Position numbers and translations under genes: made by a program
Shown here: piece after piece, positions 1 to 64,000 of the stretch
Layout: each line of letters starts with the position of its first letter
Position numbering within the stretch: the stretch's first letter is position 1
Notes under the pieces: generated by a model
Seen by the model: only the letters and a program-made list of their open reading frames with translations
The model's database searches: none
What the model was told of the DNA's origin: nothing
Origin: Flavobacterium sp. BFFFF2
Lineage (GTDB): Bacteria; Bacteroidota; Bacteroidia; Flavobacteriales; Flavobacteriaceae
Reading direction: 5' to 3'
Assembly (NCBI GenBank): GCA_002256385.1
Contig: NKJD01000006.1
Location: forward strand, 32,866 to 96,865
Length of the DNA: 64,000 nucleotides

Positions 1-900
1 GGCACGACTGCCATTGCCAATGGCTTTACATATTCGTTTGCCAATTTACTTCCCTTTGAAAGTAGAAGTTTTACAGTGACAATGAACGTCCCAGCAATAC
101 CAGTTGTGCATATTAACCAATTGCTGACCAATACGGTTTCGGTGTCGGGTCTTGCAGGTGATTTGGTTGGCAGCAACAATAACAGCAGTTGTACTCAAGC
201 AGTAGTAGCGGCTTATGATCCGAATGACAAAATAGAGTCGCATGGGGAACAAATTGTGTATTCAACTTACGATCCTACTGACTATTTGCAATATACCATC
301 CGTTTTGAAAATACAGGTAATGCGGGCGCGTTAGATGTCAAAGTCAGTGACCAATTGGATGCCAAGCTAGATCCCAGTTCCATCAAAATGGTAGGCGCTA
401 GTCATGCCTATACGCTTGACCGAGTAGAAAATCAATTGGTGTGGAATTTTATGAATATCCAATTACCTGTTTCGGTGCCAGATACCGACACTGGCAAAGG
501 TTATGTGACCTTTAAAGTGAAAGTAAAACCGAGTTATGCGATTGGTGATGTAATCCCAAATGCAGCTTCCATCTATTTTGACAGCAACCCAGCCATTGTG
601 ACCAACACCTTCAACACCGAATTTGTGTCTGAATTGCTTGGTACCACCCAGTTTGATGAAAACCATTTGCAGCTTTATCCAAACCCAGCTAGTAGCACTG
701 TTCACATTCACTTACAAGACAGCACAGAGTCGCTGTCAACCATCCATGTTTATGATTTGTTGGGTAAAACGGTCCTTTCGGTTCCATGCAGCAGTAACGA
801 GCAAACGCTTGATGTCGCACCACTTTTAAAAGGCATTTATATGGTTGAAATTAATACCGAAAGTCATATGAAGTGGGTGAAGAAGTTGGTTGTAAATTAA
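1..900 (+). CDS. T9SS type A sorting domain protein, C-terminal part (5' end outside window)
   Basis: The reading frame is open from base 1, so only the C-terminal 299 residues are present. The middle carries a DUF7619-type domain (starting about YDPNDKIES and running to the IYFDSNPAIVTNTF stretch), a beta-sandwich commonly found just before the sorting signal in Bacteroidota surface proteins. The last 80 residues (from about LQLYPNPASSTVHI, through VYDLLGKTV and GIYMVEI, to WVKKLVVN) are a type A C-terminal sorting domain, which sends the protein through the type IX secretion system to the cell surface or medium. The function of the missing N-terminal part cannot be told. Confidence 0.93.
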   Translation, partial: GTTAIANGFTYSFANLLPFESRSFTVTMNVPAIPVVHINQLLTNTVSVSGLAGDLVGSNNNSSCTQAVVAAYDPNDKIESHGEQIVYSTYDPTDYLQYTIRFENTGNAGALDVKVSDQLDAKLDPSSIKMVGASHAYTLDRVENQLVWNFMNIQLPVSVPDTDTGKGYVTFKVKVKPSYAIGDVIPNAASIYFDSNPAIVTNTFNTEFVSELLGTTQFDENHLQLYPNPASSTVHIHLQDSTESLSTIHVYDLLGKTVLSVPCSSNEQTLDVAPLLKGIYMVEINTESHMKWVKKLVVN

Positions 901-1274
901 CTTTTAATTCAAAGTTCAAGGTTTGATGCTAATTTTAAAAGGTGCGAGCTGATGGCCGCGTGCCTCAAGCCCGGTGGGCTTTTATGGAGGTCCACTCCAA
1001 ACAATTAGGTCTTTGTCCTAGGGTCATTCGTTAATCTGGAATTCATATTATAAGTGTTTTGTCCGCTAGCTTATGAGGCACAAGCAGGGAAGCAATTCAC
1101 TTTTTACGTTTGCCCTCATTGAACTAGACGTAAGTTTAAGGTCTGTGGTTTTATAAATTTGGTTCGCATACCAAGTAAATCATTCAATTTTAGGTGTGTA
1201 ATCACCTGCTTGTTAGTTTTTTCAATGTTCGACAAACATAAAGATATTTGTTCCTGCAGTACCTTTTTGCCTTA
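901..1274. other. Gene-free stretch with a degenerate repeat hairpin
   Basis: No supported gene. A short perfect hairpin at 967-981 (AAGCCC, GGT, GGGCTT) followed by TATGGAGGTCCACTCC resembles the first stem of the GAGGAGG double-hairpin repeat found intact at 30457 and 38198, so this may be a decayed copy. The rest shows nothing recognisable. Confidence 0.4.
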
Positions 1275-1850
1275 CTAGCCCTGCTGCGTTTTCCAACAGC
1301 TCAGCAGGTGGTCATTCACCATCCCCGTGGCTTGCATGTGCGCATACATTACAGTGGAACCACAAAACGCAAATCCCCGTTTCTTCAGATCTTTGCTTAA
1401 AGCATCTGAAAACGCGGAGGTAGCAGGTATGTGCTGCAATTCTGTCGGGGAGTTTACCAACGGTTTATGACCTACAAAGCCCCATATATAATGTGAAAAA
1501 CTACCAAATTCTTCCTGTATTTTAATAAATCCTTTGGCATTTTTGATAGCTCCTTTAATTTTAAGGCTGTTTCTGATAATGCCGGCATTAGCCATTAATT
1601 CTGCTACTTTGTCTTCTGAATATGCTGCTACTTTTTGCACATCAAATCCATCGAATGCTTCTCTGAAATGCACTCTTTTTTTTAAAACAGTATGCCAACT
1701 TAACCCAGCCTGAAATGTTTCTAATATAAGCATTTCAAACAATTTGGCATCTTCATATTCAGGCACACCCCATTCTTCATCATGGTATTGACGGTATAAG
1801 TCGTCTTTTTCGCACCAAGCGCAGCGTATTTTTGGTTCCATTTCGTTCAT
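1275..1850 (-). CDS. tag: DNA-3-methyladenine glycosylase I
   Basis: Removes 3-methyladenine from alkylated DNA as the first step of base excision repair. The 191-residue product matches the TAG family end to end. The structural zinc ligands are all present: C10 and H23 in the N-terminal RCAWCEKDD...YHDEEWG block and H181/C185 in the C-terminal NDHLLSC block, in the positions of E. coli C4, H17, H175 and C179. The conserved GLSWHTVLKKR and GFAFCGSTVMYAHMQATG segments form the base-binding pocket. The start could also be the fourth codon (1841). The gene stands alone, divergent from yggS with about 650 bases between them. Confidence 0.96.
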   Translation of the reverse strand: MNEMEPKIRCAWCEKDDLYRQYHDEEWGVPEYEDAKLFEMLILETFQAGLSWHTVLKKRVHFREAFDGFDVQKVAAYSEDKVAELMANAGIIRNSLKIKGAIKNAKGFIKIQEEFGSFSHYIWGFVGHKPLVNSPTELQHIPATSAFSDALSKDLKKRGFAFCGSTVMYAHMQATGMVNDHLLSCWKTQQG

Positions 1851-2301
1851 AAGCCAAAATTAATTGAATTCAACCAAAGTGATGATAAACGAAAATTATA
1901 AAATGCAGCTGCATTGAAATTTATACTGTTGTTACATAGCAAGAGCCAACTTTCAGCAGCAATAACTACAATGATATTGATAGAAAAAAGAAGTAACTGC
2001 ACAAGGCACTGACAGCAGCACTGCATGTTGATTTCAAGACAATTGGAGGTCGATTTGTGATAAAAAATCATACTCGAAAGTGAATATAAATGCGTTGTTT
2101 TTGGAAGAACCAACCATTTTACATGGCCATGCTGAGTTAAGCAGCAGTACATGTGAAAAGAAATGACAGAGATTCATTGCTATACTTCACCAAATTATTT
2201 ATCAAGCTCGTTAATTGTGTATAAAATTGACGCTTTGCATGCTTATCTTTGTCGTTAAATGTGACTCAGAACCGGTGATGATAACCAATTATTATAAAAA
2301 C

Positions 2302-2334
2302 AAAAAAGCTGGGAATATGAAACCCAGCTTTTTT
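2302..2334. terminator. Strong intrinsic terminator between divergent genes
   Basis: AAAAAAGCTGGG and CCCAGCTTTTTT form a perfect 12-base-pair stem around a 9-base loop, with T runs on both strands. It lies about 170 bases before yggS and 450 bases before tag, so it does not close either gene. It may end an unrecognised transcript starting within 1851-2300. Confidence 0.75.
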
Positions 2335-2487
2335 CAATCTTAACTAACCTAAACTAAACAAAAGTGCTTCACTTTTTATTCTTGACAAATGTAACTCATT
2401 GGTTTTTAGTTAGCTGTTAATTTTAGGTTAAACTATTTACGGTTTTTTTACAGCATTATTTTATTCGTAATTATTTAAATTATCATC

Positions 2488-2495
2488 TATATTTG
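2488..2495 (+). promoter_or_regulatory. -7 promoter box of yggS
   Basis: TATATTTG fits the Bacteroidota -7 consensus TAnnTTTG and ends only 7 bases before the ATG at 2503, so the mRNA leader would be almost absent. No convincing -33 TTTG is seen. Confidence 0.6.
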
Positions 2496-2502
2496 ACTTA
2501 AT

Positions 2503-3165
2503 ATGTCGCAGATTGCACAACAAATTGCCCAAATAACTACCGAATTGCTGCCAAATGTGACCTTGGTGGCGGTTTCAAAAACCCAGCCTTTGGCAGCATT
2601 AGAAAGTGCTTACCAAGCAGGTCAACGCCATTTTGGCGAAAACAAGGTGCAAGAAATGACGGCCAAATGGGAACAATTGCCCAAAGACATTCATTGGCAC
2701 ATGATTGGGCATTTGCAGCGCAACAAGGTCAAATACATGGCGCCTTATGTGGCCTTGGTTCATGGGGTTGATTCATTGGCATTATTGGCTGAAATTGACC
2801 GCCAAGCCCAAAAATGTGGCCGCATCATTCCGTGTTTGCTGCAAGTATTTATCGCCCAAGAAGAAACCAAGTTTGGCTTTGACCAAGTGGAGTTAATAGC
2901 AGTGTTAACTTCCGAATTGGCTACTCAATTTCCAAACATCCGCATTAAAGGGCTGATGGGCATGGCCTCCAACACCGATGACCAAGCGCAAATCCGCAAA
3001 GAGTTTGCCGGGCTTAAGCAATTATTTGACCATTTTGCGCACATGAATCCAACCGCTTTTGACATGACCATTTTATCGATGGGGATGAGTGGTGATTTTC
3101 ATATCGCAATGGAAGAAGGGAGTACGCTTATTCGGGTGGGAAGTCGTATATTTGGGGGGAGGTAG
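2503..3165 (+). CDS. yggS: YggS/PROSC family PLP homeostasis protein
   Basis: A single-domain alanine-racemase-fold protein that binds pyridoxal 5'-phosphate and buffers cellular PLP and amino-acid pools; no catalytic reaction is established for the family. The cofactor lysine is K26 in VAVSKTQ. The family signatures HFGENKVQE, WHMIGHLQRNK, TKFGF, LMGMAS and the C-terminal SMGMSGDFHIAMEEGST...VRVGSRIFG phosphate-binding segment are all present. The 220-residue length is normal. The gene stands alone, with its own TATATTTG box just upstream. Confidence 0.96.
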   Translation: MSQIAQQIAQITTELLPNVTLVAVSKTQPLAALESAYQAGQRHFGENKVQEMTAKWEQLPKDIHWHMIGHLQRNKVKYMAPYVALVHGVDSLALLAEIDRQAQKCGRIIPCLLQVFIAQEETKFGFDQVELIAVLTSELATQFPNIRIKGLMGMASNTDDQAQIRKEFAGLKQLFDHFAHMNPTAFDMTILSMGMSGDFHIAMEEGSTLIRVGSRIFGGR

Positions 3166-3331
3166 TAATTGGAATTTTGAATTCTAAATTTTGAATTCTA
3201 AATTTTGGATTTGAAAAATTGGACTCGACAAACTACTCGTTTTTTGATAATTTGACAAATCATTTTTTTTATTTATAAATATTACAAGCATTACATCTTT
3301 ACAAACATTACAACTTTACAAAAACAAGAAT

Positions 3332-4717
3332 TTGTACGCAATACTCGACATAGAAACCACTGGCGGTGCTTATAACGAAGAAGGAATAACCGAAATTGCT
3401 ATTTATCAATTTGACGGGCACGATACGACCGACCAGTTTATTAGTTTAATCAATCCTGAAATTCCGATACAGCCGTTTGTGGTGAAGTTAACGGGCATCA
3501 ACAATGCCATGTTGCGCAGTGCACCTAAGTTCTATGAGGTGGCCAAGCGCATTTTAGAAATTACACAGGGTTGTACATTGGTGGCGCACAATGCCTCTTT
3601 TGACTACCGCATTTTGCAAATGGAGTTTGCCCGTTTGGGCTATCCTTTTGAAATGCCGACTTTGTGTACGGTTGAATTGGCCAAAAAAACCATACCCGAC
3701 ATGCCGTCTTATAGCTTGGGCAAGTTGGTACGGTCGTTGGGGATTCCGATTACCGACCGCCATCGGGCCAGTGGTGATGCCTTGGCTACGCTCAAATTGT
3801 TTCAAATGATTTTGGCCAAAGACACCACCAAATCCATTTTGTCGGGCATGGTCAAAGAGCAAGCAAAAAAAGGCATTTCGCCCAAATTGCTTGATATTTT
3901 GGCTGAATTGCCCAATGAAACGGGCATATATTACATCCACAACGAAAAAGGCACCGTCATTTATATTGGCAAAAGCAAGAGCATCAAAAAGCGGGTGACC
4001 CAGCATTTTACGGGTTCCGACCGCAAATCGATGCGCATTCAGGCGGAGGTGTTTACGGTAACTTTTGAAGAAACGGGCAGCGAACTGATTGCTTTGCTCA
4101 AAGAAAGCCAGGAAATCAAGGTCAATAAACCCATTTACAACCGTGCCCAACGCAAAAGTATTTTTCCGTGGGGCATTTATTTGCATACACCAACAGATGG
4201 CTATTGGGCTCTATATATTGAAAAAATCGATGGCCGCAAACGCGAGATGTTGGCTTGTACTTCGATCCAAGAAGCCAAAAGTTTGTTGTTTAAATTAACG
4301 GGCGAATTTGGTTTGTGCCAAAAAATCAATGGCTTATATGACCATACGGGGGCTTGTTTTCAGTTTAGCATCCGCGAATGTGCGGGGGCTTGCATTGGTC
4401 AAGAGCCTGTTGAAATGTACAACCAAAGGGTACAACAACTCATTGATCGGTATGGCAATGACCACGAATCGATGATCCTGATTGACCGCGGACGCTACGT
4501 TGAGGAACGCTCGGCCGTTTGGATTGAAAATGGGGTGTACAAAGGCTATTGTTTCTACGATTTGAACTTTCAGATTTCCCGCCCCGACATTTTGCGCAAC
4601 TTGTTGATTCCGATGGAAAACAACCGCGACACCCAACGGATTATTCGGGGGTATTTGCGCAAAAATAAAGTGTTAAAAGTGCTGCCGCTTGGGCAAGATG
4701 CTGACCCAGATGCGTAA
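3332..4717 (+). CDS. DnaQ-like 3'-5' exonuclease fused to a GIY-YIG (Cho/UvrC-like) nuclease
   Basis: The N-terminal half (to about residue 170) is a DEDDh exonuclease of the Pol III epsilon type: D6 and E8 in DIETTG, the NASFDYRIL block, and HRASGDA with the catalytic His and Asp. From about residue 197 a UvrC/Cho-type GIY-YIG domain follows (GIYYIHNEKGTVIYIGKS). The C-terminal 200 residues are family-specific and contain a small cysteine group (CAGACIG). Such fusions are known in Bacteroidota and are inferred to act in DNA repair. The start is TTG at 3332: it is the only start placing the DIETTG motif at its usual position, and no ATG lies upstream in frame. The 3' end overlaps nhaA by 20 bases. 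Confidence 0.93.
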   Translation: MYAILDIETTGGAYNEEGITEIAIYQFDGHDTTDQFISLINPEIPIQPFVVKLTGINNAMLRSAPKFYEVAKRILEITQGCTLVAHNASFDYRILQMEFARLGYPFEMPTLCTVELAKKTIPDMPSYSLGKLVRSLGIPITDRHRASGDALATLKLFQMILAKDTTKSILSGMVKEQAKKGISPKLLDILAELPNETGIYYIHNEKGTVIYIGKSKSIKKRVTQHFTGSDRKSMRIQAEVFTVTFEETGSELIALLKESQEIKVNKPIYNRAQRKSIFPWGIYLHTPTDGYWALYIEKIDGRKREMLACTSIQEAKSLLFKLTGEFGLCQKINGLYDHTGACFQFSIRECAGACIGQEPVEMYNQRVQQLIDRYGNDHESMILIDRGRYVEERSAVWIENGVYKGYCFYDLNFQISRPDILRNLLIPMENNRDTQRIIRGYLRKNKVLKVLPLGQDADPDA

Positions 4718-5858
4718 CACACTCATTGCCACTGCCAAACGAATTCGGCCCTTTTTGCATAGTGAACAAGCAGGGGGGAGGTTGCTCATGTTGGCCACCG
4801 CCCTTTCGGTCTTGCTGGCTAACAGCCCGTGGAGTTCGTCATACATCGGTTGTTGGGACCAGGTGGTTTTTCATCATTCGTTGTCGCAATGGATCAATGA
4901 TGCCGTGATGGCTTTTTTCTTTTTGTTGGTGGGCCTCGAACTAAAACGCGAAGTGTTGTTTGGCTTGCTGTCTAAGTGGCAATTTGCCGTGATGCCCATG
5001 GCGGCAGCCATTGGCGGCATGCTGGTACCCGTACTAATTTTTGCGGTTTTTAATTACAATACAACCACCTTATCGGGGGCTGGCATTCCGATGGCAACTG
5101 ACATTGCATTTGCCTTGGCCATATTGGCTTTGGGTGGCAAAGCTGTACCTTATGCTTTAAAAGTTTTTTTAACCGCCTTGGCAGTCATTGACGATTTGGG
5201 CGCGATCGCCGTAATCGCTGTGGGCTATACCAAAAACATCCAAAGCGTGTATTTGGGTTTGGCAGGCGGGTTGATTCTTTGCTTATACTTGTTACACCGC
5301 AAGCGCGTTTCCAAAAGTTGGCCTTACATGATTTTGGGCTTACTGCTTTGGATTGCCTTGTTTCAATCGGGGGTACATGCCACTTTGGCCGGGGTTATTT
5401 TGGCTTTATTTATTCCTTTGAACAATAATGAAGAACCCGCTTTAGCGAGTCAATGGCAACATTTTTTGCATGTGCCCGTGGCACTGTTGGTGTTGCCGTT
5501 GTTTGCATTGGCCAACACGGCTTTGCCGCTTGGTGACATCAAATGGGCAACATTAACTGCGCCTTTGGCAATGGGTATCTTTTGGGGTTTATTTTTAGGC
5601 AAACCGCTTGGCATATTGGGTGGTGTTTGGGTCGTTCAAAAAGCTAAATGGGGCCAATTGCCTGCTGAACTTTCCATGAAACATATTTTACTTGTTGGCA
5701 TCATGGGCGGCATTGGCTTTACGATGTCGTTGTTTATTTCCATGTTGGCATTGGATCAAGCTTCGCTGATTCAAGATGCGAAAATGGTGGTGTTATTGGC
5801 GGCGGTGTTTTCGTCAGTAGCAGGCATTGTTGCCATGAAGCTCTTTTTGAAAAGGTAA
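4698..5858 (+). CDS. nhaA: Na+/H+ antiporter NhaA
   Basis: Inner-membrane antiporter that expels sodium in exchange for protons. Hydrophobic helices run through almost the whole chain. The family motifs are present: SEQAGGRLLM near the N terminus, GLELKRE, PMATDIAFALAIL, the paired aspartates of AVIDDLGAIAVIAV (transport site), HATLAGVILALFIP, FALANTALPL and GIGFTMSLFIS. The start is taken at ATG 4698; ATG 4710 is a fair alternative and TTG 4689 is less likely. It overlaps the upstream nuclease gene by 20 bases, so translation of the two may be coupled. Confidence 0.95.
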   Translation: MLTQMRNTLIATAKRIRPFLHSEQAGGRLLMLATALSVLLANSPWSSSYIGCWDQVVFHHSLSQWINDAVMAFFFLLVGLELKREVLFGLLSKWQFAVMPMAAAIGGMLVPVLIFAVFNYNTTTLSGAGIPMATDIAFALAILALGGKAVPYALKVFLTALAVIDDLGAIAVIAVGYTKNIQSVYLGLAGGLILCLYLLHRKRVSKSWPYMILGLLLWIALFQSGVHATLAGVILALFIPLNNNEEPALASQWQHFLHVPVALLVLPLFALANTALPLGDIKWATLTAPLAMGIFWGLFLGKPLGILGGVWVVQKAKWGQLPAELSMKHILLVGIMGGIGFTMSLFISMLALDQASLIQDAKMVVLLAAVFSSVAGIVAMKLFLKR

Positions 5859-5946
5859 TTGGTCGGTTGACAAACTTGATTAATTGTTGTAGTTGTAAAT
5901 TTGTTAAAAATGAGCCCATTACATTCAATTGATTTACATTTGACCC

Positions 5947-6357
5947 ATGAGCCAACCCGTAACATCGGGCCATTTGAAGCACCTTCATCTGGCCATTACT
6001 ACTGCCGTCGTAATACCGATTGCCTTTATGTATGGCTTTTATCCGAATGTATTATTTGACCTCCGTCCAACCACCACCGACGAACTGAATGTGTACAAAG
6101 CCATCATGGGATTGTACATTGCCTTTGGCGGTTTTTGGATTTTGGGCATGCTGCTGCCGCGATTTTGGCAACCAGCCACCCAATCAAATATGCTCTTTTT
6201 GTTTGGTTTGGCCGCTGGGCGAACTTTGAGTATGTGTGTTGACGGCATCCCTTCCGTGCTTTTTTGCCTTGGTACTTTTGGCGAATATGTACTTGGGTTT
6301 TATGCTTTATATCAGTTGAGTCGGCAACCAATTCATCCAGATGAAAAACGACATTAA
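5947..6357 (+). CDS. DUF4345 family membrane protein
   Basis: A 136-residue protein with four predicted membrane helices (about 15-32, 50-68, 78-97 and 104-122). The layout and the GLYIAFGGFWILG and AAGRTLSMCVDGIPS segments match DUF4345, a family of unknown function common in Bacteroidota. It lies 88 bases after nhaA on the same strand and may be co-transcribed. No function is assigned. Confidence 0.8.
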   Translation: MSQPVTSGHLKHLHLAITTAVVIPIAFMYGFYPNVLFDLRPTTTDELNVYKAIMGLYIAFGGFWILGMLLPRFWQPATQSNMLFLFGLAAGRTLSMCVDGIPSVLFCLGTFGEYVLGFYALYQLSRQPIHPDEKRH

Positions 6358-6375
6358 AAGACTTAGACGTAGTTT

Positions 6376-6689
6376 ATGAAATCAATTGTCTGCTTTTTGA
6401 TTGTATGTCATTTCACTATGTCAACTGCGCAAATACAGGTAAGTCATTTCAATACGGAACCAAAACCGACCATTGACCATAAACCATGCGAAGTGTGTGT
6501 CCGATATATTGGCAAAACCTACAATTATATAGCGCCTATTGTTAAAATGGTGTCTGCAACCATTGAACCCACGCAAGGTGGATTAGCAAAAATAAGATCG
6601 GTACACATTTCCCCAATACCGACAGCTATTCATGGCAAGTGAAAGGGAAAACGGTCGTTAAAAATTACAAAGTCAAAGAAACCAAATGA
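6376..6689 (+). pseudogene. Small secreted protein with an apparent one-base frameshift
   Basis: The frame from ATG 6376 encodes an N-terminal signal peptide (ending about MSTAQ) and stops after 88 residues at 6642. The minus-one frame continues the protein from about 6590: reading KIGTHFPNTDSYSWQVKG and on to VKNYKVKETK, then stopping at TGA 6687-6689. That stop overlaps the ATG of the next gene as ATGA, the usual mark of an intact upstream partner. One A missing from the A5 run near 6588-6592 would explain the break; a mutation or a sequencing error are both possible. The restored protein would have about 104 residues. Family not recognised. Confidence 0.6.
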
Positions 6690-7789
6690 AACGCATTGCA
6701 TTATTGATCAGTTGCTTTTTTTGTTTGCACACATTGTGGAGCCAAACTACCGATTTTGATCCTAATAAGGCCAAACAGATTTGGGGCGTCGGACACACGA
6801 TTTCTGATAAAGGCGAAGAAAATTTTCTCGCTTTATATCCTGCTAATATAAAACCGTTACCCGAGAATATCAAGGCGCTTTTAGCAGCGATTGCCGTGTT
6901 TGCTCCAGTTGATGTATTGTATATAAACGAATTAGCGACCATGTTGGGATATGCCAGCTTGGAGGCAGCCAATCAACAGCTCGCTACAAAATGGCTCGCA
7001 GACAGTGGGCGAATCAATCAAGATTTGTTTTTTAGTGGGTTGTCATTAATTTATTCCAAAAAAAACATCTACTTGTTGAGCGGGGGTTGGGATACCCATG
7101 TTTTGGTATTTGAACAAAACAAAAAAGGCGTCATCACTTTCAAAGAAAAATACGACAGCAGCGAAATGAACCGGACAGCGTCGGACATTGATAGGCAAGC
7201 GCGGTTAAAATACGAAGCAAGTAAATCGGCCATTTCAGACAAAGGCGTGGTCATTAATGGGTTAAAATGGGCCAGTCGGAATGTGGGAACGCCTCATACG
7301 TTTGTCAAAAAGCGCCAAGATGCGGGGATGCATTATCAATTTAATAGAAAAACTGGTTGGAACCAGTACAGCCATGCAGCATGGGATATGACCATGGACG
7401 AAAGCAGGACTTGGACATCACCAAACGATCCGTGTCCGAAAGGCTGGCGGGTTCCTAGCTACCAAGATTTTTTAACCTTATTAGATTCCAGCAAAGTAGC
7501 CCAAAGTTGGACCAACCAGCAAGGCGTCCGTGGGATACAATTTACCGATAAGCAGACCAAAAATTGGTTGTTTCTGCCGTTTGCAGGGTATCGACGCTAT
7601 GAAGATGGCCGATTGGGCAATGATGATGGCCATTATTGGACCAGTGAGCAAAGCAAACCAGGGCCAACCGATTGTACGGAGGCACCCGAATGCAACCTGA
7701 TGTTTTATTTATACCTATCAGCCGATGGCGCCTATTTGAGTAAAAACGGCCCGAATTATGGATTTACTGTGCGTTGTGTGGGGGAATGA
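6686..7789 (+). CDS. Secreted protein with a FISUMP (Fibrobacter succinogenes major paralogous) domain
   Basis: The 367-residue product starts with a signal peptide (MKRIALLISCFFCLHTLWSQ). Residues of about 30-170 are not recognised. From about residue 185 a FISUMP domain (TIGR02145) is clear: GVVINGLKWASRNVG, the WTSPNDPCPKGWRVPS core, FLPFAGYRRYEDGRLGN, HYWTSEQ and the final GFTVRCV. This domain is frequent in surface lipoproteins and secreted proteins of Bacteroidota and Fibrobacter; its biochemical role is unknown. The ATG overlaps the stop of the upstream frameshifted gene, so the two form a translationally coupled pair. Confidence 0.85.
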   Translation: MKRIALLISCFFCLHTLWSQTTDFDPNKAKQIWGVGHTISDKGEENFLALYPANIKPLPENIKALLAAIAVFAPVDVLYINELATMLGYASLEAANQQLATKWLADSGRINQDLFFSGLSLIYSKKNIYLLSGGWDTHVLVFEQNKKGVITFKEKYDSSEMNRTASDIDRQARLKYEASKSAISDKGVVINGLKWASRNVGTPHTFVKKRQDAGMHYQFNRKTGWNQYSHAAWDMTMDESRTWTSPNDPCPKGWRVPSYQDFLTLLDSSKVAQSWTNQQGVRGIQFTDKQTKNWLFLPFAGYRRYEDGRLGNDDGHYWTSEQSKPGPTDCTEAPECNLMFYLYLSADGAYLSKNGPNYGFTVRCVGE

Positions 7790-7919
7790 ATTTTAAAATA
7801 AACAGCCGTTTTTCGGATAATGACGGATTAACAAGACGGAGGGATCAAGCTTTCTAATGCTCATTTTTATTTTAAATTTATCGCGGTGGTATACCGACTG
7901 AAATAGAAATGAAAAGTAT

Positions 7920-8465
7920 ATGAAAAATAGAGAATTTATAAGTTATGGTTTTTTCCTCTTTATTGTACTGCTTTCTTCTTGTGCAACAATAAAAAAATAC
8001 GAAGGCATCGATCAAAAGAAAATAAGTGACGTAAAAGAAATTGAAGGTGAATACGAAAATGGGGCAGCTCAAAATAAAAACGTATCATTTAGAAGCATTA
8101 AAAGTTACATTGACTTTTTAGATAAAGTTAAAGATACAGCCGCTGTAAAAAGTGTGAAAATTGCAGTTTTAAATGACAAGAAAATTCAATTCATTTTTAA
8201 AACCGAAAATGGAACTGAAAACAAATATGAAACGGGATATAAACTGGGTAAAAATGGATTTATTTTTTTAAAAAACAAAAACTTTAGGTTCACAGGGTTA
8301 CCATATATTTTTGGTGGTTTTACAATTAACAAAACAGAAATTGGCTTAACAAAACAGAATCATTTAATTTTAAACGGTGTAAAAGTTGATGAAGGAGCAA
8401 TTTTATTGATTCTGCCTGCCTCTTTCCCCAAAATTAACTTTACCGAACAATATAATAAAAAGTAA
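7920..8465 (+). CDS. Hypothetical lipoprotein
   Basis: A 181-residue protein with a lipoprotein signal peptide: a charged start, a hydrophobic core and a lipobox ending LLSSC at about residue 20, so it is expected to be membrane-anchored outside the cytoplasm. The mature part is lysine-rich and AT-rich in codon use compared with its neighbours, which hints at a different origin. No family recognised. It lies 130 bases after the FISUMP protein on the same strand. Confidence 0.7.
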   Translation: MKNREFISYGFFLFIVLLSSCATIKKYEGIDQKKISDVKEIEGEYENGAAQNKNVSFRSIKSYIDFLDKVKDTAAVKSVKIAVLNDKKIQFIFKTENGTENKYETGYKLGKNGFIFLKNKNFRFTGLPYIFGGFTINKTEIGLTKQNHLILNGVKVDEGAILLILPASFPKINFTEQYNKK

Positions 8466-8687
8466 GATATCTGCCGGTTACAATCTAATAAAATGTAGGT
8501 TTTTATATTTTCAAATCAACAACTGCTTTAACTGCTAAATCCTTGCAGTGTGTTAAACCTAATTATAAATTTAGCGGGATCATTGAGTCGAAAAAAAAAC
8601 AATGATTGCCAGAATGGACAATTCAATTGGCAAATTCAAATTCAAAAGGAAGTAACGCCCGGTGATTAAATACAAAAGTATAATCCA

Positions 8688-9626
8688 CTAATTTACCAGT
8701 ACAACCTTCCCCTGTATTCCAACAGAACATTCGTGCGCACTTTGCACCCAGTACTTTTTTTGATTTTCACCAAGCACGCTAAGCAAATAATAGCCACCTC
8801 TAAAAAAAACTTCCTGTATCTGGCAATCGCCTTTTGGTTCTGCTACAAAGATTAATTGATGTGGAAATACATATTGTTCCTTTTCTTGGTCTTGCCAGAC
8901 CGAATATTCCCCAAATAAACCTGCTACATACTCATTCGGTGGGTTTTGGTATAATGGTTTCACGGCATCAAAGGCCAACACTTCGCCATTGTGAAGTACC
9001 ATGACTTGTTCTGCAAAGGAGAGCACATCAGTCATGTCATGGGTGGCAATAAGACAAGTGATTTGTTGCTTTTGTAGGTAGGCAAACAAATTTTGACGCA
9101 ACGCATTTTTCCGAAAACTGTCAATGTGGCTAAAGGGTTCGTCCAACAACAGCACTTCAGGTTCCACCGCCAAGGCACGTGCCAATGCCACGCGTTGCAT
9201 TTGACCCCCACTCAAAAATTGCACTTTGGTTTCGGCCCACTGTGTCATGTCGACCACCTCGAGGAGTTCATCAACTCGGGCTCTTTTGAGCGCGGGATAA
9301 ATATTTGACAAAAATTTACCCACGTTTTCACGTACGGTAATGTAGGGCATCAAATCAAAATCTTGAGCCAAATATTTCATCTGCTCCATGCCAGGAATTA
9401 AATTTTTGGATGGCCCCGTAATTTGGTCTTCGCCCCAATACAAGGCGCCTTGGTTGGCATCAAGCAAGCCGTAAATCAATTTGAGCAGCGTACTTTTCCC
9501 ACAACCACTTTCGCCAATAATAGCAGATACTTGACCTGCTTTAAAAGTGGCCGTCACTTTTGAAATGCTGGGTTTAATGCTTTTCGGATATTGAAACGTA
9601 ACTTGGTTCAGTTGAATTGTTTTCAT
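8688..9626 (-). CDS. ABC transporter ATP-binding protein (FbpC/PotA-like), no permease nearby
   Basis: Hydrolyses ATP to drive an importer. The nucleotide-binding domain has a Walker A motif (GESGCGKSTLL), Q-loop, signature LSGGQMQRVALARAL, Walker B LLLDEPFSHID and the H-loop in LIATHDM. About 80 extra residues after the ATPase core look like the regulatory extension of iron or polyamine importers. No permease or binding protein flanks it, so the partner must lie elsewhere or the assignment to import is wrong; the substrate cannot be told. Confidence 0.9.
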   Translation of the reverse strand: MKTIQLNQVTFQYPKSIKPSISKVTATFKAGQVSAIIGESGCGKSTLLKLIYGLLDANQGALYWGEDQITGPSKNLIPGMEQMKYLAQDFDLMPYITVRENVGKFLSNIYPALKRARVDELLEVVDMTQWAETKVQFLSGGQMQRVALARALAVEPEVLLLDEPFSHIDSFRKNALRQNLFAYLQKQQITCLIATHDMTDVLSFAEQVMVLHNGEVLAFDAVKPLYQNPPNEYVAGLFGEYSVWQDQEKEQYVFPHQLIFVAEPKGDCQIQEVFFRGGYYLLSVLGENQKKYWVQSAHECSVGIQGKVVLVN

Positions 9627-9763
9627 GGAACATTTAAAAAATTGACTGTATCAATCACAATGCATTCAGATTGATTTGTTTGCACATTAAAATCAAATGA
9701 TCCCTTGCTAAATCAAGCGATAAATGTAGTTTATGACATTATTTTACGTTGAGCAAAATACTA

Positions 9764-9805
9764 AAAAAAAGGCAGCTTTCACCGCAATGAAAACCACCTT
9801 TTTTT
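9764..9805 (-). terminator. Terminator of the TetR-AarF operon
   Basis: AAAAAAAGG and CCTTTTTTT frame an inner TTTCA/TGAAA stem, starting 20 bases beyond the aarF-like stop codon. The T run is present on both strands, so it can also shield against readthrough from the other side. Confidence 0.7.
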
Positions 9806-9823
9806 GAATAGTACAATTAAAAT

Positions 9824-11131
9824 CTAAATCAGTTGCAAATACTGTTGGGTATCTATGTTCGCTTTTAAATCATGAAGCAATTGGTACAGACCAAAAAAAG
9901 TACGATTGATGTATAAAAAATGCGCTGATCCACGGTTGCCGTTCATTTTACGGAGCTTGGAGTCCTTGGCCAAACGCTCGCCCAATGCAGCCATGCGACT
10001 AAAAAATTGGTCGTCCGAAAAATCAAAAGTCTCTGACTGTAAAGGCTTTGAAAATAGCATTAACAATTCTTGAAATATGCTTCTATAATAATTGATTTCG
10101 TCTGGCGTATCGTCAGGACGTACAATTTCTAGGGCAATAAGCGGCTTCATCATCGCTTCCACATCAGCCAGTACTTCTGGCTTGGCCAATTCAAAATACG
10201 GAATATAAAAATCGTCTGGAATGCGTTTAATGCAACCAAAATCAATGGCTACGAGTTTGCCAGCAGTATCCACCAAAAAATTACCGGGATGCGGATCGGC
10301 GTGCACCGCTTTTAAATGGTGAATCTGAAACAGATAAAAATCCCACAAGGCCTGACCCAGTTGGTTAGCTTGATCTTGGTTGGTGTTTGCTTTGCAAAAC
10401 TCCGACAAATGAACCCCATCAATCCATTCCATGGTTAAAATTTTGGGTGATGACCATTCTGGATAGTATTCAGGGAACCTAATGTTAGTCAACTTTTTGC
10501 AAGCCTCTGTATGTTCAATACTTTGCTTGAGTTCAAGCGTGTAGTCGGTTTCTTCGAGTAATTTATTTTCCACTTCAATAAAATACTTTTCAGAATCTTT
10601 TCCCTTTAAGTTAAACATCCTAGTAGCAAATGGTTTCACCATCGCCAAGTCACTTTTGATGCTGTCGGCCACACCTGGATATTGGATTTTCACCGCTATT
10701 TTTTTTCCATCTTTTTCTGCCAAATGCACTTGGCCAATGCTGGCTGCTTGCACCGCTTCGGCCGAGAAAGTTTCAAACAGTTGTTCTGGATAAATGCCTA
10801 AATGATTTTTAAATGTTTTACGGGCCAATGGCCCAGAAAGTGGTGGCACCGAAAATTGAGACAATGAAAATTGCTCCACATACGCCTGCGGCATGATGTT
10901 CTTATCCATGCTCAGCATTTGAGCTACTTTGAGCGCACTGCCTTTTAGCTGTTGCAGGCCCTCATAAATATCACCGGCATTTTCTTGGTGCAATTTTTCT
11001 TTGGTCAAAGAGGGATTGATCACTTTTTCACCATAATAGGCAGCATAATTGCCACCTACTTTAAAGCCCGTTTTTACCAATTGGCCAGCACGGGCAATTT
11101 TGCTGGTGGGAATTCGATCGAGTGATTTCAT
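9824..11131 (-). CDS. AarF/ABC1/UbiB atypical kinase family protein
   Basis: A 435-residue member of the ABC1 (UbiB/Coq8) atypical kinase-like ATPases, which support quinone biosynthesis or other lipid functions. Visible motifs: the N-terminal KxGQ-type helix here reads KVAQMLS (Ala for Gly), the Ala-rich nucleotide loop QAASIGQVHLA replaces a Gly-rich loop, VKIQYPG holds the ATP lysine, and HADPHPGNFLV and AIDFGCIKR are the catalytic and metal-binding loops. It follows the TetR gene with 2 bases between them on the same strand, so it is likely controlled by that regulator. Confidence 0.92.
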   Translation of the reverse strand: MKSLDRIPTSKIARAGQLVKTGFKVGGNYAAYYGEKVINPSLTKEKLHQENAGDIYEGLQQLKGSALKVAQMLSMDKNIMPQAYVEQFSLSQFSVPPLSGPLARKTFKNHLGIYPEQLFETFSAEAVQAASIGQVHLAEKDGKKIAVKIQYPGVADSIKSDLAMVKPFATRMFNLKGKDSEKYFIEVENKLLEETDYTLELKQSIEHTEACKKLTNIRFPEYYPEWSSPKILTMEWIDGVHLSEFCKANTNQDQANQLGQALWDFYLFQIHHLKAVHADPHPGNFLVDTAGKLVAIDFGCIKRIPDDFYIPYFELAKPEVLADVEAMMKPLIALEIVRPDDTPDEINYYRSIFQELLMLFSKPLQSETFDFSDDQFFSRMAALGERLAKDSKLRKMNGNRGSAHFLYINRTFFGLYQLLHDLKANIDTQQYLQLI

Positions 11132-11133
11132 GT

Positions 11134-11802
11134 TTAAAATTTGCGTTCATTCCATAAAAACTTCCCTAAATCAATGAGGTGGTTTAATGGGGTGGTATCC
11201 GTGAGTGCAAAGGCAGTTTGCACTGATTTTTCAATAAAGGCGTCTGTCTTTTCAAAGCCAGCCGAGGAATCTTTGCGCCAAAACTGCACAATCATTCCCC
11301 AAAGTACCCAATACGATTCGCGCATGAGTGGGTCGCGGAAACGACTGAGTTGTTCGCTCATTTTTGACGTGGACTGGGCATTCATCGTTGATGTAAATTG
11401 CAAAAACTTTTTTCTAAATTCGGCACTTTCGGCCATCATTTCGGCTGGATTTTTTAAAGAATCAAACATCAAAATCACATAACTGCGGTTTAAAGTAAAC
11501 ACCTCAATCAGTGTAAAATACAAACTAAGCAATTGATTTTGAGCGGTTGCCTCTACAAATTGCGGGTCATTTTCAAGCAATTGTTGCGCCTGTTCAAAAA
11601 ACCGCACCCAAATGGCTTGTCGAATCCCCTTCAGTGATCCGAAAAATTGATAAAATTCAGCTTCTTCCATTTGGCTGTCCTTGCAAAACCGGTACACCGT
11701 GTCGGCAGGTTTATTATGTTCGAGTGCCCATTCCATGTAGGCACTAATTACTGCGTCAGCATCAACGACCTTTGTTTTTTTGGTGGATTTTGTGGTTCCC
11801 AT
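11134..11802 (-). CDS. TetR family transcriptional regulator
   Basis: A 222-residue protein with an N-terminal helix-turn-helix (DADAVISAYMEWALEH...MEEAEFYQFFGSLKGIRQAIW) and an all-helical C-terminal domain of the type often found next to AarF-like genes in Bacteroidota. It lies immediately upstream of the AarF-like gene and presumably controls that two-gene operon. Ligand unknown. Confidence 0.87.
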   Translation of the reverse strand: MGTTKSTKKTKVVDADAVISAYMEWALEHNKPADTVYRFCKDSQMEEAEFYQFFGSLKGIRQAIWVRFFEQAQQLLENDPQFVEATAQNQLLSLYFTLIEVFTLNRSYVILMFDSLKNPAEMMAESAEFRKKFLQFTSTMNAQSTSKMSEQLSRFRDPLMRESYWVLWGMIVQFWRKDSSAGFEKTDAFIEKSVQTAFALTDTTPLNHLIDLGKFLWNERKF

Positions 11803-11884
11803 TTCACTTGAATTTTGAGGTGTAAAGATAGTGTTTTGTTTAACTATTATTTTAAAATGTTAAACAAAAATTTTAGGTTGAAAG

Positions 11885-12290
11885 GCGTAAGTCCAAAGTC
11901 GAAAGTCGAAAGTCAAAAGTCAAAAGTCAAAAGTCGAAAGTCAAAAGTCGAAAGTCAAAAGTCGAAAGTCCAAAGTCCAAAGTCCAAAGTCGAAAGTTGA
12001 CCCGAGACCCATCGGAACGAATGGGGCGAACGGAGCGAAGCTAAAGTCGAAAGTCGAAAGTCAAAAGTCGAAAGCCAAAAATCGAAAGCCAAAAATCGAA
12101 AGCCAAAAGTCAAAAGGCAAAAGTTGAAAGTCGAAAGTCAAAAGTCGAAAGTCGAAAGTTGACCCGAGACCCATCGGAACGAATGGGGCGAACGGAGCGA
12201 AGCTAAAGTCAAAAGTTGAAAGTCAAAAATCGAAAGCCAAAAGTCAAAAGGCAAAAGTTGAAAGTCAAAAATCGAAAGCCAAAAGTTGAT
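11885..12290. repeat. Heptanucleotide-period repeat with two embedded GACCCGAG stem elements
   Basis: Tandem units of about seven bases (AAAGTCG, AAAGTCA, AAAGTCC, AAAGTTG) fill the interval. Two near-identical 46-base elements at 11999-12044 and 12161-12205 interrupt them: GACCCGAGACCCAT, GGAACG, ATGGGGCGAACGGAGCGAAGCTAA. The CCCAT/ATGGG arms pair. Open frames through this stretch give only Lys/Ser/Val heptads and are not taken as coding. Confidence 0.9.
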
Positions 12291-12376
12291 TCTCAGATCT
12301 TTTCAATCTTTTTAATCCTTCAATCTTTTAATCCTTCAATCTTTCAATTACAAAGAGAAACTAAAAAAACACTTCA

Positions 12377-12384
12377 TACCTTTG
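12377..12384 (+). promoter_or_regulatory. -7 promoter box of hemB
   Basis: TACCTTTG matches TAnnTTTG, 23 bases before the chosen hemB ATG, and supports that start over the long upstream open frame running through the repeat. No clear -33 element. Confidence 0.55.
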
Positions 12385-12407
12385 CTCCCAATAAAATTTG
12401 CTTGACT

Positions 12408-13400
12408 ATGTTTCCATTGCAACGTCCCCGCCGTTTACGTACCAACGAAAGCATCCGTGCTTTGGTTCGTGAAACCCTGCTTGTCCCAACCGATTTTATG
12501 TTTCCGATGTTCATTGCAGAAGGCAGTGGGTATCAGTCCGAAATTCCGTCAATGCCTGGCATTTATCGGCGATCGATTGATTTAACGGTGATAGAAATTA
12601 AAGCTTTGTACCAATTGGGCATTCGTGCGGTGAACATTTATGTGAAAGTAAATGAAGGGCTTAAAGACAATACAGGCAAAGAAGCTTGGAACCCCAATGG
12701 GTTGATGCAAAACGCCATTAAGGCCATCAAAGACGCTTGTCCAGAAATGATTGTAATGCCCGATGTGGCGCTAGATCCGTACTCTGTTTTTGGGCACGAT
12801 GGCATCATTGAAAATGGCAAAATTACAAACGATGCCACCAATAGGGCCTTGGTCCAAATGAGTGTGAGCCATGCAGCAGCTGGGGCTGATTTTGTGGCAC
12901 CGTCCGACATGATGGATGGGCGGGTTTTGGCCATTAGGCAAGCATTGGAAGCCGAAGGGTATTCGGATGTGGGCATCATGAGTTATGCCGCCAAATATGC
13001 CTCTGGCTTTTATGGGCCATTCCGTGAAGCCTTAGATAGTGCGCCCGTTGAGGCATCCGATATTCCGCAAGACAAAAAAACCTATCAGATGGATGTGGCC
13101 AACCGCATTGAAGCAGTGCGTGAAGCACTCCTTGATGTGGAGGAGGGCGCCGATATGGTGATGGTTAAGCCAGGCATTGCCTATTTGGATATTGTACGAG
13201 AAGTAAAAAATGCCGTGCATGTACCCGTTTCGGTTTTTCATGTTTCTGGCGAATATGCGATGGTGAAGGCCGCAGCTGAAAAAGGCTGGATTGACCACGA
13301 CCGTGTCATGTTGGAGCAATTGTTGTGTATAAAAAGAGCGGGTGCCAGTTTGATTTCCACTTATTTTGCCAAGGAAGCAGCTATTTTGCTCAATCAATAA
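12408..13400 (+). CDS. hemB: Delta-aminolevulinic acid dehydratase (porphobilinogen synthase)
   Basis: Condenses two 5-aminolevulinate molecules into porphobilinogen in tetrapyrrole synthesis. From ATG 12408 the product has 330 residues, the family length; the open frame extends further upstream but only through tandem repeats. Conserved blocks include RPRRLR, DFMFPMFI, SDMMDGRV, the SYAAKYASGFYGPFR segment and MVKPG with the Schiff-base lysine. The metal-site region reads DVALDPYSVFGHDG, with Ala and Asp where zinc enzymes have cysteines, so a magnesium-type rather than zinc-type enzyme is inferred. A cytochrome gene follows 5 bases later. Confidence 0.96.
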   Translation: MFPLQRPRRLRTNESIRALVRETLLVPTDFMFPMFIAEGSGYQSEIPSMPGIYRRSIDLTVIEIKALYQLGIRAVNIYVKVNEGLKDNTGKEAWNPNGLMQNAIKAIKDACPEMIVMPDVALDPYSVFGHDGIIENGKITNDATNRALVQMSVSHAAAGADFVAPSDMMDGRVLAIRQALEAEGYSDVGIMSYAAKYASGFYGPFREALDSAPVEASDIPQDKKTYQMDVANRIEAVREALLDVEEGADMVMVKPGIAYLDIVREVKNAVHVPVSVFHVSGEYAMVKAAAEKGWIDHDRVMLEQLLCIKRAGASLISTYFAKEAAILLNQ

Positions 13401-13405
13401 TAAGT

Positions 13406-13798
13406 ATGAAACAGCTAATCTTCTTATTAGGCGTTGTATCGATATTGTTTATTTCATGTAAAAAAGAGGCGGAATCTGCTTCAGCAACGCCCATGAACAA
13501 GCAGGTGCGCATGGGAGAATCCATTTTCAGAAATGAAGGAAACTGCCAAAGTTGCCACCGGCCCGATCAGAAAATAGTGGGGCCAAGTTTACAAGAGATT
13601 GCCCAGATTTATACCCAAAACAAGGCTAGTATCGTGCCATTCTTTCAAGGAAATCAGGACCCAATTGTCGATCCCTCGGAATACGAATCGATGAAGGTTA
13701 ATTTGGAACTCACCAAAAGCATGTCGGAAGAACAATTAAAAGCACTTGAAGCCTATATGCTGTCATTTTTGCCCAAAGCCAGTAAAAATCTGGATTAA
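13406..13798 (+). CDS. Lipoprotein c-type cytochrome
   Basis: From ATG 13406 a 130-residue protein starts with a lipoprotein signal peptide (LLGVVSILFISC). The single haem attachment site CQSCH lies about 50 residues in, followed by a class I cytochrome c pattern: VGPSLQEIA, a candidate Met ligand in YESMKVN, and a C-terminal helix EEQLKALEAYMLSF. It is expected to face the periplasm and carry electrons. It sits directly behind hemB, which links haem supply and a haem protein in one transcript; whether this is functional is inference. Confidence 0.88.
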   Translation: MKQLIFLLGVVSILFISCKKEAESASATPMNKQVRMGESIFRNEGNCQSCHRPDQKIVGPSLQEIAQIYTQNKASIVPFFQGNQDPIVDPSEYESMKVNLELTKSMSEEQLKALEAYMLSFLPKASKNLD

Positions 13799-13861
13799 GA
13801 GGTTGAAGTACTTGCTTGTTTACCAAAGTTTTTTGTTTCTTTGGGTTCAAACTTTTTGGGC

Positions 13862-15301
13862 ATGGTATTAAGTAGATTTTGGTTGACCATTTTTATCGCT
13901 TCACTTTTATTTGTGGGCTATGAAGTGATTTCGGGTAACATTTATTCGGTGGATTCCTTATTAAATGGCAAAAAAGACGACCCTGTTCAATTGTCTGAAC
14001 TGTATTTGGACCACCTGCCCAAAGCCCTACAAGATTCGTTGGTCGTTGCCCCGGAAAAAACGATCACCATTGACCGTGACACCCTGAACCCCGACACGAC
14101 CTATGTGTACGCCAACAAAACCGTTCGGGTTTTTAGCGGCAAACAAAAATCGGATGGTTTATTGCCCACTTGTAAATCGAGTTTGTTTGACCTGATTTTG
14201 CCATTGATGGCCTATTTGGCCTTTTTCTGCGGCTTGATGCAATTGTTGATTCAGTCGGGTGCCGCTGAAAAATTAGCTCGTTGGTTGAGCCCTGTTTTTG
14301 TCCATGTGTTTCCAACAGTTCCCAAAAACCATCCGTCCATTTCGTATATGACTTTGAATTTTGCCGCCAACTTTTTGGGGCTCGATTCTGCTGCTACTCC
14401 TTTTGGGCTCAAAGCGATGGAAAGTTTGCAAACCATTAACCCCGACAAGGAGAAGGCGAGCGATGCCCAAATTATGTTTATGTGTCTGCATGCAGCTGGT
14501 TTGACTTTAATTCCGACCTCCATTATTGGTTATCGAGCTGCCGAAAATGCGCAAAACCCTGCCGATGTCATGTTGCCTTGCATAGTAACTTCGTTTATTG
14601 GGACTCTTGCCGCCTTGCTGATTGTAGGTATTCGGCAACGCATTCGGTTTGGAAGCGCCGTTTTACTATTAAGCATTTTTTCAATTGTTGGACTCATTGC
14701 TGGGCTGTTTTGGTACATTTCGGGCCTCGATTTTATTGAGAAAAATGTGTTCACTTCCAATTTATCAGGCATTTTATTGCTCGGCATTATATTATTGACC
14801 CTTGTTTTTTCATGGAAGCAAGAAAAACGTTTTACCGCCGCCCAAACCACCATTTTTGACAGTTTTGTAGAAGGGGCCCGCGAAGGCTTGCAAACGGGCG
14901 TAAAAATTTTCCCGTATGTATTGGGGATGTTGGTGGCCATCTCATTTTTCAGAAATAGCGGCTTGTTCGAATACATCAGTCAAGGAATTGCCATTGGCTT
15001 TTCGCAAATTGGGGTATCAAAAGAAATCACCGACTCATTGCCCGTGGCCTTGTTGCGCCCGTTCAGTTCCGGCGGATCAAGGGGTTTTATGATTGACGCC
15101 ATGCGCCAATTGGGCCCCGATTCATTGAGCGGCAGGCTCAGTTGCATCTTTCAATGCAGCGCCGAAACCACCTTTTACGTAATAGCAGTGTATTTTGGAT
15201 CGGTTCAAATTAAAAACACCCGTTACACCTTGTCGACCATGCTGTTGGTTGATTTCATCTGTGTGTTGGCGGCCATTGGGGTGGCATGTTGGTTCTTTTA
15301 A
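13862..15301 (+). CDS. SpmA/SpmB-like nucleoside recognition (Gate) domain membrane protein
   Basis: A multi-helix inner-membrane protein with two Gate domains, the arrangement of a SpmA-SpmB fusion. Residues of about 90-280 include SLFDLILPLMAYLAFFCGLM and TLNFAANFLGLDSAATPFGLKAM; the second half has ILRNSGLFEY-like and LPVALLRPFSSGGSRGFM segments and ends with FQCSAETTFYVIAVYFG, the characteristic end of the SpmB half. ATG 13862 is preferred over TTG 13841 because the first helix then begins near residue 6. Function in non-sporeformers is unknown; a transport role is likely. Probably in one run with hemB and the cytochrome gene. Confidence 0.88.
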   Translation: MVLSRFWLTIFIASLLFVGYEVISGNIYSVDSLLNGKKDDPVQLSELYLDHLPKALQDSLVVAPEKTITIDRDTLNPDTTYVYANKTVRVFSGKQKSDGLLPTCKSSLFDLILPLMAYLAFFCGLMQLLIQSGAAEKLARWLSPVFVHVFPTVPKNHPSISYMTLNFAANFLGLDSAATPFGLKAMESLQTINPDKEKASDAQIMFMCLHAAGLTLIPTSIIGYRAAENAQNPADVMLPCIVTSFIGTLAALLIVGIRQRIRFGSAVLLLSIFSIVGLIAGLFWYISGLDFIEKNVFTSNLSGILLLGIILLTLVFSWKQEKRFTAAQTTIFDSFVEGAREGLQTGVKIFPYVLGMLVAISFFRNSGLFEYISQGIAIGFSQIGVSKEITDSLPVALLRPFSSGGSRGFMIDAMRQLGPDSLSGRLSCIFQCSAETTFYVIAVYFGSVQIKNTRYTLSTMLLVDFICVLAAIGVACWFF

Positions 15302-15404
15302 ATCGGCCGGTTCACTATTACAAAGAATAATTTACACGTCCCGATTAATCATACAATCGGCAAGCAAGCTGTTGTCTTATGTTTGAATTCAGAGTAGTTT
15401 GTAT

Positions 15405-15495
15405 TTTTTCGCACTGAATGGCAGCCATATGGCTTAATAGAAAGGTGCAATATGCCGAACAAAGACTATTTTTCATTGAGTTGAAAATAGTTTAA
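15405..15495 (-). repeat. Interspersed repeat at the 3' end of the DinB-superfamily gene
   Basis: The stretch from TTTCGCACTGAATGGCAGCC to TAGTTTAAATCACTTCA aligns with two copies at 33050-33215 beside dapB, keeping GGCAATATG-like, GAAAATAGTTTAAATCACTTCA-like and CGCACTG blocks. On the minus strand ACTATTTTC and GAAAAATAGT form a hairpin directly after the stop codon, so it may act as a transcript end. Confidence 0.7.
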
Positions 15496-16049
15496 ATCAC
15501 TTCATCATCCGTGAAATGTCTTTTTTCTTTTGGCTTAGAAAATTTACCCGCATTGTATACCTCAGAATTGCCTTTTGGAATAGATAGTGAGTCCCATTGG
15601 GCAGCACACATTTTACCAATAAAAACGATTTGCCCAATGTGATAGGGGTAGTGTGCTAACTGCCTGTTAATGGCCTCCAAAACGGTATGTCCTTGATTGC
15701 GGATATATATTATTTTTTCGAGGTCGTCCTCTTTTAACGATTTTAATGTTTCTAAAAAGACGTGCCAACCTTCGTCCCATTTTTGCATCATTTCTTGCTT
15801 TGATGCGATGCCATTTTCAAATTCCGCATCACGGTTTCGCCAATCTTTTTCGCCATCAGTTGTTAAGAAATCTGTCCAACGACTGACCATATTACCACAA
15901 AGGTGTTGAACGATGGTGGCAATACTGTTGCTGTCTTCGTTGAATTGCGTAAACAATTTGTCAGCTGGAATTTGATTAAATGTTTTTTCACCTAACAGTT
16001 TATAATATTCAAACTGTTTGACCACACTTTCTAAATAGTTTGTGTTCAT
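15492..16049 (-). CDS. DinB superfamily protein (DUF1572-like)
   Basis: A four-helix-bundle protein of the DinB/YfiT type, probably metal-dependent and thiol-transferase related; its substrate is unknown. The expected histidines are seen in TIVQHLCGN and in HYPYHIGQIVFIGK near the C terminus, consistent with a three-His metal site. ATG 16049 (MNTNYLES) is preferred to ATG 16073, since the family normally begins just before this helix. The gene is single, with a repeat-derived hairpin at its 3' end. Confidence 0.85.
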   Translation of the reverse strand: MNTNYLESVVKQFEYYKLLGEKTFNQIPADKLFTQFNEDSNSIATIVQHLCGNMVSRWTDFLTTDGEKDWRNRDAEFENGIASKQEMMQKWDEGWHVFLETLKSLKEDDLEKIIYIRNQGHTVLEAINRQLAHYPYHIGQIVFIGKMCAAQWDSLSIPKGNSEVYNAGKFSKPKEKRHFTDDEVI

Positions 16050-16243
16050 GATTTTATCTTTTATGGAGAACAATTATTGGCAATTTTTCAAAAGTAATTC
16101 GTTCCAATGGACAGGGAACTGAGTTTGTTTTGCTGTGTCGTCTTCTTTGAGTTTTTAGAGATATCCGATTAAAAATCTATCACAATTTGACCGAAAAGTA
16201 AGATTTGGTTACCCCATGGTGCTTTTAACCAAAGGCAAGCCAT

Positions 16244-17209
16244 TTACGAAAACCCTATTTTTTCCATCGCATTCAATTTGTCTAAGTGCAAAATGGTTTT
16301 GCTATTGGCGACGTCGCGGGTAAACATGGGCAAAAAGCGTGCGCCGTATACCACTTCTGAAAATAAATACGAAGTACGTCGGACCACGGTGGTGCTGTAC
16401 ATGTCGTCAAAAACTTTAAAGAAGATCAAGATTTCGCCCTCTACGTTTTGATAATCTTGATCGGTAAATGAGTACAATGGGCTTTCGGGGGTAATTTTAT
16501 GCACCAACGTCCAGCTTAAAGGCAATGAGTTGATTTTGCTGTATTCCAAATCGAGGCTGTAAAATCGGTTTACTTTTTGGCCGTTTTCTTCTATGTGCAA
16601 GCTCAAGGTAACTTTCACTTCGGCATCAGTCAAATGGGTGTTTTTGTAGGGTGATAAGCGCAGCATCAATGCTTTTCCACCTTCGAATGGCGCAATAACT
16701 GCGTTTTCTGAAAACATCACATAAGCCCGAGGTTTGCTAAATCGGCCATAAAATAAACCGGTAGCAATAGCAAAACTTAACAAGCCAAACAACGCTTCAA
16801 TAGCCGCGACCAAACTGGTCCAAAAACCCGACGGACTGATGTGGCCATAGCCCACCGTAGTAAAGGTTTGAATACTAAAGAAAAATGCTTGTCCAAAGGC
16901 TTCTAAGGTATTTGCAGGAGAAATGCCCTTGAGGTGTTCCACGCCAATGAACCAATACATACTGGCGAAAATCATGTTGACCAAGAAATAAAAAATCAAG
17001 ATGATCAGCATAAACTTCCAACGTGGAATGTTGAGCAAGGTGTGAAACCAACTAATGGTTTCTAAAAAGGGGAGCCCTGTTTTATGCACATTTGACTTGC
17101 CACTTTTATGCAGAAAACGCCCGCCATAGTTGGAGGAGTTGCTGCCAAAACCCGTATTAATTTCCGCTTGTACGGGACTTTTAAAATTCTTTAAAAATGA
17201 GCGTGCCAT
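16244..17209 (-). CDS. Inward-rectifier (Kir) potassium channel
   Basis: A 321-residue two-helix potassium channel of the prokaryotic Kir family. TM1 lies at about 66-90, the pore helix and selectivity filter TTVGYG at about 117-122, and TM2 at about 132-156. The C-terminal half is the cytoplasmic immunoglobulin-like IRK domain (RAYVMFSENAVIAPFEGGKALMLR and following). The channel should form tetramers in the inner membrane. It follows an ABC-F gene with 6 bases between them and is probably translated from the same message. Confidence 0.94.
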   Translation of the reverse strand: MARSFLKNFKSPVQAEINTGFGSNSSNYGGRFLHKSGKSNVHKTGLPFLETISWFHTLLNIPRWKFMLIILIFYFLVNMIFASMYWFIGVEHLKGISPANTLEAFGQAFFFSIQTFTTVGYGHISPSGFWTSLVAAIEALFGLLSFAIATGLFYGRFSKPRAYVMFSENAVIAPFEGGKALMLRLSPYKNTHLTDAEVKVTLSLHIEENGQKVNRFYSLDLEYSKINSLPLSWTLVHKITPESPLYSFTDQDYQNVEGEILIFFKVFDDMYSTTVVRRTSYLFSEVVYGARFLPMFTRDVANSKTILHLDKLNAMEKIGFS

Positions 17210-17215
17210 ACCTCT

Positions 17216-19081
17216 TTATTCCCCTTCTTCTAATTTTAAATTCAGCTCGAACCAACGGGTTTCATAACTAGCTAAGGTATTCAAAAGTTGCTGAAGTGCA
17301 GCCGATTGCGCCTGAATTTCTTCTGGCTTGTGATCTGGAGCCACAAACCATTCTTCTAATTTTATTTTTTGTGCTTCCAGATCCGCGATGTTGCGTTCCA
17401 GCTTGCTCAACTCTTTTTGTTCAGGATGTGATAGAGAGGTGCCCGCTTTTTGTTGCTGCTTCCAATTGTTTTTTTCTTTTGGCGCCGACTTTTCGGGTTC
17501 TTGGCTGTCTTCATAAGCCCTGAAATCGGAATAATTGCCAGGGAAATTCTCAACGACGGCTTGGCCACGGAACACCAATAATTCATCGACAATTTTGTCC
17601 ATAAAATAGCGATCATGCGACACAACGACCAAGCAACCTGGGTAATCCAACAAAAAGTTTTCCAACACATTGAGGGTCACAATATCTAAGTCGTTGGTGG
17701 GTTCATCAAGAATCAAAAAGTTCGGATTCTGAATAAGCACCGTACACAAATACAAGCGTTTTAATTCGCCCCCACTCAATTTTTCAATGTAGTCAAATTG
17801 TTTTTTGGGGTCAAACAAAAATCGTTCCAACAGCTGCGAGGCCGACAAGGTGCGGCCTTTGGCCAACGGAATGTAGTCGCCAAAAGTTCGAATCAGTTCA
17901 ATGACTCTTTGTCCTGGAATCGGGGTGATGCCCCCTTGGCGGTAGTAGCCCACACGCAGGGTGTCACCGACCACCACTTTACCCGCATCGGGCGGAAGTT
18001 GCTGGCTGATGAGGTTTAAAAAAGTGGATTTTCCGGTGCCATTTTTACCGATAATGCCAATCCGGCTGCCGCGTTGAAAATCATAACTGAAACCATCAAG
18101 AATGCGTGTTTGGTCAAATGATTTGCCCACTTTGTGCAATTCGATGATTTTGCTTCCCAAACGTTCCATATTGATTTCCAATTCCAACACGCGGTCTTTT
18201 CGACGGCTTTCGGCCAAAGCTTTAATTTGGTAAAAATCTTCTTGACGCGATTTGGACTTGGTGGTACGGGCTTTGGGTTGCCGACGCATCCATGTTAATT
18301 CTTTTAGAAACAAGTTTTGCGTTTTCTCTTGAGTGGCTTGTTCCGAAATGAGGCGTTCCTCTTTCTTTTGCAGGTAATAGGAATAATTTCCTTTGTAGCT
18401 ATATAACTTTCCGTTATCTAATTCTAAAATTTCGGTGCTGACGCGTTCTAAGAAAAAACGGTCGTGGGTCACCATAAACAAGGTGAGGTTTTCTTTGGCA
18501 AAATAATTTTCGAGCCATTCAATCATTTCCAAGTCCAAATGGTTGGTAGGTTCGTCCAATACCAGCAAATCGGGTTGTTGAATGAGTGCAATGGCCAGGG
18601 CTACCCGTCTTTTTTGTCCCCCAGAAAGTTCTCCAATTTTCTGTTTGAGTTTGTCCAGTTTGAGCTTGAAAAGAATTTGCTGAAAGCGGGTTTCAAAATC
18701 CCAAGCCTGAAACTGATCCATCTCTTCAAAAGCCTTTTGGTAGGCTTCTTGGTCATCGGGGTTTTTCAATGCATTTTCGTAGCGTTCAATGACTTTTAAC
18801 ACAGGATTGTCCGAGGCAAAAATGCTGTCTTCAATGCTTAAATCTTCTTGCAAACGCGGTTCCTGCGGCAAAAAGGCCATTTTGATGCCTTTTCGGCTGA
18901 CTACTTGGCCTGTGTCCGATTCGTCTTCGCCCACCAATATGCGCATGAGGCAGGTTTTACCCGACCCATTTTTGGCAATAAAAGCAATCTTTTGGTCTTT
19001 ATTAATGCCAAATGAAATGTCTGAAAATAGGGTGCGTTCGCCAAATGACTTGGAGACGCCTTCAACGGAAAGGTAGTTCAC
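17216..19081 (-). CDS. ABC-F family ATPase (Uup-like)
   Basis: A soluble twin-ATPase protein without membrane helices, of the ABC-F class that acts on ribosomes. The first domain has AKNGSGKTCLM, LSGGQKRRVALAIAL and LLVLDEPTNHLD; the second has GKNGTGKSTFLN, LSGGELKRLYLCTVL and FLILDEPTNDLD. A linker lies between them (about residues 235-320), and a C-terminal coiled-coil region follows residue 530, rich in Lys, Glu and Gln, as in Uup. The length of 621 residues is normal. It is upstream of the Kir channel gene in a likely two-gene unit. Confidence 0.94.
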   Translation of the reverse strand: MNYLSVEGVSKSFGERTLFSDISFGINKDQKIAFIAKNGSGKTCLMRILVGEDESDTGQVVSRKGIKMAFLPQEPRLQEDLSIEDSIFASDNPVLKVIERYENALKNPDDQEAYQKAFEEMDQFQAWDFETRFQQILFKLKLDKLKQKIGELSGGQKRRVALAIALIQQPDLLVLDEPTNHLDLEMIEWLENYFAKENLTLFMVTHDRFFLERVSTEILELDNGKLYSYKGNYSYYLQKKEERLISEQATQEKTQNLFLKELTWMRRQPKARTTKSKSRQEDFYQIKALAESRRKDRVLELEINMERLGSKIIELHKVGKSFDQTRILDGFSYDFQRGSRIGIIGKNGTGKSTFLNLISQQLPPDAGKVVVGDTLRVGYYRQGGITPIPGQRVIELIRTFGDYIPLAKGRTLSASQLLERFLFDPKKQFDYIEKLSGGELKRLYLCTVLIQNPNFLILDEPTNDLDIVTLNVLENFLLDYPGCLVVVSHDRYFMDKIVDELLVFRGQAVVENFPGNYSDFRAYEDSQEPEKSAPKEKNNWKQQQKAGTSLSHPEQKELSKLERNIADLEAQKIKLEEWFVAPDHKPEEIQAQSAALQQLLNTLASYETRWFELNLKLEEGE

Positions 19082-19109
19082 AGCTGGGTTGTATGATTAG
19101 GTGGAAATA

Positions 19110-20456
19110 TTATTTCCCGGTAATAAATTTAAATAAATCGTTGCCATTGGCAAAAAGCAATAAGGCAATCAGCATGAAGAATCCAACCATTTGGGCTTTT
19201 TCTAAGAATTTGTCGCTGGGTTTGCGTCCTGAAACAATTTCATACAACAAGAACACCACATGACCACCATCAAGCGCCGGAATGGGAAGCAAGTTCATCA
19301 CGCCTAACATGATGGATAAAAAAGCGGTGATTGACCAAAAAGCCAACCAACTCCAAGTTTGTGGGAATACATTAAAGATGGCTGCAAAACCGCCCACGCC
19401 TTTGTAGGCACCTGTACTCGGATTAAAAATGGCTTTTAATTGTCGTCCATAACTGGTCAATTGGTTCCAGCCGTGCGAAATGCCGATGGGAATGGATTCA
19501 ACAAAGCTGTATTCTTTTTGGTGAATTTTGTATAGCCCTAATTTTTCAAGATTGTCTGGAGGCAACATTACGGCGTATTGCAATCCAAATTTACCCTTAT
19601 TGTTTACTTGCGCATTGACGTCAATGGTTTGTTGATCCCTTAACACCTTACAAGCAATGGTTTTGCCCGCATATTGCGGCAGCATTTCAATGAGCTGGTC
19701 GGCATATTGAATGTCTTTTCCGTCAAATTGGAGCAATTGGTCTTTGGGTTTAAAAACGTTTACATTAGCAGAACCAGGCGTCATTTCTTTGACAATAAAA
19801 GGAATTCTGAGTTGTACTAATGCGCCCAATTTCGCTTTCATGATTTGGTCTGGAAAATCGACAGGGATATCCAAAGTGATCTCCTTATTTGCCCGTATCA
19901 CGGTTACATGATGGGCCAACAGTATTTTTTCGTTTAATTCATAAAATCGTTCCACAGGCTCGCCATCGACAGCAACAATTTGGTCTCCCGTTTGAATACC
20001 CACACTTTTTAAAGCAGGATTTGCCACCCAAACGCCATTGGTCACATCTTTGTTATCTATATATTGTTCGCCGTAAAATGCGGTAATACCAATGTAAATG
20101 ACAAAAGCCAAAATAAAATTCACCAGCACCCCACCCAACATGATGATGAGGCGTTGCCAAGCTGGTTTTGACCGAAATTCCCATGCTTGCGGTTCGCCAT
20201 TGAGTTGTTCGGTGTCCATGCTTTCGTCAATCATGCCAGCAATTTTTACGTAGCCACCCAAAGGCAGCCACCCAATGCCATATTCCGTTTCGCCTATTTT
20301 CTTCTTTAATAGGGAATATTTTATGTCAAAAAAGAGGTAAAACTTCTCAACGCGGGTTTTAAATAATTTGGCCGGAATAAAATGACCTAACTCGTGCAAG
20401 ACAATTAGTAGGGAGAGGCTTAATAAAAATTGCCCCAATTTGATTACGATTTCCAT
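19110..20456 (-). CDS. rseP: RIP metalloprotease RseP (site-2 protease family)
   Basis: Intramembrane zinc protease that cleaves membrane-bound regulators. The zinc motif HELGH lies in the first helix (LLIVLHELGHFIPAKLF) and the third ligand lies in MNLLPIPALDGGH near the C terminus. Between them are a G-X-G-type loop (GWLPLGGYVKIAGMIDE) and PDZ segments (VWVANPALKSVGIQTGDQIVAVDGEPV and a second, weaker one). ATG 20456 is chosen because it places the HELGH helix at the usual distance; the open frame upstream has no coding character. Four membrane segments are expected. Confidence 0.94.
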   Translation of the reverse strand: MEIVIKLGQFLLSLSLLIVLHELGHFIPAKLFKTRVEKFYLFFDIKYSLLKKKIGETEYGIGWLPLGGYVKIAGMIDESMDTEQLNGEPQAWEFRSKPAWQRLIIMLGGVLVNFILAFVIYIGITAFYGEQYIDNKDVTNGVWVANPALKSVGIQTGDQIVAVDGEPVERFYELNEKILLAHHVTVIRANKEITLDIPVDFPDQIMKAKLGALVQLRIPFIVKEMTPGSANVNVFKPKDQLLQFDGKDIQYADQLIEMLPQYAGKTIACKVLRDQQTIDVNAQVNNKGKFGLQYAVMLPPDNLEKLGLYKIHQKEYSFVESIPIGISHGWNQLTSYGRQLKAIFNPSTGAYKGVGGFAAIFNVFPQTWSWLAFWSITAFLSIMLGVMNLLPIPALDGGHVVFLLYEIVSGRKPSDKFLEKAQMVGFFMLIALLLFANGNDLFKFITGK

Positions 20457-20476
20457 GTAAAATATTTCAATGCCCG

Positions 20477-20484
20477 CAAAAGTA
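20477..20484 (-). promoter_or_regulatory. -7 promoter box of rseP
   Basis: Read on the minus strand, TACTTTTG fits TAnnTTTG and ends 20 bases before the rseP ATG, which supports that start codon. The -33 element is not clear. Confidence 0.5.
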
Positions 20485-20596
20485 CCAAATTCAACTAACT
20501 TTCCATGATAATTAAGTGGTTTTAAAACGAATTTAACCAAAAGGGTTAAACCGTCAAATTCTACATTTTGACCCATTTCACTGCCAATATTATTTG

Positions 20597-20604
20597 TAGG
20601 TTTG
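20597..20604 (+). promoter_or_regulatory. -7 promoter box of the COG2509 FAD enzyme gene
   Basis: TAGGTTTG matches TAnnTTTG and ends 15 bases before ATG 20620. With the rseP box at 20477-20484 it makes the 163-base gap a divergent promoter pair. Confidence 0.5.
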
Positions 20605-20619
20605 TGGCAAATTTGCACC

Positions 20620-22191
20620 ATGCCTTTTGAACTTTCTCTTCAAGTGAGCCCTGAGGTAGCCGAAAACGAGGTCCTTTTAAAACAGGCAGTATCTCGTTTG
20701 GTTTCGGTTCCAACTGCTGGTATTGCTACTGTGTTACCTTTAAAACGCTCTATTGATGCCCGCCAACGCTTGGTGAAAATTAATTTAAAAGTATTGGTTT
20801 TTGAAACTGGCGAACTGGTTCACACCACTCCTTCATTTGATTTACCTTTTAAAAATGTAACTCAATCTGAGCCCGTTGTCATCGTTGGCGCTGGACCTGC
20901 GGGCTTGTTTGCTGCCTTGCGGTGTTTGGAATTGGGCATCAAACCCATTGTTTTGGAACGGGGCAAAGACGTAAGAGGCCGCCGCCGCGACCTAAAAGCC
21001 ATCAACCAGCAACATGTAGTAAACGAAAATAGCAATTATTGTTTTGGCGAAGGTGGGGCCGGAACGTATTCCGATGGCAAATTATACACCCGCTCCAAAA
21101 AGAGAGGTGACATTGACCGCATACTCCAACGTTTGGTGGCATTTGGGGCTCATCCAGATATCTTGGTAGACGCCCATCCGCACATTGGCACCAATAAACT
21201 GCCTCAACTCATTGAAGCCATTCGCGAGAAAATCCGTGAACTGGGTGGCGAAGTGCGCTTTGACAGCCAAGTGACTGATTTTGTTTTAAGTGGAAACCAA
21301 ATCAAAGGCGTCACTTTGCAGCAAGGCGAAACGATTCAAGCGCGTGCGGTTATTTTGGCCACAGGACATTCGGCCCGCGATATTTTTGCGTTGTTGCACC
21401 ACAAAAAGATAGCCATTGAATTAAAGCCATTCGCATTGGGTGTCCGCATTGAACATCCACAAACTTTGATTGATCAAATTCAATATCATTGCGCGGAGCG
21501 AGGTCCTTATTTGCCTCCTGCGCCTTATTCCATCGTAAAACAAGTTCAAGGACGTGGCATGTATTCGTTTTGTATGTGCCCGGGTGGGGTGATTGCGCCC
21601 TGCGCCACTGCCCCAGGCGAAGTAGTCACCAATGGGTGGTCACCCTCTAAACGCGACCAAGCCACTTCCAATTCGGGCATCGTAGTGGAATTGAAACCCG
21701 AAGATTTCAAATCGTACCACAAATTTGGCCCATTAGCTGGCATGTACTTTCAGCAACACATTGAACAAACCGCTTGGAAATTAGCAGGCGAAACCCAGCG
21801 GGTACCCGCCCAACGAATGGTCGATTTTACCCAAAAACAACAGTCAACGAGCATTCCTGCCACTTCTTATGTGCCTGGAACCACTGCGGTAGAATTGGGC
21901 AAAGTATTCCCTGAATTTATCACCAGCATCCTCCGCGAAGGATTTGTAGCATTTGGCAAAAGCATGCGGGGTTATTTGACCAATGAGGCCATTTTGCACG
22001 CCCCCGAAAGCAGGACGTCCTCGCCAGTGCGCATTCCACGTGACCCAATCACTTTAGAACACATTCAAATTAAAGGCTTGTATCCGTGTGGTGAAGGAGC
22101 CGGCTTTGCGGGTGGTATTGTTTCGGCAGCTATTGATGGCGAAAAATGCATCGAAAAAGTAGCGCAGGAGTGGGGGATTTCTATTATTTAA
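20620..22191 (+). CDS. FAD-dependent oxidoreductase (COG2509 type)
   Basis: A 523-residue flavoprotein of the uncharacterised dehydrogenase group COG2509. An N-terminal domain of about 85 residues precedes the dinucleotide-binding motif VVIVGAGPAGLFAALRCLELG. Other family marks are GGAGTYSDGKLYTR, VILATGHSARDIF, the FCMCPGGVIAPCAT segment and the C-terminal LYPCGEGAGFAGGIVSAAIDG, which closes the FAD site. ATG 20620 follows a TAGGTTTG box. Its last 8 bases overlap the convergent yitT-like gene. Substrate unknown. Confidence 0.92.
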   Translation: MPFELSLQVSPEVAENEVLLKQAVSRLVSVPTAGIATVLPLKRSIDARQRLVKINLKVLVFETGELVHTTPSFDLPFKNVTQSEPVVIVGAGPAGLFAALRCLELGIKPIVLERGKDVRGRRRDLKAINQQHVVNENSNYCFGEGGAGTYSDGKLYTRSKKRGDIDRILQRLVAFGAHPDILVDAHPHIGTNKLPQLIEAIREKIRELGGEVRFDSQVTDFVLSGNQIKGVTLQQGETIQARAVILATGHSARDIFALLHHKKIAIELKPFALGVRIEHPQTLIDQIQYHCAERGPYLPPAPYSIVKQVQGRGMYSFCMCPGGVIAPCATAPGEVVTNGWSPSKRDQATSNSGIVVELKPEDFKSYHKFGPLAGMYFQQHIEQTAWKLAGETQRVPAQRMVDFTQKQQSTSIPATSYVPGTTAVELGKVFPEFITSILREGFVAFGKSMRGYLTNEAILHAPESRTSSPVRIPRDPITLEHIQIKGLYPCGEGAGFAGGIVSAAIDGEKCIEKVAQEWGISII

Positions 22192-23152
22192 GCGGCCTTT
22201 TCTTAATCATTCCGCCCTTGGTGTCTTTAATGCGGTGCATGACCACAAAAGCATTGGGTTCAATTTTTTCAATTTCAGTGGTTAATTTATTGACTTCGAG
22301 TCGGGTAATTACCGTGAAAATGATGTCCACATCGCGGGTTTCCCCCCTTTTTCCATGCCCACTTTTGCCACTGTACACAGTGACCCCTCGTCCCAATTTA
22401 TGGGTAATCATGTGCCGCATTTCGTCGTGGTACGAGGCAATAATGGTGACGCCAATATATTCATCAATCCCTTCCACCAAAAAGTCAAGGGTTTTAGAGG
22501 CTGCTAAATACGTAATCATGGAATAAAGGGCTATTTCAATACCTAAAAAATACGCGGCTGCCGAAAAAATAAACACATTGATGAAAATGACGACATCGCC
22601 AATTGTTACGCCGACTTTGCGCGACAAGTAAATGGCCAGAATTTCGGTGCCATCAATCACACAACCGCCCCGAATGGCAAACCCAATGCCTGCGCCCAAG
22701 AAAAACCCGCCAAAGATGGCTACAAGCAACTTGTCATGGGTTACTTGTGGATACGGAACCACAGCCAAACAAAGTGCCAGCCCAATCATGGCCAAAGCCG
22801 TTTTTATGGCAAACGTTTTACCCATAATTCGGTAGCCCAAGTAGACAAATGGAGCATTCACCATGACGATTAACAACCACAAGGGCAAATGAGTTAAAGC
22901 GGAGAGCAGCAATGAGATACCCGTTGCACCCCCATCAATAAATTGATTGGTCACCAAAAAACCTTTAAAACCAAATCCTGCACAACCAATGCCAGTAATG
23001 ATCAACAGCGTGTCTTTACTATATCGGCGTAGTAATATCAAAAAAATGCGATAGGCTTTTGCAAACACATACCCGCTGGGCACTTCTTGAGGTTTGTTTT
23101 TGTTTTCCCTCAATATGGTTTGCAACAAGATGTTTTTAATAAAATGCTTCAT
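22184..23152 (-). CDS. YitT family membrane protein
   Basis: Five or six membrane helices (about residues 45-205) form the YitT (DUF161) region, with signatures FIDGGATGISLL and GCVIDGTEILAIYL. The C-terminal 90 residues are the cytoplasmic DUF2179 domain (IGVTIIASYHDEM...GRGVTVYSGKSG). Members are suggested to move or sense small molecules, but none is firmly characterised. The 3' end overlaps the convergent FAD enzyme gene by 8 bases. Confidence 0.92.
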   Translation of the reverse strand: MKHFIKNILLQTILRENKNKPQEVPSGYVFAKAYRIFLILLRRYSKDTLLIITGIGCAGFGFKGFLVTNQFIDGGATGISLLLSALTHLPLWLLIVMVNAPFVYLGYRIMGKTFAIKTALAMIGLALCLAVVPYPQVTHDKLLVAIFGGFFLGAGIGFAIRGGCVIDGTEILAIYLSRKVGVTIGDVVIFINVFIFSAAAYFLGIEIALYSMITYLAASKTLDFLVEGIDEYIGVTIIASYHDEMRHMITHKLGRGVTVYSGKSGHGKRGETRDVDIIFTVITRLEVNKLTTEIEKIEPNAFVVMHRIKDTKGGMIKKRPLK

Positions 23153-23446
23153 GGTTGATTATTTCCAATAGGTGGCATGGGTAAAGTTAAACAATTTTAT
23201 GCGGTGAAAAGGCCATGAAATCGAATTAGATACATTTTAAATGCGCAACCTGTTGTTCCTTTATTATGTCAAAATCTTTTGCCTTGAGTATTTTTAATGA
23301 TCATGATTCGTCTGCCGATTTGAAATGGGAATTTTTAAAAGAAATAAAACCAAAAGTGTAACTTGATTGAACGCTTTGTGGCTACTTTTGAATGTGATGA
23401 GTGGCGCTTGTATTTTTCAAGTTTCCAATGGCATTAATTAAAAATC
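23153..23446. other. Intergenic region with a promoter box for the downstream gene
   Basis: A TACTTTTG box at 23383-23390, with TTG 17 bases upstream, is a plausible promoter for the gene at 23447, giving a leader of about 50 bases. A 31-codon frame at 23266-23361 is noted but not supported by any signature. Confidence 0.4.
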
Positions 23447-24283
23447 ATGGATACACCCATTTTTAACCCAAACTCTTGGCTCAGGACTCAACAGAACAAT
23501 GCATTAACCCAAAGGTTGCCTGTGCTTTTTGTAGGTCATGGCAGCCCGATGAATGCCTTGTGGGACAATACCTTTACCCAACAATTGCAGCTTTGGCCAG
23601 CACAATTTGAGCAGCCGCAATCAATTTTGGTGATTTCGGCCCATTGGTTGTCAAAAGGTACTTGGATTAGCACCACGGCACATCCAACAACCATTTATGA
23701 TTTTGGCGGCTTCGACGAACGATTGTATCAGATAAATTATGGCGCTCCCGGCGACCCTGCACGTGCGCAAGCATTGGTCACCAAGCTAAGTGAGTTCGAT
23801 GCCCTAGCTGATCCACAACACGGATTCGATCATGGAGCATGGACCGTGCTCAAATTTTTATACCCGAAAGCGAATATACCCGTGTTTGAAATGAGCATTG
23901 ATTATTACCAACCGCCTTCTTACCATTATCAATTGGCCAAAGACATTCAGCAGCTTAGGGACAAGGGTGTTTTAATTATTTGCAGTGGCAACATTGTACA
24001 CAATTTGAGAAACCTCAATTTTCAGCATGTGGATGCAGCGCCATTTGACTGGGCCGTTTCATTTGATGAATTCATCAAAAAGCAGCTGCTTGATCGCAAC
24101 GACCAAGCAATGATACATTATGAAAAAATGGGTGCAATAGCGGAAATAGCCGTGCCCACCAATGACCATTATTTACCTTTGATTTATGCCTTAGGTGCCA
24201 CCAACCCCGACGAAAAGATTGTTTTTTGGCACGAGGGTTTTCAGCATGGCAGCATCAGTATGCGCTGCATTCAATTTGGGTAA
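23447..24283 (+). CDS. ygiD: 4,5-DOPA dioxygenase extradiol-like protein (YgiD/LigB family)
   Basis: A 278-residue class III extradiol ring-cleavage dioxygenase of the DODA/YgiD type. Metal ligands are expected in LFVGHGSPMNAL (His), SAHWLSKG (His) and the later NIVHNLR and DHGAWTVL histidines. The DFGGF and YQINYGAPGDP motifs are typical of the family. In vitro such enzymes open the ring of L-DOPA; the physiological substrate in bacteria is not settled. Single gene. Confidence 0.93.
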   Translation: MDTPIFNPNSWLRTQQNNALTQRLPVLFVGHGSPMNALWDNTFTQQLQLWPAQFEQPQSILVISAHWLSKGTWISTTAHPTTIYDFGGFDERLYQINYGAPGDPARAQALVTKLSEFDALADPQHGFDHGAWTVLKFLYPKANIPVFEMSIDYYQPPSYHYQLAKDIQQLRDKGVLIICSGNIVHNLRNLNFQHVDAAPFDWAVSFDEFIKKQLLDRNDQAMIHYEKMGAIAEIAVPTNDHYLPLIYALGATNPDEKIVFWHEGFQHGSISMRCIQFG

Positions 24284-24316
24284 TCAGGATGTGAATTAAT
24301 CAACACGAATGTGTGA

Positions 24317-27300
24317 TTACCGTTTCAAGGCAAAATGTCCTTTGTAAACTTGCCCGTTTTCACGGTAAACTACAAACCAGTAATCGTCTGCTGGGCATTC
24401 TAAGCCGTTGTATCGGCCATCCCAGCCAATGCTGTTGTAGGGTAGCTCTTGTAAAAACTTCCCAAATCGGTTAAAAATGTGTACTTTAAGTCCAGGTTTG
24501 AAGTTTGCAAAGTCAACTTGCCAATAATCGTGAAAACCATCGTTGTTGGGCGTAAAATAGACCGGATGATACAGCAAGAAAACCCGTTCTATGTGACTAA
24601 TGCCACATAAATTCAGGTCTTTCACATACACCATATATTCGCCGGTATCTAATCCGGTGAATGTATTACTCGTCTGATAATTAACCCCATCAAGCGAATA
24701 AACATAATTGCCAACGCCCCGAACAGTCACTGTAATACTATTGTCGTGTACAGTCCAGTCTTGGGTATCAATATGTGCAATTACAGCCGGATTTGATAAA
24801 AACAAGGTGAAATTATGTGTGGTAAAGCACTGCAAAGCATGGTTGTTGTGCCATTCAGAAACCTTCACCCAATAATTCCCGAAATGGTTGAAAGTACTGG
24901 TTTGTGTCGTGGATAGATTGGTCCATAAATAACTTTCAAATCCTGGGCCGGCATCTAAAGTGATGGGGAAATTTTCACAGATCGGAAATTGATCTAACAT
25001 AGAAACCCTTGGTGCATCAAAGAAGGTGAAATTCAATTTTACGACTTTATAACATTGAAATAGATCTGAAATGCGAACATAAATAGTGGGTTCGGTGGTC
25101 GAAACTAAAGCAGCTGCTGCTGGTGTATATTGCAGCGCATGGTCAAGTTGAATGGCCGCATTCTCGCTTTTGTAAAAATTGAAATTATATCCGGCCGCAT
25201 TTAAAATATATTGGCTGTTGTAAGCGGTCAGGTCAACGGTTTCTTGTAAATCATTGAAAGTGTCACAATACAACGTGGAGGAATCATGTCCATTTGGAAT
25301 GTCATGATAGGTCGTGTTAAAATTGGCGGTTGATTGTAATGACTCACAACTGCCATGTCGAACAATTATTTGATACGTGTTAGGAACTAAAATATCTGGT
25401 AAAATGGGTGAATTGCTCCAATTTTGTCCCCCATCAAATGAAAAGGAATCACCAAAGGTTTTTACAGTGATACTCCCTTTTATGCCACAACTTGCATCGG
25501 AAATCAGAAAAGAAGGTCTAACATTTTCAAAGTCAACCAAGTATAGGTAGTTGGTTGGTGAAGTGCAGCCAATGTTGTCTTTAATTTTCAGAATATAACT
25601 TCCTGTATTCAAATTGGTAAATACCGGATTCGTTTGCCAAGTATTTCCCCCGTCAATGCTAAATTCTGCTGCTGCCGAAGTGAAATTAATGGCACCAGAA
25701 TTACCACAATAAGGATCAATTTTATCGGCTTCGGGCGATGCTAAAAACTCTCCTTCTAGCGTGATGTCATTTGCATTTGACATACATCCATCCGCATCTT
25801 TTGTGCGAATGTGGTAGGTTCCCAATGGCAATTGATCTATAGTGTTACTAGTTGTCCATGTTATTCCATTGTCAAAACTATATTCAGGGGCTGTTGACGT
25901 TACTGTAATGGATCCGAATCCGCCACAAAAGGTAGGGTTGACAAATGTAGCTCTCGGAAAAGGTCCATTAAATGACGTAATATAAACGGTTGAAGGATAG
26001 GACTCGCATCCAGAGGCTGTTCTAATTTTAATATGGTAAGTCCCTACATCTGCTTGGCTTAAACTTGGGTTTGATTGCCAATTAGCACCCCCGTCAAAAC
26101 TCACCTCTGACATAATTGATGTTACTGTGATGCTGCCATAAGAATTTAAACAGCCAGGCCTTATCACCGACAGCGTGGGGTTCACAGCAATGCCATTTGG
26201 TAATATGGTGGCTGAGGTTTGTGCTAAACAGCCATCGGTGTCGGTTACAGTAACATGAAAAGTACCAGGAGTATTCACCGTAATAGCAGCCGTTGTCGCT
26301 CCTGTGCTCCATGCGTAATGGGTTCCAGTTGAAGCTGTTAAAACTGTGTCGCCAGCGCAAACATTTAAGATGCCTGAAATGGTGGCAATGGGATTTCGGA
26401 CTTGAATGGTAATTGGAATAATTTTAAAACAATTGGGTGTAGTATTACTCACCCTTACATATACTATACGGCTAGCACTTACATAAGCAGCCGGAGTCGC
26501 AATCGGATTATAATTTAAGACCGCATCATTTAATTGCTCAAAATAGGCAAACGTTAAACCAGGTTGATTGACTGCAATAATGGGTTGTGCCAGCAATAAG
26601 TTAAATATTTCAGTGCCATTTTTGTCGGTATCACAACTTTTAAGTTTAGTTGTCACTAACTGAATGGGGCAATTGACACAATTTAAATACCAAATATCCC
26701 AACCAGGATTGGCATCGTCATCCATGACATCGTTGAAGTGCGTTCCCGTACAATCCGTTTGCGAAACCTTATAGGACAGTTTAACTGACACATTATAAGT
26801 GCCCGAAACTAGGTTGGGTAAACTTCCAAGTGGCAAATCAAAGCAAAAACGAAGGTTGGTCAAATCCACGTTTGCGGGTACCACTGAAGTGTAAACAGTC
26901 AAGTTGTTTTCATCGGAAACGGTTAAGGTAAAGGTGTCTACAGCGGCCAAAATACCTCCAGAACCGGGAACAGTAAACGATCCACAAATTGAAACTGGCA
27001 ATGTCGGACAATTTAAATACAAGGGATCTAGTTCAATGCTTCCTTGTAAATTTTCGGCTGCATGTAAATTGCAAATATCATCAATGTAGGCATACCCAAA
27101 ATGACCTCCCAAACCGCAACGTGAAGCCATGAATTCAATGGTAAATGGTTCGTTATTTGGAATGGATGAAATATCTAAATACCCTGCTTGCCAATTGTTT
27201 GTAAACAATACCACACTGCCCACTACCAAATTTGGTGCCTGGGTAAAAACGCAGTTTTTGGGATCGCCAATTAAACAAAATTCATTGACCACATCACCGT

Positions 27301-34257: not shown

Positions 34258-36324
34258 ATGAAAATGATCTTTAAAACTACCCCCAACCATTTTTTAGTCT
34301 TATTATTACTCTTCATCATTGGCGGGTTGAAGGCCCAGACTTTTACCGACAGCAATTTACCCATAGTCCTTATTACGACTGACACTGATCCGGGAACCAG
34401 CCAACCGTATGAAATTGTCGATAGCGGCGTGGTGTTGGGTGCCATGAAAATCATTTACCACACAGATGGTTCCAGAAACTATGTGACTGACCAGAACACC
34501 ACTACTTATTTAAATTATAATGGCCGTTTCAGCATCCAAATTAGGGGTTCTTCGTCGCAAGCGGCACCCAAAAAAGGCTATGGTTTTACCACGCTTTTAT
34601 CGGATAATGTGAGCAACAACAATGTGAAATTACTTGGGATGCCGTCTGAAAATGATTGGATTTTAAATGGTTTGGCCTTTGATCCGTCTTTGATTCGCGA
34701 CTATTTGGCCTACTACATGTCACGTGAAATGGGCAATTACGCATCCCGGACGCAATATTGCGAGGTGGTGGTTAACGGTGAATACATGGGGCTTTATGTG
34801 CTGCAAGAAAAAATAAAAGCAGATTCCAATCGGGTGAATATTCTTAAAATTACAACTGCTGATACAAGCGGCGAGAATTTGACTGGGGGCTACATTACAA
34901 AAGCCGACAAAACGACGGGCGGTGATCCTATTGCTTGGTCTACAGTTCCTTATGTAGGAAGCACGGTGAATTTTATCCATGAGTTGCCAAAGCCTGTCGA
35001 TGTCACAACCGAACAAGGCTCCTATATATATGGGCAATTTACCAGTTTGCAAACCGCCGCAACAGCCAATAACACGAGCTTGTTGAATGGCTACACCACG
35101 GTCATTGATGTGCCTTCTTTTGTCGATTTTATGCTGTCGAACGAATTTGCTGCCAATGTAGATGGCTACCAATTTAGCACCTTTTTTCATAAAGATAGAA
35201 ATGGCAAATTGAGAGCAGGCCCCATTTGGGATTTTAATTTAACCCTTGGCAATGATTTGTTTTCTTGGGGATTTGACAGAAGTAAAACCTATAATTGGCA
35301 ATTTTCGAATTACGACAACGAAGGATCCAAATTTTGGACCGATTTGTTCAATAATTCAACCTTTAAATGTTATTTGTCAAAGCGTTTTCACGAATTGACA
35401 CAAGCTGGAAAGCCCATGAATGCGGCTTTTTTAAACACTTTTATTGACAATACCATTACTTTGATTAGCGAAGCAATGGTTCGTGAAAATCAAAAATGGG
35501 GCACCATTCAGAATAACCCATTGGAAATTGCCAACCTTAAAACGTTTATTACCAATCGCATTGCTTGGATGACCCCGCAATTAGGAAGCTACAATGCCTG
35601 TTATAACATCACTGTTCCGCCGTTGGTTATCACTAAAATTAATTACAACCCTGCTACTTCAGTGTCTTTTCCAGTGAGTAATGACCAAGAATTTATTGAA
35701 ATAACCAATACCGGTGCCGCAACAGTGGATCTTTCAGGGATTTATTTTAAAGAACTTGGCCTCACCTATCAATTCCCATATAATTCAACCATTTCTGGAA
35801 ATTCAAGTTTGTATTTATGTGCGAATTCCAGCATTTTTCAAACCCAAAATGGCATCACCCCTTTTGGACAATATACCAGAAATTTATCAAACAAATCACA
35901 AAAAATAGTGCTGGCAGATGCCTTTGGCAACACCATTGATGAAGTGACGTATTTTGATTCGGCACCGTGGCCCACCGCGCCTGATGGAAATGGCAGTTAT
36001 TTGCAGCTCACAAGCACCAATTTAGACAACAACATCGCTTCCAGTTGGGTGGCAAGCACCACTTCATTGGCTGTACAAGAACCTGTTTATAATGATTCGT
36101 CGGTTGTCATTTATCCAAATCCGGCCAAACAGCAATTGACCATTACCTCAGCAAAAACTATTGATGCTATTGAATTAATGGATGTGTACGGCAAAAAGTT
36201 AGTAGCCACTCAGGTTCATGCTTCCGAAACAAATTTGGACGTTTCATCGTTGTCAGTTGGCATTTACTTCGTGAAAGTGTACAGTGAATTGGGCGTGAAA
36301 ATTGAAAAACTGGTGAAGGAATAG
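34258..36324 (+). CDS. CotH kinase family protein with lamin tail and T9SS type A sorting domain
   Basis: A 688-residue secreted protein. A signal peptide (FLVLLLLFIIGGLKAQ) precedes a CotH-type kinase-like domain at about 25-460: RGSSSQAAPKKGYGFTT, ENDWILNG, LIRDYLAYYMSREMGNYA, GEYMGLYVLQEKIK, and GPIWDFNLTLGND with the metal-binding Asp. CotH proteins are atypical secretory-pathway kinases. A lamin tail domain follows (about 500-620: NDQEFIEITNTGAATVDLSG), then a type A sorting domain (VVIYPNPAKQQLTI to IEKLVKE). The ATG at 34258 fits the signal peptide and a TATATTTG box at 34235-34242; ATG 34264 is an alternative. The longer frame upstream is not coding-like. Confidence 0.92.
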   Translation: MKMIFKTTPNHFLVLLLLFIIGGLKAQTFTDSNLPIVLITTDTDPGTSQPYEIVDSGVVLGAMKIIYHTDGSRNYVTDQNTTTYLNYNGRFSIQIRGSSSQAAPKKGYGFTTLLSDNVSNNNVKLLGMPSENDWILNGLAFDPSLIRDYLAYYMSREMGNYASRTQYCEVVVNGEYMGLYVLQEKIKADSNRVNILKITTADTSGENLTGGYITKADKTTGGDPIAWSTVPYVGSTVNFIHELPKPVDVTTEQGSYIYGQFTSLQTAATANNTSLLNGYTTVIDVPSFVDFMLSNEFAANVDGYQFSTFFHKDRNGKLRAGPIWDFNLTLGNDLFSWGFDRSKTYNWQFSNYDNEGSKFWTDLFNNSTFKCYLSKRFHELTQAGKPMNAAFLNTFIDNTITLISEAMVRENQKWGTIQNNPLEIANLKTFITNRIAWMTPQLGSYNACYNITVPPLVITKINYNPATSVSFPVSNDQEFIEITNTGAATVDLSGIYFKELGLTYQFPYNSTISGNSSLYLCANSSIFQTQNGITPFGQYTRNLSNKSQKIVLADAFGNTIDEVTYFDSAPWPTAPDGNGSYLQLTSTNLDNNIASSWVASTTSLAVQEPVYNDSSVVIYPNPAKQQLTITSAKTIDAIELMDVYGKKLVATQVHASETNLDVSSLSVGIYFVKVYSELGVKIEKLVKE

Positions 36325-36327
36325 TTT

Positions 36328-36505
36328 GAGTCGAAAGTCAAAAGTCAAAAGTCGAAAGTCTTTGAAACTCTTCGAAACTCTTCAATCAAATAGAGGCAAT
36401 AGGCAATAGCCACAAGGCAATAGTTTTTTTGTTTGAAGTTATTTTTATCACTCAATTTTATATCTCAAATCTTTCAATCTTTAAATCCTTCAATCTTTAA
36501 ATCAC
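36328..36505. repeat. Short heptad-type repeat tract before ridA
   Basis: Units related to AAAGTCG/AAAGTCA, then CTTCGAAACT and AATAGGC-type tracts, then CAATCTTTAAATCC units, fill the gap. The same filler types occur at 11.9 and 28.0 kb. No gene seen. Confidence 0.7.
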
Positions 36506-36513
36506 TAAATTTG
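36506..36513 (+). promoter_or_regulatory. -7 box of ridA, directly abutting the start codon
   Basis: TAAATTTG is followed by CTCC and then the ATG at 36518, the same 4-base spacing as at rbfA. A leaderless mRNA is inferred. Confidence 0.65.
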
Positions 36514-36517
36514 CTCC

Positions 36518-36898
36518 ATGAAAACAATCATCCACACCCCCAACGCCCCTGAGCCCATTGGTCCATACAGTCAGGCTGTCATGGCTTACGGCGTTTTATA
36601 CACTTCAGGTCAAATTGCTATTGACCCGAGCACTGGCCATTTGAACATGCCAAACATTGAGGCAGAAACGACCCAAGTGATGCACAACCTGCAAGCGGTT
36701 TTAGAAGCGGCAGGCATGGGGTTTGAGCATGTGGTGAAAACCACCATTTTTTTGAATGACATGGCCGATTTTGCTAAAGTGAATGCCGTTTACGCTACTT
36801 ACTTTGATCCTGCAATGGCACCAGCTCGTGAAACCGTTGCTGTGAAAACTTTGCCCCGCGAAGTGAATGTTGAAATTTCCATGATTGCCACCAAATAA
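36518..36898 (+). CDS. ridA: RidA family reactive intermediate/imine deaminase
   Basis: Hydrolyses reactive enamine/imine intermediates such as 2-aminoacrylate to keto acids. The 126-residue length is exact for the family, with PIGPYSQAV, LYTSGQIAIDP, KTTIFLNDM, the substrate-binding arginine in PARETVAVKTLP and the final VEISMIA. Transcribed from a very close TAAATTTG box. A small gene follows 2 bases later. Confidence 0.96.
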   Translation: MKTIIHTPNAPEPIGPYSQAVMAYGVLYTSGQIAIDPSTGHLNMPNIEAETTQVMHNLQAVLEAAGMGFEHVVKTTIFLNDMADFAKVNAVYATYFDPAMAPARETVAVKTLPREVNVEISMIATK

Positions 36899-36900
36899 GC

Positions 36901-37068
36901 ATGTTTTCACCGAAATTGAAAAAGCGGATTTTTAAGGCGTTGGCCCAAGTAAACAAAAAGATGTTACCCAGTTTGACCGTGCAGCGTTTGGATCCAATCC
37001 AAATGAACAAGACACAAAAAATACTGTTGGCTTGGCGCTACTACGTCACTTGTAGGGCTTTAGATTAG
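36901..37068 (+). CDS. Conserved-looking small basic protein of 55 residues
   Basis: ATG 36901 opens a 55-residue frame two bases after the ridA stop. The product is basic (FSPKLKKRIFKAL, NKKMLPSL) and ends KILLAWRYYVTCRALD. This pattern, a basic N-terminal helix, a PS motif and a final WRY-VT--LD, is one I recall from short Bacteroidota proteins, some of which carry a doubtful SsrA-binding label; that recall is not a search result. The tight spacing to ridA and a 4-base convergent overlap with apt suggest a real gene rather than spacer. No function is assigned. Confidence 0.6.
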   Translation: MFSPKLKKRIFKALAQVNKKMLPSLTVQRLDPIQMNKTQKILLAWRYYVTCRALD

Positions 37069-37580
37069 TAGGTAATTCCTGAAAAGACGGGCACTTCTGG
37101 AAAACGTTGGGCAGCTTGTAAAAAGCCCAATTCAATAATCACATGAACCGCCACGGTGGAAGCCGAAGCCTGCTTGATGAGTTGTTGGGCAGCCAAAGCC
37201 GTTCCTCCGGTGGCCAACACATCGTCGTGAACCAACACGCGTTGGTTGGGTTTTAAAGCATCTTGGTGCATTTCGAGCACATCGGTGCCGTATTCCAACG
37301 CATATTCCACTTGGTACACTGCAGCAGGTAGTTTCCCTTTTTTGCGAATAGGTACAAAAGGACATTGCAAAGCTTGCGCCAATAACATGCCAAACAGAAA
37401 TCCCCTGCTTTCAATTCCTGCTACTGCTTCAATCTGCAATGGCCGTAAAATGTCCGCTTGGTCTTGCACCCATTGGCTGCAAAAAGCAGCATCTTGCAAC
37501 AAAGGCGTAATGTCTTTAAATTGGATGCCTGGCTTTGGAAAGTCAGAAATAGTGCGAATTAATTCATCAATGGAACGCAT
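37065..37580 (-). CDS. apt: Adenine phosphoribosyltransferase
   Basis: Salvages adenine to AMP using PRPP. The 171-residue product has the family features: ISDFPKPGIQFKDITPLL near the N terminus, AGIESRGFLFG, PFVPIRKKGKLP and the PRPP loop VLVHDDVLATGGTA. ATG 37580 (MRSIDELIRT) gives the normal length; the open frame upstream crosses the promoter region of tRNA-Arg. A TATCTTTG box lies at 37603-37610 on the minus strand. The 3' end overlaps the small gene at 36901 by 4 bases. Confidence 0.96.
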   Translation of the reverse strand: MRSIDELIRTISDFPKPGIQFKDITPLLQDAAFCSQWVQDQADILRPLQIEAVAGIESRGFLFGMLLAQALQCPFVPIRKKGKLPAAVYQVEYALEYGTDVLEMHQDALKPNQRVLVHDDVLATGGTALAAQQLIKQASASTVAVHVIIELGFLQAAQRFPEVPVFSGITY

Positions 37581-37639
37581 GAGATTCAGGGAGTTAAGAA
37601 CACAAAGATAATTTTTTAAATCAAACTTTAAAATTTTAC

Positions 37640-37669
37640 TTGTATAGCATAAAAAAATCCATATATTTG
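37640..37669 (+). promoter_or_regulatory. Promoter of tRNA-Arg
   Basis: TTG (37640-37642), a 19-base spacer, then TATATTTG (37662-37669), 12 bases before the tRNA. Spacing is identical to the tRNA-Gly/Leu promoter. Confidence 0.85.
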
Positions 37670-37681
37670 CACCCGCAAAAA

Positions 37682-37755
37682 GGCTTCGTAGCTCAATTGA
37701 ATAGAGCATCAGATTACGGCTCTGAAGGTTATAGGTTTGAATCCTATCGAGGTCA
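37682..37755 (+). tRNA. tRNA-Arg (anticodon ACG)
   Basis: A 74-base tRNA: acceptor GGCTTCG/CGAGGTC with two G-T wobbles, D arm GCTC/GAGC, anticodon stem TCAGA/TCTGA with loop TTACGGC (anticodon ACG, read as inosine-CG), T arm ATAGG-TTTGAAT-CCTAT, discriminator A. CCA not encoded. Confidence 0.95.
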
Positions 37756-37767
37756 CAGATTCATGCA

Positions 37768-37801
37768 AAAAGCAGTACCGAAGGTGCTGCTTTTGTTTTT
37801 T
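37768..37801 (+). terminator. Terminator of tRNA-Arg
   Basis: AAAAGCAGTACC and GGTGCTGCTTTT pair over 12 bases (one G-T) around GAA, followed by GTTTTTT. It starts 12 bases after the tRNA end. Confidence 0.85.
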
Positions 37802-37843
37802 AAAAAAGCGTCAAAAGCTTGCTTTTGTAAGCGTTTAAAAAAC

Positions 37844-37880
37844 AAAAGCAACAAACCCCCTTGGGGTTTTGTTGCTTTTT
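37844..37880. terminator. Second hairpin, source of a duplicated half-sequence
   Basis: AAAAGCAACAAACCCC, CTT, GGGGTTTTGTTGCTTTT form a long stem with one bulged base and a T run. Its right arm with the following GCATGTTCAGAAT recurs at about 38064 and 38165, each time joined to a double hairpin. Confidence 0.75.
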
Positions 37881-37984
37881 GCATGTTCAGAATGGAGCTG
37901 TATAGGATCACGCAAGCGAAGCGCCGCGTAATCCTATTCGTTTTCACTATTGTTCCTTAGTGTATTAGTGAAAAGCTTGCTTTT

Positions 37985-38385
37985 GTAAGTGGCTAAAAAA
38001 TATATGATATATAGAGGAGGAAGTCCAGTGGACTTCCGGAAAGCGAACTTTAGTTCGCAAAAAACCCAAGGGGTTTTGTTGCTTTTAGCATATTCAGAAT
38101 ATATGATATATAGAGGAGGAAGTCCAGTGGGCTTCCGGAAAGCGAACTTTAGTTCGCAAAAACCCAAGGGGTTTTGTTGCTTTTAGCATGTTCAGAATAT
38201 ATGATATATAGAGGAGGACTGCCAGTGGCAGTCAGGTACGCAAGCTTTAGCTTGCCAACTAAAACCTTGATGCCCGTTTGAAATGCAGGTACACAAGCTT
38301 TAGCTTGTGCAAACAAACAGATAAGACTTTCTAATTAAGCCCAGTGGGCTTCAGTTACGCGAACTTTAGCTTGCTCTATTAGTTA
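37985..38385. repeat. Tandem array of double-hairpin elements behind tRNA-Arg
   Basis: Three double hairpins start at 38001, 38099 and 38198, a period of about 98 bases. Each has a TATATGATATATAGAGGAGG lead. The first two have stems GAAGTCC/GGACTTC (second copy one G-T) plus GCGAACT/AGTTCGC; the third has GACTGCC/GGCAGTC plus GCAAGCT/AGCTTGC. Units are separated by the terminator half AACCCAAGGGGTTTTGTTGC. Partial elements follow at 38285-38310 and 38334-38380. No gene. Confidence 0.88.
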
Positions 38386-38387
38386 TA

Positions 38388-38492
38388 AAGTTGAATGTTG
38401 CAAGTTGGAAAGTTGCTCTCCTGCTACAACTTCTTCATTTGCTTGCACAAAGAAATCTGAAAACTTCTTAGATTTATGTCCTGAAAATCGGC
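38388..38492 (+). repeat. Right part of the long composite repeat
   Basis: From GTTGAATGTTGCAAGTTGG through GCTCTCCTGC, CTTGCACAAAGAAATCTG and CTTCTTAGATTTATG this matches the right end of the copies at 39168-39631 and 40450-40917. The left part is missing here, and the gene at 38614 follows. Confidence 0.85.
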
Positions 38493-38613
38493 TGTGGCTG
38501 TTGCCGTAAAGTCTGCCGACTTTGCACAAATGGTTCTACATATTCAGAAAATAGACCTCAACTCCAGTTCCAAATATATAATGGGAAAAATACTAATCCT
38601 TAACAAAAAATTC

Positions 38614-39099
38614 ATGAAAAAACTGAATTTATACCTAGTTAATGTAATAATGCTGTTTGTCTGCAATTGCGGCATTGCGCAAATTAATTCTTCGGAGAAA
38701 AAAGCAACAGAAATGTTGTTAGCATATTATTTAAAACACTTCAAGATTTGGGAAACGACCTCATTGAATTATAGTTCACGATTTAGGAAATTAGATTCCC
38801 TTATGGAAAAAAAATGTACTGTATTGCTTCGAAATAAAGCCACAGAAACATACAGAAATGTTGGAATCGATTTTTTGACTGATGACTCTATTGGAAATTT
38901 AAATGAAAACCTAAAAGTTGAAAAGGATCCAAACATTAAAAATGGTTATATAGTATCTTTTATATCAGATATTCAAACTTACGCAGACACACCAGGTGTT
39001 ATAACAAAAAAACAAATTAAACTGCTAGTAATACTAATTAAGCAAGCGGTTAACTATAAAATAGCTGAAGTGAAAAGATTGTCAATGACCCAAATCTAA
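38614..39099 (+). CDS. Small secreted protein, hypothetical
   Basis: From ATG 38614 a 161-residue protein begins with a signal peptide (MKKLNLYLVNVIMLFVCNCGIAQ). The mature part is Lys/Asn/Thr-rich with ATEMLLAYYLKHFKIWE and a segment around DSLMEKKCTVLLRNK; it faintly resembles secreted DUF3828-type proteins but this is not firm. The open frame continues 40 codons upstream through repeat sequence, which is discounted. AT-rich codon use differs from the housekeeping genes and suggests acquisition. The gene lies between repeat copies. Confidence 0.65.
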   Translation: MKKLNLYLVNVIMLFVCNCGIAQINSSEKKATEMLLAYYLKHFKIWETTSLNYSSRFRKLDSLMEKKCTVLLRNKATETYRNVGIDFLTDDSIGNLNENLKVEKDPNIKNGYIVSFISDIQTYADTPGVITKKQIKLLVILIKQAVNYKIAEVKRLSMTQI

Positions 39100-39167
39100 T
39101 GATTTCAAGGGTAATGTTTAACGTTAATGATTACCTGTTTTTTTAAATCCGAAATGAGGTGATGTTC

Positions 39168-39631
39168 CAAAGTTAGTGATGATATAATTTTCCCACCCAA
39201 CCACCTGAAAACCAATAAAAAAAAGCAGTTTTGATTGTTATCACTTGTCTTTTCGAGCATTGACAAGCTCATAAACACCATGAAATTAGGGATTTAGAAT
39301 ACCCTGCGGGAACTAGGTGCCTGGTTTTAATAGGTGCTGTTCGTAAAAAAACTTTAAACTTTAAACTTTTCAACTTTAAACTAAAATCGCGTGAGGGATG
39401 GCAGTGGCATCCTCCGCCTTGGCGGAGATATAACGGACAGCCCGACCCGTTCCTGAACTAAACCTTCTGTTATTGGAAAAAGTAGTGGAACGGGGCACGC
39501 CCAAAGCTGAGTTGGAAAGTTGAATGTTGCAAGTTGGAAAGTTGCTCTCCTGCTTAAACTTCTTCATTTTCTTGCACAAAGAAATCTGAAAACTTCTTAG
39601 ATTTATGTTCTGAAAATTGGATTTGGCTTTG
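39168..39631 (+). repeat. Long composite repeat, copy 2, with a structured core
   Basis: Order: CCCACCCAACCACCTGAAAAC, CTTGTCTTTTCGAGCATTGAC, CCTGCGGGAACTAGGTGCC, heptad filler (TTAAACT), then a core at 39387-39506 and a right part ending GATTTGGCTTT. The core reads GCGTGAGGGATGGCAGTGG, CATCC, hairpin TCCGCC-TT-GGCGGA, GATATAACGGACAGCCCGA, stem CCCGTTCC/GGAACGGG, GGCACGCCC. The two inner stems change sequence but stay paired in other copies. Confidence 0.88.
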
Positions 39632-39722
39632 ACAGGAAAGTTGGGTGCAATTTGCTATCTGGCTTGTAGAGCAGACACTTGGATTGATGAAAAAATGATG
39701 TTAATTGTAACAGAGGTAGGTG

Positions 39723-39950
39723 ATGGAAACATATAGTTATGAAAGTTTAGCAGGTTTGATATTCTTGTTCTTGATTTGTTTTTATTTTTTAAGAGATTTA
39801 TATTATGAATACAAACGGGAGGGGTTTAAGAATAAATCTATTGTTGGTAAATCAAATTTTATTAGAGGAGTAATGTTATGTTCGACTGGGGTGATAATTT
39901 CGACATTACTCATAATGAAATGTGTATTGCATTTAATTAATAATAAGTAA
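39723..39950 (+). CDS. Small membrane protein, first of a tandem pair
   Basis: A 75-residue protein with two predicted helices (about 8-27 and 50-70) and a charged loop (YYEYKREGFKNKS). It is a paralogue of the protein at 40227: METYSYESL versus METYNYQSL, EYKREGFKNKS versus EYKKEGFRDRS, FIRGVMLCSTGVIIS versus FIRGIMLSSAGVIIS. ATG 39723 is chosen by that match. The 45 bases upstream of both genes are also alike (TTGGATTGAT...AGAGGTA), so the duplication covered the leader. No family recognised. Confidence 0.75.
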   Translation: METYSYESLAGLIFLFLICFYFLRDLYYEYKREGFKNKSIVGKSNFIRGVMLCSTGVIISTLLIMKCVLHLINNK

Positions 39951-40226
39951 TATTTAAAAGCTAATGATGTGGTGGTTTATATGTTCAACAATTGAAAATC
40001 ATCAATAAAATCAAGTTGGATTCCAAGTGTTTTTTAGTTTTAATCTGCTATTAAATTACAAGAAGTTTGGGCTTTGGATCTTTGCGATTTTTTTATGTAT
40101 ATTTAAATTCTATGTCAAAAATTTCATAAAAGAAGGTATGGATTTCGCAATACTGCAATTAAGCTCGCCAAGGTCTGGAATTTGGATTGATAAAATGGAT
40201 GATGTTAATAATAATAGAGGTAAATA

Positions 40227-40457
40227 ATGGAAACATATAACTACCAAAGTTTAATTGTGATATTTGTTTTAATATTATATTCAATTGTTGAAATTAGAAG
40301 GTTATACATTGAATATAAAAAAGAAGGCTTTAGAGATAGATCAAGTATGGATAAATCAATGTTCATAAGAGGAATTATGTTATCCTCCGCTGGAGTTATA
40401 ATTTCAATTATACTTTTCATAAGATGGCTTAATCATTTGGCATTGTTTAAAAGTTAG
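40227..40457 (+). CDS. Small membrane protein, second of a tandem pair
   Basis: A 76-residue paralogue of the preceding gene with the same two-helix layout (about 7-26 and 50-69) and conserved loop EYKKEGFRDRSSMDKSMFIRG. Conservation of the protein sequence despite divergent DNA supports coding. The ATG overlaps the stop of a short upstream frame as TAATG. It is followed at once by copy 3 of the long repeat. Function unknown; a two-helix hairpin topology is inferred. Confidence 0.78.
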   Translation: METYNYQSLIVIFVLILYSIVEIRRLYIEYKKEGFRDRSSMDKSMFIRGIMLSSAGVIISIILFIRWLNHLALFKS

Positions 40458-40917
40458 CGACGCCCTATTTTACCAACCCAACCACCTGAAAACCAACAAA
40501 AAATTGAATCAGTGACGCGTGTTGTCACTTGTCTTTTCGAGCATTGACAAGCTCATAAACACCATGAAATTAGGGATTTAGAATACCCTGCGGGAACTAA
40601 GTGCCTGGTTTTAATAGGTGCTGTTCGTAAAAAAACTTTAAACTTTAAACTTTTCAACTTTAAACTAAAATCGCGTGAGGGATGGCAGTGGCATCCTTTT
40701 GCTTTAGCAAAAGATATAACGGACAGCCCGACCCGTTCCTGAACTGAGTTTTCTTTTATTGGAAAAAGTAGTGGAACGGGGCACGCCCAAAGCTGAGTTG
40801 GAAAGTTGAATGTTGCAAGTTGGAAAGTTGCTCTCCTGCTTAAACTTCTTCATTTTCTTGCACAAAGAAATCTGAAAACTTCTTAGATTTATGTTCTGAA
40901 AATTGGATTTGGCTTTG
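40450..40917 (+). repeat. Long composite repeat, copy 3, with a structured core
   Basis: Near-identical to copy 2 for most of its length. The core at 40672-40792 has TTTTGC-TTTA-GCAAAA in place of copy 2's TCCGCC-TT-GGCGGA hairpin, flanked by the same CATCC and GATATAACGGACAGCCCGA. The CCCGTTCC/GGAACGGG stem is kept while its loop differs by several bases. It starts inside the last codons of the small membrane protein gene. Confidence 0.88.
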
Positions 40918-41055
40918 GCCACAAAGTCGGGCTCCAATAGCCATCAAGCTTGCGGAGCAGGGATATTATCAAAGACAATTTTGGAGCGGGGAATTTCAAT
41001 ATTACTGGATACATCGCTATGGACCATTTTTAACATAGAAATTAAAATAAAGTTT

Positions 41056-41415
41056 ATGCCTCAAGAATTTAAAGCCCCATTAGGATTAAAAGTATTTTTA
41101 GTAGTTGTTGTTATTGTATTGTTTTTTTATAATTTTTATTATGTAGGATATAGACAAAACAAAAACAAGAGTGAGTTTTTTAAGAGAGCTTTCACTACAA
41201 AGGTTATAAGTTCAGATTCGTATGAAGGTCGAACTATTGAATATCAACTTGAAAATGGATTGAAAATATATTTTCTACTGCCAATTGATAGCAAAATCGA
41301 ATTACAAGATCTTGTCCAAAAAAGCAAAGAAACTTACCTATACAATGTGTACAGAAAAAACAATGAAAATGAATATAAATATTATACGACATATAACTTT
41401 GGTAAAATGCAATAA
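41056..41415 (+). CDS. Small membrane-anchored protein, hypothetical
   Basis: From ATG 41056 a 119-residue protein has one helix near the N terminus (LKVFLVVVVIVLFFYNFYYVGY, split here by position 10-31) and a soluble domain with a beta-rich pattern: FTTKVISSDSYEGRTIEYQ, GLKIYFLLPIDSKI, TYLYNVYRK. The domain probably faces the periplasm. The longer frame upstream is repeat-derived. AT-rich codon use as in the neighbouring small genes. No family recognised. Followed directly by repeat copy 4. Confidence 0.68.
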   Translation: MPQEFKAPLGLKVFLVVVVIVLFFYNFYYVGYRQNKNKSEFFKRAFTTKVISSDSYEGRTIEYQLENGLKIYFLLPIDSKIELQDLVQKSKETYLYNVYRKNNENEYKYYTTYNFGKMQ

Positions 41416-41428
41416 AAGGGTATTGTTT

Positions 41429-41800
41429 CAAATTTCGTGATGATGTAATTCTACCCACCCAACCACCTGAAAACCAATAAAAAAAGTAGTTACGAATGTT
41501 ATCACTTCTCTTTTCTGGCGTTGATCTGCTCTTAAATGCAATGAAATATTGGCTTTAAACCAGCTTTCGGGAATAGAACACCTTGCTTTAGAAGCAGGTA
41601 TTCGAAAAAAAACTTTCAACATTCAACATTACAAACTTGAAACAAAATCCCGCGTGAGGGATGGCAGTGGCATCCTTTTGCTTTAGCAAAAGATATAACG
41701 GACAGCCCGACCCGTTCCTGAACTGAGTTTTCTTTTATTGGAAAAAGTAGTGGAACGGGGCACGCCCAAAACTAAGTTGAAAGTTGTAATGTCAAAAGTT
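41429..41800 (+). repeat. Long composite repeat, copy 4 (left flank of the mutagenesis cassette)
   Basis: A more diverged left part (ACCCACCCAACCACCTG, TGATCTGCTC) and different heptad filler (TTCAACATTCAACATTAC) precede a core at 41650-41770 nearly identical to copy 3, again with TTTTGC-TTTA-GCAAAA. The right part is replaced after about 41800. The copy at 47135-47490 lies in opposite orientation on the far side of the repressor-polymerase genes. Confidence 0.85.
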
Positions 41801-41952
41801 GTAAAGTTGCGCGCTCAGTCAATCTTATTTTTTATTTTACGCAACTTAGTCTGGAGACTACAAAACATTACATCCTGAAAAACAGCAGTCACTATTGTTG
41901 CAAAGTCATGGATTGCGGCGTGTTTACATCCCCCATCACCCCCCACCTAATC

Positions 41953-42726
41953 TCACTTTCGCAGACTAATTTTTTTGCTCAAAGCCGAAAAATCTTGTCG
42001 AATTCCCTGTAGCACATCTTTTACGTTAATCGCGCCCAGATCGTCTTGTTCAAATTCTTGGGTGGCAATGCTACACGCGTACCGCCAGATTTCCAATACT
42101 TCTGAAGTGTTCACCTCATATGGGTCATAAATCGGATTGTCCGATTTGGCCAATAACACATTACTGCCTTTTTTTACCAGCCGTTTGTAGGCAATGCCAT
42201 TCGTTTTGGTCACCAAGACATAGGTTTTGTTGTCCACCACGTCGGCCAAGCGTTCAATATATTCCCCAATGACAAACGAGCCTTCTTTGTGAGGAGGCAT
42301 CGAGTCGCCGGTAACTGGAAACGCCCGGTATTTCCCATTTCTCAAAAACGGCAGTGAAATATGCTGCAAGGCCTCAATAAATTCAGGATCGCTGTAGCCC
42401 ATCAGATAACCCGCCTGCGCTTTTTCGGGCACCAATTCAATCTTGTTTTCGCCCGCGCTGTCAACGGTAATGGGCAGCAAAATGCGATTTTCCTCCAACT
42501 GAATCAAATTTTCATAAGGCACCCGCCTGATATCAAAAGACAACAGCAAATCAATGCTGACATGAAAGTACCGTGAAATCTTTTGCAGGCAGTCGAGCGG
42601 CGGGTCGGTAGTGCCTTCATACTTGGCGTAACGCTCGCGCGGGATGAGCAATACATCCGCTAACTTTTGCTGTGTCATGCCACTTTTGACACGCAGGTAC
42701 CTCAGATTATCAGAAAATATGGACAT
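41953..42726 (-). CDS. XRE/S24-family self-cleaving repressor (LexA-like)
   Basis: A 257-residue regulator. Residues of about 7-62 are an XRE helix-turn-helix (LRYLRVKSGMTQQKLADVLL). The second half is a LexA/CI-type S24 peptidase: putative cleavage bond A105-G106 in EKAQAGYLMG, nucleophile S142 in VTGDSMPPHKEGSFVIGEY, and general-base K181 in GIAYKRLVKK. Family knowledge predicts self-cleavage after DNA damage. It is divergent from a Y-family/DnaE polymerase pair and separated by 98 bases with two palindromes, so it very likely represses itself and the polymerases. Confidence 0.92.
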   Translation of the reverse strand: MSIFSDNLRYLRVKSGMTQQKLADVLLIPRERYAKYEGTTDPPLDCLQKISRYFHVSIDLLLSFDIRRVPYENLIQLEENRILLPITVDSAGENKIELVPEKAQAGYLMGYSDPEFIEALQHISLPFLRNGKYRAFPVTGDSMPPHKEGSFVIGEYIERLADVVDNKTYVLVTKTNGIAYKRLVKKGSNVLLAKSDNPIYDPYEVNTSEVLEIWRYACSIATQEFEQDDLGAINVKDVLQGIRQDFSALSKKISLRK

Positions 42727-42734
42727 GTGTTAAT

Positions 42735-42749
42735 GTGAATTTAATTCAC
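42735..42749. promoter_or_regulatory. Candidate operator 1 (repressor side)
   Basis: GTGAATTTAATTCAC is a perfect 15-base palindrome. It lies 2 bases downstream of the minus-strand -7 box, covering the predicted start of the repressor transcript. Confidence 0.7.
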
Positions 42750-42751
42750 AA

Positions 42752-42759
42752 CAAATATA
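42752..42759 (-). promoter_or_regulatory. -7 box of the S24 repressor gene
   Basis: On the minus strand TATATTTG fits TAnnTTTG, 25 bases before the repressor ATG. Candidate operator 1 follows at once. Confidence 0.65.
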
Positions 42760-42781
42760 AAAATCTTTGGGAATATGGTTC

Positions 42782-42789
42782 TAGTTTTG
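42782..42789 (+). promoter_or_regulatory. -7 box of the polymerase operon
   Basis: TAGTTTTG fits TAnnTTTG; its last base is the first base of candidate operator 2. It lies 35 bases before the ATG at 42825. Confidence 0.6.
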
Positions 42790-42805
42790 TGAAATAATTT
42801 TTCAC
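42789..42805. promoter_or_regulatory. Candidate operator 2 (polymerase side)
   Basis: GTGAAATAATTTTTCAC has GTGAAA and TTTCAC as inverted arms around TAATT. It shares the GTGAA/TTCAC half-sites of operator 1 and overlaps the start region of the rightward promoter. Confidence 0.7.
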
Positions 42806-42824
42806 CTCAAAATATAAAAGCACG

Positions 42825-44006
42825 ATGTCACGGGCAATTGTACACATGGATTTAGACACGTTTTTCGTGTCTTGCGTCAGGCTTGAAAACCCGCAACTCA
42901 CTGGTATTCCACTCATTGTAGGAGGTGGCGAACGGGGCGTTGTCGCTTCTTGTTCCTATGAAGCGCGGTACTTCGGGGTGCGTTCCGCGATGCCCATACG
43001 CATGGCCATGCAACTTTGTCCGCAGGCTAAAATTGTCAAAGGAGACATGGAATTGTTTTCGAAAAAATCGCATGAAGTAACCGAAATTATTGAGGAATAT
43101 GCGCCCATCGTGGAGAAGGCAAGTATTGACGAATTTTATCTAGACATTACGGGGATGGACAAATTTTACGGTTGCTATAAATGGACCAACGAACTGATAC
43201 AAACCATTACAAAAGAAACGGGACTGCCCATCAGTTTTGCTTTGTCGGTGAACAAAACGGTGTCCAAAATTGCCACAGGCGAAGGCAAGCCCAAAGGCAA
43301 TCTGGAAATTCCACAAAATAGGGTCAGGCCGTTCTTAAATCCGTTGTCGATCCGTAAAATCCCCATGGTAGGCGAAGTGACTTTCAACCTGCTTTCGCGG
43401 CTCGGCATCCGCAACATCGAAAAATTATCGGAAACACCGGCCGAAGTGCTCCAAAGTATGATTGGCAAAAACGGATTGGAATTATGGAAAAAAGCCAACG
43501 GCATCGACAACAACCCGGTGGAACCGTACACCGAAAGAAAATCCCTTTCCACGGAACACACCTATTTACAGGATACCATTGACCTCAAAAAAGTAGAATC
43601 ATTGATTTTGGGGATGGTTGAAAAACTCTGTTACCAGGCTAGGTCCGAACAGTGGCTGGTGTCGACGGTTGCGGTAAAAATCAGGTATGCCAATTTTGAC
43701 ACCGAAAATGTGCAAAGAAAGGTGGCTTATACCTCTTACGACCACATACTCGGAAAATTGGCCTTGGAATTATTCCGCAAATTATACAACCGGCGCATGC
43801 GCATCCGACTGGTCGGGGTGTCGTTTATGGGGCTGGTCCGAGGAACCTATCAGATCAATATGTTTGAAGACACCGAAGAACTGTTGGCGTTGTATCAGGC
43901 CTTAGACAAAATGAAAACCCGCTACGGCTTCCACGCGGTGGGTCGGGCCGATGCCATGTTAAAAGCAAAGAGCATTCCCACAAAAGGCGAAAACCCTAAT
44001 TCCTAA
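42825..44006 (+). CDS. dinB: Y-family DNA polymerase (DinB/Pol IV type)
   Basis: A 393-residue translesion polymerase that appears catalytically intact: D9 in HMDLDTFF, and D102/E103 in SIDEFYLDI. The steric-gate region (FFVSCVRLEN), the YEARYFGVRSAMP finger block, the helix-hairpin-helix thumb (IPMVGEVTFNLLSRLGI) and the little-finger domain (RKSLSTEHTY onward) are complete. A clamp-binding motif QINMF lies at 343-347, and a 46-residue tail follows. It is transcribed away from the S24 repressor through candidate operator 2 and is followed 22 bases later by a DnaE polymerase, so an inducible mutagenesis operon is inferred. Confidence 0.93.
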   Translation: MSRAIVHMDLDTFFVSCVRLENPQLTGIPLIVGGGERGVVASCSYEARYFGVRSAMPIRMAMQLCPQAKIVKGDMELFSKKSHEVTEIIEEYAPIVEKASIDEFYLDITGMDKFYGCYKWTNELIQTITKETGLPISFALSVNKTVSKIATGEGKPKGNLEIPQNRVRPFLNPLSIRKIPMVGEVTFNLLSRLGIRNIEKLSETPAEVLQSMIGKNGLELWKKANGIDNNPVEPYTERKSLSTEHTYLQDTIDLKKVESLILGMVEKLCYQARSEQWLVSTVAVKIRYANFDTENVQRKVAYTSYDHILGKLALELFRKLYNRRMRIRLVGVSFMGLVRGTYQINMFEDTEELLALYQALDKMKTRYGFHAVGRADAMLKAKSIPTKGENPNS

Positions 44007-44028
44007 TTCCAAATTCTTTATTTTTCCG

Positions 44029-47000
44029 ATGTACCTCAACTGCCATTCCTTTCATTCGCTCCGCTTTGGCACCATTCCTTTAGACGATTTGGTGGCCCAA
44101 GCCGTTGGTTATGGGGTCACAGCCATGGCATTGACCGATCTGAATACCGTAACGGGCATCTACGATTTTATAAAGGCATGCAAGAAAGTAGGCATTAAAC
44201 CACTCGTCGGAATCGACTTCCGGAACAACGGCAAGCAACTGTATATTGGGCTGGCCAAAAACAGGGCCGGACTCGCAGAAATGAACCGTTTGGTGACCAA
44301 GCACCATTTTGAAAACACCCTGCTGCCTGAAGTAGCGCCCCCTTTTGACCACGTGTTTGTGATTTATCCGTTTAATAACGTCCCCGACGAACTGAAAGAA
44401 CATGAATTTATAGGCATCGGGGCCGACCAATTGCCCAAGTTGTATAACTACGTTTGGAAAAGAAGAATTTCCAAGATGGTCATTTTGCATTCGGTGACTT
44501 ATCGGACCAAGAAGGAGTTTAACCTACATAAAATACTAAGGGCCATTGACTTAAACATCATCGGATCTAAATTGACCGAAGCGGATTACTGCAAAGTATC
44601 GGAAGTCATGATTCCGATAGATCAACTTTTACAGCGATTCAATGATTTTCCGCAAATCATTCAAAACACGGAGGCCATCATAGCAGGCTGCCATTTTGAA
44701 TACGATTTTTATACGCCAAAAAACAAAAAACACTTTACCGGGAATTCACAAGACGACATGGAATTGCTGACAAAACTGGCTTATGAAGGCATGATTCGCC
44801 GTTATGGCGCCGAGCATGCCGAAGCCAAAGCCAGGGTGGAAAAGGAATTGAAAGTCATTCATGAGTTGGCATTTAGCGGGTATTTTCTGATTACGTGGGA
44901 TATTATTCAATACAGCCTGAACAAAGGTTTTTTACACATTGGTCGGGGCAGCGGCGCCAATAGTATTATTGCCTATTGTTTAGATATCACAAACATTTGC
45001 CCTTTGGAACTCGACTTGTATTTTGAGCGCTTTTTGAACGTCAATCGAAAAACGCCGCCCGATTTTGACATCGATTGGTCATGGCGTGAACGGGACACCA
45101 TTTTAACCTACATTTTCGATAAATATGGTCAAGATCATGTGGCGTTCTGTGGCACCAATGTCGAATTTAAATACCGTTCCATTTTCCGTGAAGTGGGCAA
45201 AGTGTTTGGTTTGCCCAAAGAGGAACTCGATGAATTGGCAAAAAAACCCATGAAAAAGCACCATAAAAACAACGTCGTGATGATGGTGCAAGATTATGGA
45301 ATGATGCTCGAAAAATACCCGAATCAGAGAAGTATGCACTCTTGTGGCATTATCATTTCAGAAGAACCAATCACCCATTTTACGGCTTTGGAAATGCCGC
45401 CAAAAGGGTTTCCGATTGTCCAATTTGACATGCACGTGGCCGAAGATATTGGCTTTGACAAATTCGATATTTTGAGCCAACGAGGCATTGGCCACATCGA
45501 TGACACCGTCAAATTAATCAGGGAAAACCAAGGAATCGAAGTCGATATTCGCGACACGTCGATTTCCAAAGATGAACCAACCTGCAACGAGCTGCTAAGC
45601 CAAGGAAAAACCATTGGGTGTTTTTACATTGAAAGCCCCGCCATGCGCGGCTTGCTCCGACGACTGAAGTGTGACAATTACAAAGTGCTGGTAGCCGCTT
45701 CGTCCATTATCCGTCCGGGCGTGGCCCAATCGGGCATGATGAAAGAATATATTTTCAGGCACAACCACCCCGACCGTTTCGAGTATTTTCATGAGGTGTT
45801 CAAAGAGCAATTGGGCGAAACATACGGCATTATGGTGTATCAGGAAGATGTCATCAAAATTGCTTTGCATTACGGTGGCCTTCCTGCCGCCGATGGCGAC
45901 ATCTTGCGTCGGGCCATGAGTGGCAAAGGGCGGTCAAAAGCTGCGCTGCAAAAGGTAAAAGACGACTTTTTTACTTCCTGTGCAAAACAGGGGCACCCAC
46001 TCGCATTAAGTCAGGAAATTTACCGCCAAATAGAATCCTTTGCGGGCTACTCCTTTTGCAAAGCGCATTCGGCCTCCTATGCGGTGGAGAGTTACCAAAG
46101 CCTGTACTTGAAAACGTATTACCCGATTGAGTTTATGACCGCGGTGATCAACAATTTCGGGGGTTTTTACCGCACGGAAGTGTACATCCATGAAGCGCGC
46201 ATGTCAGGCGCCAAAATCAATTCCCCCTGTGTAAACAAGAGCGATTATCAGACAAAGGTGTATGGCAAAAACATCTATTTGGGCTTTCAGCATCTGAAAA
46301 GTTTGGAATCAAAAACAGCGGAACTGATCACCAAGGAACGAGCAGAAAATGGCCCTTTCAATTCCCTAGAAGATTTTATCAACCGCATTCCCATCGGCAT
46401 TGAAGCGATCCAAATCCTCATTTTCATCGGTGCTTTTCGGTTCACCCGCAAGCCCAAAAACGAATTACTGATCATCGCCCGGCTGATTCTCATTAATTTC
46501 AGGCCCGAAAACCGCGACCTCCTGCTGCTGCAAGAACCGGTGAAGGAATATCAATTACCCGTTTTGGAGCGCTCGCCCTTTGAAGATGCTTTCGACGAAA
46601 TTGAACTGCTCGATTTTCCGGTGTCGGTGACCCCTTTCAACTTGTTGCAAACACGCTACAGGGGCGATGTCATGGCGAAGGATTTAACCAAACACCACAA
46701 GAAAACCGTGAAAATGCTGGCTTATTTGATTTCCAGAAAACACGTGCCCACCAAAAGAGGCGACATGTTTTTTGGCACCTGGATTGATGCGGAAGGCGCA
46801 TTTTTCGACACCGCACATTTTACCGACAGCCTGCAAAAATACCCCTTCAAAGGCGGCGGCTGTTATTTGTTACTAGGCCAAGTGGAAGTCGATTACCACT
46901 TTCCAACCGTTACCATTTCAAAAATGGAGAAAATGCCCTTTATCCCAGACCCCCGTTATTCCGCTACCGATGAAAAACGGTTTCAAACCCAACAACAAAT

Positions 47001-47085
47001 CCGCGAAGATGTCAGCCTAACCCACCGCGCCCCCTATCCGCAGGAACACGAAATTGGGCTGCCGAGGCAGAAGATGAAGCCGTGA
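44029..47085 (+). CDS. DnaE-type DNA polymerase III alpha subunit, probably the error-prone paralogue
   Basis: A 1018-residue C-family polymerase, shorter than replicative alpha subunits. The PHP domain comes first, but its metal motifs are altered: NCHSFHS where H-x-H-S is expected and ALTDLNTVTG where a His usually follows the Asp. The palm is intact, with the catalytic pair D345/D347 in PPDFDIDW, plus GRGSGANSIIAYCL, SMHSCGIIIS, DILSQRGIGHIDD, GGLPAADGDILRRAMSGKG and CKAHSASYAVESYQS. A C-terminal OB-fold region ends the chain. Its pairing with dinB behind an S24 repressor resembles the SOS mutagenesis cassettes of other bacteria. An ImuB-like inactive polymerase is not seen; the DinB here looks active. 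Confidence 0.92.
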   Translation: MYLNCHSFHSLRFGTIPLDDLVAQAVGYGVTAMALTDLNTVTGIYDFIKACKKVGIKPLVGIDFRNNGKQLYIGLAKNRAGLAEMNRLVTKHHFENTLLPEVAPPFDHVFVIYPFNNVPDELKEHEFIGIGADQLPKLYNYVWKRRISKMVILHSVTYRTKKEFNLHKILRAIDLNIIGSKLTEADYCKVSEVMIPIDQLLQRFNDFPQIIQNTEAIIAGCHFEYDFYTPKNKKHFTGNSQDDMELLTKLAYEGMIRRYGAEHAEAKARVEKELKVIHELAFSGYFLITWDIIQYSLNKGFLHIGRGSGANSIIAYCLDITNICPLELDLYFERFLNVNRKTPPDFDIDWSWRERDTILTYIFDKYGQDHVAFCGTNVEFKYRSIFREVGKVFGLPKEELDELAKKPMKKHHKNNVVMMVQDYGMMLEKYPNQRSMHSCGIIISEEPITHFTALEMPPKGFPIVQFDMHVAEDIGFDKFDILSQRGIGHIDDTVKLIRENQGIEVDIRDTSISKDEPTCNELLSQGKTIGCFYIESPAMRGLLRRLKCDNYKVLVAASSIIRPGVAQSGMMKEYIFRHNHPDRFEYFHEVFKEQLGETYGIMVYQEDVIKIALHYGGLPAADGDILRRAMSGKGRSKAALQKVKDDFFTSCAKQGHPLALSQEIYRQIESFAGYSFCKAHSASYAVESYQSLYLKTYYPIEFMTAVINNFGGFYRTEVYIHEARMSGAKINSPCVNKSDYQTKVYGKNIYLGFQHLKSLESKTAELITKERAENGPFNSLEDFINRIPIGIEAIQILIFIGAFRFTRKPKNELLIIARLILINFRPENRDLLLLQEPVKEYQLPVLERSPFEDAFDEIELLDFPVSVTPFNLLQTRYRGDVMAKDLTKHHKKTVKMLAYLISRKHVPTKRGDMFFGTWIDAEGAFFDTAHFTDSLQKYPFKGGGCYLLLGQVEVDYHFPTVTISKMEKMPFIPDPRYSATDEKRFQTQQQIREDVSLTHRAPYPQEHEIGLPRQKMKP

Positions 47086-47134
47086 AGCGAGAAGTGGGGG
47101 TGTAATGGTTTCAAAAACAGCTTTTTTTACCAAT

Positions 47135-47490
47135 GCTTTGGGCGTGCCCCGCCTGCCTAAGGCGAGGCGGGTCGGGCTGTCCGTTATATCTCCGCCAAGG
47201 CGGAGGATGCCACTGCCATCCCTCACGCGGGATTTTTGTTTCAGGTTTTCCTTCGGACCGTTCGCCCCTGAGGGTCTCGGGTCAAGTTTAGCTTCGCTCC
47301 GTTCGGCCTTTGGCCTCGGGTCAGGTTTCAGGTTTGTTTTTTAAGAACACTACCAACTTAAACCAGACACCTAGTTCCGCGGGGCGGCTCGCACAATCTA
47401 ATTTCATAGCGTGTACGAGCAGATCAAAACTAAAAAAGACAAGTAATAGCACTGGTCTATTATTGTGAAATTTATTTTTTACTGATTTTC
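47135..47490 (-). repeat. Long composite repeat, copy 5, inverted (right flank of the mutagenesis cassette)
   Basis: Read on the minus strand: a diverged left part (ACCAGTTGAAAATCAG, TACTTGTCTTTT, GCGGAACTAGGTGTCTGG), then heptad filler with two GACCCGAG elements (47289-47323 and 47253-47284), then the core at 47230-47135. The core has TCCGCC-TT-GGCGGA as in copy 2, and its second stem is CCCGCCT/AGGCGGG instead of CCCGTTCC/GGAACGGG, a fully compensated change. Confidence 0.85.
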
Positions 47491-47585
47491 AACTGGTTAA
47501 CTTTTTAAAACACGGAATCATTAACTTTGAAAGTAACGAATGCTAAAGTTGAAAAGCGACAAGGTACTTTTTAAATAAAACTAGT

Positions 47586-47801
47586 TTATCGTGAAATGAC
47601 CACATCTAAAATTTCTCTAAAAACATTTAAAAGGTTTATCATACCAAGAAGCGAAATAACACTAAGATAGATGAATCCGAAACCTGCTATATAACCTTTA
47701 AGATCTGTACTTGACAATCGAGATGGTTTTTTATAGGTGTCAAAAACAAAATAAAAACCAACTAAAAATAGTAGTAAACTAAATATCAAATTCATTATCA
47801 C
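47586..47801 (-). CDS. Small membrane protein, hypothetical
   Basis: A 71-residue protein with two predicted helices (about 4-19 and 38-60) and a short basic loop (FDTYKKPSRLSSTDLKG). It has the size and topology of the tandem pair at 39.7-40.5 kb without clear sequence identity. The start may be ATG 47801 or the next Met two codons later. Like the others, it is followed in its own direction by a long repeat copy. Confidence 0.55.
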   Translation of the reverse strand: MIMNLIFSLLLFLVGFYFVFDTYKKPSRLSSTDLKGYIAGFGFIYLSVISLLGMINLLNVFREILDVVISR

Positions 47802-48069
47802 AGGGTGAAATTATTTTTAAGCAAAAAATATTGTTTAGGTATTGACAACATTATGAATTTCAGTATTTTGAAACCAAAAGATAAACCAACACCCATGTCA
47901 AATATAGCGAAAAATATTACCGCATTTACGTCGTTTTACATTCTTTGTTAGGAGCATAGCGAATCGACGAGGCAATTACAACAACAAACAACTTGTTACA
48001 GTTGGTTTGTTGTGCTTAGATGGGTGAGGGTATAGAATTAGAGGGGCAATTACTTCGACACATTACGTT
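47802..48069. other. Gene-free stretch with a hairpin
   Basis: No gene seen. At 47981-48013 ACAACAAAC and GTTTGTTGT form a 9-base-pair stem with an inner AACT/AGTT pairing; no strong T run follows, so it is only a possible transcript end for the gene at 48070. Confidence 0.4.
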
Positions 48070-48504
48070 TTATTCTTTTGCTAACAATTCATTTGAATAC
48101 CACAACTGCCATTTTAGTGGTTTGATATTATCAATCAACAAATAATCATATTTGCAGTCAATCAAAATATCTAATCTTTTGTATGAATCTAGAATTACTA
48201 AAAGATGCTTTTGTTCTTTTTTATTAAAAACACAACTAATCGAAAAATTAGTACAACCACTAGATTCCTCGATTCTAAGATGTGTTTTTGCTACCATTTT
48301 ATCATCAATATAAATAACAGCGTTATTATCAAATCCCGTTTCAAAAAAAATCTTTAGAGTATCTCTATTCGACTTATTCTTAACACTGTTGTCAAAACGC
48401 GTTTCAACTTTAACCAAAACAGCTAGTATGATATCAAAATTCATCAACGTAACAGTAAAAAGTAGTACAATTAATCCCCACTTAATTACTGGTGTTTTTT
48501 TCAT
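48070..48504 (-). CDS. Membrane-anchored hypothetical protein
   Basis: A 144-residue protein with one helix at the N terminus (about 8-30: WGLIVLLFTVTLMNFDIILAV) and a soluble domain, including IYIDDKMVAKTHLRIEE and KKEQKHLLVILDSYKRLDILID, probably outside the cytoplasm. It resembles the protein at 41056 in design (one helix plus a beta-rich domain) but no sequence identity is evident. AT-rich; part of the accessory block. Family not recognised. Confidence 0.6.
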   Translation of the reverse strand: MKKTPVIKWGLIVLLFTVTLMNFDIILAVLVKVETRFDNSVKNKSNRDTLKIFFETGFDNNAVIYIDDKMVAKTHLRIEESSGCTNFSISCVFNKKEQKHLLVILDSYKRLDILIDCKYDYLLIDNIKPLKWQLWYSNELLAKE

Positions 48505-48667
48505 AGTTAAAATTTAAGAGTCAGCAAGATAAGATAAATTTTATGAAGTTCCAATTTCAACGCTTTCAGACACCTTCCAAACTTCCAACATTAATCAAGC
48601 CAAAAAAACAAAATATAGGGAAGCTCGCAATAGCTCCCTACAAATTCTATTTAATACACATTTCAAT

Positions 48668-48730
48668 TCTTAAACCTTAAACCTTAAACCTTAAACCTTA
48701 AACTTTAAACTTTCGACTTTCGACTTTCCA
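48668..48730. repeat. Heptad tandem repeat
   Basis: Five or six TTAAACC/TTAAACT units and two TTTCGACT-like units in a row, period seven. It lies 60 bases before the PASTA protein gene. Confidence 0.85.
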
Positions 48731-48787
48731 ACTGAACCCCGACTGGCATCAAAAAATAGCTTAAATTTGCCAATCATATTTCCAAAA

Positions 48788-49396
48788 ATGAGTTTGAAAA
48801 AATATTTGACTAGTAAGGTGTTTATTGCGCAGTCCATTGCGGCTTTGGGCATTGTTGGCGCGTTGTCCTTTGCTTTTTTTAGTTGGATCACTTTTGCCAC
48901 GCGGCATGGCGAAGAAATCCCAGTTCCCGACCTGACTAAATTGTCGGTGGAGCAAGCCGAAGAAAAATTGGACGCGCTCAATTTAGATTATAAAATTCTA
49001 GATACCGTTGATTTTCGGCCCGATATCCCAAAATTGGGTGTCGTAGAACAAGATCCCAGACCGGGCAGCAAAGTCAAAGAAGGCCGTAAAATTTACCTTA
49101 AACTCAATTCGTCTACTTACACCATGGTGAAAGTGCCTGAGTTGATTGAAAAAACATACCGCCAAGCCGTTCCAACCCTTGAAGCTATTGGGCTTAAAGA
49201 AGGGACCATTACTTATAAACCATACATTGGCAAAGACATGGTGCTTGAAATGCTTCAAAATGGCAAAAAATTGAAAGCAGGCGACAAAGTGCTCAAAGCC
49301 TCCAAAATTGATTTGGTGCTGGGCGATGGCAAACAATCATTTGAAGAAACACAAGTTGACAGCACCGCTGTTGACTCTATTCAGCCCGAACCTTAA
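48788..49396 (+). CDS. PASTA domain membrane protein
   Basis: A 202-residue protein with one N-terminal helix (about 13-37) and a periplasmic part. PASTA-type units are seen at about 46-110 (EIPVPDLTKLSVEQAEEKLD, GVVEQDPRPGSKVKEGRKIYLKL) and 115-185 (VKVPELIEKTYRQAVPTLEA). PASTA domains bind peptidoglycan fragments or related ligands in other bacteria; here no kinase is attached. ATG 48788 follows a TAAATTTG box at 48762-48769. Its stop overlaps the rluA-like start (TAATG), a pairing common in Bacteroidota. Confidence 0.9.
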   Translation: MSLKKYLTSKVFIAQSIAALGIVGALSFAFFSWITFATRHGEEIPVPDLTKLSVEQAEEKLDALNLDYKILDTVDFRPDIPKLGVVEQDPRPGSKVKEGRKIYLKLNSSTYTMVKVPELIEKTYRQAVPTLEAIGLKEGTITYKPYIGKDMVLEMLQNGKKLKAGDKVLKASKIDLVLGDGKQSFEETQVDSTAVDSIQPEP

Positions 49397-50433
49397 TGGA
49401 AACCATACATGATGGGTTTGAACCCGAAGAAGAACTCTTTGAACATCACCGTTTTACGGTTACCAAAGGACAATCATTGCTGCGCATTGATAAATTTTTG
49501 ATGCAATTGATTGAAAATGCCACGCGCAACAAAATTCAACAAGCGGCCGCCACCGGAAATATTTGGGTGAATGACTTGCCTGTGAAATCAAATTATAAGG
49601 TAAAACCCTTTGATGTCATTCGGGTGATGCTATCCCATCCGCCTTACGAACATTTATTGGTGCCTGAAAATATTCCTCTTGACATCGTCTATGAAGATGA
49701 GGCGCTGCTGGTAATCAACAAGCCAGCGGGCATGGTGGTTCACCCGGGCCATGGCAATTATTCAGGTACTTTGGTCAATGCATTGGCTTATCATTTTGAG
49801 CATTTACCTATGAATTCGAGTAATCGACCAGGACTTGTGCATCGGATTGACAAAAATACTTCTGGACTTTTAGTGGTGGCCAAAACTGACTGGGCCATGG
49901 CGCAATTGGCCAAACAGTTTGAAGAAAAAACCTCGGAGCGCGAATACATTGCCTTGGTTTGGGGAAGCGTAACCGAAGAGTCGGGCACCATTACGGGCCA
50001 TATTGGACGCCACCCAAGAGAACGCATGCAAATGACTGTTTTTCCAGATGGTGAACAAGGCAAACATGCCGTTACGCATTACAAAGTGCTTGAACAATTG
50101 GGCTATGTCACTTTGGTTTCATGCCAATTAGAAACAGGGCGCACCCACCAGATTCGGGCGCATATGAAATATTTGGGACACACCCTATTTAATGATGAGC
50201 GCTACGGAGGTGATCGAGTACTAAAGGGCACTACTTTTACCAAATACAAACAATTTGTAGAAAATTGCTTTCAAATTTTACCCCGACAGGCTTTGCATGC
50301 AAAAACCTTGGGCTTCGTTCATCCGATTACAGGCGAAAAGTTGCAATTTAACACCGAATTGCCGCAAGACATGGTGAGTTGCATTGAAAAATGGCGTAAC
50401 TATGCACATGCCTCGATTCAAACCGAGGTATAA
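49396..50433 (+). CDS. rluD: RluA family 23S rRNA pseudouridine synthase
   Basis: Converts uridines in 23S rRNA to pseudouridine. The 345-residue chain has an N-terminal S4 RNA-binding domain (LLRIDKFLMQLIENATRNKIQQAA) and the catalytic domain with the Asp of LVHRIDKNTSGLLVVAK, plus INKPAGMVVHPGHGN, ALVWGSV and TGRTHQIRAHMKYLGHTLFND. The overall layout is closest to RluD, but the exact target uridines are inference. Starts within the stop codon of the PASTA gene, so translation is coupled. Confidence 0.93.
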   Translation: METIHDGFEPEEELFEHHRFTVTKGQSLLRIDKFLMQLIENATRNKIQQAAATGNIWVNDLPVKSNYKVKPFDVIRVMLSHPPYEHLLVPENIPLDIVYEDEALLVINKPAGMVVHPGHGNYSGTLVNALAYHFEHLPMNSSNRPGLVHRIDKNTSGLLVVAKTDWAMAQLAKQFEEKTSEREYIALVWGSVTEESGTITGHIGRHPRERMQMTVFPDGEQGKHAVTHYKVLEQLGYVTLVSCQLETGRTHQIRAHMKYLGHTLFNDERYGGDRVLKGTTFTKYKQFVENCFQILPRQALHAKTLGFVHPITGEKLQFNTELPQDMVSCIEKWRNYAHASIQTEV

Positions 50434-50454
50434 TATCTATTAAAACGACTGTTT

Positions 50455-51309
50455 ATGACTAGATTGCGCATAGTCGGAGTTCCCGAACATTTTAACACCC
50501 CTTGGTACGACGCCATTAAACAAAATCATTTTACCCAAAATGGCATTGATTTGCAATGGTCTGATGTGCCAGAAGGGACGGGTAGAATTTGCCAAATGCT
50601 GCGTGATGGTTCCACAGACGTGGCCGTTTTACTTACCGAAGGTATTGTCCGAGATATTGCATTAGGCAATCCAGCTAAGATTGTGCAGGTATATGTTCAA
50701 AGCCCACTATTATGGGGGATCCATGTGGCGGCGAAATCCAATTACACGCAAATTGATCAGATAAAAAATGGACGTGCTGCCATTTCTCGATTTGGCTCTG
50801 GTTCGCATTTAATGACCTACGTGTTGGCCGAACAACAAGGCTGGCCTCTGGATCAACTGCATTTTGAATGTGTTCATACTTTAGAAGGGGCGAAGCAAGC
50901 ATTGCCTTTTGACGAGGCCGATTATTTTTTATGGGAACAATTTATGACCCAACCCGTTGTGGACGAAGGGATCTTCAGAAGGTTGGATATTTGTCCAACG
51001 CCTTGGCCTTCTTTTGTCATTGCAGTCCGAAACGATGTGCTGCAACAAAACCAAGAAGCCATTGACACCATGTTGCGTGTGATCAATGAGTATACCGCTG
51101 GTTTTAAAAACCAATTGAATGCGTTGCAATTATTGAAATCTACTTTTCCAAAACAACATAAAGTATTGGCTGAATGGTTAACCCATACAGCGTGGTCACA
51201 AGAAAAGCCAACCAAAGAAATGATTTCAATGGTGCAAGATTGGTTGCTAAAAATGGCCCTCATTCCCAAAAAAGTAGATGCACAACAGTTGGCTATTTTT
51301 GCAGAATAA
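50455..51309 (+). CDS. Periplasmic-binding-protein-like domain without a signal peptide (TauA/NMT1-like)
   Basis: A 284-residue protein with the type II binding fold of nitrate/sulfonate/taurine binding proteins: LRIVGVPEHFNTPWYDAIK, STDVAVLLTEGIVRDIALG, GRAAISRFGSGSHLMTYVLAEQQGW and DEADYFLWEQFMTQP. It starts almost directly with the first beta strand and has no signal peptide, so a cytoplasmic location is expected, unlike transport partners. No permease or ATPase adjoins. It could be a small-molecule sensor or an enzyme using this fold. It lies 21 bases after rluD and 12 before the transglutaminase-like gene. Confidence 0.85.
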   Translation: MTRLRIVGVPEHFNTPWYDAIKQNHFTQNGIDLQWSDVPEGTGRICQMLRDGSTDVAVLLTEGIVRDIALGNPAKIVQVYVQSPLLWGIHVAAKSNYTQIDQIKNGRAAISRFGSGSHLMTYVLAEQQGWPLDQLHFECVHTLEGAKQALPFDEADYFLWEQFMTQPVVDEGIFRRLDICPTPWPSFVIAVRNDVLQQNQEAIDTMLRVINEYTAGFKNQLNALQLLKSTFPKQHKVLAEWLTHTAWSQEKPTKEMISMVQDWLLKMALIPKKVDAQQLAIFAE

Positions 51310-51321
51310 CCAGTTCAATTC

Positions 51322-52254
51322 ATGGTATCGGAATCCAATCAGACAACTAAAAAGTGGCATCAGTACGTAACGGTTCCAAAGCCTTGGGATGAATTGATTT
51401 TATTGGTTATTTCCATATTATTGACGGTCCCCACTTTTTTAATTGTTCACCGAAACCTACCCGATTTCCAATGGCGGCTCTACGCCCAAGAAGTGGTCAC
51501 CGCGCTATTGATTATTTGTTTTTACTTGTATGTTTTACAGCGGTTTCGGAAAGTGGTGCTCATTTGTTTAATGCTTTATTTTCTAATCTTAATATATGGC
51601 ACGCTGCTAGGTGGTTATGGCTTTCGGCGGGTAACCAATGATTATGCCTCCTTGCTGTATTCATTAAACGACAGCCCTTTTCCGCAAGATGTTTTGCTCG
51701 ATCGGGTGATGCCATTCCCAAACAAATCGGAAGTGTTAGCGGCCATTGATTACCAGAATCCAGTGGTTCGCGATTTTGCAGTGATGGCTGCGCGTGAGTA
51801 TGGGCAAGATATAAAAGGATATGAATCGTTTTACCGCATTGTGCAATGCTTTGCCGTTTTTAAAAAAATCAATGCCAATTGGTTTTATGTGAGCGACCCA
51901 AAAGGACAAGAATATTTTGCATCAGCCAGCGAGTCGGTGCATTTGCTTTCGGGCGATTGTGACGACCATGCCATTTTGATGGCCGCCGCCACCCGTGCCA
52001 TTGGCGGAACCCCAAGGCTGATTCATACCAATGGACATTTGTACCCCGAATTGCTCATCGGAAATAAACACGATTTAGAAACCATCAATTTCCTGATAAA
52101 AACCAAATTATTTCCCATAGAATCAAAACATAAAAAAGTACACTATCACATTGATGAACGAGGTCAAATTTGGCTCAATTTAGATTATACTGCGCATTAT
52201 CCTGGCGGGCCATTTATGGAAAAACCCATTTTAGGAGAATTGTATATTCAGTGA
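51322..52254 (+). CDS. Membrane protein with a transglutaminase-like domain
   Basis: A 310-residue protein with about three hydrophobic segments in the first 100 residues (24-44, 58-75, 80-98) and a C-terminal transglutaminase-like domain carrying the Cys of LLSGDCDDHAILMAAATRAIG and a likely His in HLYPELLIG. The region before it is a helical FYRIVQCFAVFKKINANW segment typical of the family's start. The acceptor is unknown; proteins of this type in bacteria are often proteases or peptide-processing enzymes. It follows the binding-fold gene closely. Confidence 0.85.
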   Translation: MVSESNQTTKKWHQYVTVPKPWDELILLVISILLTVPTFLIVHRNLPDFQWRLYAQEVVTALLIICFYLYVLQRFRKVVLICLMLYFLILIYGTLLGGYGFRRVTNDYASLLYSLNDSPFPQDVLLDRVMPFPNKSEVLAAIDYQNPVVRDFAVMAAREYGQDIKGYESFYRIVQCFAVFKKINANWFYVSDPKGQEYFASASESVHLLSGDCDDHAILMAAATRAIGGTPRLIHTNGHLYPELLIGNKHDLETINFLIKTKLFPIESKHKKVHYHIDERGQIWLNLDYTAHYPGGPFMEKPILGELYIQ

Positions 52255-52327
52255 TTTTAAAATGATTAATTTTATGGTTAAAGTTATTAAAAAATAATTT
52301 TTACCTGTTTAAAAAAATAGTTGAATT

Positions 52328-52735
52328 ATGAATTTTCTATTAGACCAGCCAGTTACAGCCAATATCGAAACCACACTTTACAAAGTAACCATTCAATGGC
52401 GCAATGGCATTTTAATTGCCGATGAGCCTGCAACGGTAGGCGGTCAAGACTTGGGACCCGATCCGTACACGTTGTTTTTGTCTTCGTTGGCTGCTTGCAC
52501 ATTATCTACTTTGCGCATGTACATTGACCGAAAAGGGTGGGAGATCCCTTCCATTTCCATAAATTTAAACATGTATCAGACCGTTGATGGTACCGTAACC
52601 ACCCACATCGTCCGAAACCTGCAATTTGATCAGACCATCACGGAGGAACAAAAAGAGCGGTTGTTGCTAATCGCCAAAAAATGTCCCATTTCAAAAATAT
52701 TGGAAAATAATATAATCATAAATACCGCTATATAA
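52328..52735 (+). CDS. OsmC family peroxiredoxin-like protein
   Basis: A 135-residue OsmC/YhfA-type protein. Both family cysteines are present: LSSLAACTLSTLRMY and IAKKCPISKIL, which form the peroxidase pair in characterised members. DLGPDPYTLFLSSL precedes the first. It heads a three-gene unit: the GNAT gene starts immediately after its stop codon, and a YjdI protein follows. A role in organic hydroperoxide or thiol stress is inferred. Confidence 0.92.
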   Translation: MNFLLDQPVTANIETTLYKVTIQWRNGILIADEPATVGGQDLGPDPYTLFLSSLAACTLSTLRMYIDRKGWEIPSISINLNMYQTVDGTVTTHIVRNLQFDQTITEEQKERLLLIAKKCPISKILENNIIINTAI

Positions 52736-53014
52736 ATGGATATTTTGCATCAAGATGACTCAAAAAAAGGCATGTTTTACGTGGTTAAAGACGATAAAAC
52801 TTTAGCCGAGATGACGTATGTTTGGGCTGGAACCAATCAAATTATTATTGACCATACTGCGGTTGATTCATCCCTTTCAGGAAAAGGGGTGGGCAAACAA
52901 TTGGTGGTCAAAGCAGTTGACTTTGCCCGATCAAAAGGGATTAAAATCATCCCTTTATGCCCTTTTGCTAAAAGTGTTTTTCAAAAAATAACCGAATTTA
53001 ACGACGTACTTTAA
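52736..53014 (+). CDS. Short GNAT-fold N-acetyltransferase (YjdJ-like)
   Basis: A 92-residue minimal GNAT protein with the acetyl-CoA loop LSGKGVGKQLVVKAVDFARSKGIKIIPLCPFAKSVF. The PLCPFA segment and short length match the YjdJ group. It begins at the base after the OsmC stop and is followed 10 bases later by a YjdI-like gene; yjdI and yjdJ are also neighbours in E. coli, so the pair is conserved. Substrate unknown. Confidence 0.88.
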   Translation: MDILHQDDSKKGMFYVVKDDKTLAEMTYVWAGTNQIIIDHTAVDSSLSGKGVGKQLVVKAVDFARSKGIKIIPLCPFAKSVFQKITEFNDVL

Positions 53015-53024
53015 TTATTTTACC

Positions 53025-53243
53025 ATGGATAAAAACAACCTCACCAAAGAATACACAAACGGGGAAACCACCGTTGTCTGGCAATCGGGCAAATGCATAC
53101 ATTCAGCCAACTGTGTGCGCAATTTAAGCGCAGTGTTTAACCCAAAAGAACAGCCTTGGATCAAGATGGATCAAGCCTCCACTGCTGAAATAATAGCTAC
53201 TGTGGGCAAATGTCCTTCTGGGGCGTTAAGCATCAAGGAATAA
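53025..53243 (+). CDS. YjdI-like mono-cluster ferredoxin-type protein
   Basis: A 72-residue protein of the Fer4_19/YjdI type. Cysteines lie in WQSGKCIHSANCVRNL and VGKCPSGAL; only three are seen, so the cluster, if bound, must use another ligand or be of a smaller type. The start MDKNNLTKEYTNGETTVVW is typical. Last gene of the OsmC-GNAT-YjdI unit, ending before a strong terminator. Confidence 0.9.
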   Translation: MDKNNLTKEYTNGETTVVWQSGKCIHSANCVRNLSAVFNPKEQPWIKMDQASTAEIIATVGKCPSGALSIKE

Positions 53244-53299
53244 TAAGTATCTCCGCAGCTCATTGCACAATTGCTCGACTTTTGAATTGTTAGAAAAAA

Positions 53300-53328
53300 A
53301 AAATGGCTGCCTTTTGGGCAGCCATTTT
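53300..53328. terminator. Bidirectional terminator between convergent genes
   Basis: AAAATGGCTGCC and GGCAGCCATTTT pair perfectly over 12 bases around TTTTG, with an A run before and Ts after. It serves the rightward OsmC-GNAT-YjdI unit and the leftward giant gene. Confidence 0.9.
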
Positions 53329-53347
53329 CTATTTATGGAATAAATCC

Positions 53348-56300
53348 TTAGCGTTTGATTACACGCACTACGCGGTTTTCATCGGCTTGTTGAATAAATA
53401 CATTGTAAACACCCGCTGGCAATTCAGCACCAAAATTGGTTTGTGCTAAATCGGCTGGGTTGTACGAACCTTGAACTACTACTTTGCCTAACATATCGTA
53501 AACCAAGATAGAAACTGGCTCTGCTGATGGCGTGTCAAGTGCCAAAGTAAAGCTACCTTCAAATGGGTTTGGATAAGCATAAGCGGAGAAGTCGTTGTTG
53601 TAAACTACTTGTTGTTTGTGTGAACCAGTTGTTACCGTACATGGCGTGCCATAAGTTCCAGTTCCTGAGCTAAATATAGGCGCAACTTGTATGGTGTAAG
53701 TAGTTCCTGCAGAAGCACCGCCTGGCAACAACATCAAGTTGAAGTTGTTGGTTGAACGGGTAATGGTTGCAGAATTTGAAACACCCCAAGTTACCAAGAA
53801 ACTATAACCGGTTGCACCAGCTATTTGTCCACTGTACAAAGTAGTCCAGAATGATGACAATGAAACCCCACACTGACTTGGGTTAAGTGCAGTGGTTGGT
53901 GTTGCTTGCGCTGGCGTAGTAAAGGTACAAGCTGCACCATACGATTGTAAAGTCCCATTGTAAACTACGGCTACACGCACACTGTAAGTGGTGTTGTAAG
54001 CAGCACCACCTGAAAGTTGCATCAAGTTAAACGCGTTAGTTGACGCATCAAAAGTGCGGACATTGCTACCAACAGTTACTTCAAATCGGTATCCGCTGAT
54101 GTAATTTAACGAACCTGCGTAAATAGTGGTGTACAATGACGCAAGCGTTGAACCACAAGTTGGAGCTGCAATGGCTGTAACCGGTGCTGGAGTTGTTACC
54201 ACACATGCAGAACCAAATCCAGTCCAAGAACCATTTGCAAATGCATTTACCCGAACAGAATAAGATGTGCTATAAGCAGCTCCACTTGTTAATTGGGTTA
54301 AATTAAATGCACTGGTTGAACTTGTAACCGAAGAAGTTGCGTTTGTTGTATTGTTGGTTACTTCAAACTCATAACTAGTAGCTGTATCAACAGCAGTACA
54401 ATATAAACTGGTTTCAATACTTGCTAAAGTAGTTCCACACACAGAAGTAAGTAAACTAGTAGTAGGTATTTGACGAATGGTAACGGTACAACTAGCACCA
54501 TACTGATAAACTACGCCACTATAAATAGGCGCAACACGCACAGCATAAGCGGTACCATACGAAGCACCACCGCCATTTAAGTTTGACAAACTAAATGAGT
54601 TACTAGAAGAATCGTACGTACGAACGGTTGAACCGTTTGTTACTTGGAAACGATAGCCAGAAGCACCTGTAACAGGATTAGCAAACAATGGCGATGAAGG
54701 TTGTAAAATGGTTGCACCACAATAAGATGACTGAAGTGAGGTGGTTGGTGATGTTACGGTACAAGTGTTGCCATAATAACCTTGCCAAACACCTTGGAAT
54801 TTAATAGCTACGCGAACTGTGTAAAGCGCTGCAAATTTAACCCCAGAAATATACGACAGGTTGAAATAGTTGGTAGTACTATCGTAAGTAGCCGTAGTTG
54901 TTCCATCAGACACTTCAAAACGATATGCTTGCGCTACTGAAACAGCATCAGCATAAATTGGTGTAGTTAAAGAAGAAACAGTAGTACCACATTGGGCTGT
55001 TTGAACTTGTGTAGAACAAACCTCATCAATGCGACCATCGCAGTTGTCATCGATACCATTACCACAAATTTCAGTGGCACCAGGGTAAACAGCACTTCTT
55101 GTATCGTCACAATCGGTGTTATTGGCTACATAGCCCGATGGCGTTCCAAAACAAGAAACTTGCGTGGTTGTAGCGTCACCATACGTATCAAAATCATTGT
55201 CTCTGTAGTACGTTACATTGGCGTTAACACCAACATAAGAAGAACCTGAAAGTCCACCAGTAGCCACTGCCAAACCGTAAGCATCTGTCACCGATGACAA
55301 AGTATAAGTAGTGGAGGTAGTTGGAGAAACAGCAAAAGGATACGTGCTCGTATAATTAGTAACTGGCGCTATAGTTGTAGTGCCGTTTGATAATACTACG
55401 GTATATGGAGCCGTTCCACCTGTAATATTCACCGCAAGGTTCGTTGATGATCCATTACAAATGGTGTTAGTACCACTTAATGCTGCAGCAGTTGGCGCGG
55501 TAACTACCAAGCCATAAATAGTGAAATCGTCTAAACGGAAAGTACCCGTTGCAGAGGCAGTACCTCCAGCTAAGTCGGCACGTTGTGTACCATAAGGATA
55601 TACTCTAAAAGTAACGGTTCCAGCAATTGGGGTTGTAAAATCGGTAAAATCCCAGTTTGCAACTGCCAATGTAGTGGTTGTTAATGGCGCAGCACCCCAC
55701 GATGTAGATGTTGCGAAGTTGTCAGTGCTGTAACGTACTTCTACTTGGTTTGGCGCTGTGTTACTTCCACTGCGACCAAAAGAAATAGATGAAATACGCA
55801 TCGCATAACCAGCAGCAGCAGCAGCTGAAAACTCAATGTATGACGTATTGCTCACAGTACCGGTGTTGTTTAATGTGGTTGAATTCATTAAATTGGCAGT
55901 AGTTGAGCAAGTGATGGTGCTTCTAGAAGCAGCAGCTCCCGTTACATTGGTTGCGGCAACGGGTGTGTTTCCTTGCGTTGGGCATGCCGCAGTACCAGTA
56001 AATTGGTTCAAGTACAAAGCTCTTGCAACGGTTAATACTTGTGTGGCAGAAGTGAAAGAGTAATTTTGACTTTCCGCTTGAACAGCTGTAATGGTTGTAG
56101 TTCCGATACCTTCAATATGAATTAATCCACCAGTAGCAATAGAAGCAACGCTTGTATCTGAACTGGTAAAATAGATCGCATTAGTAGCCGAAGTGGCTGA
56201 GGTTGCAGTTGGTGCAAAATCAGGATCTAATAAGGTTTTTGTAGTAAAGGCTGTAAAACTGATAGTCTGTGATGCCTTTACAATGTCACCTGTAATGGTT

Positions 56301-59300
56301 GGCTGTTGCAAAGTATATTTACCTGCATTGGCCCCACCTAAAGTAAATGAAGTTGTAATGGCAATGCCAGTTGCAGCATTGACATCATTGTAAATACCAC
56401 CTCCTGAAAGAGTCACTACATCTGAACCAACAATTCCTGACAAAGAAGCTCCAGTAATGTTAGCAATATTGGTACCGTCATATGCTTTGATCGCAACTGT
56501 AGCACCTGTAACTGTCAATTGTTTTTTGTTTACAGTTAAGATCTGAGTCACGTTAGCAGCTGGATTGTATTGTGCATTTCCAGATTGGAAAGAGGTAATG
56601 GTAGAAGTACCAGGACCAACAATCGTTACAGTGTTTCCGTTGATTGTAGCCACCGAAGTGTTTGAGCTGATGTAAGAAATAGCCAAACCTGAAGTAGAAG
56701 TAGCTCCTAAGTTAAAAGTGTCATCACCATAACTCACAGCCGACAATGCATCAAAAGTAATGGTTTGGTCTGTTTTCGAACTATCAATTACGTTTAACGG
56801 TTGCGTAACATCAGAAGCAGCAAAATAATTGTCATTACCCGCTTGTGAAGCAGTAATTACAGTAGTTCCAGTACCAACTAAGGTAACAGTTGAGCCAACA
56901 ATAGTAGCCACATCCGTATTTGAACTGGTATAAGTAATGGTGTTAACTGCAGAAGTAGCAGAAGTAGCTGCTAAATTGAAAGTAGTTACTTGGCTAATGT
57001 CTTTGGTTGAAATAGTACCGAAAGTAATAGACTGATTCGCTTTAGCAATTGAAATAGCTAATGTTTTTGTACTATCGCTTCCAGCTGAATTTGAAGATGT
57101 AAGTGTCACATTAAAATCGCCCGCTACTGTTGGCGTACCTGAAATAACACCAGTCGTGGCGTTAATGGTTAAACCTGCTGGTAAGCCTGTTGCACCGAAG
57201 ATATCTGGGGCATTATCTGCAGTAACCGTATATGAAGTAAAAGATGCATCAACAGTGCCGGTTGCAGTAAGCGTTGAATTGGTTACCACTGGTGCAATCA
57301 ATTTTGGTGCAAATGCCAAACCTCTGTAAACACTTCCTGAAGCTACCGTTTTCAGAGTTGAAATGGTACCTGTCATGGTCGCATTGTAAGCGGCTGTGTC
57401 TGTTAATTTGATAATCGTAGTTGAAGTGGTAGCATATACATCTACATTGCTGCCATTTACTTGTGCTACAATACCAATAATTCCAGCTGTATGTGTTACA
57501 GAACCACGAGCTGTCCAAGTATCTCCACCGTCGGTTGAAGAAAATTTATAAATACCGGCATTTGTTCCGTATGCTACATAACAGTTCCAATTTGAACCAC
57601 CTCTATTTACCATATAAAACCCGTAAGGATCTGGCGATGGCGTGGTACCTGTCATGGCAGCAGTTGACGAAGAAACAGTGCTTGTTGGCAAACTTGTACC
57701 AGGTATCCGGTAAATACCAGTTGGACTAGACCCTGTACCATAGTACAATTTATTATTATAGATACCTACTGATCTTAAGTTAGTTGTACCTGTAAAAGCA
57801 AAAGCTGGTGTTACAGCAGTCGTATTACCCGCATGTTGAATATACCCGACACCACTTGTACTTCCAGAAGTATAATAGGCTTTTCCATTGGCCGTCGCAA
57901 CTGAACGTAGCACAGTATGTGTCGCTGAACTAAATGAAGTAGTAGCTACATTTCCTTTGTAATCGACACGGGCAATAACACGGTTACCACCAGCAGTTCC
58001 GCCAGCAGCTACATCGTATCCACCAAAGGTCAAATACTGTCCATCAGCAGAAAGCAACAATTGGCCTTCTGTAGCAGAACCGCCACTGATCGTAACACGG
58101 TTGATGTTTCCTGAGGTAGTAACTGGCAATGTATAAGTAGTTCCAGTTGCGCCAGAAGTTGAATATTCATCAAAGCTAATAGCTGCCGTAGTTGTCGAGG
58201 TTGAAGCTACACGAGCAACCACCAAACGACCGTCAGTGTAAGGAGCAGCAGTTACCGTTAAAGTTTGATTAACAGAAGTAGCTGCATTATAATTGGTGTC
58301 ACCAGCCTGCGAAGCTGTGATGGTAGAAGTACCAGCCCCAACAATCGTAATGTTTGAACCTGAAACGGTTGCAACGGCAGTATTTGAGCTCACATAAGTA
58401 ACTGTTAAACCAGAAGAAGCAGTAGCACCTGGGTTAAAGGCTGCATCCGAAGTATTTTTGGAAGCTATAGCATTAAAAGTAATTGTTTGATTTCCTTTAG
58501 TAACTGTACCAGTTAAAGCTGTTGGTTGTAAAACAGCATAGTTCGTTGCATCAGCACCAGCTATATCATAGCCACTCACAGTTACCGCTTTATCAGTTCC
58601 TACAGCAGCCGTAGTAAAGACCGCAACAGGTGTACCAGCGACAGTTACTGTATCACCAGAAACAATGCCATTTAAAACAGCCGTACCTTGAATGGTAGCT
58701 GCGGTAGTTCCGTCATAGCTTTTAGAAGCAATACTAATACCGCTAATCGTTAAAGGAGCTGCAGTAATAGATCCAGTAACTGTTGGCAATGAACTGTTAT
58801 TAATTGAATAGTTTCCAGCATCGGCACCACTTAAGCTTAATGAGTAAGAAACAGCTAAACTACTTCCGACTGCTGTTTGAGAGAAAGTTCCTGACCCAGA
58901 AACTGTTACTACATCAGGAGAAATAACACCAGTAAGTGACGTACCTGTAATAGTAACGTTTGCATTTCCGTCATACACTTTAGTAGCGGTCATTGAAGAG
59001 GGCGTAAGTGTCTTTTTGTTGATCAATGCACTTAAACCAGTTGGTTGTGTTGTGAAAGAATAGTTAGCTGCTTTTGTCCCTGTAAGGCTAATTGAAGCAG
59101 TTACGCCGATAGCACTCGTTGAAGCATTTACACTAGCAAAAGAACCAGAACCTACAAATGACACATCGTCTGAACCAACCACACCAGTTAATGTACCAGT
59201 AATGGTTGCGGCGTTTGTGCGGTCATATTCTTTAGCTTGTGCAGTTGCCCCATTTAACGTAAGTGATTTTGCATTTACCGTTAAATTCTGAGTAACATTC

Positions 59301-61384
59301 ACGGCTGCATTGTAAGTAAATGGGTCAGCTACACCACCCGCTTGTGAAGCGGTAATGGTGGTGCTTCCAGCGCCTACGATCGTTACGGTGTTTCCACTAA
59401 TGGTCGCTACCGCTGTATTTGAACTGTTGTAAGAAACAGTTAAACCAGAAGAAGCAGTTGCTGTTAAATTAAATGAACTGTCACCATAAGTAACGGCTGA
59501 CAAAGAACCAAAAGTAATCGTTTGGCTAACTGCCGCAGGTGAATTGATATTTGCTGTTAAACCAGTTGGCTGCGTCAAAGAATAGTTCCCTGCATCAGCA
59601 CCACCTAAAGTAGCGGTTGAAGTGATCGCTACATTGTTAGCTACTGCCTCACTAGCAAAAGTACCTGTTCCATTTAAAGTAACTACATCTGGCGAAATAA
59701 TCCCCGATAAAGTACCTGTAAATGTAGCATCGGTAGTGCCGTCATATGTTTTGTCAACGCCGGCCGCACCTGTTACGGTTAAAGCTTTGGCGGTAATGTT
59801 GGCAGATAAACCTGTAGGCTGCGTTAATGAGTAGTTACCTAAATCGGCACCACCTAAAGTAGCAGTAGAAGTAATTCCAATTCCGTTGGCTACATTGGCA
59901 GAAGCAAAAGTACCTGTTGCACTTAAAGTAACTACGTCAGGCGAAATAATACCTGATAAAGAACCTGTAAAAGTGGCAGCATTGTTGCGGTTGTACACTT
60001 TATTTACGCCTGCTGGGCTAGAAACAGTTAAAGCTTTTTGTGAAATATTGGCACTTAAACCAGCTGGCTGAGCCGATAAGGTATAGTTAGCGGCATTAGC
60101 TCCGCCTAGGGCAAAACCTGTAGCGGTAACAGCAATGCCATTGGCAACGCCCGTACTTGCAAAAGTAGCAGTACCAGCAGTAACGGTTACTACATCACTT
60201 CCAACTACGCCAGAAACAGCAGCAGATCCTGTGTTTAAGGATGCAGTGTTAGTACGATCATATATTTTATTACTAGCAGTTACGCCGGTAATTGTTACTG
60301 ATTTTGCAGAAACAGTATTTCCTGTTGAAGGAGTGGTGATTGTTTTATCTGTACCACTAGTTGTTGAAAAAGTAATGGCTTTTGAATTGTATGAACCTGG
60401 TGTGGCTGAAGCCGCCAAACGCGCATAAAAATTACTTGAACTTAGCGTACCAGAAGTTGGTGCGTACGATAACGTAGTACTAAAAGTTGAATTGTCTTTA
60501 GAGAATTCAAAACCAGCCAAAGCACCAACGGTTACGTTAGCTGATAAATTCGTGCCAGATACCGTAAATGATTGTGAAGTAGAAGCCGTACCATAAGTAG
60601 TGGTTAAAGCAGTAGTTGCAGTAGCACTCAAAGTAATGGTCGGTACAGAAGCTGAGGCAGTCACACTAGCCCAAGTTGTACCAATGCGGATGGCATCAAG
60701 GGTACCAACTGGTGTTGAAGATCCTTGACGGATTGTAACCCCTGTAATTGAAGTTGGATCTGTTCCGGTAGTAGGTGCAGATAAAGTGGCAGAACCAGGT
60801 TCAGAACCACCTAATGCAGGCTCAATGAATAAACCAACAGTATCATTGGTTGTCCCCGCAACAATAGTATATTTAATAACAATTAAATAAGTAGTACCAA
60901 AAGCACGAGCAGTCCCTTCATAACTAGGTGATGTACCAGATTTCTCAATACCTAGCATATAACCTGTCCCACTTGACTTGGCATACAAACGAGAGGAGAA
61001 TGTGGTTGTACCTCCAGATAATGTGAAGAAATAATCACCAGTTCCAGCTGATGTAATGTTGATAAGTGCAGACATATATACAGTGCCCGAAGTCACCGCC
61101 GTAAATGTCTTTTGGTTGTCATCGCCAGTGGTGGAAATACCCACTGCTTTTCCGACACCAGAACCTGGGTGGCCGGTGTAGGTTAAACCTGAACTGGATA
61201 CTGTCAAGTTGTTGGTACCTGTACCACTGACAGAGGTCCAACCATTGACTGCAAGCGTCTGGCCGCTAGTGTAGCTAAAATCTTCGGTCAATGGCAGCGC
61301 CTGCGCAGATCCCGAAAAAGTAGCCAACAAAAAAATCGCTAAGATTCCCAGAAGGCTCTTCACGAAATGTAGTTGTGTTTTCAT
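53348..61384 (-). CDS. Giant T9SS type A surface protein with YDG, Ig-like and Cys-paired repeats
   Basis: A 2678-residue protein starting with a signal peptide (LLGILAIFLLATFSGSAQA). A jelly-roll-like N-terminal region (about 30-250) is followed by seven YDG-type repeats of about 80 residues (for example KTYDGTTDATFTGTLSG), interleaved with at least five bacterial Ig-like units (SSNTAVATISGNTVTIVGAG type). A propeller-like region lies at about 1050-1370 and a cadherin/Ig-like unit (GLPAGLTINATTGVISGTP) after it. Further on are a MopE-type Cys/Asp segment (TDCDDTRSAVYPGATEICGN) and five repeats of about 88 residues, each with a Cys near both ends. The last 80 residues (YPNPFEGSF, VYDMLGKVV, VVRVIKR) are the sorting domain. 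A surface adhesin or matrix role is inferred. Confidence 0.93.
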   Translation of the reverse strand: MKTQLHFVKSLLGILAIFLLATFSGSAQALPLTEDFSYTSGQTLAVNGWTSVSGTGTNNLTVSSSGLTYTGHPGSGVGKAVGISTTGDDNQKTFTAVTSGTVYMSALINITSAGTGDYFFTLSGGTTTFSSRLYAKSSGTGYMLGIEKSGTSPSYEGTARAFGTTYLIVIKYTIVAGTTNDTVGLFIEPALGGSEPGSATLSAPTTGTDPTSITGVTIRQGSSTPVGTLDAIRIGTTWASVTASASVPTITLSATATTALTTTYGTASTSQSFTVSGTNLSANVTVGALAGFEFSKDNSTFSTTLSYAPTSGTLSSSNFYARLAASATPGSYNSKAITFSTTSGTDKTITTPSTGNTVSAKSVTITGVTASNKIYDRTNTASLNTGSAAVSGVVGSDVVTVTAGTATFASTGVANGIAVTATGFALGGANAANYTLSAQPAGLSANISQKALTVSSPAGVNKVYNRNNAATFTGSLSGIISPDVVTLSATGTFASANVANGIGITSTATLGGADLGNYSLTQPTGLSANITAKALTVTGAAGVDKTYDGTTDATFTGTLSGIISPDVVTLNGTGTFASEAVANNVAITSTATLGGADAGNYSLTQPTGLTANINSPAAVSQTITFGSLSAVTYGDSSFNLTATASSGLTVSYNSSNTAVATISGNTVTIVGAGSTTITASQAGGVADPFTYNAAVNVTQNLTVNAKSLTLNGATAQAKEYDRTNAATITGTLTGVVGSDDVSFVGSGSFASVNASTSAIGVTASISLTGTKAANYSFTTQPTGLSALINKKTLTPSSMTATKVYDGNANVTITGTSLTGVISPDVVTVSGSGTFSQTAVGSSLAVSYSLSLSGADAGNYSINNSSLPTVTGSITAAPLTISGISIASKSYDGTTAATIQGTAVLNGIVSGDTVTVAGTPVAVFTTAAVGTDKAVTVSGYDIAGADATNYAVLQPTALTGTVTKGNQTITFNAIASKNTSDAAFNPGATASSGLTVTYVSSNTAVATVSGSNITIVGAGTSTITASQAGDTNYNAATSVNQTLTVTAAPYTDGRLVVARVASTSTTTAAISFDEYSTSGATGTTYTLPVTTSGNINRVTISGGSATEGQLLLSADGQYLTFGGYDVAAGGTAGGNRVIARVDYKGNVATTSFSSATHTVLRSVATANGKAYYTSGSTSGVGYIQHAGNTTAVTPAFAFTGTTNLRSVGIYNNKLYYGTGSSPTGIYRIPGTSLPTSTVSSSTAAMTGTTPSPDPYGFYMVNRGGSNWNCYVAYGTNAGIYKFSSTDGGDTWTARGSVTHTAGIIGIVAQVNGSNVDVYATTSTTIIKLTDTAAYNATMTGTISTLKTVASGSVYRGLAFAPKLIAPVVTNSTLTATGTVDASFTSYTVTADNAPDIFGATGLPAGLTINATTGVISGTPTVAGDFNVTLTSSNSAGSDSTKTLAISIAKANQSITFGTISTKDISQVTTFNLAATSATSAVNTITYTSSNTDVATIVGSTVTLVGTGTTVITASQAGNDNYFAASDVTQPLNVIDSSKTDQTITFDALSAVSYGDDTFNLGATSTSGLAISYISSNTSVATINGNTVTIVGPGTSTITSFQSGNAQYNPAANVTQILTVNKKQLTVTGATVAIKAYDGTNIANITGASLSGIVGSDVVTLSGGGIYNDVNAATGIAITTSFTLGGANAGKYTLQQPTITGDIVKASQTISFTAFTTKTLLDPDFAPTATSATSATNAIYFTSSDTSVASIATGGLIHIEGIGTTTITAVQAESQNYSFTSATQVLTVARALYLNQFTGTAACPTQGNTPVAATNVTGAAASRSTITCSTTANLMNSTTLNNTGTVSNTSYIEFSAAAAAGYAMRISSISFGRSGSNTAPNQVEVRYSTDNFATSTSWGAAPLTTTTLAVANWDFTDFTTPIAGTVTFRVYPYGTQRADLAGGTASATGTFRLDDFTIYGLVVTAPTAAALSGTNTICNGSSTNLAVNITGGTAPYTVVLSNGTTTIAPVTNYTSTYPFAVSPTTSTTYTLSSVTDAYGLAVATGGLSGSSYVGVNANVTYYRDNDFDTYGDATTTQVSCFGTPSGYVANNTDCDDTRSAVYPGATEICGNGIDDNCDGRIDEVCSTQVQTAQCGTTVSSLTTPIYADAVSVAQAYRFEVSDGTTTATYDSTTNYFNLSYISGVKFAALYTVRVAIKFQGVWQGYYGNTCTVTSPTTSLQSSYCGATILQPSSPLFANPVTGASGYRFQVTNGSTVRTYDSSSNSFSLSNLNGGGASYGTAYAVRVAPIYSGVVYQYGASCTVTIRQIPTTSLLTSVCGTTLASIETSLYCTAVDTATSYEFEVTNNTTNATSSVTSSTSAFNLTQLTSGAAYSTSYSVRVNAFANGSWTGFGSACVVTTPAPVTAIAAPTCGSTLASLYTTIYAGSLNYISGYRFEVTVGSNVRTFDASTNAFNLMQLSGGAAYNTTYSVRVAVVYNGTLQSYGAACTFTTPAQATPTTALNPSQCGVSLSSFWTTLYSGQIAGATGYSFLVTWGVSNSATITRSTNNFNLMLLPGGASAGTTYTIQVAPIFSSGTGTYGTPCTVTTGSHKQQVVYNNDFSAYAYPNPFEGSFTLALDTPSAEPVSILVYDMLGKVVVQGSYNPADLAQTNFGAELPAGVYNVFIQQADENRVVRVIKR

Positions 61385-61410
61385 AAAAAATGAGGTTTAT
61401 AATTCGGTTC

Positions 61411-61418
61411 CAAAATTA
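61411..61418 (-). promoter_or_regulatory. -7 promoter box of the giant surface protein gene
   Basis: On the minus strand TAATTTTG fits TAnnTTTG and ends 26 bases before the ATG at 61384. The -33 element is unclear. Confidence 0.5.
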
Positions 61419-61577
61419 CTAAGCCTATACCAATTAAGAATATTTTAAGATTATGTAATTGTTAACAAAACGAATGTATTTTTAGGCAATTGTTAATAAG
61501 CCCAGTTGAATGGACTCAGCTAGTACGAATACTATTTTTACTTGATGTATATTTGAAAACGCATAAATGAGTTAAAA

Positions 61578-62069
61578 ATGAAAGTCTCTTTGTTGATTTT
61601 AAGTGCATGCTTGACACTTTTTACCCCTGCTAAACCCCATAAATATTATGTGGGCCATTGTCAAATAGAAACCAACAGCTCCAAAAAAAGACTCGAAATC
61701 ACCATTCGCTTATTTGACGATGATGTGGAAAAGGCCTTTGAAAAAAATGGCAGAACATTGCAATTTATCAACCGCCAACCCGACCGCCATTCCTTTACTT
61801 TATTGCAAGATTATTTAACCACTCAATTTAAAATATACATCAACCAAAAACCAACTTTATATAAGTTGCATAGCGTTACAAACGAAGACCAAGTGATCGT
61901 GTTTTATTTATCTGTTTCAAATTGCACCCAATTTGTTCCATTGCAAATTAGGAACACCCTATTGACAGAAACATTTCCAGATCAACAACACTTGATCGTT
62001 TTTAAAAACGGAAACACTTCTCAATCGGAAACATTAAACCGCGATCAGGTTGAATGTACCTTTTTGTAA
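61578..62069 (+). CDS. DUF6702 family secreted protein
   Basis: A 163-residue protein with a signal peptide (VSLLILSACLTLFTPA). The pattern HKYYVGHCQIETNSSKKRLEITIRLF at the start of the mature part and KIYINQKPT, QVIVFYLSVS, LQIRNTLLTETFPDQQHLI further on match DUF6702, a Bacteroidota family often located near peptidases; function unknown. The gene is divergent from the giant surface protein gene. Confidence 0.85.
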   Translation: MKVSLLILSACLTLFTPAKPHKYYVGHCQIETNSSKKRLEITIRLFDDDVEKAFEKNGRTLQFINRQPDRHSFTLLQDYLTTQFKIYINQKPTLYKLHSVTNEDQVIVFYLSVSNCTQFVPLQIRNTLLTETFPDQQHLIVFKNGNTSQSETLNRDQVECTFL

Positions 62070-63085
62070 ATTAGTTGAATGTTGGAATGTTGAATGTTGG
62101 AATGTTGAATGTTGAATGTTGGAATGTTGACAAGGTTATAGTTTAGTAAAAAGTCATTTTTCTTTTCTCTTTCTTCTTTTCTCTTTCCTCTGAACTTGGG
62201 CCAGCAAAGAAAATGAACAAAATGCCCTATCAATAGAAATACGTCTGGCAGAAAACAATAGGCCGTATGAATAGAATTCTAAAATATTCAATCAATGTGT
62301 AATGTTCTGCGAAGCTTAGCAGGTGCCGGCCCGCATTTATCGAAGTGCCCTATACTTTCTGCTATTGGTTGTAAAATGGGCTATTGCCCCAAGTCATTTC
62401 TATAATTCTGATAAATGCAGGAAAGTATAGGCCACTTCGTTGTCATAGGTTTTCAAGCCGGCAAAATTTCTGAAACCTATGATATATAGAGGAGGACTTC
62501 CAGTGGAAGTCCGGGACTATACTTCTTTTAAAATGCATAGTTGAAATTTTAGAAAGTAGTTTTTAGTAAAAGGGATTTTCGGCTTGAAAGGAAAGAACAA
62601 AGATATCTTTTCTCTTTCTTCTTTCCTCTTTCTTCTGAACTTGGGCCAGCAATGAAAATGAACAATGTTGTTTCAACAGAAATACGCCTGGCAGAAACCA
62701 ATAGGTCTTATGAATAGAATTCTAAAATATTCAATCAATGTTAAGTTTTGTGCGAAGTCACGTAAGTGCCGGCCCGCATATGTAGTCATAGGTTTCGCTA
62801 GCCGCATAAAATCCTGAAGCCTTGGAGGGATTTTCGGCCAAGCGAAACTGGTTTTGCCGCAGGCAAAAATGACCTTTTATGCGGGCCAAAAGGGCCCTTT
62901 CTTTTGGTTCGTTTTCTTTGGGCCAGCAAAGAAAATGAACAAAATCGTGAATCAACAGCAATAGGTCATGTAGAAACCAAAACATCTTATGAAAAGCATT
63001 ATAAAAACAATGAACCAATTGTTCTAGGCAACAGCGGGCAAAAACGTATTTGCGACCTCTTTCTTCTTTCCTCTTTTCTCTAAAA
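62070..63085. repeat. Gene-free repeat island with three diverged direct repeats
   Basis: GTTGAAT/GTTGGAAT heptad-type units lie at 62073-62130. Three related stretches begin at about 62197, 62641 and 62921 with GGGCCAGCAAAGAAAATGAAC-like sequence; the first two share about 150 bases including AATAGAATTCTAAAATATTC and GTGCCGGCCCGCAT, and the third is weaker. A single-hairpin element with the ATATAGAGGAGG lead and stem GACTTCC/GGAAGTC lies at 62476-62517. A minus-strand frame at 62758-63096 is repeat-derived and not accepted. Confidence 0.8.
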
Positions 63086-63088
63086 GAA

Positions 63089-63118
63089 AAAACCACCCCA
63101 GTTTCCCGAGGTGGTTTT
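63089..63118. terminator. Terminator of the last gene
   Basis: AAAACCACC and GGTGGTTTT pair over 9 bases around a 12-base loop, with A and T runs. It lies about 120 bases beyond the stop of the minus-strand gene at 63237. Confidence 0.75.
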
Positions 63119-63236
63119 CAATTTAAAAGATGTTATTGAAATGGAGCTTTGTCAAAATGTTGAACCTTGACAAGGTACTTAAAATGCAACATTACAAACA
63201 TGTCACATTACAAACATTCCAACATATTAAAAAAAA

Positions 63237-64000
63237 CTATTTCTTAATAATCCGAACAACCTGTTGGTCGTCACCTTGCGAAATCATGACATTATAGATG
63301 CCACTTGTATAATTGGTGCCTAAACTGCGGTTTTCAAGCTCATTAGCTTCTACGCTGAATTGCTCCACTTGTTTGCCAAGCATGTCATACACAGCAACTT
63401 GAACTGGGGTTTGATTCCCACCTTGTGCCATTAAAACGTATTCGGTTTCAAATGGGTTTGGAACGGCTTTAACAGTTAATGAAACCGTTTCTCCTGCATT
63501 TTGACGAGCAAAAGTTGCTGGCGAAGTGATATTACAAGCAGTTCCATAAGCTTGCCATGTACCACCAAACTGAACGGCCACACGTACTGAATAAATAGTG
63601 TTTAAAGCCCAGCCTGTAAAGTTACCCAATTGCATGTTTGAAGTCGTTGAGTTGAATGTAAGAACGGTTCCGCCGTTAGTCCACTCAAAACGGTAAGCGG
63701 TAGCTCCGGTCACTGCGGCGCAGTACACAACATTCCATTTGCTTGCTAAAACAGTACCGCACTGATTGGTTCTAATTTGGGTGCTGGCAGCAGGTGTGGT
63801 CACGGTACATGCCGTTCCAAAAGCTTGCCATGAACCGGCCACTTGTGCAGCCACTCGTACTGAATAAGCAGTGCCAAAGGCTGGGCCACCAGCTAAGTTG
63901 CTTATTTGAACACTATTGGTTGTGTTGTCAAGAGTGCGTGAAACACCTCCAGTTGTAAATTCAAAACGGTAAGCCTGAGCGCCAACAATTTGACCGCTGT
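63237..64000 (-). CDS. T9SS type A protein with Cys-paired repeats, C-terminal part (5' end outside window)
   Basis: The minus-strand frame is open to the window edge, so the gene is partial; the GTG at 63854 is internal. The visible part has two full modules and one partial module of the kind seen in the neighbouring giant protein (NQCGTVLASKWNVVYCAAV, AYRFEWTNGG, YSVRVAVQF, YGTACNITSP), then a type A sorting domain (AVPNPFETEYVLMAQ, VYDMLGKQV, GIYNVMI, VVRIIKK). It is a clear relative of the C-terminal region of the giant protein, suggesting a local duplication. Secreted by T9SS; function unknown. Confidence 0.92.
   Translation of the reverse strand, partial: SGQIVGAQAYRFEFTTGGVSRTLDNTTNSVQISNLAGGPAFGTAYSVRVAAQVAGSWQAFGTACTVTTPAASTQIRTNQCGTVLASKWNVVYCAAVTGATAYRFEWTNGGTVLTFNSTTSNMQLGNFTGWALNTIYSVRVAVQFGGTWQAYGTACNITSPATFARQNAGETVSLTVKAVPNPFETEYVLMAQGGNQTPVQVAVYDMLGKQVEQFSVEANELENRSLGTNYTSGIYNVMISQGDDQQVVRIIKK

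Follow-up and report, generated by a model that had tools for sequence, protein, structure and literature searches.

A family of non-canonical LexA proteins in Bacteroidetes, with a group recognising CTAA-N5-TTAG, was described by Sanchez-Osuna et al. 2021 (PMC8565304). Within this family, the Elizabethkingia anophelis regulator WP_078407279.1 bound TTAC-AAATT-GTAA in its own promoter in EMSA, and both this regulator and the error-prone polymerase gene opposite to it were induced by mitomycin C (PMC8565304, Fig. 8). Altered spacer length abolished binding in two family members whose sites were mutated, and relatives were reported to control recA, recN, splB and other genes in some clades (PMC8565304). 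A literature search found no later work closer to the Elizabethkingia and spacer findings.

The locus compared here with these systems lies in the window, a 64,000-nucleotide stretch of contig NKJD01000006.1 of Flavobacterium sp. BFFFF2, the genome of which is 3.7 Mb in 118 contigs and 98% complete. The gene order was a repressor gene on the minus strand (41953-42726) encoding a non-canonical LexA of 257 aa, a 98-bp gap, and two genes on the plus strand. These were dinB for a Y-family polymerase (Pol IV; 42825-44006; Pfam IMS and IMS_C, NCBIfam Pol IV above cut-off) and a gene for a DnaE-type polymerase III alpha of the C-family (44029-47085; Pfam DNA_pol3_alpha, finger, HHH_6 and PHP, TIGR00594 above cut-off). 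The latter starts after a 22-bp gap and is presumed to form one operon with dinB. Two divergent -7 boxes were identified in the gap by sequence, TATATTTG for the repressor (42752-42759, minus strand), in which close relatives agree at 7 of 8 columns, and TAGTTTTG for dinB-dnaE (42782-42789, plus strand). No convincing TTTG was found at the usual distance for a -33 box at either promoter, and no phage genes were found in the adjacent stretch examined. Taken as a whole, including the candidate operators A and B described below, the gap (42727-42824) is best explained as the regulatory region of a DNA-damage switch that acts locally, which we consider likely. A tandem array (39163-41939) that ended just downstream of the repressor gene contained a unit of about 1.0-1.3 kb three times. 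Its repeat blocks were 249, 201 and 60 nt long, with identities of 82-94% for the second copies and 64-68% for the third, and two of the three unit copies were located near similar 76-aa predicted membrane ORFs (39720-39950 and 40227-40457).

The repressor showed Pfam matches above the gathering threshold to HTH_3 (PF01381, 34.5 bits) and Peptidase_S24 (PF00717, 25.5 bits). Only HTH_3, HTH_19 and S24 were matched, and the winged-helix domain LexA_DNA_bind (PF01726) was absent. A PDB sequence search with the repressor gave weak HTH matches only. The predicted cleavage bond Ala105-Gly106 (42409-42414, minus strand), Ser142 (42301-42303, minus strand) and Lys181 (42184-42186, minus strand) were invariant in 22 aligned orthologs. 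Judged by its sequence features, the repressor belongs with the non-canonical LexA proteins that PMC8565304 describes for Bacteroidetes: HTH_3 is joined to S24, the Ala-Gly bond occurs with the Ser-Lys dyad, a palindrome with an N5 spacer lies in its own promoter, and control of an error-prone polymerase is suggested by operator B at the dinB-dnaE promoter. Neither of the exact group motifs, CTAA-N5-TTAG and GGA-N5-TCC, was present in the 98-bp gap; these motifs are regarded as subgroup markers and not as family-defining because paralogs with diverged palindromes are also admitted in PMC8565304. No other S24 regulator resembling a repressor was found in the genome, in which the second PF00717 match sits in a 757-codon open frame.

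Compared with the CTAA-N5-TTAG group as described in PMC8565304, the locus has in common the two domains, the cleavage bond and dyad, the dyad-N5-dyad arrangement in its own promoter, the error-prone polymerase targets and the occurrence of diverged palindromes in paralogs, but its half-site is GTGAA instead of CTAA or TTAC and its control apparently extends to one locus. The E. anophelis regulator WP_078407279.1 shares the gene layout, and its TTAC-AAATT-GTAA corresponds to the GTTAC class of many loci compared here, whereas the window has another half-site class; binding was proven there and is predicted here. The predicted S24 self-cleavage, autorepression and error-prone polymerase targets are shared with canonical LexA of E. 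coli and B. subtilis. Unlike canonical LexA, the repressor has a lambda CI-like HTH_3 and no winged helix, recA is not a target as judged by sequence, and the box differs from CTGT-N8-ACAG; an earlier note on this DNA had likewise described the half-site as unlike the LexA boxes of Proteobacteria and Firmicutes. Phage CI-type switches resemble the locus in the HTH fold, the S24 tail and the operators between divergent promoters, but the divergent gene here serves DNA repair or damage tolerance and is not cro or a lytic gene. The kind of system has been known since 2021, and the GTGAA half-site class falls outside the consensus motifs in the published text available. Neither the geometry of the A/B pair, the relation to residue 31 nor the AlkB neighbours was found in that text, and the terms "AlkB" and "recognition helix" are absent from the main text of PMC8565304.

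The earlier note had proposed two symmetric operators in the gap, and both palindromes were confirmed at their places, GTGAATTTAATTCAC at 42735-42749 and GTGAAATAATTTTTCAC at 42789-42805. The first adjoins the repressor box TATATTTG at a distance of 2 nt, and the last G of TAGTTTTG is the first base of the second. The shared half-site GTGAA/TTCAC held for the arms and failed for the register, as the spacers are 5 and 7 bp. By counting alone the palindromes were weak. The window holds two copies of GTGAA-N4..8-TTCAC where 0.57 would be expected, a count also reached by 10 of 100 shuffles; at least two perfect 5+5 palindromes appeared in 54% of shuffles of the 98-bp gap (25% GC). Two non-overlapping palindromes with the same arms were produced by 24 of 2000 shuffles (1.2%) of the same gap, so the common half-site is unusual and not decisive. 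The reality of the first palindrome was therefore settled by comparative evidence. Orthologs and paralogs were drawn from 60 relatives, 398 genus genomes and a named-genome scan, and 103 loci with at least 45% identity were compared after duplicate removal. For loci with more than one candidate box, the box giving the better palindrome was used, which introduces a small bias favouring the palindrome. In these 103 related loci a 15-bp palindrome starts exactly 2 nt after the repressor TAnnTTTG box, with 4.23 of 5 arm pairs complementary compared to 0.74-1.99 at frames moved by 1-2 nt. The site is identical in 6 of 11 other members of the clade of the window. This palindrome, GTGAA-TTTAA-TTCAC just downstream of the repressor -7 box, is very probably the autoregulatory operator of the repressor (putative operator A), as the earlier note had suggested.

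A second site, which the earlier note did not contain, was located at 42769-42783 (operator B). It reads GGGAATATGGTTCTA on the plus strand and TAGAACCATATTCCC in repressor orientation, has the core GAA-N5-TTC and overlaps the TA of the dinB -7 box. In repressor orientation, CAAAnnTA was found 30-31 nt from the repressor box in nearly all loci compared, and across loci a degenerate copy of the A half-sites directly follows this dinB-side box. The centres of A and B are 34 bp apart, or 33 bp in a few loci. B in the window is imperfect, with 7 of 10 arm letters matching A; its register with the dinB box is displaced by 1 bp in the clade of the window, and in sisters it is kept as AGAAT-N-ATATTACC. 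Over 27 HTH clusters, B resembled the A of its own cluster more closely than those of the others, both for the half-site (score of 4.48 vs 3.62, P 2e-4) and for the full arms (7.0 vs 5.31, P 2e-4), while a control region in the far leader did not covary with A (P 0.33). In the loci L055 and L083, A is TGGAATTAAATTCCT and B is GGAATCTAATTCC, both having switched together to GGAAT-N3-ATTCC. A tree-aware test of A against B gave about 4 concordant pairs among 5 well-supported independent pairs and was underpowered.

Of the 103 loci, 102 had a damage gene opposite the repressor, and the remaining one, L077, had an unrelated peptidase as neighbour. Classes assigned by reading the translated starts were dinB (87), AlkB-like (10), ImuA-like (4) and UmuD (1). 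One representative of each non-dinB class was searched against a library; the 2OG-Fe(II) oxygenase and the UmuD-type protein scored above cut-off, and the ImuA-like representative matched ImuA at 1.4e-15, below the curated cut-off. Paralogous repressors with the same A/B promoter were seen to face AlkB-like genes in L020, L028, L072, L101 and L112, ImuA-like genes in L054, L061, L063 and L089, and UmuD in L025.

The half-site classes in the family were GTTAC, GTTCC, GCTAT, GATAC, GGGAT, GTGAT, GTGAA and GGAAT. Residue 31 was the top HTH column covarying with letter 3 of the half-site (z 7.9). In the window this is Glu31 (42634-42636, minus strand), placed in the recognition helix by alignment to HTH_3 proteins. 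Of 27 loci with Asp or Glu at residue 31, 26 had G as the third half-site letter, compared to 4 of 76 loci with other residues, two of these four having Pro31. On the tree of the C-terminal domain, at least 9 changes of residue class were counted, and a tree-aware test gave 2 well-supported independent pairs, both concordant, which are too few to reach significance. Glu31 of the window repressor fits GTGAA, and it would probably read the G:C pair at half-site position 3, giving GTGAA and not GTTAC, GATAC or GCTAT. Among the loci, A, B and residue 31 changed jointly and the geometry was locked. In L138 (G053), GTGAA-N5-TTCAC and a matching B half-site occur with Val31 and an altered helix, VTRVSYAKYE; the GTGAA half-site was apparently reached independently there.

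The proposal of the earlier note that one LexA-like repressor controls the two divergent promoters from symmetric operators placed at their -7 boxes was supported except for its second operator, GTGAAATAATTTTTCAC (site C, 42789-42805), which lies around the start of the dinB transcript and has a 7-bp spacer. A pairing of A with C, mirror-placed at the -7 boxes and bound by one repressor whatever the spacer, draws on the identical GTGAA/TTCAC arms with the shuffle count given above, on a GTGAA that most sisters keep at a near-constant distance from the dinB box, and on conservation of the C block about equal to that of B (mean identity 0.86 vs 0.87). We nevertheless regard it as unlikely. Its spacer is 7 and not 5, and changes of spacer abolished binding in the two family members described in PMC8565304. 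Apart from this species, C is a perfect palindrome in a single sister, whose arms differ; most sister versions read GTGAAAATTTATTTTAC or nearly so, the right arm is TTTAC in the majority, and the spacing runs over 16-18 nt. C also did not follow the specificity of A. The C region did not covary with A over the 27 HTH clusters (3.33 vs 3.22, P 0.15), C remains GTGAAAATATATTTTAC with its GTGAA in L055 and L083 despite the switch of A and B to GGAAT, and C-like blocks (TGAAAATxTATTTTAC) accompany operators of the GATAC and GCTAT classes in L032 and L070. An arrangement of three operators, in which a weak clade-specific C adds to dinB repression, is about as improbable: the left GTGAA half of C is conserved in the clade and its arms are perfect in this species, but the same wrong spacer, variable spacing and failure to switch with A and B in L055 count against it. 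That the palindromes are RNA hairpins in the two 5' leaders and not protein sites is hardly credible, even though each can form a short hairpin (-5.2 and -4.8 kcal/mol, z about -2.7), since any DNA palindrome folds so, A covaries with the HTH residue and with B, which lies outside the repressor transcript, and the arms of C do not pair fully in most sisters. The sequence comparisons thus favour A and B, and not A and C, as the operator pair, with B very probably the second operator to which the repressor would bind. C is probably not an operator; being independent of operator class, it is taken as a conserved AT-rich element at the dinB transcript start, the perfect symmetry of which in this species is probably incidental. 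The AT-rich element GTGAAAATTTATTTTAC was observed to abut the dinB -7 box at the same place in L051, L055, L070, L077 and L080.

The earlier note had also named the palindrome a candidate SOS box for this lineage, a label that fits this one locus but neither the genome as a whole nor the recA and second-dinB regions that were checked. A genome-wide search for GTGAA-N4..8-TTCAC gave 23 matches compared to 31 for a reversed control, and the perfect operator occurs once in the genome. Allowing up to 2 mismatches, GTGAATWWWATTCAC gave 39 matches compared to 42 for the reversed control pattern; the inspected near matches were mostly inside long open frames, and none was non-coding with a well-placed -7 box and a GTGAA half-site. 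A genome-wide SOS regulon in this species with GTGAA-N5-TTCAC as its box would accord with the control of recA, recN, splB and others by relatives (PMC8565304) and with the lack of another S24 regulator in the genome. It is very unlikely given these match counts and the recA and second-dinB loci, where neither GTGAA-N5-TTCAC nor another candidate operator was found in the stretches checked, an absence that is not absolute in a genome 98% complete. The repressor is best read, as far as its candidate sites indicate, as a one-locus damage switch and not as the regulator of a genome-wide SOS box, and full SOS coupling was not seen at this level because recA shows no operator. In the same genome, a non-coding GTTAATAAAATTAAC was observed close to TAnnTTTG-like boxes (L190, 694-708; G000:C97:18915-18929), possibly an operator of another regulator.

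Under the preferred reading with operators A and B, a repressor dimer on A would cover the start of its own transcript and cause autorepression, and a dimer on B would repress dinB-dnaE by covering the TA of the dinB -7 box together with the spacer. When DNA is damaged, RecA filaments would induce the repressor to cut itself between Ala105 and Gly106 with the Ser142/Lys181 dyad, so that both promoters would be released. For the window locus we infer binding, RecA-dependent cleavage and induction from relatives.

LexA boxes vary greatly between bacterial groups and intermediates are rarely seen. The comparison moves the polymerase operator candidate at this locus to 42769-42783 from 42789-42805. 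It also gives somewhat better than even support to the view that Flavobacterium and its relatives hold a rigid two-operator promoter with repeated half-site switching, in which the operators and a few helix residues, chiefly residue 31, change together. With one architecture and many half-site classes within one genus, a change of box may be traced to named residues, and, if true, these loci would offer a naturally occurring series in which box change in a LexA-type repressor can be followed.
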